Origin: an uncultured Clostridia bacterium
GTDB lineage: Bacteria; Bacillota; Clostridia; Oscillospirales; Acutalibacteraceae
NCBI GenBank assembly: GCA_947585615.1
Contig: CANPXD010000011.1
Location: 1-37,062 of the forward strand
Direction of reading: 5' to 3'
Length of the DNA: 37,062 bases
Shown here: piece by piece, positions 1-37,062 of the stretch
Layout of the letters: the number at the start of each line of letters is the position of its first letter
How positions within the stretch are numbered: position 1 is the first letter of the stretch
The notes under the pieces: generated by a model
What the model saw: the letters and a program-made list of their open reading frames with translations, nothing else
Databases searched by the model: none
What the model was told of the DNA's origin: nothing
Program-made: the position numbers and the translations under genes

Positions 1-1085
1 AGCTTCTTGTTGAGATGGACGGCTTTGGCACAAACAGCGGGGTTATTATAATTGCTGCCACAAACAGACCTGATGTTCTTGATCCGGCACTTCTCAGACC
101 GGGAAGATTTGACCGTCAGGTCACTGTCAACAGACCCGATACGCAGGGTAGAGAGGATATACTCAAGGTTCATTCAAGAAATAAGCCTCTTGCGCCCGAT
201 GTTGATTTGAAAGAGGTTGCAAAGAGCACGATCGGCTTTACCGGCGCTGACCTTGAAAATCTCCTCAATGAGGCGGCACTCCTTGCCGCAAGGCGCAGCA
301 AACACGCGATTTCTTTCGCGGAAATTCAGGACGCGAGCACAAAAGTTATAATGGGTGCTGAAAAGAAGTCGCACAAATACAGTGAAAAGGCTCGGAAACT
401 TACGGCTTATCACGAAGCAGGCCATGCTGTTGCGGCATACTATCTTGAAAATCACGATCCCGTTCAGGAAATCTCAATAATACCGCGAGGTCTCGGCGCC
501 GGCGGATATACAATGTATCAGCCCCAGGAAGAGGATTTCAATTCAAAGAATGAAATGCTTGATCTCCTTGTTTCAATGCTCGGAGGAAGGGTGGCCGAGG
601 CAATATCGCTTGACGATATTTCCACCGGCGCTTCAAGCGATCTTCAGCGCGCTTCACAGATCTGCCGAGATATGGTTGCCAAATACGGTATGAGTGACGA
701 ACTCGGGCCCGTTGTTTACAGTGATGAAAGCAATGAAGTTTTCCTTGGCAGAGATTTCGGACACGTTAATAATTACAGTGAGGCAACTTCAGCGAGAATT
801 GACTCCGAAATTGAGAAAATGATGCGCAGAGCATATGAAATCACGGAGAAAATTCTCAGGGAGCATTATGATAAGCTTGTGCTTGTTGCCGAAACACTGT
901 TGCAAAGAGAAAAGATTACCGGAGAGGAATTTGATTCTCTTATGAAAACAGGCACGCTTCCGGAAGAGGAGAAAATATCGGAAAAGTCAGAAAGCGAAGA
1001 TGCCGAAAGCAATATCTCGGAAAATGAAAATCATGAGATGCCGGCTTCTGAAAATATTAATAACAATCCCGAAAGCGGAGAATAA
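1..1085 (+). CDS. ftsH: ATP-dependent zinc metalloprotease FtsH (3' part)
   Basis: Membrane-anchored AAA+ protease that degrades misfolded or unassembled membrane proteins and some regulators. The frame is open from the window edge (frame 3, reading LLVEMDGF), so the N-terminal membrane segments and Walker motifs lie outside. The visible part starts just before the second region of homology ([21 protein letters not shown], with the arginine fingers). The zinc site HEAGH is encoded at 411-425, and the third ligand region ([14 protein letters not shown]) follows. The last ~40 residues are an acidic Glu/Ser/Asn-rich tail, as is common in FtsH. A clean terminator follows, so it closes its transcription unit. 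Assignment is firm; only the missing 5' part limits description. Confidence 0.96.
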
Positions 1086-1090
1086 TTTTA

Positions 1091-1119
1091 AGGTGAGAAT
1101 TTTTTCTCACCTTTTTTAA
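1091..1119 (+). terminator. Intrinsic terminator of ftsH
   Basis: A 7-bp stem AGGTGAG/CTCACCT (1091-1097 with 1106-1112) is followed directly by a run of T. It begins 5 nt after the ftsH stop codon. Confidence 0.85.
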
Positions 1120-1198
1120 TGAATTTCGACTTGATTTTTCCGTGTTTTTAAATGTCTTAATATAATCTTCTCTATATTGTAATAATCAGGACAAAATC

Positions 1199-1226
1199 TT
1201 GACAAAAATACAATATCTTGTATAAT
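1199..1226 (+). promoter_or_regulatory. Sigma-A promoter of the parE-parC operon
   Basis: TTGACA (1199-1204), 16-bp spacer, TATAAT (1221-1226). Both hexamers are perfect. The predicted start of transcription near 1233 lies downstream of the first in-frame start codon (1218), so translation must begin at 1263. Confidence 0.85.
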
Positions 1227-1262
1227 ATGAATTTGTATAGACTTCTTTGGACGGAGGCAGTA

Positions 1263-3239
1263 ATGGCTAAAAAAAATGATTACGGAAACGACAGTATCAA
1301 ATCATTAAAGGGCGCTGACCGTGTAAGAAAAAGACCTGCGGTTATTTTCGGCTCGGATGGTATAGAGGGCTGTCAGCACTCTATATTCGAGATAATGTCA
1401 AATTCAATAGATGAAGCCCGAGAGGGAAGAGGCAACAAAATCATTATAACTAAATTTGAGGACGGCTCGGTTGAAGTTCAGGATTTCGGAGCCGGGATTC
1501 CTGTTGACTACAACAAGGCTGAGGGTGAATATAACTGGAAGCTTCTTTTCTGTGAAATGTATGCGGGAGGAAAGTATGATAACGGTGAGGAAAACTATGA
1601 GTATTCTCTCGGATTGAACGGTCTCGGTCTTTGCGCAACGCAGTATGCGTCAGAATATATGGACGCTGAAATTCATTCAAACGGCTTTTGTTACAGGCTT
1701 CATTTTGAAAAGGGTGAAAATATCGGCGGACTGGTCAAGGAGGATTATCCTAAAAAAGATACCGGCACAAGAATCAGGTGGAAGCCCGATCTTGAGGTTT
1801 TTACAGATATAGATGTTCCTGCCGAATATTTTCACGAAACAATTAAAAAGCAGGCTATTGTAAACGACGGCGTAACATTTATTTTTAAAAACCAGAAAGG
1901 CTCTAAATTTGAAACAACCGAATACTGTTACAAGGACGGCATTAAAGATTATGTTAAGGAGCTTGCCGGAGATACCGCTTTTACAACGCCGCAGTACTGG
2001 GAGTGTGAGAGAAAAGGAAAAGACAGGGACGATTTACAGGAATACAAGCTTAAAATAAAAGCTTCTGTCTGTTTTTCTCAAAAAACACAACTGAAGGAAT
2101 ATTATCATAACTCAAGTTATCTTGAACACGGAGGCTCTCCCGATAAAGCATTCAGAAGTGCGTTTGTCAGTCAAATAAACGCTTATCTCAAGGCAAACAA
2201 CAAATACAGCAAAACGGACAGTCAGATAAATGTTCAGGATATTGAGGATATACTTATTTTAGTTGTTTCATCTTTTTCAACACAGACCTCATATGAAAAC
2301 CAGACTAAAAAATCAATAACAAACAAGTTTATACAGGAAGCTATGACGGAATTTTTCCGCAGACAGCTTGAGGTTTATTTTATTGAAAACAAGCTTGAAG
2401 CTGACAAAATAGCCGATCAGGTCATAATAAATATGAGAAGCCGCGTTAAGGCTGAAAACACGCGTAAAACCCTAAAGAACACCCTTCAGGGAAAAATAGA
2501 TATGACAAATCGTATCCAGAAGTTTGTTGACTGCCGTTCCAAGGATGTGAATAAAAGGGAAATATTTATTGTTGAGGGAGACTCGGCGCTTGGCGCCTGC
2601 AAACAGGCAAGAAATGCTGATTTTCAGGCAATCATGCCTGTCAGAGGCAAAATACTCAACTGTCTTAAATGCGAATACGACAAGATTTTTAAAAATGAAA
2701 TAATAACAGATCTTATTAAGGTGCTGGGCTGCGGAGTCGAAGTACGCTCAAAAGCGGCAAAGGGTCTTTCGGAATTTAATATGGACAACCTGCGCTGGAG
2801 CAAAATTCTTATTTGTACCGACGCCGATGTTGACGGTTTCCATATAAGAACAATGATTCTTACAATGATTTATCGCCTTATGCCGAAGCTTATTGAAGAG
2901 GGTAAGGTGTTCATTGATGAATCTCCGCTCTATGAGGTCACCTGCAAGGATCAGACTTATTTTGCCTATAATGAAATTGAAATGGACAGAATTAAAAAGG
3001 AAATCGGCAATCAGAAATATACCATACAGCGCTCAAAAGGACTTGGTGAAAATGAAGCCGAAATGATGGCGCTGACTACAATGAATCCTGCCACAAGGAG
3101 ACTTATTCTGGTCACTCCGGACGAGGCTGAGAAAACGTCTCAGATTTTTGATTTGCTCCTTGGTGACGATCTTGACGGAAGAAAACGGTATATTACAGAT
3201 TTCGGTCATCTTTATATTGATGCTGCCGATGTAAGCTAA
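1263..3239 (+). CDS. parE: Type IIA DNA topoisomerase subunit B, ParE (topoisomerase IV)-like, divergent
   Basis: ATPase subunit of a type IIA topoisomerase that decatenates or relaxes DNA with the ParC-like product of the next gene. The start at 1263 (658 aa) has GGAGG at 1253-1257; an upstream in-frame codon at 1218 would precede the transcript start. The GHKL ATPase N-terminus shows E43 and N47 (EIMSNSIDEA). The transducer lysine loop reads ENQTKKS. The TOPRIM domain carries EGDS (E438) and DADVDG (D520, D522, D524). The sequence is divergent: the usual GGLHGVG ATP-lid motif reads LGLNGLG and the TOPRIM loop reads EGDSALGACKQARN rather than EGDSAGGSAKQ. Divergence and pairing with a subunit A lacking a GyrA box favour topoisomerase IV over gyrase. 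A separate gyrA/gyrB pair is expected elsewhere in the genome. Confidence 0.85.
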   Translation: MAKKNDYGNDSIKSLKGADRVRKRPAVIFGSDGIEGCQHSIFEIMSNSIDEAREGRGNKIIITKFEDGSVEVQDFGAGIPVDYNKAEGEYNWKLLFCEMYAGGKYDNGEENYEYSLGLNGLGLCATQYASEYMDAEIHSNGFCYRLHFEKGENIGGLVKEDYPKKDTGTRIRWKPDLEVFTDIDVPAEYFHETIKKQAIVNDGVTFIFKNQKGSKFETTEYCYKDGIKDYVKELAGDTAFTTPQYWECERKGKDRDDLQEYKLKIKASVCFSQKTQLKEYYHNSSYLEHGGSPDKAFRSAFVSQINAYLKANNKYSKTDSQINVQDIEDILILVVSSFSTQTSYENQTKKSITNKFIQEAMTEFFRRQLEVYFIENKLEADKIADQVIINMRSRVKAENTRKTLKNTLQGKIDMTNRIQKFVDCRSKDVNKREIFIVEGDSALGACKQARNADFQAIMPVRGKILNCLKCEYDKIFKNEIITDLIKVLGCGVEVRSKAAKGLSEFNMDNLRWSKILICTDADVDGFHIRTMILTMIYRLMPKLIEEGKVFIDESPLYEVTCKDQTYFAYNEIEMDRIKKEIGNQKYTIQRSKGLGENEAEMMALTTMNPATRRLILVTPDEAEKTSQIFDLLLGDDLDGRKRYITDFGHLYIDAADVS

Positions 3240-3252
3240 GGAGATTTATTTT

Positions 3253-5493
3253 ATGGCAAAAAAGAAAAAGTCAGTCACTGCCGAAAATGATTTTAACAAC
3301 GAAAATGTGCATATTGAGGACGCGGGAACTGTTAAGTCGGAAATCATAACAGATACGCTGACAAAGAATTTTATGCCCTATGCGATGAGCGTTATTTTGT
3401 CACGTGCTATTCCTGAAATTGACGGTCTTAAACCCTCACACAGAAAGCTTCTTTATACAATGTTCAATATGGGACTTTTAAAGGGCGGTACAATAAAGAG
3501 CGCGAATATAGTCGGCAGAACCATGCAACTTAATCCGCACGGCGACGCGTCGATTTATGAAACAATGGTAAGGCTTTCGCGCGGCAATGAAACACTTTTA
3601 TATCCTTATGTAGAATCAAAGGGCAATTTCGGTAAAGCCTATTCCAAAAATATGATGTATGCCGCCTCACGCTATACTGAGGCAAAGCTTGCACCCATAT
3701 GTAGAGAGCTTTTTGACGATATTGACAAGGATACCGTGGATTTTGTGGATAATTACGATAACACGATGAAAGAACCGCGCCTTTTGCCCGTTACTTTTCC
3801 GACAGTTCTCTGCAATGTTACAACAGGTATCGCGGTAGGAATGGTCTCTTCCATTGCGTCATTTAATATAAAAGAGTTGTGTGAGACAACGATTGCTCTG
3901 ATTAAAAATCCCGATCATAGTATTTCCGACACCCTGATTGCTCCGGATTTTGTCGGCGGAGGGTATGTTATTTATGACGCAGACGAGCTTGAAAAAATAT
4001 ATTCAACGGGTAAAGGTTCGGTCAGAGTGCGCTCAAAATACGCCTATGATAAGTCTTATAACTGTATTGATATAACCGAAATTCCGCCGACAACAACGTC
4101 GGAAGCAATAATCGACAAGATTATAGAGCTTGTCAAAGCTAATAAAATCAAGGAAATTTCCGATATACGCGACGAGACTGATTTAAAAGGTCTTAAAATA
4201 ACGATTGATTTAAAGCGCGGAGCGGACCCAGATGCGCTTATGAGCAGGCTTTATAAATTAACGCCGCTTGAGGATTCATTTTCCTGCAATTTTAACGTTC
4301 TTATAAACGGCGCTCCGGGAGTGCGCGGCGTCCGTGAAATATTAGATAAATGGATTGAATTCCGTTTAGACTGCGTAACAAGGAGAGTCAATTTCAGCCT
4401 GTCAAAGAAACGCAGACAGCTTCATCTGCTTAAAGGACTTTCTAAAATTCTTCTTGATATAGACAAAGCTATTAAAATTATTCGCGAAACAGAAAGTGAA
4501 TCTGAGGTTATCCCGAATCTTATGATTGGTTTCGGAATTGATGAGATTCAGGCTGAATACGTTGCAGAAATCAAGCTGCGCCATCTCAACCGTGAATATA
4601 TTTTAAAGCGCATAAAGGATATAGAAAATCTTGAAAATGAGATAGCCGACCTTGAAAATACGCTTTCGAGCAAGACTAAAATGAAAAAAATTATCATATC
4701 CGAGCTTCAGGAGGTTATAGAAAGATATGATACGGGAAGGCGTTCTGAAATTCTTTATGAAGTTCCCGATGACAACGTCGAAACTGAGCCGGAAATTGCC
4801 GATTATCCCGTTACGGTCTTCATATCCGAAGAGGGATATGTTAAAAAAATCCGCACCGCCAATCTTCGTATGAGCGGTGAACAGAAGGTAAAAGAGGGTG
4901 ACAGGATCATCAGCACTGTAGAGTGTTCTAACAGAGACAATGTACTTGTGTTCACTAACAAACAGCAGGTTTATAAAGCCAAAGTTGATGATTTTCAGGA
5001 TACAAAGGCGTCTGTTCTCGGCGAGTATGTACCCTCTAAACTGAATATGGAGGATCGTGAGGAGGCTGTCTGCATTGTCGTTTTCAGCGAATACAGGGGA
5101 TATATGATATTTATGTTTGAAAACGGAAAAATAGCAAAAGTGGATATGCAGGCTTACGAAACTAAAACAAACCGTAAAAAGCTCATTAATGCTTATTCCG
5201 ATAAATCTTCTCTTGCGGGTGTCCTCTATATTCCGGAAGATACGGATATAGTTATCTGCGGTTCAGGCGGAAGAAAGCTACTCGTAAATACAGCCTCTGT
5301 TCTTCCCAAATCCACAAAAAATACACAAGGCGTACAGGCAATGACGCTGAAGAAAAAATCAGACAAGGTTGTTTCCCTTCATCTTTACAAACGGGGTGAA
5401 TTTGAGAAAGAATGGAGATACCGTCCGAAAAATCTGCCTGCCGCGGGTGCTTTGCCGTCCGCCGGTGATCTCGGCGAGCAGCTCACATTTTAA
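3253..5493 (+). CDS. parC: Type IIA DNA topoisomerase subunit A, ParC (topoisomerase IV)-like
   Basis: DNA-breaking subunit that forms a covalent phosphotyrosine link and passes a second duplex. It starts 13 nt after parE; AAGGAG at 3238-3243 overlaps the parE stop codon. The N-terminal winged-helix domain has the conserved PYAMSVI and DGLKPSHRKLLY blocks. The catalytic tyrosine is Y141 in ASRYTEAKL. Residues ~520-720 are beta-propeller-like repeats (ISEEGYVKKI, FENGKIAKVDM, SGGRKLLVNT). I see no GyrA box (QRRGGKG-like), which argues against gyrase. In the quinolone-determining segment NPHGDASIYE, the position equal to GyrA Ser83/ParC Ser80 is Ala99, while the acidic position is kept as Glu103. 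Length 746 aa is normal for the family. Confidence 0.86.
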   Translation: MAKKKKSVTAENDFNNENVHIEDAGTVKSEIITDTLTKNFMPYAMSVILSRAIPEIDGLKPSHRKLLYTMFNMGLLKGGTIKSANIVGRTMQLNPHGDASIYETMVRLSRGNETLLYPYVESKGNFGKAYSKNMMYAASRYTEAKLAPICRELFDDIDKDTVDFVDNYDNTMKEPRLLPVTFPTVLCNVTTGIAVGMVSSIASFNIKELCETTIALIKNPDHSISDTLIAPDFVGGGYVIYDADELEKIYSTGKGSVRVRSKYAYDKSYNCIDITEIPPTTTSEAIIDKIIELVKANKIKEISDIRDETDLKGLKITIDLKRGADPDALMSRLYKLTPLEDSFSCNFNVLINGAPGVRGVREILDKWIEFRLDCVTRRVNFSLSKKRRQLHLLKGLSKILLDIDKAIKIIRETESESEVIPNLMIGFGIDEIQAEYVAEIKLRHLNREYILKRIKDIENLENEIADLENTLSSKTKMKKIIISELQEVIERYDTGRRSEILYEVPDDNVETEPEIADYPVTVFISEEGYVKKIRTANLRMSGEQKVKEGDRIISTVECSNRDNVLVFTNKQQVYKAKVDDFQDTKASVLGEYVPSKLNMEDREEAVCIVVFSEYRGYMIFMFENGKIAKVDMQAYETKTNRKKLINAYSDKSSLAGVLYIPEDTDIVICGSGGRKLLVNTASVLPKSTKNTQGVQAMTLKKKSDKVVSLHLYKRGEFEKEWRYRPKNLPAAGALPSAGDLGEQLTF

Positions 5494-5513
5494 TAGATTT
5501 AAAGAATAAAAAT

Positions 5514-5563
5514 GCCGCCTGAAAGGGCGGCAGCCGGTAGGGCAAACGCAAATCAACTTACCG
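5514..5563 (-). terminator. Twin hairpins between parC and secG; terminator-like on the minus strand
   Basis: A GC-rich stem GCCGCC/GGCGGC (5514-5519 with 5526-5531) sits next to a weaker stem (5535-5541 with 5557-5563). On the plus strand no T run follows the strong stem. Read on the minus strand, the strong stem is followed by ATTTTTATT, the form of an intrinsic terminator. It may be a bidirectional terminator for parC or the end of a short minus-strand RNA. Confidence 0.5.
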
Positions 5564-5622
5564 ACATCTATATTTTTATTTATAACGCAATAATAATTCA
5601 AGTAATTTAATGGAAAAAACTC

Positions 5623-5651
5623 TTGCATTATATTTTTTGTTGTGATATAAT
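5623..5651 (+). promoter_or_regulatory. Sigma-A promoter of secG
   Basis: TTGCAT (5623-5628), 17-bp spacer, TATAAT (5646-5651), 37 nt before the chosen secG start. Confidence 0.75.
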
Positions 5652-5687
5652 CCATTCGTATTAAATTATCTATGGAGGATGTTTACG

Positions 5688-5939
5688 ATGCTTTGGTATC
5701 ATTATGTTTTCGGTGTTGTTCTTATTATTGCATCTATAATTATTACAACAGTTGTTCTTATGCAGGAAGGCAGATCTCAGAATCTTTCAGGCGCGATTGC
5801 CGGCGGAGCCGAAACTTTTCTCGGAAAAGCAAAGGCGCGTACGATTGAAGCTAAGCTTGAGAAAATGACAAAGTGGCTTATCGGTGCTTTCTTTATTGTT
5901 GTTCTTGCCGCGTTTCTTATATTCCTTTTCATTGGCTGA
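5688..5939 (+). CDS. secG: Preprotein translocase subunit SecG
   Basis: Small accessory subunit of the SecYEG channel in the cytoplasmic membrane. The 83-aa product has two hydrophobic helices (about residues 5-25 and 60-82) flanking the conserved polar loop VLMQEGRSQNLSGAIAGGAETFLGKAKART, which is the SecG signature. An ATG at 5679 sits directly against the GGAGG (5674-5678) and cannot use it. The ATG at 5688 has a 9-nt spacing and is preferred. It has its own promoter and a strong terminator, so it is transcribed alone or nearly so. SecG often precedes RNase R and smpB in Firmicutes; here a DEDDh exonuclease follows instead. Confidence 0.93.
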   Translation: MLWYHYVFGVVLIIASIIITTVVLMQEGRSQNLSGAIAGGAETFLGKAKARTIEAKLEKMTKWLIGAFFIVVLAAFLIFLFIG

Positions 5940-5950
5940 TAAGTTATTTG

Positions 5951-5981
5951 TAGCCTTGCGTTATGCAGGGCTATTTTTTTT
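5951..5981 (+). terminator. Intrinsic terminator of secG
   Basis: A 9-bp stem (TAGCCTTGC with GCAGGGCTA, one G-U pair; 5951-5959 with 5965-5973) and a GTTAT loop are followed by eight T. Confidence 0.9.
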
Positions 5982-6000
5982 GCAAGCAGGGTTATTGTAA

Positions 6001-6882
6001 ATGTATTATGTTATATTTGATTTAGAATGGAATAACGCTTATAATTACAAGCTTGGCAGGGGAATGAACGAAATTATTGAAATCGGAGCTGTAAAGCTTG
6101 ACGAAAGACTTACTGTTACAGATACCTTCAAGCAGCTAATTAAGCCAAAGCTGTCTTCAAAACTCTCGTCAAGATTTAAAAATCTCACTCATATTACGAT
6201 GGATGAGATTTTGCAGAACGGTATCCCGTTTGAACGCGCCATCAGTGATTTTGCCCGTTGGAGCAGCGGCGCAGATAGTATTTTCATGAGCTGGTCAAAC
6301 AGTGATTTATATGTGCTGACAGACAACTGTAAAAAGTTTTTAGGCTCGGCATATGTTGATTTTATCAAAAGATATGCTGATTTACAAAAATTCTGTCAAT
6401 CGTTTATTGAAACTGCTGACTCCAATCAGATCAGCCTTTCTCACTGCGCGGCGGCGTTTGATATTGATCTCAGCGAGGAAAATCTGCACCGCGCTCTTGA
6501 GGACTGTTATTTAGCTGCTGAATGTTTGCGCTGCGTCTATGATAAAAGTAGGCTTTCCGAATATATCATTGAATGTGATGCCGCATTTTTTGAAAGACTT
6601 GTATTTAAGCCGTACTATCTTACAAAAACTATAACAGACGAATTTAACGTTTATGAGCAGGAGTTGCGATGTCTTTTCTGCAATTCAAAACTTCGCGTTT
6701 TGACCGATTACGAATCAATCAATAAATCGTTTCGCGTTGTCTGCGAATGCAAAAAATGCAAACGAAAGTTTTGGGCATTTATAAGAGCAAGGGTGACATA
6801 CGACGGGGTTGTTGTTACCAAAAAAATCAATATTATGAACAGCAAACGTGCCCGATCTGTTGAAAAAACAGAAAAAATATAA
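6001..6882 (+). CDS. DEDDh 3'-5' exonuclease domain protein with C-terminal zinc ribbon
   Basis: Predicted metal-dependent exonuclease of the DnaQ/RNase T superfamily. All five DEDDh residues are visible: D7 and E9 (FDLEWN, motif I), D102 (motif II), H163 and D168 (HRALED, motif III). The nuclease domain covers residues 1-180. A C-terminal segment (about 220-275) holds C224-x2-C227 and C248-x-C250-x2-C253, a likely zinc ribbon not found in plain DnaQ epsilon or KapD. No TM segment or signal peptide. The upstream AGGG (around 5988) is a weak ribosome site. It lies between secG and the penicillin-binding protein with no close operon partner. Substrate (RNA or DNA) cannot be told from sequence. 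Confidence 0.8.
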   Translation: MYYVIFDLEWNNAYNYKLGRGMNEIIEIGAVKLDERLTVTDTFKQLIKPKLSSKLSSRFKNLTHITMDEILQNGIPFERAISDFARWSSGADSIFMSWSNSDLYVLTDNCKKFLGSAYVDFIKRYADLQKFCQSFIETADSNQISLSHCAAAFDIDLSEENLHRALEDCYLAAECLRCVYDKSRLSEYIIECDAAFFERLVFKPYYLTKTITDEFNVYEQELRCLFCNSKLRVLTDYESINKSFRVVCECKKCKRKFWAFIRARVTYDGVVVTKKINIMNSKRARSVEKTEKI

Positions 6883-6901
6883 TAAATTTTTAATTTAATT
6901 C

Positions 6902-6930
6902 TTTATTTAATTACTTAGTTATTGTATAAT
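6902..6930 (+). promoter_or_regulatory. Possible promoter of the penicillin-binding protein gene
   Basis: A perfect TATAAT (6925-6930) has only a weak -35 match (TTTATT, 6902-6907) 17 bp upstream. The 42-nt distance to the start codon fits. Confidence 0.45.
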
Positions 6931-6971
6931 AACAGAAAGTATATGCTTTAGCTTGTTTGGGAGGTATGGAT

Positions 6972-9383
6972 ATGGCATCAAAAGATTACGATGATTTGCT
7001 TGAATCTTTTATGAACAATTCTGCCAAAGTGTATAATGAAGACAAGAAAAGCCATAAGCAGGAAGAAAAAAAAGTTCCTGCTGCATACAAGATTGATAAA
7101 TCGGGCAAAGATGATTCCAAAAGCATTAAAAGAGGCAGAGTTATTGATAAAGAACTTGCCTCGGGAAAAAGGAAAAAATCAAAAAAACCCCGTAATGCAA
7201 GAACAAAAGGTCAGCAGATACGATTCAATATATTCCGTGTCTTTTGCGGAATCTTGATGGTTATAGGCGTTGTTGGCATAGTCTGCTTTTCCGTTATTGC
7301 AATCTACGGCTACAGCGTCGTTCACGGTGATGCTGTATTTGACCTTACCGTTCAGAAGTATTCACAGAATCAGACCTCCTTTGTTTACGGTACCGACGCG
7401 GATGGCAATCAAGAAGAAATGACTCGCCTGCACGGTGAAGAAAACCGTATATGGGTTAATCTTGATGAGATGAGTCCGTATCTTGACGAGGCTGCCATTG
7501 CCGCTGAGGACACGCGTTTTAAAAAACATCACGGCGTAGACTGGGTAAGAACGATCGGCTGCCTTGTAAAGCCGGACAACTTCGGTCAGGGCGGCTCAAC
7601 AATAACGCAGCAGCTTATAAAAAATCTGACTGATGAAAATCAGGTAACCTTTGCGAGAAAATTCAACGAAATACTTTCGGCTCTTAATATAGAAAGACAT
7701 CACGATAAAAACGAAATTATTGAGGCCTATCTCAATACAATTTATTTATCTGAGGGGTGTTACGGCGTAAAAACTGCCGCGGAAAAGTATTTCGGTAAGG
7801 ATGTTTCAAATCTTAATATAGCCGAATGTGCCTGCCTTGTCGCTATAACAAATAAACCGACAAGATATGACCCTCTCAGAAACCCCGATAAAAACCGTAC
7901 CCGTCAGCTTTATATTCTTGATGTTATGCTTGATGAAGGATTTATTGATCAGCAGGAATATGATGACGCGGTTGCTTATGAAATGGTTTTCACAAACAGC
8001 GAAAATTACGGCGGAAGCCAGGTCAGCAGAGATGAAACCGAATCAAGGACAAATGTTATAGATTCCTGGTATATTGATTTTGTTATCAATACCGTAATTG
8101 ATGACCTCCAAAAGGAGGGTTATACCTACCGTAAGGCAAAATCAATGGTATACGGCGGCGGTCTGAAAATATACTCAGCAATTGATTTTGAGGTGCAGGA
8201 AGCGCTCGAGGACGTATATGAAAATTACAGACGTATGCCTGATGAAACCGTTCAGGGTGCAATGGCTATTATGAATTATGAGGGCCGCGTTCTCGGAATT
8301 GTCGGCGGAACAGGTAAAAAAGAGGTTGCTTTCAACTTTAACAGGGCAACAGACGCCAAAAGGCAGCCGGGTTCAACGATTAAGCCGCTATCGGTTTACG
8401 GACCCGCGCTTGAGAAGAGTCTTAACAACGATAATGTCGATATTTACTGGTCGACACTTACACCCGATAAACCGTTGAAAAAGATCAAAGGCAAGTGGTG
8501 GCCTACAAATGAGGGCGGTTCTTATTCCGGAAGAAATGTAACTGTTCAATACGGTCTTTCGAAATCGCTCAACACGATTTCAGCGCAGACACTTGATAAA
8601 ATCGGCGTTGATTATTCTTATAATTATATTTCAAATAAATTCCACATCTCAACGCTTGAGGCTCAGGACTGCGACTACGCTCCTATGGCAACAGGATCTC
8701 TCACATACGGAGTGTCTGTTCTTGAAATGACGGCTGCATACGCTTCATTCGGCAACGGAGGAAAATATTATTATCCGTATTGCTACTACAAGGTAACCGA
8801 CAGTCAAGATAACGTTATTCTTGAGACAAAGCCTGAGGAAACCGTTGAACAGGCTCTCACGGAATCCACGGGCTGGCTTATGAACAAGATACTTCAGACT
8901 GTTATGACAAACGGTACAGGTACAACGTATAAGCTTTCAAATGTTGAATGCTTCGGTAAAACGGGTACAACAACCGGAAGCGTAGACCGCTGGTTTATCG
9001 GCGGCACTCCCGAATATGTTGCCGCTACCTGGTACGGATATGATCTCAACAAGGAAATCGTTTACAGGCTATCACCGAACCCGGCGGGAACTATCTGGAA
9101 GACCGTTATGACAAATGTTTATGATAGAAAAGGCGTTCAGGAAAAAAGTTTTCCGGAATATGACGGTATTGTCAGAAAGGCGTACGATCCCTCAAACGGA
9201 CTTCTTGCCCGCTATTCAAGCGGTTCTTACGGTTGGTATGACGCTAAGAATCTTCCCAATTATTCAAGCTCGACGGGCGCTACTCGCTCAAATAATGAAG
9301 ATGACAGCGATAATAAAACAAATGATTCCGGCGGCGCGGACAATTCTGCCGAGCAGACTGCTGCCGCTGAATCACAGGAATAG
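6972..9383 (+). CDS. pbpA: Class A penicillin-binding protein (PBP1A type), bifunctional glycosyltransferase/transpeptidase
   Basis: Polymerises lipid II and cross-links peptidoglycan at the outer face of the membrane. The start at 6972 gives 803 aa; GGGAGG at 6959-6964 has 7-nt spacing to it, whereas the ATG at 6966 is too close. A basic, charged cytoplasmic tail (1-85) precedes one TM helix (about 88-113). The GT51 domain carries E179 (AAEDTRFKKHHGVD), GGSTITQQLIKN, the second catalytic E233 (RKFNEIL) and the EAYLNTIYL block. The transpeptidase domain has S468-x-x-K471 (GSTIKP), S532-L-N534 and K663-T-G665. The C-terminal ~45 residues are a low-complexity Ser/Asn/Asp tail. The symbol is generic; it could equally be named ponA. 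Confidence 0.94.
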   Translation: MASKDYDDLLESFMNNSAKVYNEDKKSHKQEEKKVPAAYKIDKSGKDDSKSIKRGRVIDKELASGKRKKSKKPRNARTKGQQIRFNIFRVFCGILMVIGVVGIVCFSVIAIYGYSVVHGDAVFDLTVQKYSQNQTSFVYGTDADGNQEEMTRLHGEENRIWVNLDEMSPYLDEAAIAAEDTRFKKHHGVDWVRTIGCLVKPDNFGQGGSTITQQLIKNLTDENQVTFARKFNEILSALNIERHHDKNEIIEAYLNTIYLSEGCYGVKTAAEKYFGKDVSNLNIAECACLVAITNKPTRYDPLRNPDKNRTRQLYILDVMLDEGFIDQQEYDDAVAYEMVFTNSENYGGSQVSRDETESRTNVIDSWYIDFVINTVIDDLQKEGYTYRKAKSMVYGGGLKIYSAIDFEVQEALEDVYENYRRMPDETVQGAMAIMNYEGRVLGIVGGTGKKEVAFNFNRATDAKRQPGSTIKPLSVYGPALEKSLNNDNVDIYWSTLTPDKPLKKIKGKWWPTNEGGSYSGRNVTVQYGLSKSLNTISAQTLDKIGVDYSYNYISNKFHISTLEAQDCDYAPMATGSLTYGVSVLEMTAAYASFGNGGKYYYPYCYYKVTDSQDNVILETKPEETVEQALTESTGWLMNKILQTVMTNGTGTTYKLSNVECFGKTGTTTGSVDRWFIGGTPEYVAATWYGYDLNKEIVYRLSPNPAGTIWKTVMTNVYDRKGVQEKSFPEYDGIVRKAYDPSNGLLARYSSGSYGWYDAKNLPNYSSSTGATRSNNEDDSDNKTNDSGGADNSAEQTAAAESQE

Positions 9384-9400
9384 GCTAAATATCATATGCG

Positions 9401-9433
9401 CAGCGGCATCGCATTTACTGATGCCGCTGTTTT
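9401..9433 (+). terminator. Intrinsic terminator after the penicillin-binding protein gene
   Basis: A perfect 10-bp stem CAGCGGCATC/GATGCCGCTG (9401-9410 with 9420-9429) with a 9-nt loop is followed by TTTT. The T run is short, so read-through into ruvX is possible. Confidence 0.75.
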
Positions 9434-9464
9434 CGGTTATTGAAAGTATTTTGCAGGTGCACAT

Positions 9465-9881
9465 ATGAAAATAATGGCTGTTGATTACGGAGACTCCCGT
9501 ACAGGCGTTGCGTTAAGCGATATAGGCGCAAATCTTGCCTCGCCCTATACTGTTATCAAAGAAAAATATCAGCCTCGTCTTATTGAAAAACTGTGCGAAA
9601 TCGCATTGAAAGAGGAGGTCGGGAAAATAGTTGTCGGAATACCGAGAAATATGGACGGTTCATACGGTTTCAGGTCTGACGCCTGCACTGAATTCGGAAA
9701 TTCTCTTGGTGAAAAATCCAAGCTGCCCGTCTTCTTTCAGGATGAGAGGCTCACAACGGTTATGGCGCATAATGTTCTTTCCGCTAATGGAGTCAGCGCT
9801 AAAAAAAGAAAAGAAAACATTGACGCAGTATCAGCTGTTATGATTCTGCAATCTTTCCTCGATAAGAATAATCATCAGTGA
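9465..9881 (+). CDS. ruvX: YqgF/RuvX family protein (pre-16S rRNA nuclease)
   Basis: RNase H-fold nuclease implicated in 16S rRNA 5'-end maturation and formerly called a putative Holliday junction resolvase. The 138-aa length is standard. Diagnostic segments are MAVDYGDSRTGVALSD (first catalytic Asp), VVGIPRNMDGSYG, DERLTT (acidic residue) and the C-terminal IDAVSAVMILQSFLD with the last catalytic Asp. It lies 81 bp after the penicillin-binding protein gene, separated by a hairpin. CAGGTG upstream is a modest ribosome site. Confidence 0.92.
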   Translation: MKIMAVDYGDSRTGVALSDIGANLASPYTVIKEKYQPRLIEKLCEIALKEEVGKIVVGIPRNMDGSYGFRSDACTEFGNSLGEKSKLPVFFQDERLTTVMAHNVLSANGVSAKKRKENIDAVSAVMILQSFLDKNNHQ

Positions 9882-9885
9882 TTTG

Positions 9886-9901
9886 CCGTAAAATTTTACG
9901 G
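9886..9901. repeat. 16-bp perfect palindrome before the M50 protease gene
   Basis: CCGTAAAATTTTACGG is self-complementary with no spacer. It lies between the ruvX stop codon and the TTG start of the next gene (9909). It may be an operator, or a hairpin once a short loop is allowed. Confidence 0.55.
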
Positions 9902-9908
9902 TGATATT

Positions 9909-10436
9909 TTGGAAATTAAAATCGGAAAGACTGTTTTCAGACTTGAATATTCATTCCTTTTCTTATTATCTTTTGCTTTACTTTACGGCTATGAGAATAC
10001 TGCTGAATTGTTATTATTTTCCGCTTTTCATGAAACGGGCCACCTGATTGCTTTGTTGTTATTTCATGTACGGCCTTATCTCATAGAGTTGTCCTTTTAC
10101 GGCATTGGACTGCGGTATGAAAATTATCTTTCAAAATTCAGCGAGTTCATTGTAATCATCTGCGGACCTGCTGTCAATCTGGTGTTATTTCTTTTTCTCA
10201 AAGATGAAATAAACCTTTTGCTTTTTATGATTAACGTTATTCCGGTTTTTCCTCTTGACGGGGGAAGAATTGTCAGACTGTTGCTGCCAAAAGCGTCTGC
10301 ACCGTTATCTGTGATTTCTCTTATAATTCTGCTTAGCCTGTCGCTCTATTTGTATATAGAGTACGGAATTTTTACTTTACTTCTGATAATCGTATATCTT
10401 CTTATATTCAATTTTAAAGAAATGCACTTTGGATAA
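9909..10436 (+). CDS. M50 family site-2-type metalloprotease (SpoIVFB-like, short)
   Basis: Integral membrane zinc protease of the kind that cleaves substrates within or near the membrane. The 175-aa protein is almost wholly hydrophobic. The zinc site H41-E42-x-x-H45 (AFHETGHLIA) lies in one helix, and the third ligand is in the LDGGR motif (D117) near PVFP. This pair is diagnostic of M50/S2P proteases. SpoIVFB (pro-sigma-K processing) is larger in Bacillus (about 290 aa, with a CBS domain), so this is a short form and its substrate is not certain. The start is a TTG; the ribosome site is weak and a 16-bp palindrome lies just upstream. It is followed 23 nt later by the TIGR03960 gene. Confidence 0.78.
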   Translation: MEIKIGKTVFRLEYSFLFLLSFALLYGYENTAELLLFSAFHETGHLIALLLFHVRPYLIELSFYGIGLRYENYLSKFSEFIVIICGPAVNLVLFLFLKDEINLLLFMINVIPVFPLDGGRIVRLLLPKASAPLSVISLIILLSLSLYLYIEYGIFTLLLIIVYLLIFNFKEMHFG

Positions 10437-10459
10437 CTTTGAAAGGTAAAAAAAGTTTT

Positions 10460-12301
10460 ATGAAAAGATGTGTTGAAAAAATACTGCAATATGTTCAGAA
10501 ACCGGCCAGATATGTCGGCGGAGAACTGAACAGTGTTGTCAAGAATGCGGAGAAGGTTGCTATTCGTTACGCCTTCTGCTTTCCGGATTTATATGAAATC
10601 GGAATGAGTCATCTTGGGATGAAAATTCTTTATTCACTTGTAAACAGCAGGGAGGAATTCTGGTGTGAGCGTGTTTTTGCACCGGACAGCGATATGGAGG
10701 AGCAGATGCGCAAAAACGGAATTCCTCTTTTCGCCCTTGAAAGCGGAGATTACATAAAGGATTTTGATATTATCGGTTTTACGCTCATGTATGAGCTTTC
10801 ATACACAAATGTGCTGAATATGCTTGATCTTGCCCAAATACCGCTCAAATCGGCGGACAGAAAATCTCTTACGCCGATAATATGCTGCGGAGGACCCTGT
10901 GTATGCAATCCTGAGCCGATGACAGATTTTGTTGATCTTGTATTTCTCGGTGACGGTGAGGAATCCACTCCTGCGGTGCTTGAGCTTCTTAACGAGTGCA
11001 AGAAAAAAGGAGCGGATAAAAAGGAATTTTTGCTTAGGGCAAAGGATATAGACGGAGTTTATGTTCCGTCGCTTTACAGGGACAGCTATAATGATGACGG
11101 TACGCTTAAAGAATTGAAACCGCTGTTTGGTGCGCCTGAAAAGGTTAAAAAATCTGTTGTCGCGGACATGAACAAATGCTTTTACCCGCGCGAGTTTGTT
11201 GTTCCCTTTATCAGCATTGTTCACGACAGGGCGGTTGAGGAAATATTTCGCGGTTGTATCAGAGGATGCCGCTTTTGTCAGGCAGGCTTCATTTACCGTC
11301 CGATAAGAGAAAAAGATGTTGAAACAATTAATGCTCAGGCAAAGGCGCTTATTGAATCAACAGGTTATGATGAGCTTTCACTGTGTTCTCTTTCCACATC
11401 TGACCATAGTCAAGTAAATGAAATGCTCACATCACTTATAGAGTGGACAGTCAAGGATAAAATCAATCTTTCTCTGCCGTCGCTCCGCGTGGACAATTTT
11501 TCCGATGAACTTGCGGACAAGCTTACTAAAGTCAGAAAAAGCGGACTTACATTTGCCCCCGAGGCAGGAACGCAGAGACTTCGCGACGTTATAAATAAAA
11601 ATGTTACCGACGAGGAGGTACTTAGAACCTGCACCAAGGCTTTCAATAACGGCTGGACGTCCGTTAAACTTTATTTTATGATGGGTCTTCCCACGGAAAC
11701 GGACGACGATATACGCGGTATTGCCGACTTAGGAATGAAAGTTCTTCACGCATTTTACAATAATCCGAACAGACAGAAAGGAACCGGCGTTCAGATTTCA
11801 ATAAGCTGTGCTTCTTTTATACCTAAACCTTTTACTCCTTTTCAGTGGGAGCCTGAGGATTCTATGGAAAATCTTAAACGGAAACAGCAGCTTCTGCTCG
11901 ATTCCATTCCGAGTAAAAAAATCAAAGTGTCTTTTCACGAAACGCCAACGTCATTGCTTGAAGGCGTTCTTGCCAGAGGAGACAGACGGCTTGGCGCGGT
12001 TTTGCTTGATGCGTGGAAGAACGGATGCAAGTTTGATTCTTGGGACGACAAATTCAATTTTGACGGATGGATGTGCGCTTTTGAAAAAAACGGAATAGAT
12101 CCTCATTTCTATACAAGGCGCAGACGCCCATTTGACGAGCTTTTGCCATGGGATCATCTTGATTACGGTATATCACGCAAATTCCTTGAAAATGAAAATA
12201 TAAAGGCACATGAAAATAAAATTACACCTCACTGTCGTATAAAATGCGCCGGCTGCGGGGCAAACAAACTCAATGGAGGAAACTGCGATGCGAGAGGTTA
12301 G
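10460..12301 (+). CDS. TIGR03960-type B12-binding/radical SAM protein
   Basis: Radical SAM protein with an N-terminal cobalamin-binding-like region. The start at 10460 (613 aa) is used because it fits the family N-terminus (EKILQYVQKPARYVGGELNSV); AAAGG at 10442-10446 is 13 nt upstream, slightly long. The [4Fe-4S]/SAM motif is C266-x3-C270-x2-C273 (FRGCIRGCRFCQAGF). A cysteine-rich C-terminus (HCRIKCAGCGANKLNGGNC) may bind another metal. The next gene overlaps by 14 bp and belongs to the family that regularly accompanies it (TIGR03936). The pair often lies near rng and rplU in Firmicutes; here rplS is downstream instead. The reaction is not known to me. Confidence 0.85.
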   Translation: MKRCVEKILQYVQKPARYVGGELNSVVKNAEKVAIRYAFCFPDLYEIGMSHLGMKILYSLVNSREEFWCERVFAPDSDMEEQMRKNGIPLFALESGDYIKDFDIIGFTLMYELSYTNVLNMLDLAQIPLKSADRKSLTPIICCGGPCVCNPEPMTDFVDLVFLGDGEESTPAVLELLNECKKKGADKKEFLLRAKDIDGVYVPSLYRDSYNDDGTLKELKPLFGAPEKVKKSVVADMNKCFYPREFVVPFISIVHDRAVEEIFRGCIRGCRFCQAGFIYRPIREKDVETINAQAKALIESTGYDELSLCSLSTSDHSQVNEMLTSLIEWTVKDKINLSLPSLRVDNFSDELADKLTKVRKSGLTFAPEAGTQRLRDVINKNVTDEEVLRTCTKAFNNGWTSVKLYFMMGLPTETDDDIRGIADLGMKVLHAFYNNPNRQKGTGVQISISCASFIPKPFTPFQWEPEDSMENLKRKQQLLLDSIPSKKIKVSFHETPTSLLEGVLARGDRRLGAVLLDAWKNGCKFDSWDDKFNFDGWMCAFEKNGIDPHFYTRRRRPFDELLPWDHLDYGISRKFLENENIKAHENKITPHCRIKCAGCGANKLNGGNCDARG

Positions 12302-12953
12302 ACTTGTTTTTTCAAAATTGGACAGGTGTAAATACATCAGCCATCTGGATATTAACCGTTGCATGGCAAGAGCGCTTATGCGTGCGAAAATTCCGCTCTG
12401 GTATACAGAGGGCTTCAATCCGCATCCTTATATGAGTTTTTCTCTTCCGCTCTCTCTTGGTGTTGAGAGCAACTGTGAGAGTGTGGATATTAGAATAACA
12501 GGCGAAATTTCAAATGATGAAATCAAAGACAGACTGAACAGTATGCTGCCGACAGGAATAAGAATTGTTGCTGTGTATGATGATTTTCGCGATTGCTCCG
12601 AGATTGCTTATTCCGATTACGTATATAAAATCGAGTTCAGCGACAATGAGGCGGCATTTGAAAAAATTAAATATGTTCTTTCTGCCGATGCTATTCCTGC
12701 CCTGAAAAAAAGCAAGCAGGGAAGGCGTCGCATTGTTAAGGAAACAGATATAAAACCTCTAATCGATAGATACGGAATATCCATACGGGGTAACGATATT
12801 GTCCTTAATGCAAGACTTGCCGCAGGGCAGGATAAAAATTTAAATCCAAGTCTGTTGTTTGACACAATAATTCGTCTAATAGATATGGACTTTGAATGGA
12901 AAAGCATATCAAGAATAGCGCTGCTGGATAAAGATTACAATATTTTTAGATAA
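12288..12953 (+). CDS. TIGR03936/DUF2344 radical-SAM-associated protein
   Basis: Partner protein of the upstream radical SAM enzyme; in some bacteria the two are fused. The 221-aa product begins MREVRLVFSKLDRCKYISHLDINRCMARALMRA, the conserved opening of this family, and continues with GFNPHPYMSFSLPLSLGVES. The start at 12288 has GGAGG (12275-12279) inside the upstream coding region at 8-nt spacing; the ATG at 12273 overlaps that site and is rejected. The overlap implies translational coupling. Molecular function is unknown. Confidence 0.85.
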   Translation: MREVRLVFSKLDRCKYISHLDINRCMARALMRAKIPLWYTEGFNPHPYMSFSLPLSLGVESNCESVDIRITGEISNDEIKDRLNSMLPTGIRIVAVYDDFRDCSEIAYSDYVYKIEFSDNEAAFEKIKYVLSADAIPALKKSKQGRRRIVKETDIKPLIDRYGISIRGNDIVLNARLAAGQDKNLNPSLLFDTIIRLIDMDFEWKSISRIALLDKDYNIFR

Positions 12954-12958
12954 AACTC

Positions 12959-12987
12959 TTGCTTTTTCGCTTATACTGTGATATAGT
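12959..12987 (+). promoter_or_regulatory. Promoter of rplS
   Basis: TTGCTT (12959-12964), 17-bp spacer, TATAGT (12982-12987), directly after the TIGR03936 stop codon. It gives a leader of about 120 nt before rplS. Confidence 0.75.
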
Positions 12988-12991
12988 ATTA

Positions 12992-13096
12992 AAGCATTTG
13001 TTCCGTTGCTGTCCCGCAACGCGTTAAATGCTTGCGTTAAGCATTTAAGCGGATGGTCCTCTTTCAATGTATTTTGTTACGAACATCTGATAAATT
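12992..13096 (+). ncRNA. Structured rplS 5' leader (L19 leader-like)
   Basis: The leader has a strong inner hairpin CGTTGC/GCAACG (13004-13009 with 13016-13021, loop TGTCCC). Three segments can pair alternatively: AAGCATTT at 12992-12999, AAATGCTT at 13026-13033, and AAGCATTT again at 13039-13046. The middle segment can pair with either neighbour. The loop GTCC can also pair with GGAT at 13051-13054. Position and size match the autoregulatory L19 leader known in Firmicutes (Rfam L19_leader). The family match is by location and general shape, not by alignment. Confidence 0.65.
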
Positions 13097-13113
13097 AAAA
13101 GGAGGAAATTATT

Positions 13114-13455
13114 ATGGACGCAATTAAAATGATCGAGGCAACCGGCGTAAAAAAAGAACATCCCGACTTTAAAATCGGCGACACCGTAAGGGTTGGCGTG
13201 CGTATCCGTGAGGGTAAGAATGAGAGAATTCAGATGTTTGAGGGAAATGTTATTGCGATGAAAGGCTCCGGTGTTTCAAAAACATTTACAGTTCGCCGCA
13301 TTTCCTACGGTGTTGGCATTGAGCGTGTTTTTCCGTATAATTCGGCAAACGTTGATTCGATTCAGGTTGTTCGCCGCGGTAAGGTTCGCCGTGCTAAGCT
13401 CTATTATCTTCGTGACCGTGTCGGCAAGGCAGCCAAGGTTAAGGAAGACATTTGA
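13114..13455 (+). CDS. rplS: 50S ribosomal protein L19
   Basis: Large-subunit protein at the 30S/50S interface. The 113-aa length is standard. Recognised by [54 protein letters not shown] and [27 protein letters not shown] strong AAAAGGAGG lies at 13097-13105. It is transcribed alone from its own promoter through a structured leader and ends at a hairpin terminator. Confidence 0.97.
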
Positions 13456-13486
13456 TTTTATCAATTAAATAAAACAAAAATGAAAT

Positions 13487-13550
13487 CCACCCCTTTGTTC
13501 AAAACCGAGTTGATGACTCGTTTCCGACATTTGGGGTGGTTTGTATTTTG
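13487..13550 (+). terminator. Branched bidirectional terminator between rplS and rpmB
   Basis: An outer stem CCACCCC/GGGGTGG (13487-13493 with 13533-13539) encloses an inner hairpin CGAGT/ACTCG (13506-13510 with 13516-13520). T-rich sequence follows on the plus strand (TTTGTATTTT), and also on the minus strand past 13487. It most likely ends rplS transcription. Confidence 0.65.
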
Positions 13551-13569
13551 ACAGGAATGATAAACAAAA

Positions 13570-13594
13570 AATAAGACCGCCGAAAATGGCGGCC
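13570..13594 (-). terminator. Intrinsic terminator of rpmB
   Basis: On the minus strand a 7-bp stem (13588-13594 with 13575-13581, one G-U pair) is followed by TTATTTTTT. It lies 14 nt after the rpmB stop codon. Confidence 0.8.
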
Positions 13595-13607
13595 GTTTTG
13601 GCGATTC

Positions 13608-13793
13608 TTAAGCTCTTTCTACTTTGCCGGAACGAAGACATCTTGTGCATACATAAACTCTTTTAGGAGAGCCGTTTACAATAGCCTTAACTTTTTTGAG
13701 GTTTGGTTTCCATGTCCTGTTAGATCTTCTGTGAGAGTGAGATACTTTGATACCGAACGTCATTTCTTTTCCGCAGTATTCACATTTTGCCAT
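13608..13793 (-). CDS. rpmB: 50S ribosomal protein L28
   Basis: Small large-subunit protein of 61 aa. The start at 13793 is fixed by AAGGAGGTG immediately upstream (13801-13809). A longer in-frame extension to 13850 would read through the promoter and is rejected. Sequence: MAKCEYCGKEMTFGIKVSHSHRRSNRTWKPNLKKV... then RVYVCTRCLRSGKVERA. The two CxxC pairs (C4/C7 and C52/C55) make it the zinc-binding form of L28. It is encoded alone, divergent from recA. Confidence 0.95.
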   Translation of the reverse strand: MAKCEYCGKEMTFGIKVSHSHRRSNRTWKPNLKKVKAIVNGSPKRVYVCTRCLRSGKVERA

Positions 13794-13825
13794 TAGCGAA
13801 CACCTCCTTACAAATTTACAACGCA

Positions 13826-13847
13826 TTGATATTAACATAAATATCAA
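13826..13847. repeat. 8-6-8 inverted repeat over the rpmB promoter
   Basis: TTGATATT-N6-AATATCAA, perfect arms (13826-13833 and 13840-13847), covers the -10 box and part of the spacer of the rpmB promoter. It could be a repressor operator or a chance AT-rich palindrome. Confidence 0.5.
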
Positions 13848-13857
13848 CAAAATGCAA
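13829..13857 (-). promoter_or_regulatory. Promoter of rpmB
   Basis: On the minus strand TTGCAT (13857-13852), 17-bp spacer, TAATAT (13834-13829). Confidence 0.6.
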
Positions 13858-13885
13858 GCCTTTTTTTAACAATTATTTCTGAAGG

Positions 13886-13899
13886 AGAATGTTTGTTCG
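13886..13899. promoter_or_regulatory. Possible LexA (SOS) box upstream of recA
   Basis: AGAATgtttGTTCG resembles the Gram-positive SOS box CGAAC-N4-GTTCG with two mismatches in the left arm. It lies about 18 bp upstream of the recA -35 box, an acceptable but not ideal place. Confidence 0.4.
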
Positions 13900-13916
13900 C
13901 TTTTTTCGCAATTCGG

Positions 13917-13945
13917 TTGATTTTATTTCAATAATTTATTATAAT
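13917..13945 (+). promoter_or_regulatory. Promoter of recA
   Basis: TTGATT (13917-13922), 17-bp spacer, TATAAT (13940-13945), 27 nt before the start codon. Confidence 0.75.
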
Positions 13946-13972
13946 TATATAAAAGTTTAAGGAGGATATGAA

Positions 13973-15109
13973 ATGGCAGACGATAAAAAAACAGCTCTTG
14001 ATTCGGCTCTCAAGCAGATTGAAAAGCTATACGGCAAGAACGCGGTTATGCGTCTTGGTGAAAACAGTCATCTTAATATTGAATCTATATCAACAGGTTC
14101 GCTTACTCTTGATATTGCAACGGGAATAGGCGGACTTCCAAAGGGAAGAATCGTAGAAATTTATGGGCCTGAATCTTCGGGCAAAACAACTCTTGCGCTT
14201 CACTGTATTGCCGAAGCACAGAAAAAGGGCGGAGAGGCTGCTTTTATTGACGCAGAACATGCTTTAGACCCCGTTTATGCGCAGAATCTCGGGGTAGACA
14301 TTGATTCTCTGCTTGTTGCTCAGCCGGACTTCGGTGAGCAGGCGCTTGAAATTACGGAACAGCTTGTCCGTTCAAACGCGGTCGATATAATTGTTGTGGA
14401 CTCTGTTGCCGCTCTTGTTCCCCGTACAGAGATTGACGGTGATATGGGCGATTCCCATGTCGGTCTCCATGCAAGACTGATGAGTCAGGCTCTCCGCAAG
14501 CTGACAGGCGCCGTTAATAAGAGTAACTGCCTTATCATATTTATTAATCAGCTTCGAGAAAAGGTGGGTGTATTATACGGCAGTCCCGAGGTTACCACAG
14601 GCGGCCGTGCTCTCAAATTTTATTCCTCCATGCGCATTGATGTCAGAAGGGGAGAGGGAATCAAGGGTAAAGACTCTGAGATAATCGGAAACAGAACTAA
14701 AGTTAAAATCGTTAAAAATAAACTTGCTCCTCCGTTTAAGCAGGCTGAATTTGATATAATGTACGGAACAGGCATAAGCTGGGAAGGCGAAATCGTCGAT
14801 ATGGCGGTTGAGTATGGTATCATTAAAAAGAGCGGTTCATGGTTTTCATACGGAGAGCGAAGACTCGGTCAGGGCAGGGATAAAGTCAAGGAACTTATTA
14901 AAAGCGATTCTGATTTTGCAGCTGAAATGGAAAAGCTTATCAAAGATAAACTTTCAGAGATTCAATCCTCATCAGACCATAAATACCAGGCAAAGGCAAT
15001 ACCGAAGGCCGAACTTGACGAAGCACCTGCTCCGGAGTCTGATGTAAGACAGACAAGGGCTGCCGCAAGAGCAAAGCTTGACATTGCTGTTGAAGATGAC
15101 GAAGATTGA
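13973..15109 (+). CDS. recA: Recombinase RecA
   Basis: Strand-exchange ATPase of homologous recombination and coprotease for LexA. The 378-aa product has Walker [10 protein letters not shown] at residues 65-73, Walker B-type VDSVAAL, the mobile-loop block and [22 protein letters not shown]. The C-terminal tail is acidic. AAGGAGG at 13959-13965 sets the start. The recX start codon shares one base with the recA stop (TGATG), so the two are translationally coupled. Confidence 0.98.
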
Positions 15110-15711
15110 TGGTAATTAAAGCGCAGAGAGGTAGGGGAAATAAGATTCACCTGCTCCTTGATGATGAGTATATGATTACAACAGATGTTGATTTCTGGGC
15201 GGAAAATTATATTCCCGACGGAGAAGAAATCTCATCTGACGAGTGGGAAAAACTTGTTTTCAAAATCAATTACAGAAAAGCGCTCAGCAAATGTGCCGAT
15301 TTGCTTTCACGCCGCGATCATTCTGTTAAAGAACTGAGAGATAAGCTGCTCAGGACGGTTGACGCTGAATCGGCAGACGCTGCAATCCGTAAATATAAAG
15401 AACTCGGTTATCTTGATGATGAAAAATTCGCCTGTTCGCTTTCGGAATATCTTTTCAGGGTAAAAAATTATTCAGTAATTCGTGTTAAGCAGGAACTTTT
15501 TAAACGCGGTATTGATAGAGAAATTGTTTCTGTTGTTATCGACCGCGCGAAGTATGATCCTGTTGACGCAGTTGTAAATGTGATTAATAAAAGCTATCTC
15601 AGAAAGCTTGCCGAACCCGATGGCAGGGAAAAGGTCATTGCCGCGCTTGTACGAAGAGGATTTACCTACAATGATATAAAAAAAGCATTCTATAGAATTG
15701 AGAACGAATAA
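15109..15711 (+). CDS. recX: Regulatory protein RecX
   Basis: Modulates RecA filaments and RecA activity. The ATG at 15109 overlaps the recA stop by 1 nt (200 aa); a TTG one codon earlier is the alternative. Three-helix RecX repeats are seen from SRRDHSVKELRDKLLR onward, with YKELGYLDDEKFACSLSEYL as the family block. No separate ribosome site is visible, which fits coupling to recA. The recA-recX order is widespread in Firmicutes. Confidence 0.88.
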   Translation: MVIKAQRGRGNKIHLLLDDEYMITTDVDFWAENYIPDGEEISSDEWEKLVFKINYRKALSKCADLLSRRDHSVKELRDKLLRTVDAESADAAIRKYKELGYLDDEKFACSLSEYLFRVKNYSVIRVKQELFKRGIDREIVSVVIDRAKYDPVDAVVNVINKSYLRKLAEPDGREKVIAALVRRGFTYNDIKKAFYRIENE

Positions 15712-15712
15712 T

Positions 15713-17041
15713 ATGTATAAAATTGCTATGATTTCACTTGGCTGCCCCAAAAATCAGGTAGACGGCGAAATGATGCTGAAAAAATTAAGCGAGAACGGCT
15801 TCTCCGTTGTAAATGATATTGAGAACTGCGATGCCGTTATTATAAACACTTGCGGCTTCATTGAGGCTGCAAAGTCGGAAGCGATTGAATCGATTCTTGA
15901 AGCCTGCGAATATAAAAAGGCCGGAATTATATCAGCTGTTCTTGTTACCGGATGCCTTGCTGAAAGGTATCAGGATGAAATTCATAAAGAGATACCCGAG
16001 GTTGACGCTGTTATCGGTATCGGTGCCGATTCGGATATTGTAAAGGTATGCAGAAAAGCGCTCTGCGGCATTAAGACATCGGATTTCCCCGATAAATGTT
16101 ATCTGCCGCTTGATGATGAAAGGCTTCTTTCCACGCCGTCTCACTGGGCATATCTTAAGCTTTCCGACGGCTGCGATAACAGATGTTCATATTGTGCTAT
16201 ACCTCTTATCAGGGGTGCATACAGAGAGAGAACAGAGAAAAGTATTCTTGATGAGGCTAAGCAACTTGCAGAAAACGGTGTAAAGGAACTTATCCTTGTC
16301 GCACAGGATACAACAAAATACGGTTTGCTGCTTTACGGTGAATACCGTCTTGCTAAGCTCCTAAAAAAGCTCTGCCGCATTGATGGTATTGAATGGATAA
16401 GAATCTTATATTGTTACCCGGATAGGATAACCGATGAGCTTATTGATGTTATTTCCGAGGAAAAAAAGATTTGCTCATATATTGATATTCCTCTTCAGCA
16501 TTGCAGCAAAAAAATTCTGAAGGCAATGAACAGGACAGGAGATTATGATTCCCTGAAAGTGCTTCTGCTTAAAATGAGAAGCAGAATACCCAATCTTTCT
16601 CTCAGAACAACATTTATGGTCGGTTTTCCCGGTGAAACAGAGGAGGATTTTGAGGAACTCTGTAAATTTGTCAGGGAGATTAAATTTGACAAAATGGGCT
16701 GCTTTACATATTCTCCCGAGGAAGATACCCCCGCGTTTGATTTTGACAATCAGGTTGATGAGGATATTAAGAAACACCGTGCGGAAATTCTTTCAGATAT
16801 TCAATATACGGTTACCGAGGAGGCAAACAAAAGCCGAGTCGGTATGGTTTACAGGGCGATTATTGACGGAACTGACGGTGAAAATTATCTTGCCAGAAGT
16901 TATCTTGATTCGCCTGAAATTGACAGCTCAATTATTATTAAATCAGATCTTCCCCTTGAAGTCGGCTCTTTTGTTGACGTAAAAATAACCGGTTTTAACG
17001 GATATGACTTAATTGGAGAAACTTATTATGAATTTACCTAA
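15713..17041 (+). CDS. rimO: Ribosomal protein uS12 methylthiotransferase RimO
   Basis: Radical SAM enzyme that methylthiolates the conserved Asp of ribosomal protein S12. The start at 15713 lies 1 nt after the recX stop (442 aa, normal length). The N-terminal MTTase domain has C11 (SLGCPKNQVDGE), C47 (NTCGFIEAAKSE) and C81 (GCLAERY). The SAM cluster is C154-x3-C158-x2-C161 (SDGCDNRCSYCAIPLIRG). The C-terminal ~60 residues form a TRAM-like domain. SLGCPKNQVD separates RimO from MiaB. The next gene overlaps its 3' end by 14 bp. Confidence 0.94.
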   Translation: MYKIAMISLGCPKNQVDGEMMLKKLSENGFSVVNDIENCDAVIINTCGFIEAAKSEAIESILEACEYKKAGIISAVLVTGCLAERYQDEIHKEIPEVDAVIGIGADSDIVKVCRKALCGIKTSDFPDKCYLPLDDERLLSTPSHWAYLKLSDGCDNRCSYCAIPLIRGAYRERTEKSILDEAKQLAENGVKELILVAQDTTKYGLLLYGEYRLAKLLKKLCRIDGIEWIRILYCYPDRITDELIDVISEEKKICSYIDIPLQHCSKKILKAMNRTGDYDSLKVLLLKMRSRIPNLSLRTTFMVGFPGETEEDFEELCKFVREIKFDKMGCFTYSPEEDTPAFDFDNQVDEDIKKHRAEILSDIQYTVTEEANKSRVGMVYRAIIDGTDGENYLARSYLDSPEIDSSIIIKSDLPLEVGSFVDVKITGFNGYDLIGETYYEFT

Positions 17042-17585
17042 TAAAATCACAATGTTCAGACTTATTATGGTGCCTGTTCTTCTCGCTACGGCGCTCATAC
17101 CGTTCAATTATCATTGGAGCGTTACGCTTGTTGTTTATTTTTTAGCCTGTATGAGCGACAGAGTTGATGGAAATATTGCACGGAAAAGAAATCTTGTTAC
17201 GGACTTCGGAAAGCTTATGGATCCGCTTTCAGACAAATCACTTGTTATGACAGCGTTTATTATAATGCTATCAAATGGATACTGTGATGCCGTCTGCTTT
17301 TCTCTTATGCTTGCAAGGGAATTTCTTGTCAGCGGAATCCGTATGATTGCTTGCACAAAAGGAAAGGTGATTGCCGCAAATGCTTTCGGCAAAGCAAAAA
17401 CTTTTCTGCAAATGTCTTCAACAGGTCTTGTTTTTCTGAGCCTTGCAATCTCGGAGGGACCGGAAATCAATTTTGACATTCTTCATATTGCCGCTTCGGT
17501 TATGTTTTGGATTGCCTGCATCGTCTCTGTTCTTTCAGGAATAAAATACACCAAAGACGGTTGGTATCTTATTGAATCAAAATAA
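17028..17585 (+). CDS. pgsA: CDP-diacylglycerol--glycerol-3-phosphate 3-phosphatidyltransferase
   Basis: Membrane enzyme making phosphatidylglycerol phosphate from CDP-diacylglycerol and glycerol-3-phosphate. The 185-aa protein starts MNLPNKITMFRLIMVP, typical of PgsA. The CDP-alcohol phosphatidyltransferase signature reads D44-x2-D47-G-x2-A-R...G61-x3-D65-x3-D69. Several TM helices are evident. The start at 17028 is inside rimO and is preceded by GGAG at 17014-17017. In Bacillus pgsA lies near recA, consistent with this cluster. Confidence 0.92.
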   Translation: MNLPNKITMFRLIMVPVLLATALIPFNYHWSVTLVVYFLACMSDRVDGNIARKRNLVTDFGKLMDPLSDKSLVMTAFIIMLSNGYCDAVCFSLMLAREFLVSGIRMIACTKGKVIAANAFGKAKTFLQMSSTGLVFLSLAISEGPEINFDILHIAASVMFWIACIVSVLSGIKYTKDGWYLIESK

Positions 17586-17599
17586 TATATATTTTTTTG

Positions 17600-17627
17600 T
17601 TGCAATTTTGCTTTTTTTTGCTATAAT
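17600..17627 (+). promoter_or_regulatory. Promoter of the cysE-cysS operon
   Basis: TTGCAA (17600-17605), 16-bp spacer, TATAAT (17622-17627), upstream of the T-box leader. Confidence 0.7.
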
Positions 17628-17639
17628 GATATTGTGTTA

Positions 17640-17885
17640 ATATGTAAAAACGCTGATTGGGAGAAGTAAACAGTTTTTCTTTTTTCAGAGAGTGGACTTT
17701 TTGCTGGAATGTCCATATTAAGAATCTGTTGAAATGCACCCGTGAGTTCCGCAAAGGAAATAACAGTATTTTGCGGCGGTAAGCACCGTTATCTGTGAAG
17801 CTGCTGAAACGCAGTTGAGTTATAAGTAAGAGTGGAACCGCAGTTAATTGCCTCTGTCTGTAAGGACGGGGCATTTGTTTTTTAT
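17640..17885 (+). promoter_or_regulatory. Cysteine T-box riboswitch
   Basis: tRNA-sensing leader controlling cysE-cysS. Stem I begins near GGGAGAAGTAAAC. The specifier-loop segment GAAATGCACC carries TGC (17735-17737), the Cys codon. The T-box core GTGGAACCGCAG is at 17832-17843, and its TGGA pairs with a UCCA acceptor end, matching the U discriminator of tRNA-Cys. The intrinsic terminator follows (TGCCTC...GTC at 17849-17858 with GACGGGGCA at 17865-17873, then TTTGTTTTTT). Uncharged tRNA-Cys should favour the antiterminator and expression. The specifier codon, acceptor match and downstream genes all agree. Confidence 0.94.
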
Positions 17886-17916
17886 AAAATTAATCATTAT
17901 GTTACGGAGGGGGAAA

Positions 17917-18555
17917 ATGTTTAAAGATTTTAAAGAGTCGGTCAAAAGCTTTATGGAGCATGATCCGGCCGCAAGAAGCCCCATTGAAATAATATTGCTG
18001 TATCCGGGTTTTAAAGCCCTTCGCAGTCATAAAAAGGCTAAGTGGTTTTTGGAGCACAATATGCCTTTTGCGGCGCGCTATATAAGCCAGAGAACGGCAC
18101 GAAGAACGGGTATAGAAATTCACCCGGGAGCAACTATCGGAAAAAGAGTCTGCATAGATCACGGAACAGGTATTGTTATCGGTGAAACAACCGAAATCGG
18201 TGATGACGTTATGATTTATCAGGGTGTTACGCTTGGCGGAACGGGAAAGGATGTCGGCAAGAGGCATCCCACAATCGAAAACGGCGTAATGATAGGCGCC
18301 GGAGCAAAAGTTCTCGGACCTATCCGGATCGGAAGAAACGCCAAGGTCGCCGCAGGCGCGGTTGTCATTAACGATGTTGAGCCGAACAGCACTGTTGTCG
18401 GCGTTCCCGGAAAAGTTGTACGAATAGACGGGGAAAGGGTAGACGATCTTGATCAGATAAATCTTCCCGATCCGGTTATGTCTGAAATAAAAAGGAATTC
18501 ACTGAAAATAGAGGAACTTGAAAGAAAAATCAAGGAACTGGAGGACGATAAATGA
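17917..18555 (+). CDS. cysE: Serine O-acetyltransferase
   Basis: Transfers acetyl from acetyl-CoA to L-serine to give O-acetylserine, the precursor for cysteine synthesis. The start at 17917 has GGAGG at 17906-17910 (212 aa); an upstream in-frame codon would lie inside the T-box terminator. The left-handed beta-helix hexapeptide repeats run from about residue 65 to 175. The catalytic DH pair is D81-H82 (CIDHGTGIVIGET), and the CoA loop is TLGGTGKDVGKRHP. It is the short Gram-positive form, lacking most of the helical N-terminal domain of the enterobacterial enzyme. It overlaps cysS by 4 bp (ATGA). Confidence 0.95.
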   Translation: MFKDFKESVKSFMEHDPAARSPIEIILLYPGFKALRSHKKAKWFLEHNMPFAARYISQRTARRTGIEIHPGATIGKRVCIDHGTGIVIGETTEIGDDVMIYQGVTLGGTGKDVGKRHPTIENGVMIGAGAKVLGPIRIGRNAKVAAGAVVINDVEPNSTVVGVPGKVVRIDGERVDDLDQINLPDPVMSEIKRNSLKIEELERKIKELEDDK

Positions 18556-19949
18556 GAATTTTTAACACAATGACAAGGCGCAAGGAGGAATTTGTGCCGG
18601 TAGACAAAAATGAAGTGAAAATTTATGCGTGCGGTCCTACGGTGTATAATTTTATTCATATAGGCAACGCGCGGCCGCTCTGTGTTTTTGACGTGCTAAG
18701 GCGCTATATGGAATACAGAGGCTACAATGTTAAATTTGTTCAGAATTTTACGGATATTGACGATAAAATCATAAAACGTGCAAATGAAGAGGGTATAACC
18801 TTTGAGGAAGTTTCAAAAAAATACATTTCCGAATTCTGGACAGACGCGTACGGACTTAATTTTAAGGATGCCTCTGTTCATCCGAAGGCTACTGAAAATA
18901 TAGACGTAATAATAGATATTATCCGTACGCTTGTCGATAAAGGATATGCTTATGCCGCCGGGGGTGATGTTTATTTCAGAACCCTGAAGTTTGACGGGTA
19001 CGGTAAGCTTTCTCACCAGCCTATTGATGATCTTGTAAGCGGGGCACGCATTGCAGTCGGCGAGTTAAAGGAAAATCCGCTTGATTTTGCTCTGTGGAAA
19101 GGTGCAAAGGAAGGTGAGCCTTGCTGGGATTCACCATGGGGGAACGGCAGACCCGGCTGGCATATTGAATGCTCGGCAATGAACAGAAAATATCTGGGTA
19201 AAACAATAGACATTCACTGCGGCGGTCAGGATCTAATTTTTCCGCACCATGAAAATGAAATCGCGCAGAGCGAATGTGCCAACGGCTGCACCTTTGCCAA
19301 GTACTGGATGCACAACGGATATATAAATGTTGATAATGTAAAGATGAGCAAGTCGCTCGGTAATTTTAAAACCGTGCGTGAAATTGCGGATGTTTACGGC
19401 TATGAGGTTATCAGATATTTTCTTATATCCTCACATTACCGCTCACCGATTAATTACAGCCTTGATATAATCGAGCAGTGCAGATCCGCTCTTGAGAGGC
19501 TCTATACCTGCCGTGAGGGTCTTGACTTTGCAGTCAAAAACGCGAAAACCGCACACAGCGATAAAGATGATGAGCTGATAGGCGTGCTTTCAAAACGCAG
19601 AGAACAGTTTATCGAGGCTATGGACGATGACCTCAACACAGCTGACGGAATTGCCGCTCTTTTTGAACTGACAAAGGATATTAACACGAAAATTCTTGAC
19701 AATGACGTTTCAAAAAATGCCGCCAAATATGCCGCCGAGCTTTATGACGAGCTGTGCGGCGTTCTGGGACTTCTTTATAACAGAAAAAATATTGACCTTG
19801 ACAGTAAAATAGAAGCTCTGATAGAACAGCGCAATCAGGCAAGAGCAAATAAGGATTGGGCAACTGCCGACAAAATCCGCGATGATTTGAAGAAAAGAGG
19901 AATTATACTCAAAGACACGCCGCAGGGCGTTACGTGGAGCAAAGAATAA
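18552..19949 (+). CDS. cysS: Cysteinyl-tRNA synthetase
   Basis: Class I aminoacyl-tRNA synthetase charging tRNA-Cys. The 465-aa length is standard. C27 (YACGPTVYNFIHIGNARP) is a zinc/substrate ligand next to the HIGN motif (36-39). Further zinc-site residues lie in WHIECSAM and PHHENEIAQSE, and KMSKS is at 264-268. Starting within the cysE stop codon, it shares the Cys T-box leader. Cysteine supply and charging are therefore controlled by the same tRNA, as in Bacillus. Confidence 0.97.
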   Translation: MRIFNTMTRRKEEFVPVDKNEVKIYACGPTVYNFIHIGNARPLCVFDVLRRYMEYRGYNVKFVQNFTDIDDKIIKRANEEGITFEEVSKKYISEFWTDAYGLNFKDASVHPKATENIDVIIDIIRTLVDKGYAYAAGGDVYFRTLKFDGYGKLSHQPIDDLVSGARIAVGELKENPLDFALWKGAKEGEPCWDSPWGNGRPGWHIECSAMNRKYLGKTIDIHCGGQDLIFPHHENEIAQSECANGCTFAKYWMHNGYINVDNVKMSKSLGNFKTVREIADVYGYEVIRYFLISSHYRSPINYSLDIIEQCRSALERLYTCREGLDFAVKNAKTAHSDKDDELIGVLSKRREQFIEAMDDDLNTADGIAALFELTKDINTKILDNDVSKNAAKYAAELYDELCGVLGLLYNRKNIDLDSKIEALIEQRNQARANKDWATADKIRDDLKKRGIILKDTPQGVTWSKE

Positions 19950-19984
19950 TTACAGATTTCTTAAAAAATGAAAGGGGTTAAATT

Positions 19985-21124
19985 ATGATAGACAGAAGAA
20001 TATTTAAGAATACAGAGTTGTCTCTGCTCGGACTTGGTACAATGCGTCTGCCTGTTAAAACCTTAATCAAGCGCGAAGCAAATCCGATGATTGATTACAA
20101 ACAGTCTCAGCGCCTTGTGGACTATGCGATAGAGAATGGTATAAATTATTTTGATACGGCGTATATGTATCACGCAGGTAAAAGCGAAAAATTTATCGGT
20201 ACTGCGCTTTCTAAATATCCGAGGGAAAGCTATTTCCTTGCGGATAAGTTGCCGATATGGATGTGTCTTAAGCAATCGGATATGGAAAAGATATTCGGCA
20301 ACCAGTTTGCAAGAACGGGCGTTGATTATTTTGACAATTATCTTCTTCATTCTCTTGACGGAAATAATTTCAATAAGTGTGAAAAGTACGGTGCTTATGA
20401 TTTTCTTCAAAAAAAGAGGGAAGAGGGTAAAATCAGAAATATCGGTTTCTCATTTCACGGTACGGTTGACGATTTGAAAAGGATCGTAAACGCACATAAA
20501 TGGGATTTTGCGCAGATACAGCTTAATTATCTTGACTGGACAAATCAGCACGCAAAGGAACAGTATGAAATTCTGACCGACGCAGGTATTCCCGTAATCG
20601 TTATGGAGCCTGTAAGAGGCGGAAAACTTGCTTCTCTTTCTGATGAAATTGAAGGTATGTTCAAAAAAGCAAAACCCGATAGATCTGTCGCAGGATGGGC
20701 AATAAGCTTTGTTGCAAGCCTTCCGAATGTTGTAACGATTCTGAGCGGTATGAATTCCATTGAACAGCTCAGAGACAATATTGATACGCTGACGAATTTT
20801 GAATCTTTAAGTGATTATGAAAAAAACATCTGTTTCAATGCTGCTGCAATTATGAATAAAAAGGATATTATTCCTTGCACGGGCTGTGATTACTGCGCGG
20901 ATTGTCCGAAGGGCGTTAAAATTTCAACTATTTTTGCTTATTACAATGAATACAAAAACGGTGATGTCTCAGCCGAAGAAAGCAGAAATAAATATAAATC
21001 CATTGCGCTTGAAAACAATGCTTCCGCCTGTGTCAAATGCGGAAAATGCGCTCAGCACTGTCCGCAAAGTATCAATATTCCCGAATTGATGCACGGAGGC
21101 ATAAACGAGTTTTTCAACAGGTAA
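19985..21124 (+). CDS. Aldo/keto reductase with C-terminal ferredoxin domain
   Basis: Predicted NAD(P)H- or ferredoxin-linked oxidoreductase. The N-terminal 280 residues are an AKR barrel with the catalytic tetrad D57, Y62, K88 and H122. The C-terminus carries two iron-sulfur motifs: C298-x2-C301-x2-C304-x2-C307 and C349-x2-C352-x2-C355-x3-C359-P. This architecture is common in anaerobic Clostridia. The physiological substrate is unknown. It lies 35 bp after cysS with a fair ribosome site (AAAGGGG) and no clear promoter, so it may be the third gene of the T-box operon. It ends at a strong terminator. Confidence 0.9.
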   Translation: MIDRRIFKNTELSLLGLGTMRLPVKTLIKREANPMIDYKQSQRLVDYAIENGINYFDTAYMYHAGKSEKFIGTALSKYPRESYFLADKLPIWMCLKQSDMEKIFGNQFARTGVDYFDNYLLHSLDGNNFNKCEKYGAYDFLQKKREEGKIRNIGFSFHGTVDDLKRIVNAHKWDFAQIQLNYLDWTNQHAKEQYEILTDAGIPVIVMEPVRGGKLASLSDEIEGMFKKAKPDRSVAGWAISFVASLPNVVTILSGMNSIEQLRDNIDTLTNFESLSDYEKNICFNAAAIMNKKDIIPCTGCDYCADCPKGVKISTIFAYYNEYKNGDVSAEESRNKYKSIALENNASACVKCGKCAQHCPQSINIPELMHGGINEFFNR

Positions 21125-21143
21125 ATTTCAATACATAGAAATC

Positions 21144-21178
21144 AGCGGCGCTCCGAATAAACGAAGCGCCGCTTTTTA
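21144..21178 (+). terminator. Intrinsic terminator between the aldo/keto reductase gene and dapB
   Basis: A perfect 9-bp stem AGCGGCGCT/AGCGCCGCT (21144-21152 with 21165-21173) is followed by TTTT on the plus strand. The minus-strand T run is weak, but the stem may also help end the convergent dap operon. Confidence 0.8.
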
Positions 21179-21189
21179 TGTTCCAATTC

Positions 21190-21939
21190 TTATTCAATCA
21201 TTTCTTTCATCGTATACATTCCTGCCGGCTTTCCTGCCATAAACACTGCTGCGTTTACTGCACCTACAGCGAAAATTTCTTTGCTGCGCGCCGAATGGGA
21301 AAGGGTGATTATTTCATCCCTGCCGGCAAAGATTATATCATGCTCGCCGACAATTGTGCCGCCTCTCACCGAGTGAATACCGATTTCATTTTTCGTGCGT
21401 TTTTCTCTTTTGGAATGTCTGTCAAATTCATACTTCATCGGATTATCAAGTTCAGTACAGACAGCATCTGCAAGCATCAAAGCCGTTCCGCTCGGTGCGT
21501 CGATCTTCTGGTTGTGGTGCTTTTCAACAATTTCAATATCAAAATCGTTTCCGAGAACGTTTGTCGCCTTTTTTGCAAGATTGGCAAGAAGATTAATACC
21601 TATACTCATATTATAGGTAAAGAAAACGGGAGTTTTTGTAGCTGCCTTTTCAATCATCGCTTTCTGATTATCGTCGTAGCCTGTTGTCGCGATTACAACC
21701 GGCATTGATTTTGCCGCTGAATATGCAAGCAGATTATCCAGCAGAACAGGATTGGTAAAGTCAATGATAACATCAGCGCTTTCATTGATGCTGTTCATAT
21801 CGGCATAGACGGGAAATTCCGCACTTTCGGTGTTGAGATCAACGCCTGCGACGATTTTACAGTCGTTTCTTGCGGCAACAACGCTCTGAATTACTTTTCC
21901 CATTTTTCCGTTTGCACCGCATAAAATAATTTTAATCAT
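21190..21939 (-). CDS. dapB: 4-hydroxy-tetrahydrodipicolinate reductase
   Basis: NAD(P)H-dependent second committed step toward diaminopimelate and lysine. The 249-aa protein has the nucleotide-binding GxxGxMG at 8-14 (CGANGKMGK) and the catalytic block EKHHNQKIDAPSGTA (H141, H142, K145). The cofactor-contact segment is VVIATTGY. A ribosome site AAAGGAATT lies upstream. It is last in an asd-dapA-dapB operon, 21 nt after dapA. Confidence 0.96.
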   Translation of the reverse strand: MIKIILCGANGKMGKVIQSVVAARNDCKIVAGVDLNTESAEFPVYADMNSINESADVIIDFTNPVLLDNLLAYSAAKSMPVVIATTGYDDNQKAMIEKAATKTPVFFTYNMSIGINLLANLAKKATNVLGNDFDIEIVEKHHNQKIDAPSGTALMLADAVCTELDNPMKYEFDRHSKREKRTKNEIGIHSVRGGTIVGEHDIIFAGRDEIITLSHSARSKEIFAVGAVNAAVFMAGKPAGMYTMKEMIE

Positions 21940-21960
21940 TTTGCAATTCCTTTTGTCAGA

Positions 21961-22851
21961 TTATTTTATAAGCTCGTATTCCTTAAGGGTTTCTTTAATC
22001 AAAAGCTTGTTTTCATCCGTTGTATCTATAAGCGGCAGACGGCAGTGACCTGCGTTGAAGCCGATAAGATTAACTGCTTCTTTTACGGGGATTGGGTTTA
22101 CGTCACAGAAAAGATTTTTTGCCAACTTCATATATTTATTCATCATATCTCTTGAACCGTCAATATCGCCGCTGAGATACTTTGCGACAATATCGTGTGT
22201 TTCCTGAGGACAGACATTTGAAAGTACGCTGATAACGCCCTGTCCGCCGCGGTCAAGAACATCGACAATCTGGTCGTCGTTTCCGCTCCAAATATTAAGG
22301 TTGTCACCGCAAAGTTCGTGAATCTTTGCAATCTGGTCAAGATTACCGCTTGCTTCCTTAATGCCGTTTACTCTCGGAAGTTTAGCAATTTCAGCCGCAG
22401 TCTCCGGCAGAATGTTGACGCCGGTTCTTGAGGGAACGTTGTAAAGAATCAACGGCTTATCCGTTGCGTCGTGAATCGCCGTATAGTGAGCTATAAGACC
22501 TCTCTGGCTTGTTTTGTTGTAATAAGGTGTAACCAGCAGAAGCGCGTCGGCTCCGTCCTCACACGCCTGACGGCTCATCTCTATAGCGCAAGCAGTTGAG
22601 TTTGAGCCTGTTCCCGCAATAACCGTGCATCTTCCCGCAACATAATCAATGCACCATTTAACGCATTCAAGATGCTCAGCCACAGTTAATGTGGAGCTTT
22701 CGCCTGTAGTGCCGCAGATAACGATTGCGTCAGTGCCGTTTTCAATTTGCCAGTCAACAAACTTGGCAAATTCTTCGTAGTTTACCTTTCCGTCATCATA
22801 CATCGGAGTGATGATTGCGACTGCCGCTCCGGTAAAAATAGGTTTTTTCAT
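21961..22851 (-). CDS. dapA: 4-hydroxy-tetrahydrodipicolinate synthase
   Basis: Condenses pyruvate with aspartate semialdehyde, the branch point to lysine/diaminopimelate. The 296-aa TIM barrel shows the Schiff-base lysine K165 (NGIKEASGNL), Y137 (LYNVPSRTG) and the GTTGE loop at 47-51. AAGGAG precedes the start. It is the middle gene of the operon; upstream asd makes its substrate and downstream dapB uses its product. Confidence 0.97.
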   Translation of the reverse strand: MKKPIFTGAAVAIITPMYDDGKVNYEEFAKFVDWQIENGTDAIVICGTTGESSTLTVAEHLECVKWCIDYVAGRCTVIAGTGSNSTACAIEMSRQACEDGADALLLVTPYYNKTSQRGLIAHYTAIHDATDKPLILYNVPSRTGVNILPETAAEIAKLPRVNGIKEASGNLDQIAKIHELCGDNLNIWSGNDDQIVDVLDRGGQGVISVLSNVCPQETHDIVAKYLSGDIDGSRDMMNKYMKLAKNLFCDVNPIPVKEAVNLIGFNAGHCRLPLIDTTDENKLLIKETLKEYELIK

Positions 22852-22872
22852 AATGCAAACTCCTTATCTGAA

Positions 22873-23958
22873 TTAATCCATATATCCCTCTGCGCAGAGC
22901 AGCTCTGCAAGCAGAACACCGCCGCCTGCCGCTCCTCTGAGCGTGTTGTGCGAAAGGCAGACAAATTTATATTGGTATTGCGTATCCTCTCTGAGTCTGC
23001 CAATTGAGATTGCCATACCGTTTTCAAGCATTCTTTCCGTTTTGATTTGTGGTCTGTTTTCTTCTTCAAAATAATGGAGAAACTGCTTTGGTGCGGACGG
23101 AAGCTCAAGCTCCTGCGCGCGTCCTTTAAAAGATTTCCAAATCTCAATCATTTCCTCTTTTTCGGGTTTCTTTTCAAAATTAACAAATACGGCTCCGAGA
23201 TGTCCGTTTGAAACAGGAACTCTTATGCACTGTGAAGTGAATTTAGGTTTATCGGCAAGTTCTATTTCTCCGCCATTGATTTTACCCCAGAGTTTAAGAG
23301 GTTCTTTTTCGCTTTTTTCCTCTTCACCGCCGATATAGGGAATAACATTGTCGATCATTTCAGGCCAAGTATCAAAAGTTTTGCCTGCTCCGCTGATAGC
23401 CTGATAAGTACAAACAAGAACTTCCTTGACACCGTAACGATTATGAAGCGGAAAGAGCGCAGGAACATAGGACTGCAGAGAGCAGTTGGATTTGACTGCA
23501 ATAAATCCGCGTTTTGTGCCGAGGCGCTTTCTCTGTTCGGGAATAATATGGATGTGCTCTGCATTAAGCTCGGGTACAACCATAGGAACGTCGGGAGTAA
23601 AGCGGTTTGCACTGTTGTTTGAAATAACAGGGCATTCGTGCCTTGCGTATTCCTCTTCAAGCTGTTTGATTTCATCCTTTTTCATATCAACAGCACAGAA
23701 AACAAAATCAACCAAAGAAGTGATTTTATCAATATCAGCAGACGCGTCCATAACAATTATATCTTTAATATTTTCGGGAATGTCGGTATCCATGCACCAT
23801 TTTTTACCAACAGCCTCGCAGTACGGCTTACCTGCAGAGCGCACAGACGCGGCAAGGCATACAACATCAAACCATGGATGATCTGCAAGAAGCGTTGCGA
23901 AACGCTGACCGACCATGCCTGTGGCACCGACAATTCCGACCCTGTATTTTCTGTTCAT
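22873..23958 (-). CDS. asd: Aspartate-semialdehyde dehydrogenase, archaeal/eukaryotic (TIGR00978) type
   Basis: Reduces aspartyl phosphate to the semialdehyde that feeds dapA. The 361-aa protein has the NADP fold GATGMVGQRF at 11-20. The nucleophile is C159 in VKSNCSLQSYVPALFP, and the base is H253 in VSNGHLGAVFVNFE. Length, the SNNSANR...MVVPELN block and the active-site context match the class of archaea and fungi rather than the typical bacterial Asd (QVTGAG-type). It is first in the minus-strand asd-dapA-dapB operon and divergent from queA. The ~100-bp upstream gap is too short for a lysine riboswitch. Confidence 0.92.
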   Translation of the reverse strand: MNRKYRVGIVGATGMVGQRFATLLADHPWFDVVCLAASVRSAGKPYCEAVGKKWCMDTDIPENIKDIIVMDASADIDKITSLVDFVFCAVDMKKDEIKQLEEEYARHECPVISNNSANRFTPDVPMVVPELNAEHIHIIPEQRKRLGTKRGFIAVKSNCSLQSYVPALFPLHNRYGVKEVLVCTYQAISGAGKTFDTWPEMIDNVIPYIGGEEEKSEKEPLKLWGKINGGEIELADKPKFTSQCIRVPVSNGHLGAVFVNFEKKPEKEEMIEIWKSFKGRAQELELPSAPKQFLHYFEEENRPQIKTERMLENGMAISIGRLREDTQYQYKFVCLSHNTLRGAAGGGVLLAELLCAEGYMD

Positions 23959-24032
23959 ACGATTTCTCCTTAAAACATCTTGTAAAACAAGAAATAATGC
24001 AATATAATACTAAAAGTGGTTTTAAACCTTTT

Positions 24033-24041
24033 TGATATAAT
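24033..24041 (+). promoter_or_regulatory. Extended -10 promoter of queA-tgt
   Basis: TGA-TATAAT (TG at 24033-24034, TATAAT at 24036-24041) with no good -35 hexamer. It lies 45 nt before the queA start. Confidence 0.55.
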
Positions 24042-24086
24042 ATCACTTATTATATATATATGTCAAATATAAATTACGGAGACTAT

Positions 24087-25112
24087 ATGAAAACATCAGA
24101 CTTTTTTTATGATTTGCCCGAGGAACTTATTGCCCAGACTCCCGTTGAGCCGAGGAATTCCTCTCGCCTTATGGTACTTAACAGGGCTTCCGGTGAAACG
24201 GAGCATAAAATCTTTTCAGATCTTGTTTCTTTTTTAAACCCCGGCGATTGCCTTATTATGAATGATACAAGGGTAATTCCGGCAAGAATTTACGGCATTA
24301 AAGAGAAAACAGGCGCAGTTGTGGAATTTCTGCTGCTTGAGCAGACGGAAAACAACGTCTGGGAATGTCTTTGCAGACCGGGCAAACGCGCCAAAATCGG
24401 AACTTGTTTTGAATTCGGTGAGGGAATATTAAAGGGTGAGATTATCGGTATAAATGATGACGAGGGCAGTCGATTTGTCAGGTTTTCCTGCCGCAGCAAT
24501 TTATTTTCGGTTCTTGACGAAATCGGTTCGATGCCGCTTCCTCCGTACATAAAGGAAAAGCTTACGGATAAGGAACGGTATCAGACAGTATACAGCCGCG
24601 AGCCGGGTTCGGCCGCGGCACCGACTGCAGGACTCCATTTTACGCCTCAGATGCTTGAAGAGATAAGAAAAAAAGGAATAAACACAGGATTTGTTACGCT
24701 TCATGTCGGTCTCGGCACGTTCAGACCCGTTAAGGTTGACGATGTAACTAAGCACCATATGCACACGGAGCATTATATTATTCCGCAGGAAACAGCCGAC
24801 CTTATCCATAATACGAAAGGAAACGCTAAAAAAGTAATTGCCGTCGGAACAACAACCTGCCGCACACTTGAAACTGCAGCACTCGGCGGAAATATCACTG
24901 CAACGGAGGGCGACACATCCATTTTTATTTATCCCGGGTTTGAATTCAAGTGCATTGACGCGCTTATAACAAATTTTCATTTGCCGGAGAGCACCCTTAT
25001 TATGCTTGTTTCTGCGTTTGCCGGCTATGATAACATTATGAATGCCTACAAGACTGCTGTTAAGGAAAAATACCGATTTTTCAGCTTCGGTGACGCGATG
25101 CTTATAATTTAG
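24087..25112 (+). CDS. queA: S-adenosylmethionine:tRNA ribosyltransferase-isomerase
   Basis: Transfers and isomerises the ribosyl group of SAM onto preQ1-modified tRNA to make epoxyqueuosine. The start [23 protein letters not shown] at 24087 (341 aa) is the family N-terminus and has GGAG at 24078-24081; the in-frame ATG nine codons earlier is rejected. Signature segments include [37 protein letters not shown] and [13 protein letters not shown]-like [13 protein letters not shown]. It is co-directional with tgt 24 nt downstream. Confidence 0.96.
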
Positions 25113-25136
25113 TAAATTATTTATTTAGGAGAATTT

Positions 25137-26270
25137 ATGAAATTTACCGTATTAAAAACCGACGGATTTGCCAGAAGAGCCGTTTTTGAAACAGTTCACG
25201 GAACCGTTCAAACGCCTGCTTTTATGAATGTAGCAACAGCTGCCGCTATTAAAGGCGGTCTTTCAGCCGGAGACCTTGAAAGAATCGGGACACAGGTTAT
25301 GCTGTGCAATACTTATCATCTCCACGTCCGTCCCGGTGATGAACTTGTGTACGATATGGGCGGTCTGCACAAATTTACATCATGGAAAAGGCCGATCCTC
25401 ACAGACAGCGGCGGATTTCAGGTTTTTTCATTAGCAAAACTCAATAAAATCAAAGAAGAAGGTGTTGCTTTTAACTCGCATATTGACGGCAGAAAAATTT
25501 TTATCGGACCAGAGCAATCCATGCAGATTCAAAGCAATTTAGCCTCAACCATCGCAATGGCTTTTGATGAGTGCGTTGAGAATCCTGCCGAATACAAATA
25601 TGCCAAGGAAGCCTGCGAGCGCACAACACGGTGGCTTGAACGTTGTAAAATTGAGATGGACAGGCTTAATTCACTGCCTGAAACGATAAATAAAAACCAG
25701 CTTCTTTTCGGAATAAATCAGGGCTGCACCTTTGATGATTTAAGAGCAGAGCATATGAAGCTGATTGCAAAAATGGATTTGGACGGATATGCAATAGGCG
25801 GCCTTGCTGTCGGTGAGCCTAAGGAGGATATGTATAGAATTATAAGCGCAGTAACACCGTTTGCTCCTTTTAATAAGCCCAGATATTTGATGGGTGTCGG
25901 TACTCCCGGAAATATTATTGAAGGCGTGAGCAGGGGAGTGGATCTCTTTGATTGCGTTATGCCGAGCCGGAATGCCCGGCACGGTCAGCTGTTTACCAAA
26001 AAAGGCATTATCAATATCAACAATGCCAAATATGCGCGTGATGATAAACCGATAGACGAGAAATGCGGATGTCCTGTCTGTGCCAATCACAGCAGGGGAT
26101 ATATAAGACATCTTTTGAAAGCGGGAGAAATGCTCGGTATGAGGCTTGCAGTTATTCATAATCTCTATTTTTATAATAATTTGATGAAGGAAATTCGTGA
26201 AAGTATTGAAAATTCTTCATTTGATGATTATAAAAATGAATATACTGTAAAACTTGATGTAAGAATTTAG
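25137..26270 (+). CDS. tgt: Queuine/preQ1 tRNA-guanine transglycosylase
   Basis: Exchanges guanine-34 of GUN-anticodon tRNAs for preQ1, the step before QueA. The 377-aa protein has D90 (LTDSGGFQVFSL), the nucleophile D271 (DLFDCVMPSRNARHG) and the zinc site C309-x-C311-x2-C314...H340. AGGAG lies at the start. queA-tgt-yajC is a common bacterial gene order; here yajC has its own promoter in addition. Confidence 0.97.
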   Translation: MKFTVLKTDGFARRAVFETVHGTVQTPAFMNVATAAAIKGGLSAGDLERIGTQVMLCNTYHLHVRPGDELVYDMGGLHKFTSWKRPILTDSGGFQVFSLAKLNKIKEEGVAFNSHIDGRKIFIGPEQSMQIQSNLASTIAMAFDECVENPAEYKYAKEACERTTRWLERCKIEMDRLNSLPETINKNQLLFGINQGCTFDDLRAEHMKLIAKMDLDGYAIGGLAVGEPKEDMYRIISAVTPFAPFNKPRYLMGVGTPGNIIEGVSRGVDLFDCVMPSRNARHGQLFTKKGIININNAKYARDDKPIDEKCGCPVCANHSRGYIRHLLKAGEMLGMRLAVIHNLYFYNNLMKEIRESIENSSFDDYKNEYTVKLDVRI

Positions 26271-26277
26271 AAATAAC

Positions 26278-26306
26278 TTGCTTTTTTTTATATTTATCTA
26301 TATAAT
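26278..26306 (+). promoter_or_regulatory. Promoter of yajC
   Basis: TTGCTT (26278-26283), 17-bp spacer, TATAAT (26301-26306), beginning 8 bp after the tgt stop codon. Confidence 0.75.
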
Positions 26307-26341
26307 ATCAAATATTAACAGTTTTACGGAGGGTTAAATTT

Positions 26342-26794
26342 ATGTTGAATTTACTTCAGTTATTTGCTTCAGGCACATCAGGAACCCAGCAGGGCAGTTC
26401 TACTTCCTATATCATTCTGATGGTCATTCTTGTCGGCGTTATGTATTTTGTTATGATAAGACCGCAGAAGAAAAAGCAGAAGGAAGATCAGGAAATGAGA
26501 GCCTCGCTTGAAATCGGCGACGAGATTATAACGATCGGCGGAATTGTCGGTAGGGTTGTCACAATCCGTGAGGAAGATCTTGTGATTGAAACAGGCGCAG
26601 ACAGAACAAAAATGAAAATTCAGCGTTGGGCAGTTAATACTAATGTAACGAAATTGGAACAGCATAAAAAAGAGGTTGAGGCAGCAAGGCAGGCAGCAAA
26701 GGACAAAAGGGACAGTAAAAAATCTGCCAAAGAGGATAAACTTGAAAACAAGGAAGAACCTAAAGTCCTTACAGATAAAAAAACAGATGATTGA
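26342..26794 (+). CDS. yajC: Preprotein translocase subunit YajC
   Basis: Small membrane protein associated with the Sec/SecDF-YidC translocase. The 150-aa protein has one N-terminal helix (about residues 18-38, IILMVILVGVMYFVMIRPQKKKQKE). The conserved soluble block LEIGDEIITIGGIVGRVVTIREEDLVIETG follows. The C-terminal ~45 residues are a charged Lys/Glu/Asp tail longer than in many homologues. The ribosome site is GGAGG (26328-26332). Confidence 0.94.
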   Translation: MLNLLQLFASGTSGTQQGSSTSYIILMVILVGVMYFVMIRPQKKKQKEDQEMRASLEIGDEIITIGGIVGRVVTIREEDLVIETGADRTKMKIQRWAVNTNVTKLEQHKKEVEAARQAAKDKRDSKKSAKEDKLENKEEPKVLTDKKTDD

Positions 26795-26820
26795 TTTGCT
26801 GAATCAGTAATAATATAACG

Positions 26821-26854
26821 TTCCCCCGAATATTCTTTAATGAATACGGGGGAA
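26821..26854 (+). repeat. Hairpin that contains the ribosome site of the next gene
   Basis: A perfect 8-bp stem TTCCCCCG/CGGGGGAA (26821-26828 with 26847-26854). The only ribosome-binding candidate for the gene at 26860 is the GGGGG at 26848-26852, inside the right arm. The following T run is poor (TTATTAT), so it is a weak terminator, a translational lock, or both. Confidence 0.6.
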
Positions 26855-26859
26855 TTATT

Positions 26860-27261
26860 ATGCCTAAAATTACTTCAATAAATTCAAAAGGTCCGTTGAT
26901 AAGGTTTTTTTTAAAATCGGTTATACTCACTGTATTTTCCGTCGCAGTAACTTCGATGCTTCTTTCGCTCCTTGTCTACAAAGTAGACCTTGATATTAGG
27001 TCTCTTGAATATCTGTCTTATGTCTCGGTTTGCATATCATCTCTGTTTATTTCGTATTTTTCAGTCAAACCGTTGAAAAATAACGGCTTTGTAATGGGGA
27101 TGTTATCATCATTGCCGCTTGTTATTTATTCCTTTGTCAATCTTATATCTCACGGTAACAATATAATTCACTATTTGATTAAGCTGCTGCTTATTCTTGT
27201 AATCAGCGGAATTTTCGGATATATATCGGCATCAAAATCAAAGAAATTTAAGGTAAAATAG
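26860..27261 (+). CDS. TIGR04086-like four-helix membrane protein
   Basis: Small integral membrane protein of 133 aa. Four hydrophobic segments lie at about residues 15-40, 50-68, 76-96 and 103-125, with a basic C-terminus (SKSKKFKVK). Size, topology and position directly after yajC match the TIGR04086 family of unknown function; I recognise it by context more than by motif. Its ribosome site lies in a hairpin arm (26847-26854). The next gene starts 3 nt after its stop. Confidence 0.65.
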   Translation: MPKITSINSKGPLIRFFLKSVILTVFSVAVTSMLLSLLVYKVDLDIRSLEYLSYVSVCISSLFISYFSVKPLKNNGFVMGMLSSLPLVIYSFVNLISHGNNIIHYLIKLLLILVISGIFGYISASKSKKFKVK

Positions 27262-27263
27262 AT

Positions 27264-27920
27264 ATGGATAGTTTTGAAATTAAAGACGGAAACTTTGAGA
27301 TAATAAAAGAAAAAAACAGCAGACTCGAGATTGTCAAAGAGGATAAAAAAGATTTTTTTGAACTGTTTAAAGATAATAAGACTGTTTTTTACTCTGTGAT
27401 GTTCTATGCGGCAGGACTTCTTTGCGGCTCATTTGTCTATAAAAAATGTCAGAATGATCTGCTGAATGGAGTTCTTGCACCGGCAAAAAGCGAGTTTTTA
27501 CAATTGTTTTTAAACAATTTGAGTCTTTATCTGATTATATTTGCCGCTTCGGTATTGCTTGGTGTATGTCTTGTCGGTTTTCCGCTGCTTAATATAATTC
27601 CTTTTTTTGTCGGAATAGAAGCAGGAATGAAAATAGCTTATTTTTATGTTAATTATTCCGTTAAAGGGATAGGATATTCGCTTTTAATGGTAGCGCCTTT
27701 TGTCTGCTTATTTTTAACGGTGATTATTTATTCTATATCAATGAGCTACAATCTGAGTAAAAGCATTTATGATATAACAGTAAAAAAATCAGATATATCC
27801 GAGCATTTCAACTACAGGACATATCTGAAAAAATATCTTATCTACTGCGGTATGATTATACTCGTTTCGTTAATCAATACCGCTGTCTGCACCGCTCTCA
27901 GCGGCATTATTGCGCTTTAG
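27264..27920 (+). CDS. spoIIM: SpoIIM-like membrane protein (stage II sporulation protein M family)
   Basis: SpoIIM works with SpoIID and SpoIIP in peptidoglycan degradation during engulfment in endospore formers. The 218-aa protein has a charged N-terminal ~45 residues, then about five hydrophobic segments. The family layout is visible (VFYSVMFYAAGLLCGSFV, then LGVCLVGFPLLNIIPFFVGIEAGMKIAYF and a C-terminal YLIYCGMIILVSLI). It follows the TIGR04086-like gene by 3 nt. Its last 14 bp overlap the convergent xerD gene. In Bacillus spoIIM also lies close to xerD, supporting the call. Presence suggests, but does not prove, a spore-forming lineage. Confidence 0.78.
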   Translation: MDSFEIKDGNFEIIKEKNSRLEIVKEDKKDFFELFKDNKTVFYSVMFYAAGLLCGSFVYKKCQNDLLNGVLAPAKSEFLQLFLNNLSLYLIIFAASVLLGVCLVGFPLLNIIPFFVGIEAGMKIAYFYVNYSVKGIGYSLLMVAPFVCLFLTVIIYSISMSYNLSKSIYDITVKKSDISEHFNYRTYLKKYLIYCGMIILVSLINTAVCTALSGIIAL

Positions 27921-28881
27921 ATAAATCGTTAAGAGGATTGGCTTCAACTGCTTTTTTTGCGGCGTCGCTTGAAATGTGCGTGTAAATCTCTGTAGTTCCG
28001 AGATTTTCATGACCGAGAATTTCTTTTAAAAGCAGAACATCTACATTACCGTGCTGATACATAAGCGTCGCGGCAGTATGGCGAAGCTTATGTACAGATA
28101 AGCCTCTGTTGCCGAGACCTGCCTTTTCAAGATTAGTATAAACCAGATGTTGAACGGTTTTCGGACTGATTCGCTGATTTCTTGAACTTAAAAACAGCGC
28201 ATGGTCTTTAACGCCGTCATTTGGTCTCTTTTTCATATAAGAAGTATATGCGTCAATACACGCCTGATTAAGATAAACGGTTCGCTCTTTGTTGCCTTTT
28301 CCCGTAATTACGAGCGAGCCGTCCGATTTTATATCATTATAATCAATGGAAACAAGCTCTGAGAGCCGCAGGCCGCAATTCAGGAAGAATGTAATGATGG
28401 CGTAATCCCGTTCTTTGTAGGGACCGTCAATCACTGATAAAAGACGCTCAGCCTCCTCAAGGCTCAGATATTTCGGAAGAGCGCGTTTAGTCTTTGGTAT
28501 ATCGAGATTCTTCATCGGATTATATTCAAGCAGTCCGAGATTATCTGTCAGATAAATAAAAAATCTTCTTATTGCAATAACACGCCTGGCACGTGTGTTT
28601 TCATTATTATGGCGCACATTTTTACAGTATATAAGAAACTGGTATGCGTCATTCAACGTAATTTTTTTAATAAACTCAATGTCGATAGGGGACAGATCAA
28701 TCTGTTCATCACTTACATCGCTGCCGATTTTTGTTTTTTCCCGCATTAAGTATCTGAAGAAAGTTCTCAGGTCAGACGCATATTCAATAACAGAAAGTTC
28801 AGAGTGACCCTTTATCGCTTCAATGTAAATTAAGTATTGCTGAACAAGAATGGGTAATTTAGCAAAATCTTCTCGTTTCAT
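27907..28881 (-). CDS. xerD: Site-specific tyrosine recombinase XerD-like
   Basis: Tyrosine recombinase that resolves chromosome dimers at dif with a Xer partner. The start at 28881 (324 aa) is chosen because GAAAGG at 28892-28897 has a proper distance to it; an ATG three codons earlier abuts that site. The N-terminal SAM-like domain (about 1-115) is followed by the catalytic domain with R (CGLRLSEL), K (TGKGNKERTV), H-x-x-R (VHKLRHTAATL), H (LGHENLGT) and Y (TEIYTHI). The gene is full length and intact, unlike the minimal recombinase at 30741-31313. Neighbourhood with spoIIM supports a housekeeping Xer. It could be a single XerA-type enzyme. Confidence 0.85.
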   Translation of the reverse strand: MKREDFAKLPILVQQYLIYIEAIKGHSELSVIEYASDLRTFFRYLMREKTKIGSDVSDEQIDLSPIDIEFIKKITLNDAYQFLIYCKNVRHNNENTRARRVIAIRRFFIYLTDNLGLLEYNPMKNLDIPKTKRALPKYLSLEEAERLLSVIDGPYKERDYAIITFFLNCGLRLSELVSIDYNDIKSDGSLVITGKGNKERTVYLNQACIDAYTSYMKKRPNDGVKDHALFLSSRNQRISPKTVQHLVYTNLEKAGLGNRGLSVHKLRHTAATLMYQHGNVDVLLLKEILGHENLGTTEIYTHISSDAAKKAVEANPLNDLSKAQ

Positions 28882-28895
28882 AAAATTCATCCTTT

Positions 28896-28914
28896 CTGTG
28901 AAACAGTTTCACAG
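28896..28914. repeat. 9-1-9 perfect inverted repeat before xerD
   Basis: CTGTGAAAC-A-GTTTCACAG. It lies immediately upstream of the xerD ribosome site and is a good form for a dimeric repressor operator, or a tight hairpin near the 5' end of the mRNA. Confidence 0.6.
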
Positions 28915-29044
28915 CATTATTTTTTAACTATCCCACCGGCAGGGGGGAAAAAACAATAACAATAAAATATAAAGAATTATGATATAAGTTAATTTTCCCT
29001 TTAATTTAATAACATTTGCAGTAATAATATTATTAGGTTACAAG

Positions 29045-29073
29045 TTGAAATGTAAATAAGAATATGCTACAAT
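29045..29073 (+). promoter_or_regulatory. Promoter of the acyltransferase gene
   Basis: TTGAAA (29045-29050), 17-bp spacer, TACAAT (29068-29073), 41 nt before the start codon. Confidence 0.7.
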
Positions 29074-29113
29074 TTAAGCAAATTGTTATTGAATAAAAAT
29101 AAGGAGATTTAAA

Positions 29114-30169
29114 TTGTTAAATCCGTTATACAAAAATATGAATAATAGAATTGAATGGATAGATACTGTTAAATACATATGTATAATGTTTGTAATGCTT
29201 ACTCACCTTGAAAGTTGCACAGAAGAATTAAGAACATTTTTTAATCCGTTTTTCTTGATGTTATTTTTCTTTTGCTCAGGTTATGTCTATAAAAATAATA
29301 GATCGTTCAAGGCGTTTATCTTAAAGAAAATTCGTCAATTATTTGTTCCTTGGTTAGTATTTTCCTGTTTAAACATATTTTTAGCACAAATATTGTCTTT
29401 TAATAAACACTCTGATTTGTTTGAAGAATTAAAGTGGAATTTTTTGCAAATCAGAGGATTGAATGACGGGTTATGGTTTATTGCGGCATTGTTTATTACA
29501 TATATTCCTTTTTATTTTTATGTAAAAAAATATGAAGAATCAAAAAATAAATACAAACATATTATTTTTGTTTGTATTTCATTAATTTTTTCTTTTATAA
29601 GTATATTATACACTAAATTAATGCCGGCAGAATTGCTTCCATGGGGTTCCGTGAATCTACCATGGCATATGGAATATGTTTTTCAGGCAATGTTATTTAT
29701 GTTTATAGGTTATATTTTCAAGAATAAAATTGAAAATAAAATTGATTTGTATAATACCGGAAAAAACAGATTTATTTTAATGCTGGTATATGTGATTATA
29801 AGATATGCAGTATATTTTAGTGGAGTACATTTTTCCGTTATTATTGAAATAATTTACAGTTATTTATCACAATTGTTTGGCTGTCTATTAATAATTGATT
29901 TTTCTAAAGTAATAAAAAGCAATAAATATTTTAATTTTGTTGGGCAAAACACGTTGCTTTATTTTGCTCTTCATGGTAAGTTTTATAGTCTGTTTCAAAC
30001 GATTTTGAAAAATTTTGATATATATAACATGATTTTAAAGAATACGATTTATTCATCAATATTTGCTATATTTCTTACTGTTATATTATCCTTAGTATTA
30101 ATTTTACCTGTTTATATTATAAATAGATATTTTCCGTTTTTAATAGGAAGAAAAAAGAAAGATAATTAA
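29114..30169 (+). CDS. Acyltransferase 3 family membrane protein
   Basis: Polytopic membrane acyltransferase of the PF01757 type, which O-acylates cell-surface sugars. The 351-aa protein starts RIEWIDTVKYICIMFVMLTHL, with the family's N-terminal helix and His. About ten hydrophobic helices follow, with FFFCSGYVYK and IRQLFVPWLVFS blocks. The start is a TTG with AAGGAG (29101-29106) at 7-nt spacing; an ATG at 29138 is the alternative. Base composition is strikingly AT-rich compared with flanking genes, with long A/T runs and AT-ending codons, suggesting recent acquisition. No glycan cluster adjoins it, so the acceptor is unknown. Confidence 0.82.
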   Translation: MLNPLYKNMNNRIEWIDTVKYICIMFVMLTHLESCTEELRTFFNPFFLMLFFFCSGYVYKNNRSFKAFILKKIRQLFVPWLVFSCLNIFLAQILSFNKHSDLFEELKWNFLQIRGLNDGLWFIAALFITYIPFYFYVKKYEESKNKYKHIIFVCISLIFSFISILYTKLMPAELLPWGSVNLPWHMEYVFQAMLFMFIGYIFKNKIENKIDLYNTGKNRFILMLVYVIIRYAVYFSGVHFSVIIEIIYSYLSQLFGCLLIIDFSKVIKSNKYFNFVGQNTLLYFALHGKFYSLFQTILKNFDIYNMILKNTIYSSIFAIFLTVILSLVLILPVYIINRYFPFLIGRKKKDN

Positions 30170-30336
30170 AATGTACTTTATGAAAAGAAACACATATAAA
30201 GAAAAAAGATAAGCATATCAAATTCGTTCTCTTAAACTATAAGAATTAAGTGTATCTATCTATTAATAAACATATATTGTTCTGCGGAACGTTTATAGAT
30301 TGTATTAAATCACTCGCCTTTTTTGCGCAAAATATT

Positions 30337-30351
30337 TATTTTGTATAATTG
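30337..30351 (+). repeat. Left copy of 15-bp direct repeat (candidate att core)
   Basis: TATTTTGTATAATTG, identical to 33641-33655. The pair brackets the sRNA, the recombinase-to-rep cassette and the GC-rich region (3304 bp apart). Confidence 0.45.
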
Positions 30352-30460
30352 CTAATCGCAAATTATCGCCCGCGCAAACGCAGGCTTACAAAATAAGCGT
30401 TTTGTCTAATCGTCTACGGGAGCGGTTCAGAGACGCTGCTACAAATCACCCTAACCCCCG

Positions 30461-30480
30461 CCTTTCCCTCAAGGGAAAGG
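30461..30480. repeat. REP-like hairpin
   Basis: CCTTTCCC-TCAA-GGGAAAGG, a perfect 8-bp stem with a 4-nt loop, preceded by a C-rich tract (CACCCTAACCCCCG). It resembles dispersed intergenic palindromes of gut Clostridia. Confidence 0.5.
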
Positions 30481-30530
30481 AGCGGCAAGTGTAGAAATAT
30501 CTGCGCTGAAAATCCTTTCTAAAAATTTGA

Positions 30531-30559
30531 TTGACAAACACGTTTGATTATGGTATAGT
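30531..30559 (+). promoter_or_regulatory. Strong promoter of a candidate small RNA
   Basis: TTGACA (30531-30536), 17-bp spacer, TATAGT (30554-30559). One of the best promoter matches in the window, with no coding gene downstream. Confidence 0.75.
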
Positions 30560-30565
30560 AAGTCT

Positions 30566-30684
30566 TGGCAAGTGTGGAAGAAATAACTTTCACAAGCATT
30601 CCCCTTTGTCCATATTGGTGGCTGGTGGTTCTGTCATCAATGGGAATGTACCATAAAAACCCGGCTTTGTCAAGCCGGGTTTTT
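30566..30684 (+). ncRNA. Candidate free-standing structured small RNA (about 120 nt)
   Basis: It is framed by a consensus promoter (30531-30559) and a strong terminator (30655-30684). The body has two stems whose right arms are contiguous: CATTCCC/GGGAATG (30597-30603 with 30642-30648) and ATTGGTG/CATCAAT (30614-30620 with 30635-30641, one wobble pair). A 10-nt bulge lies on the left strand and a 14-nt loop rich in GGTGG is at the tip. No ribosome site plus open frame is present. I do not recognise the family. It lies at the 3' side of the minus-strand recombinase gene, so a role in the element's control is possible. Confidence 0.55.
30655..30684. terminator. Strong bidirectional terminator (small RNA and recombinase cassette)
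   Basis: A 13-bp stem including ACCCGGCTT/AAGCCGGGT (30655-30667 with 30672-30684) and a TGTC loop. There are T runs on both strands, so it can end the plus-strand RNA and the minus-strand rep-to-recombinase transcript. Confidence 0.9.
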
Positions 30685-30740
30685 AATTTTGTTCATGCGC
30701 TTGATATGCTACAACAAGTTAACAATATAGAAAATGTCAA

Positions 30741-31313
30741 TTATTTTAAGCTTTTTTTCCGGGCTTTGCTGCGCATTTTTAATGCGGTGTAGGTATCTGC
30801 AAGCGCATAAATCAATGTGTCGCTGTCGTGGCTATGATTTAAAGCGAGTTGTACTTTGTCAAGATCATTGCCATTTTGTAGCAAGTCAACTGCATATGCC
30901 TTGCGTGTCGAATGCGGCGCAATGTTCTGCTTTAATCGTAGCGCCCTTCGAGCGCGCTTTAAATCAGCCCACACAGCTTGGCGAGTTCTGTGACTGCAAA
31001 TATCGTCCCTTCCCTCAAAAACATATATTGAGCCTTTTTGAGCATATAATCTATCAAAAAGCGCCTTTGAGAGCCGTTTCCGGCTCTTTTTTTGCGTTTT
31101 TTTCTCAATTATTGTAATCGAAGTAGTTCCCTTTTTTTCAGCATCTTGCAGCGCTTCAGAGGTCAACGAAAGGCAATCATCAATCCGCCAGCCAGTTTGT
31201 AATGCAAGTTCACAAACTAAAGCATTTGTAGGTGTCAAGCATTGCATCATACAAGCCCACAAGTCTCTGTCAATGAAATCTGTTTTTATTCTATCCCCTC
31301 CCATTCTAGCCAT
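30741..31313 (-). CDS. Minimal tyrosine recombinase/integrase (catalytic domain only)
   Basis: Predicted site-specific recombinase of the element. The 190-aa protein consists of little more than the catalytic domain. Visible active-site residues are R43 (TGWRIDDCLSL), a Lys in the beta-hairpin (KKTQKKSRK, 71-79), H134-x2-R137 (PHSTRKAYA), H160 (ALNHSHDSDT) and Y169 (TLIYALAD). An N-terminal core-binding domain is missing, as in FimB/FimE-sized recombinases. The ATG at 31313 has AAAGG upstream and overlaps the previous gene by 28 nt; a strong GGGAGGGG inside the frame has no good start codon after it. The basic C-terminus (RSKARKKSLK) may bind DNA. It is last in the four-gene cassette. Confidence 0.78.
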   Translation of the reverse strand: MARMGGDRIKTDFIDRDLWACMMQCLTPTNALVCELALQTGWRIDDCLSLTSEALQDAEKKGTTSITIIEKKTQKKSRKRLSKALFDRLYAQKGSIYVFEGRDDICSHRTRQAVWADLKRARRALRLKQNIAPHSTRKAYAVDLLQNGNDLDKVQLALNHSHDSDTLIYALADTYTALKMRSKARKKSLK

Positions 31314-31618
31314 AGCTTATTTGCCTTTTGCAAGGCAACTGCGCAGTATTTTAAGTGGTTGTAAATTGTATGCGTGGCAACAGCTAAATGCCTGCAAACG
31401 GTAGGCTGAGAAATGTGCAGCGTGCGCGCAATCTCGCATTGTGTCATTTGCTCTTCAAATTTAAGCTTTATACACCTTTGCTGTTGCTCTGAAAGTTCAT
31501 ATTTCATTATGAGATTAAGAGCAACGCGAATTGCTTCGCGCGTTATTTTCTGTGTGTCAACGTCTAAATCAAAATTTTCATCATTTTCCCCACAAAACAA
31601 CTGAATAAAATCAATCAT
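31286..31618 (-). CDS. Sigma-70 region 4-like HTH protein of the element
   Basis: Small predicted DNA-binding protein of 110 aa. Residues ~40-95 form a sigma region 4-type helix-turn-helix: LSEQQQRCIKLKFEEQMTQCEIARTLHISQPTVCRHLAVAT. Sigma region 2 is absent, so it is not a full sigma factor. Comparable phage and plasmid proteins act as late-gene or copy-control activators, but that is by analogy. The ATG at 31618 overlaps the preceding gene by 8 bp and has GAGGGAA upstream; its end overlaps the recombinase start by 28 bp. It probably controls this element or its recombinase. Confidence 0.65.
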   Translation of the reverse strand: MIDFIQLFCGENDENFDLDVDTQKITREAIRVALNLIMKYELSEQQQRCIKLKFEEQMTQCEIARTLHISQPTVCRHLAVATHTIYNHLKYCAVALQKANKLWLEWEGIE

Positions 31619-31808
31619 AATATTCCCTCAAAATAACTGAAATCCGGCGACAGTCAGTAGCCATGTCATAATATGCAGCAATTTTGCGTTGTAATTGAAA
31701 TAAATCTTCACCAGTGTAAACACGAAGTAGAGGGCGCAATCCGTCTACTTTTGCGAATAAAATACCAGCTTGCTGCTGATATTCATCAGCTAATTTGTCA
31801 ATTTCCAA
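31611..31808 (-). CDS. Hypothetical 65-aa protein of the element
   Basis: Not recognised. The product (MEIDKLADEYQQQAGILFAKVDGLRPLLRVYTG...) is predicted to be mostly alpha-helical and charged, with no Cys pairs, TM segment or signal peptide. It starts with TTG directly after the rep stop, with GAGGT about 8 nt upstream, and overlaps the next gene by 8 bp. This tight packing between rep and the sigma-like gene is the main evidence that it is real. Small proteins in this position of phage-like sigma operons are often partners of the HTH protein, but nothing here proves that. Confidence 0.5.
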   Translation of the reverse strand: MEIDKLADEYQQQAGILFAKVDGLRPLLRVYTGEDLFQLQRKIAAYYDMATDCRRISVILREYYD

Positions 31809-31809
31809 A

Positions 31810-32709
31810 TCAGTACCTCACATATTTTTTAAGTCCTTTGTCATAGCGGAAATAATAAACCTCATCATAATTATCCGCAATGCAGAAGGTTTCTTCTTCC
31901 TCAATACCCAAAGCCTTAAAAGCTTCTTTAATCAGTCCGTATTTTTGTACACAACGTTGACCCTTTAAAACAATGCCATATGTGCGCAACACATATTGTG
32001 CCGCCGTTGTGTCAAGATTCCCAAGTTCCAACGGCTTAACACAATATTTGCATACTTCAGCAACACCTTTCGCTACATCTCCCTTAATTGCTCCAACAGA
32101 TATTTGATAAGGTCCTCCAGAGTTGCAAGCGCGCTGCCAAAGCAAACGCAGCTTGTCATAACTCAAATAATCTCTGCTTGTAAAATAGCTTTCATTCACT
32201 GCAACAAGGCAATGTAAATGCGGATGAAATGTTCCAACCTTTTCGTTGTATGTAATCTCTAGGCAGCGCAAACAGCCCCTAAAAGCCTTTTTTATTTCTT
32301 TGTACTTGTAGAACCTTCCGAAGCTTTTAAAAAGTTCTGAAACGCATTTGTTTAAAGCTGTGCCACCTTTGCAATTCGGAACGGTCAAAACAAGATGGAT
32401 ATATCGAACTTTATATTTTTCAAGGTATGCGCACACCTGCAAAGTGTTTGCATACATTTTTAAACTCTTTCTTTTTTGGCACATAGGACAAAGTCGTTGC
32501 CTGCAAAAATTTGCAGAAACAAGATTATACTTACCGTCTGCGCCTTTTGAAAACCCGAGAAAATCCCCGCAATTGGAAAGTTTTTCAGATACCTCATTAA
32601 GCAAAAAATCATCCCTGAGTAAATCGGCAATCCTGCTTGTCGTATCTTTATACTTTTCAAATTCCGAAGTCAAATCATCAGCTTGTATTTTGGTAAAATC
32701 ACTATACAC
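31810..32709 (-). CDS. rep: Rolling-circle replication initiator protein (Rep_1/HUH type)
   Basis: Nicks the plus origin and starts rolling-circle replication. The 299-aa protein shows a zinc-type cluster C69...C74-x2-C77 (NFCRQRLCPMCQKRKSLK), the HUH metal motif at 162-166 (FHPHLHCLVAV) and the nicking tyrosine motif EVCKYCVKP (Y222). This order matches the pC194/pUB110 Rep family. The start is a GTG at 32709 with no clear ribosome site. An ATG-started small frame at 32736 with AAAGGG in front overlaps it in another frame and may couple translation. It is first of four tightly spaced minus-strand genes. A Rep gene on a chromosome with a recombinase implies an integrated replicon. Confidence 0.85.
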   Translation of the reverse strand: MYSDFTKIQADDLTSEFEKYKDTTSRIADLLRDDFLLNEVSEKLSNCGDFLGFSKGADGKYNLVSANFCRQRLCPMCQKRKSLKMYANTLQVCAYLEKYKVRYIHLVLTVPNCKGGTALNKCVSELFKSFGRFYKYKEIKKAFRGCLRCLEITYNEKVGTFHPHLHCLVAVNESYFTSRDYLSYDKLRLLWQRACNSGGPYQISVGAIKGDVAKGVAEVCKYCVKPLELGNLDTTAAQYVLRTYGIVLKGQRCVQKYGLIKEAFKALGIEEEETFCIADNYDEVYYFRYDKGLKKYVRY

Positions 32710-32779
32710 TGAAAAATGCCTAAACAGCGCATCATTACTGGCTTTGAAGCCATTTTGCCACCCTTTGAGATATTTCTAA

Positions 32780-32809
32780 ATTATCAAGATAAGTAACAGA
32801 AAGCAGCAA
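32780..32809 (-). promoter_or_regulatory. Possible promoter of the rep cassette
   Basis: On the minus strand TTGCTG (32809-32804), 18-bp spacer, GATAAT (32785-32780). Moderate match, about 70 nt before the rep start. Confidence 0.4.
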
Positions 32810-32820
32810 CGCAATAAGAG

Positions 32821-33560
32821 GCGGTCGCTTCGCTCCCTCGCTGGCATATCGTCAAATCGGTTTCTCGCCTTGCTCGGTCAATGCGTCTACGCCCTCCGCT
32901 GCTTCGCTCCCCAAGCCCTCGTTGTATCCGCCTTGGGCTTGGTGCGGCTTGCCCGCGCTCGGCTCAGTGCGCCAACGCCCGGGCTTCGCCGAAGCCTCGG
33001 GCTTGCGCCGCCGCCGCTTCGTTGTCTCCGCTCCGCTGCGCGCTTCCTCGCGGGCGGCGTTCGCGGCGCTCGAGCAAAATCTAAATTGGCCCGCTGTGCT
33101 AGCCCCTCCGTCTAAGCGCAAGGGTAACCCTTCGGCTCGTTCCTCGCCCTTGCGCACGCTCCGGGGCAACGCCACGCTTCTGATTTCTCGCTCCAACACG
33201 TCAATATCTCGCGCCGCATCCTCTGCGGCAGTTTCCCGTCCCGGCGCCTTGGCGGCCGGGGCGCGTTCGCCCCCGGGCTCCGCTGCCCTCCAGCCTTGCA
33301 TTTGCTAGCTACGCTAAATCGCTGCGCAACGCAAATGCGGCGGCGCGTTCTCGCTGCGCTCAATCCGGTCGTGCCCCCGGCCGCAAGGGGCGCGGCCATT
33401 CTGGCCGCAGGTAGCGCCCCGCTGGGGCGCAAAAGCGCTGCGCTAGCAAAGGAAGCAAATAACCCCGAAAAGGGCAAAAGCCCTTTCGGGCGCTCCCATT
33501 GTAGCTGCGCATACAATCAGCTTTTTGCAAGGGCTTCGCAAGTTTCGCCCAATCATATGC
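32821..33560. other. GC-rich, hairpin-dense non-coding region upstream of rep
   Basis: Composition changes abruptly from AT-rich flanks to a strongly GC-rich tract. It contains at least nine perfect or near-perfect inverted repeats, for example CCAAGCCC/GGGCTTGG (32911/32935), GGCTTC-gcc-GAAGCC extended by GCCCG/CGGGC (32977-33002), GCGCAAGGG/CCCTTGCGC (33116/33147), GCATTTGC/GCAAATGC (33298/33331), GCGCCCC-gct-GGGGCGC (33414-33430) and CCCGAAAAGGGC/GCCCTTTCGGG (33464-33490). Open frames exist on both strands but none has a ribosome site or protein-like composition. Candidates are the rolling-circle origins (dso/sso) or a large structured RNA. Confidence 0.6.
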
Positions 33561-33598
33561 TCGCAGGCTCGCCAAAAGTGGCTCAACCCTTGCAAAAA
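33522..33598. repeat. 12-bp perfect inverted repeat at the right side of the element
   Basis: TTTTTGCAAGGG (33522-33533) and CCCTTGCAAAAA (33587-33598) with 53 nt between. The right arm abuts the minus-strand attenuator-like terminator. Confidence 0.65.
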
Positions 33599-33601
33599 AA
33601 A

Positions 33602-33625
33602 TAATCGGCAACACCCTTGCCGATT
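33602..33625 (-). terminator. Promoter-proximal intrinsic terminator (attenuator-like)
   Basis: On the minus strand AATCGGCAAgggtgTTGCCGATT (33625-33603) is followed by ATTTTTTTT. It lies about 20-45 nt after the predicted start of transcription from the promoter at 33680-33652. Confidence 0.8.
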
Positions 33626-33629
33626 AAAC

Positions 33630-33666
33630 AAAACTTCGTATATTTTGTATAATTGTATCAAGTTTT
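33630..33666. repeat. Recombination-site-like imperfect inverted repeat with the right copy of the 15-bp direct repeat
   Basis: Two 13-bp arms (33630-33642 and 33654-33666; AAAACTT...AAGTTTT, 10 of 13 pairing) flank an 11-bp centre. The 15-bp repeat TATTTTGTATAATTG (33641-33655) covers this centre. Arm-centre-arm is the layout of tyrosine recombinase core sites. Confidence 0.45.
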
Positions 33667-33680
33667 TCAATAGCTGTCAA
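33652..33680 (-). promoter_or_regulatory. Strong promoter firing into the element
   Basis: On the minus strand TTGACA (33680-33675), 17-bp spacer, TACAAT (33657-33652). The -10 box spans the end of the right 15-bp repeat, while the -35 lies outside it. Confidence 0.7.
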
Positions 33681-33744
33681 TACCCTTTTATCGACTACAT
33701 AAATAAATTTTATCACTTTTTATTTCTTTGTTACTAAACAAAAA

Positions 33745-33780
33745 ACACTGTTCATACGATCTAAAGAACAGTGTTTTTTT
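33745..33780. terminator. Bidirectional terminator of radA
   Basis: A perfect 9-bp stem ACACTGTTC/GAACAGTGT (33745-33753 with 33766-33774) has T runs on both strands. It lies 17 nt after the radA stop codon on the minus strand. Confidence 0.85.
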
Positions 33781-33790
33781 GTCTTAAATT

Positions 33791-35164
33791 TTAATTTTCT
33801 GTCAGCGAATGAAATGCGTCTCTGATTGTTCTTACGGGCACAATATCAACATTGATTTTCAGTTCCCTCGACAGTCCTTTATAATTGTGAAAAGGAATGA
33901 TACACCTTTCAAAACCGAGTCTATGTGCTTCGGAAACACGCTGTTCGCAATGATTTACCGCTCTTATTTCCCCTGCCAGTCCAATTTCACCGAAAGCGAT
34001 AACCTTGTCATTGACAATGGCATCCTTTAACGAGGAAACAAGGGCCATTGCTACTGATAAATCAGCTGAAGGATCATCAAGCTTTAGTCCGCCGACAACA
34101 TTTATGTAAGTGTCCATATTGTTGAAAAAGTACCCTGCCCTTTTTTCAAGAACAGCGATAATCATTGCCATTCTGTTATAATCAAATCCAGTACTCATTC
34201 TTCTCGGAGTACCGTAACCTGTTGCTGAAACAAGACCCTGAACTTCTGCAAGAATCGGGCGTGAACCTTCCATTACACAGGCAACGCAAGTTCCGCTTGT
34301 GTTTTTTGGTCTGCCTGAAAGCATAAGAAGTGATGGATTTTCCACTTCCCTTAGACCGTTTTGCAGCATTTCAAAAACGCCGATTTCATTTGTTGAGCCA
34401 AAACGGTTTTTTACTCCGCGGAGTATTCTGTATGAATAGTTGCGTTCGCCCTCGAAGTACAGAACCGTGTCCACAATATGCTCAAGCACCTTAGGACCTG
34501 CAATAGCACCGTCTTTATTGACGTGACCGACTACAAAAATCGGTATTCCGAAAGATTTTGCCGTCTGCATAAAAATGTTAGTGCACTCTCTCACCTGCGT
34601 AACCGAGCCTGCGGACGAGCTGCATTCATCGTAGATCATTGTTTGTATTGAGTCGATAATTACAATGTCGGGTTTTTCGCTTTTTATCGTTTCAACAATG
34701 CAGCCGACATCAGTCTGAGCAAGAATCGAAAGATTGTCCGTATGTACACAAAGTCTGTTTGCACGAAGCTTGATCTGAGTCACGGATTCCTCACCGCTTA
34801 CATAGAGAACACTTCTTTCCTTGCCGAGATATTCGCATATTTGAAGGAGTATAGTTGACTTTCCTATTCCCGGATCACCGCTTATAAGAACAAGGCTTCC
34901 GATAACGATTCCCCCGCCGAGTACCCTGTCAAATTCCTTGATTCCCGTTGAAATCCTTTGTTCAACGTCCCCGGTTATATCTCTGAGTTTTATTGATTTT
35001 TGAGGAGAATTAACCGCAGACGCGTTTTTTTGCTTAGCAGAAGAAACAGTGGGAAATTCCTCGTTCATTGTGTTCCATTCTCCGCAGCCGGGGCATTTTC
35101 CGTACCACTTTGCACTTTCAAAACCACATTGACTGCAAACATAAACAGATTTTAATTTAGCCAT
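33791..35164 (-). CDS. radA: DNA repair protein RadA/Sms
   Basis: RecA-related DNA-dependent ATPase/helicase helping branch migration in recombination. The 457-aa length is standard. N-terminal zinc finger C10-x2-C13...C24-x2-C27 (YVCSQCGFESAKWYGKCPGCGEWN). Walker A is GDPGIGKST at 96-104. The RadA-specific KNRFG motif is at 252-256. The Lon-like C-terminal domain follows (GGLKLDDPSADLSVAMALVSS, EIGLAGEIRAV). Its start overlaps the cwlD 3' end by 8 bp, so the two are cotranscribed. Confidence 0.97.
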   Translation of the reverse strand: MAKLKSVYVCSQCGFESAKWYGKCPGCGEWNTMNEEFPTVSSAKQKNASAVNSPQKSIKLRDITGDVEQRISTGIKEFDRVLGGGIVIGSLVLISGDPGIGKSTILLQICEYLGKERSVLYVSGEESVTQIKLRANRLCVHTDNLSILAQTDVGCIVETIKSEKPDIVIIDSIQTMIYDECSSSAGSVTQVRECTNIFMQTAKSFGIPIFVVGHVNKDGAIAGPKVLEHIVDTVLYFEGERNYSYRILRGVKNRFGSTNEIGVFEMLQNGLREVENPSLLMLSGRPKNTSGTCVACVMEGSRPILAEVQGLVSATGYGTPRRMSTGFDYNRMAMIIAVLEKRAGYFFNNMDTYINVVGGLKLDDPSADLSVAMALVSSLKDAIVNDKVIAFGEIGLAGEIRAVNHCEQRVSEAHRLGFERCIIPFHNYKGLSRELKINVDIVPVRTIRDAFHSLTEN

Positions 35165-35861
35165 TATTTATATCCTCTGTTAAATATTTATTGATCCCCA
35201 TTAAAATTACATAGGAGAGCTGCTTCTGGTATTCATCTGATTTTAGTTTGGCATTTTCTTCGACATTGCTCATAAAGCCGCATTCAACCATTACAGAAGG
35301 AACTTTTGCTTTATAAAGTATGTAATAGCTGTTGTCGGACTCTTTGCTGAGTCTTTTATTATCCGGCTGAAGAAACTGCTTGGATATATCAAGAATCCCG
35401 TCAGCGAGGCTCTCACTGGATTTTTCATTAGCGGTGTACCATACCTGCAATCCCCATTCCGATGTATCCACAAAGTGATTCTGATGAATTGAGACAAGCA
35501 TAGAATTGTCAATACTATTAACATAATCAAGACGGTTATATAAATCCGAACGGTTTGTGTTGCTTCCCGGAGGGTAACATTCTGTGTCATCGTTTCTGAT
35601 TGTATAGCAGTCAATACCGCTGAACATAAGAAAATCATAAAGATTAAGAACAATTTTGAGATTTATATCTTTTTCAAGTGTGCCGTCTGCGGCAACAGTG
35701 CCGGAATCTTTACCCCCGTGACCTGCATCAAGAACTACAGCACGGCTGTTTTTGAGCGCTTTTGAATTAACAGGCAGGTTTTTTTCACAGAAAGCGTTGA
35801 TTCCGAGGCAGGAAACAAAAGTAAGTGCAAACACCATAAATACGACCAGAGCTTTTTTCAT
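35157..35861 (-). CDS. cwlD: N-acetylmuramoyl-L-alanine amidase, CwlD-like
   Basis: Zinc amidase of the Amidase_3 family. CwlD strips peptide side chains in spore cortex peptidoglycan so that muramic lactam can form. The 234-aa protein has an N-terminal signal or anchor (about residues 4-24) and zinc/catalytic residues H48 (LDAGHGGKDSG), E63, H126 (SIHQNHF) and E193 (VECGFMSN). Length and single-domain build match CwlD rather than larger vegetative amidases. It is first in the cwlD-radA unit. A cell-division amidase is the alternative. Confidence 0.85.
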   Translation of the reverse strand: MKKALVVFMVFALTFVSCLGINAFCEKNLPVNSKALKNSRAVVLDAGHGGKDSGTVAADGTLEKDINLKIVLNLYDFLMFSGIDCYTIRNDDTECYPPGSNTNRSDLYNRLDYVNSIDNSMLVSIHQNHFVDTSEWGLQVWYTANEKSSESLADGILDISKQFLQPDNKRLSKESDNSYYILYKAKVPSVMVECGFMSNVEENAKLKSDEYQKQLSYVILMGINKYLTEDINNG

Positions 35862-35888
35862 AAAATCACCAGTAATATTTATGTATCA

Positions 35889-35917
35889 ATTATATAATAT
35901 ATTGCCTCTTGCCGCAA
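35889..35917 (-). promoter_or_regulatory. Promoter of cwlD-radA
   Basis: On the minus strand TTGCGG (35917-35912), 17-bp spacer, TATAAT (35894-35889). It stands back to back with the next promoter. Confidence 0.65.
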
Positions 35918-35924
35918 TAAAATA

Positions 35925-35953
35925 TTGCAAAAAAATGGGATAAGGATTATAAT
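35925..35953 (+). promoter_or_regulatory. Promoter of the D-2-hydroxyacid dehydrogenase gene
   Basis: TTGCAA (35925-35930), 17-bp spacer, TATAAT (35948-35953), 29 nt before the start codon. Confidence 0.7.
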
Positions 35954-35982
35954 TTATACAATTAATAATTAAAGGTGAAATT

Positions 35983-36945
35983 ATGAAAATTGTTGTTTTA
36001 GACGCATATACAACCAATCCGGGAGATCTCAGCTGGGATTTTCTTAACAGATATGCGGATGAGGTTGCCATCTATGAACGTACTCAGCCGGACGATGTTA
36101 TAACACGTTCAAAAGGCGCACAGATTTTAATTGTAAACAAAACCGTACTCGGCAAGGATGAAATTGCTGCTCTTTCTCCTGAATTAAAGTATATCGGTTT
36201 GCAGTCGACAGGTTATAATGTTATAGATCTTAATGCTGCCAAAGAGTACGGAATAACCGTTTGCAATATCCCCTCTTATTCTACCAATGCAGTCGCTCAG
36301 CAAGTATTTGCCTTTATACTCCATTTTACAAATATGGTATCGCTTCATTCAGAGTCTGTTCATAACGGCGACTGGTGCTCGTGTCCCGATTTTTGTTACT
36401 GGTTATCTCCCCTATCAGAACTTTATGGAAAAACCATCGGTATTATTGGCTTCGGCTCTATCGGAAAACGTGTGGCGGATATTGCCCAAAGCTTCGGTAT
36501 GAATATACTTGTTCACTCACGGAGCAAAAAGGATCTCAGCGATTATAAAAATGCGCGTAATGCGGAACTTTCCGAACTGTTACAGAATTCTGATTTTGTA
36601 ACCTGCCACTGCCCGCTCACAGATGAAACGGAGGGCCTTATTAATCACGGCACAATTTCCAAAATGAAAAAAACAGCAATTCTCATCAACACATCGCGCG
36701 GCCCAGTTGTAGATGAGCAGGCGCTTGCTGATGCACTGAATGACGGAAAAATTGCAGGTGCGGCGCTCGATGTTCTCAGAATTGAGCCGGCAAGCAGAGA
36801 GAATCCCCTATTAAGTGCGAAAAACTGCATGATCACTCCCCATATAGCATGGGCCGCAAAGGAAACAAGAGCAAGACTGCTTTTGATTCTTGAAGAAAAT
36901 ATCAGATGCTACCTGAACGGAACACCTCAAAATACCGTAGGGTAA
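35983..36945 (+). CDS. D-2-hydroxyacid dehydrogenase (NAD-dependent)
   Basis: Reduces a 2-keto acid to a D-2-hydroxyacid (hydroxypyruvate, glyoxylate, phenylpyruvate or similar). The 320-aa protein has the nucleotide motif GFGSIG at 156-161, and the catalytic triad R239 (NTSRGPVVDE), E268 (VLRIEPAS) and H287 (TPHIAWA). The LINTSRGPVVDEQALADALNDGKIAGAALDV block is the family signature. AAAGGTG precedes the start. It has its own promoter, divergent from cwlD. No neighbour reveals the substrate; hydroxypyruvate reductase-like is a guess. It is not SerA, since the ACT domain is absent. Confidence 0.92.
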   Translation: MKIVVLDAYTTNPGDLSWDFLNRYADEVAIYERTQPDDVITRSKGAQILIVNKTVLGKDEIAALSPELKYIGLQSTGYNVIDLNAAKEYGITVCNIPSYSTNAVAQQVFAFILHFTNMVSLHSESVHNGDWCSCPDFCYWLSPLSELYGKTIGIIGFGSIGKRVADIAQSFGMNILVHSRSKKDLSDYKNARNAELSELLQNSDFVTCHCPLTDETEGLINHGTISKMKKTAILINTSRGPVVDEQALADALNDGKIAGAALDVLRIEPASRENPLLSAKNCMITPHIAWAAKETRARLLLILEENIRCYLNGTPQNTVG

Positions 36946-36952
36946 AATATTA

Positions 36953-36981
36953 TTGACAATTTCATTCTTTTAATGTATTAT
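36953..36981 (+). promoter_or_regulatory. Promoter of the tRNA-Leu gene
   Basis: TTGACA (36953-36958), 17-bp spacer, TATTAT (36976-36981), 11 nt before the tRNA. Confidence 0.75.
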
Positions 36982-36992
36982 ATTTTGTGTTC

Positions 36993-37062
36993 GCTGGTGT
37001 GGCGAAATAGGCAGACGCAAGGGACTTAAAATCCCTCGGTAGCAATACCGTACCGGTTCAAG
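36993..37062 (+). tRNA. tRNA-Leu (anticodon TAA), cut by the window end
   Basis: Acceptor 5' strand GCTGGTG, then TG and a D-arm GCGAAATAGGCAGACGC. The anticodon stem is AGGGA/TCCCT with loop CTTAAAA, giving anticodon TAA. A long variable arm (CGGTAGCAATACCG) shows a class II tRNA. The sequence stops in the T loop at GGTTCAAG. Confidence 0.95.

Follow-up and report, generated by a model that had tools for sequence, protein, structure and literature searches.

A small rolling-circle element with its own minimal tyrosine recombinase at a putative dif site in an uncultured Clostridia bacterium

Introduction

The dif-integrating elements described in two papers are phages and a genomic island that use the host Xer recombinases (PMC5357621, PMC9765430). 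The Vibrio cholerae IMEX (integrative mobile elements exploiting Xer) CTXphi, VGJphi and TLCphi integrate at dif through a dif-like attachment site that differs from dif on one side, are rolling-circle replicons and occur in tandem arrays with other elements, and for CTXphi and VGJphi a one-sided strand exchange at dif is described (PMC5357621). PMC9765430 further covers XafT, a Xer-activating factor of a Vibrio IMEX, and Legionella LME-1, which integrates by means of a dif mimic in a single-Xer host, at a palindromic dif near the terminus.

Here, we analyzed a window of 37,062 nucleotides (contig CANPXD010000011.1 of an uncultured Clostridia bacterium), which holds an integrated element with several of these traits. 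Gene content suggests that the host is a gut bacterium of the Clostridia type. It shares with the V. cholerae IMEX a dif-like attachment site, integration at a putative dif, a rolling-circle initiator and, in a relative, an array with another element, and its crossover would lie on one side only, as in CTXphi and VGJphi. Unlike those IMEX, which are phages borrowing XerC/XerD, it measures 3.3 kb, has no recognized phage genes and encodes its own recombinase, and the nearly perfect palindrome of its host site has one xer next to it. With LME-1 it has in common a dif mimic and a palindromic putative dif near the terminus, and its host may, like that of LME-1, have a single recombinase; in contrast, LME-1 belongs to another size class and host and uses the host XerL, whose gene lies far from dif rather than beside it. 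A search of the open-access literature, subscription papers and preprints excluded, found no account of a rolling-circle plasmid that encodes a recombinase and sits at dif, nor of a palindromic radA-dif-xer locus.

Element layout and genes

The integrated element of about 3.3 kb comprises four open reading frames, all on the minus strand, between two perfect copies of TATTTTGTATAATTG lying 3304 bp apart (Table 1). The copies coincide with the bounds that an initial annotation of the window had drawn, and the overlaps it had listed were confirmed (8 bp between the 65-aa and sigma-r4 frames, 28 bp between sigma-r4 and Int). Pfam assigned Rep to Rep_1 (PF01446; E 1.3e-44, 153 bits against a cut-off of 33.2), the 110-aa protein to Sigma70_r4 (E 1e-9) and Int to Phage_integrase (PF00589; E 1.3e-18, 67.8 bits), and the 65-aa protein had no match up to E 1. 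The earlier reading of an integrated rolling-circle element with its own recombinase is supported; the element is present as a single copy in its genome.

Table 1. Features of the element and its flanks (window coordinates; arms and spacers separated by hyphens)
Feature	Position	Strand	Description and basis
host xer	27907..28890	-	flank outside the element
6-nt-spacer dif junction, Int side	30322..30349	-	ATTATACAAAA-TAAATA-TTTTGCGCAAA; sequence and core motif
15-bp direct repeat, xer-side copy	30337..30351	.	TATTTTGTATAATTG
terminator-like hairpin	30654..30685	-	downstream of Int; perfect 14-bp arms, then a T run
Int	30741..31313	-	190-aa tyrosine recombinase, catalytic domain only; ORF, Pfam, profile comparison
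sigma-r4 protein	31286..31618	-	110 aa, sigma-70 region 4; ORF, Pfam
65-aa protein	31611..31808	-	no family; ORF, Pfam
rep	31810..32709	-	299 aa; Rep_1 (HUH) replication initiator; ORF, Pfam, alignment
candidate nick site of double-strand origin	32782..32792	-	TTATCTTGATA; about 70 nt upstream of rep
GC-rich block	32850..33600	.	no recognized gene; between mimic and rep
dif mimic, 9-nt spacer, Rep-side junction	33623..33653	-	ATTATACAAAA-TATACGAAG-TTTTGTTTAAT; arms 10/11 paired
15-bp direct repeat, radA-side copy	33641..33655	.	TATTTTGTATAATTG
host radA	33791..35164	-	flank outside the element; named by eye

The HUH, zinc-cluster and nicking-tyrosine motifs noted earlier in Rep also held, with C69/C74/C77, H162/H164/H166 and Y222 invariant in an alignment of seven Reps. 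Upstream of rep, TTATCTTGATA, which we take to be the pC194/pUB110-type nick motif, was exact in seven of ten element or plasmid records scanned and absent from L064, L066 and L067; copies with one mismatch are also found at other places in the window, as well as in L027 and L028. An initiator above the Pfam cut-off, with its HUH motif and tyrosine, and a nick-site-like sequence upstream of its gene are the features of a Rep_1 rolling-circle plasmid, presumably of the pC194/pUB110 type. A relaxase family, which like an oriT for transfer would mark an integrative mobilizable element (IME), was not matched in Pfam by the four element proteins or by one long open reading frame of the GC-rich block, in agreement with the initial annotation. 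The block itself is possibly a single-strand origin. Two other readings, a known RNA and a strongly structured region, were discarded, as an Rfam gathering search of the window returned only a T-box, elsewhere, and the block was not strongly structured beyond its composition (z -1.8, 20 shuffles).

In Int, R43, K72, H134, R137, H160 and Y169 were kept in 14 of 14 sequences, and we assign them as the likely catalytic set. Its profile matched the catalytic domains of solved recombinases, led by two 'Integrase' entries (5dor; 5c6k, residues 117-260 of 292) and followed by Xer proteins, for example XerD (129-279 of 290) and XerH (193-350 of 363). A SAM-like N-terminal match was absent in Int and present in the host Xer.

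Element ends

What the repeat represents was missing from the initial annotation: it is one arm of a larger dif-like site plus the start of the spacer, the target being a putative dif. At the Int side, the second arm of the 6-nt-spacer site is degenerate and pairs at 7/11 positions (manual count), for which reason a palindrome scan with a minimum of 8 left the site unreported. Joining the flanks of the element yields CAATTATACAAAA-TAAATA-TTTTGCGCAAA, which is the genus site with a variant second arm. When the 4-kb region was resampled 500 times, 12 of the copies contained a dif-like site with at least 9/11 paired arms; taken alone, the window site is only moderately beyond chance, and the strength of the case comes from recurrence in other genomes. 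As for other targets, the window has no tRNA, and a promoter-like -10 target was abandoned after reading the loci of sister species.

Insertion at a putative dif, which was assigned by sequence, position and linkage to xer, and a dif mimic as attachment site (33623-33653) are traits of an IMEX. The element resembles an IMEX in its working, yet it encodes its own catalytic-domain-only recombinase and was therefore not filed as one.

Host target

A radA search of 41 genus genomes gave 31 matches, including the window's own genome, and the DNA downstream of radA was read in all of the 30 others except G258. At 23 of these 29 loci it held an uninterrupted palindrome (11-nt arm, 6-nt spacer, 11-nt arm; 8 to 11 pairs), such as ATTATACAAAA-TTAATA-TTTTGTATAAT, with an xer gene behind it in the same 23. 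Both arms covary between species (ATTTCGCAAAA/TTTTGCGAAAT, ATTGCACAAAA/TTTTGTGCAAT). Of the six loci without an intact palindrome, two (L034, L037) are on contigs that stop at the site; in L047 unrelated DNA comes after the left arm, in L033 the 15-mer does not appear until 5.2 kb downstream, and the radA-downstream DNA of L043 and of L058 shows no site; threshold scan matches in L033 and L058 (8/11, four core mismatches) were counted as chance.

Three single-contig genomes of the family were examined, and in each of them dnaA and the site, or its core motif, are on opposite sides of the chromosome: G247 (dnaA at 319, site at about 1,690,650, genome 3,435,529) and, checked for the core motif only, G007 (431 and 1,130,788, genome about 2.5 Mb) and G054 (754,361 and 1,949,379, genome about 2.3 Mb). 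The core motif was present in 86 of 150 family genomes versus 10 of 150 for a reversed control. Cumulative GC skew of the window dipped at 21-24 kb and reached its peak in the bin of 30-31 kb; near the site, skew changed from positive to mostly negative in G267 and from positive to near zero in G247, and was ambiguous in G231. To judge from its sequence and setting, the target is very probably dif, at which chromosome dimers are resolved. An Xer query returned one match in the window's genome (96.65% complete); the same search missed the element's Int, so distant recombinases could escape it. A second, XerD-like gene is present in G219.

Related Int loci in other genomes

A single-sequence search (E up to 1e-10) detected Int in 8 of 250 family genomes; with a profile at 1e-20 it was detected in 15 of 394 genomes of the order and in 2 of 80 of the genus, the three sets overlapping. 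Occupancy, which the initial annotation expected to vary, thus does so between species, as the genus count and the uninterrupted radA-downstream sites indicate. Among genome_contigs, one distant Int locus was detected (L014, 30%), and Rep had no relative in genome_contigs or viral_contigs.

We examined the sites of the window and of 19 other Int loci. A 6-nt dif was scored as AAA-6-TTT with arms at least 10/11 paired and at most 1.5 kb from Int, and a mimic as a site across Int whose spacer measures 7-11 nt and whose arms match at no fewer than 10/11 positions in one case and 8/11 in the other. The window, with its degenerate second dif arm, was not scored by the 6-nt rule and its mimic was found; 'mimic' rows overlapping dif itself were dropped for L089 and L090. 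In 14 of the 19 other loci a 6-nt dif lay no more than 1.5 kb from Int, and 11 of these had in addition a 7-11-nt-spacer mimic at the opposite side of Int, including loci in other families of the order; first-order resamples gave a 6-nt site in 0-2 of 100 per region. By these rules, five of the 19 had no 6-nt dif (L029, L092, L095, L098, L099) and eight no mimic. The 6-nt site lay 3' of Int in 13 of the 14 loci and in the window, the exception in geometry being G127, a scaffold with an assembly gap. Integrated copies, as read from these loci, lie between a long-spacer mimic and a putative 6-nt-spacer dif, the latter 3' of Int.

Manual reading of both junctions revealed a common spacer start: TA in the window, TATTCA in G247, TAAA in G219, G127, G018, G417 and G367, TGA in G154, TAAATG in G646 and T in G570. 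Unusual starts were common to both junctions as well (GGA in G542, TGCAA in G462). As an arm and 1-6 nt at the start of the spacer are common to both junctions, the crossover is placed where arm and spacer meet on the Int side.

Several loci deviate in content. Int is interrupted in G646, a relative within the genus; tandem copies are hinted at by L027, where a truncated second Int precedes the mimic, and by L096, with its two long-spacer sites. At the dif of G247, an inovirus-like prophage (Zot, Rep_trans) lies beside the rolling-circle element, and no recombinase was detected inside it (Int profile, 1e-10), from which it seems probable that sites of this kind are open to host Xer. Free inverted repeats were mostly unrelated hairpins.

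Gene content of the module also varied. Rep_1 and Int occur together in the window and in L026, L027, L028, L098, L015, L062, L064, L066, L067 and L114, the last with a Rep 43% identical to that of the window. Int is accompanied by PF23343 Reps in L030, L031 and L032, with similar Reps in L029, L084, L089, L090 and L093-L097, by Rep_OBD in L063 and by RepL in L065; these queries found no Rep in L091, L092 and L099. The window's sigma-r4 protein had no relative at 1e-5 in 26 other sources, and a search of plasmids gave no match; G247 encodes a weakly similar one (24% over 58 aa) and a small open reading frame sized like the 65-aa protein, with which it does not align. The earlier idea of four genes travelling as a unit is not supported: Rep and Int recur as a pair, the two genes between them do not, and Reps of other kinds are used in other lineages.

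Circular relatives

Int matched 18 plasmid records, seven of them circular plasmids of uncultured bacteria at 35-48% identity and the others at 26-29%. Mimics were clear in two of the seven (L015, ATTGCACAAAA-TTAAACATG-TTTTGTGCAAT; L062, ATTATACAAAA-TAAAAGAAAG-TTTTGTATCAT), weak in one (L064) and not found in four; chance mimics arose in 5, 5 and 0 of 500 resamples for L015, L062 and L064, respectively. The circular gut plasmids pRGI00891 and pRGI00836 (HG796394, HG796380) resemble the element in Rep_1 (46% identity), Int (48%) and a long-spacer dif mimic, and differ from it in being known only as circles, of 2.6-2.7 kb, and in having no sigma-r4 gene (phmmer). The element also shares its initiator family and nick-site-like motif with Rep_1 rolling-circle plasmids at large; five of these, outside the 18 Int records and without a related Int, contained no mimic in our scan, whereas the window element is integrated and encodes a recombinase. 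A 3323-bp contig of G343 with a 141-bp exact terminal repeat carries Rep_1 and a distant Int, with no recognizable mimic, and is probably a 3182-bp circle. The circular state envisaged by the initial annotation is seen only in relatives, either recorded as circles or, as in G343, assembling as one. Both Rep and Int are present on related circular plasmids, the clearest of which also have what reads as a long-spacer dif mimic.

Proposed mechanism and alternatives

We regard it as probable that the element is a small rolling-circle plasmid integrated at a putative host dif, with Rep amplification and a one-strand exchange by a tyrosine recombinase as its route. Rep would nick at or near TTATCTTGATA and amplify the circle; a tyrosine recombinase, namely the element's Int, with host Xer probably joining it on the arms, would then exchange strands at the boundary of arm and spacer on the Int side. 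Because the spacers are unequal in length and, past a few bases, in sequence, the usual two-step reaction cannot exchange them and a single strand pair could swap in register, as for CTXphi and VGJphi. The junction would be completed by replication or repair, with a 6-nt dif remaining next to the element, and the sigma-r4 and 65-aa proteins may be accessory regulators. In favor of this reading are the uninterrupted sister loci with xer behind them, the genus site restored by the joined flanks, the position opposite dnaA, the recurrent geometry and spacer starts of the other Int loci, the clear mimics of two Int-bearing circles and the conserved Int residues. Counting against it are the Int loci and Int-bearing plasmids that have no 6-nt dif or no mimic, the mimic-free G343 circle, the degenerate second dif arm in the window, the geometry of G127, the ambiguous skew of G231, the G247 prophage and the interrupted Int of G646. 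The role of Int may be catalysis, help to Xer, or multimer resolution only.

This last point bears on the possibility that the element is in effect a true IMEX, host Xer alone performing the crossover at dif and Int only resolving plasmid multimers at the mimic or activating Xer, as XafT does for TLCphi. The match of mimic arms to host-specific dif arms in several hosts, the G247 prophage at the same dif and the integration of LME-1 at dif with host XerL (PMC9765430) all speak for it. However, the gene found again and again with different Reps is Int, and it adjoins the crossover-side arm in 13 of 14 loci, as expected of an integration module and still compatible with a resolvase; we find a true IMEX rather unlikely.

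Less likely still is that the window copy is an immobile relic of a formerly mobile element. Its degenerate second dif arm, its single copy and the interrupted Int of G646 would fit decay, but all four reading frames are open, the conserved Int residues are present, the mimic arms pair at 10/11 and the candidate nick site is intact. An ordinary rolling-circle plasmid inserted by chance or homologous recombination, with a coincidental repeat, seems very improbable: the repeat is only 15 bp and A+T-rich, and sites arose by chance in 12 of 500 resamples, yet the joined flanks restore a conserved site, and the Int-dif-mimic geometry, which returns in 11 of the 19 further loci and also in different families of the order, contradicts this reading, which we rejected.

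Beyond the window, the preferred reading of a plasmid integrated at dif extends to a broader proposal, which we consider about as likely as not. A lineage of small rolling-circle plasmids (about 2-4.4 kb) would carry a catalytic-domain-only Xer-like recombinase acting on the host dif, perhaps in complexes mixed with host Xer, by a single strand exchange at the long-spacer mimic, and the Int/mimic module, common to unrelated Rep types, would be a dif-docking cassette that leaves a 6-nt dif.

The locus extends the dif-integrating elements to very small rolling-circle plasmids that themselves encode a minimal recombinase, and points to a palindromic dif/xer locus, radA-dif-xer. As the rule and its exceptions are explicit, the mechanism is testable with two short DNA sites and two proteins. 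Together, these findings suggest that cryptic gut plasmids without recognized partition, mobilization or cargo genes may persist by docking in the chromosome.

Occupation and context of the putative dif site

The rolling-circle element is not the only DNA found at dif, the putative chromosome-dimer-resolution site between radA and xer. In genome G247, which carries a related element, dif holds an inovirus-like prophage adjoining the rolling-circle element (locus L026). At locus L047 (genome G264), dif breaks off past its left arm and gives way to different DNA, whose small ORFs are hard to classify; this may be a third kind of dif-inserted element. Two further sister contigs (L034 and L037) both stop exactly at dif; the sampled cells could have had the site occupied, or in a mixture of states.

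The host recombinase gene xer lies directly after dif in 23 of the 29 sister loci; in the window, an acyltransferase-like ORF (named by eye) separates xer from the dif junction of the element. Upstream of rep, the GC-rich block of the window gave a free-energy z of -1.8 (20 shuffles). By eye, the related elements of G247 and G219 likewise carry long GC-rich stretches there. Both also encode an extra small ORF upstream of rep, alike in sequence by eye, which the window element lacks. Elsewhere in the window, cysE/cysS-like genes (named by eye) lie downstream of a T-box leader.

Many sister sites (among L035-L061) share a conserved AGGGGAGT-like box 2-3 nt past dif, with a counterpart in the window at about 30315 (AAAGGCGAGT); this box is perhaps an accessory-factor site.

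Coordinates of features in the window and at related loci
Feature	Location	Support or remark
T-box leader	window 17644-17858	Rfam RF00230
Acyltransferase-like ORF	window 29114-30169	24% GC
GC-rich block	window 32850-33600	no recognised gene
Extra small ORF upstream of rep, G219 and G247 elements	L027 7490-7984; L002 3402-3698	
Inovirus-like prophage	L026 1015-6650	Zot PF05707, Rep_trans PF02486
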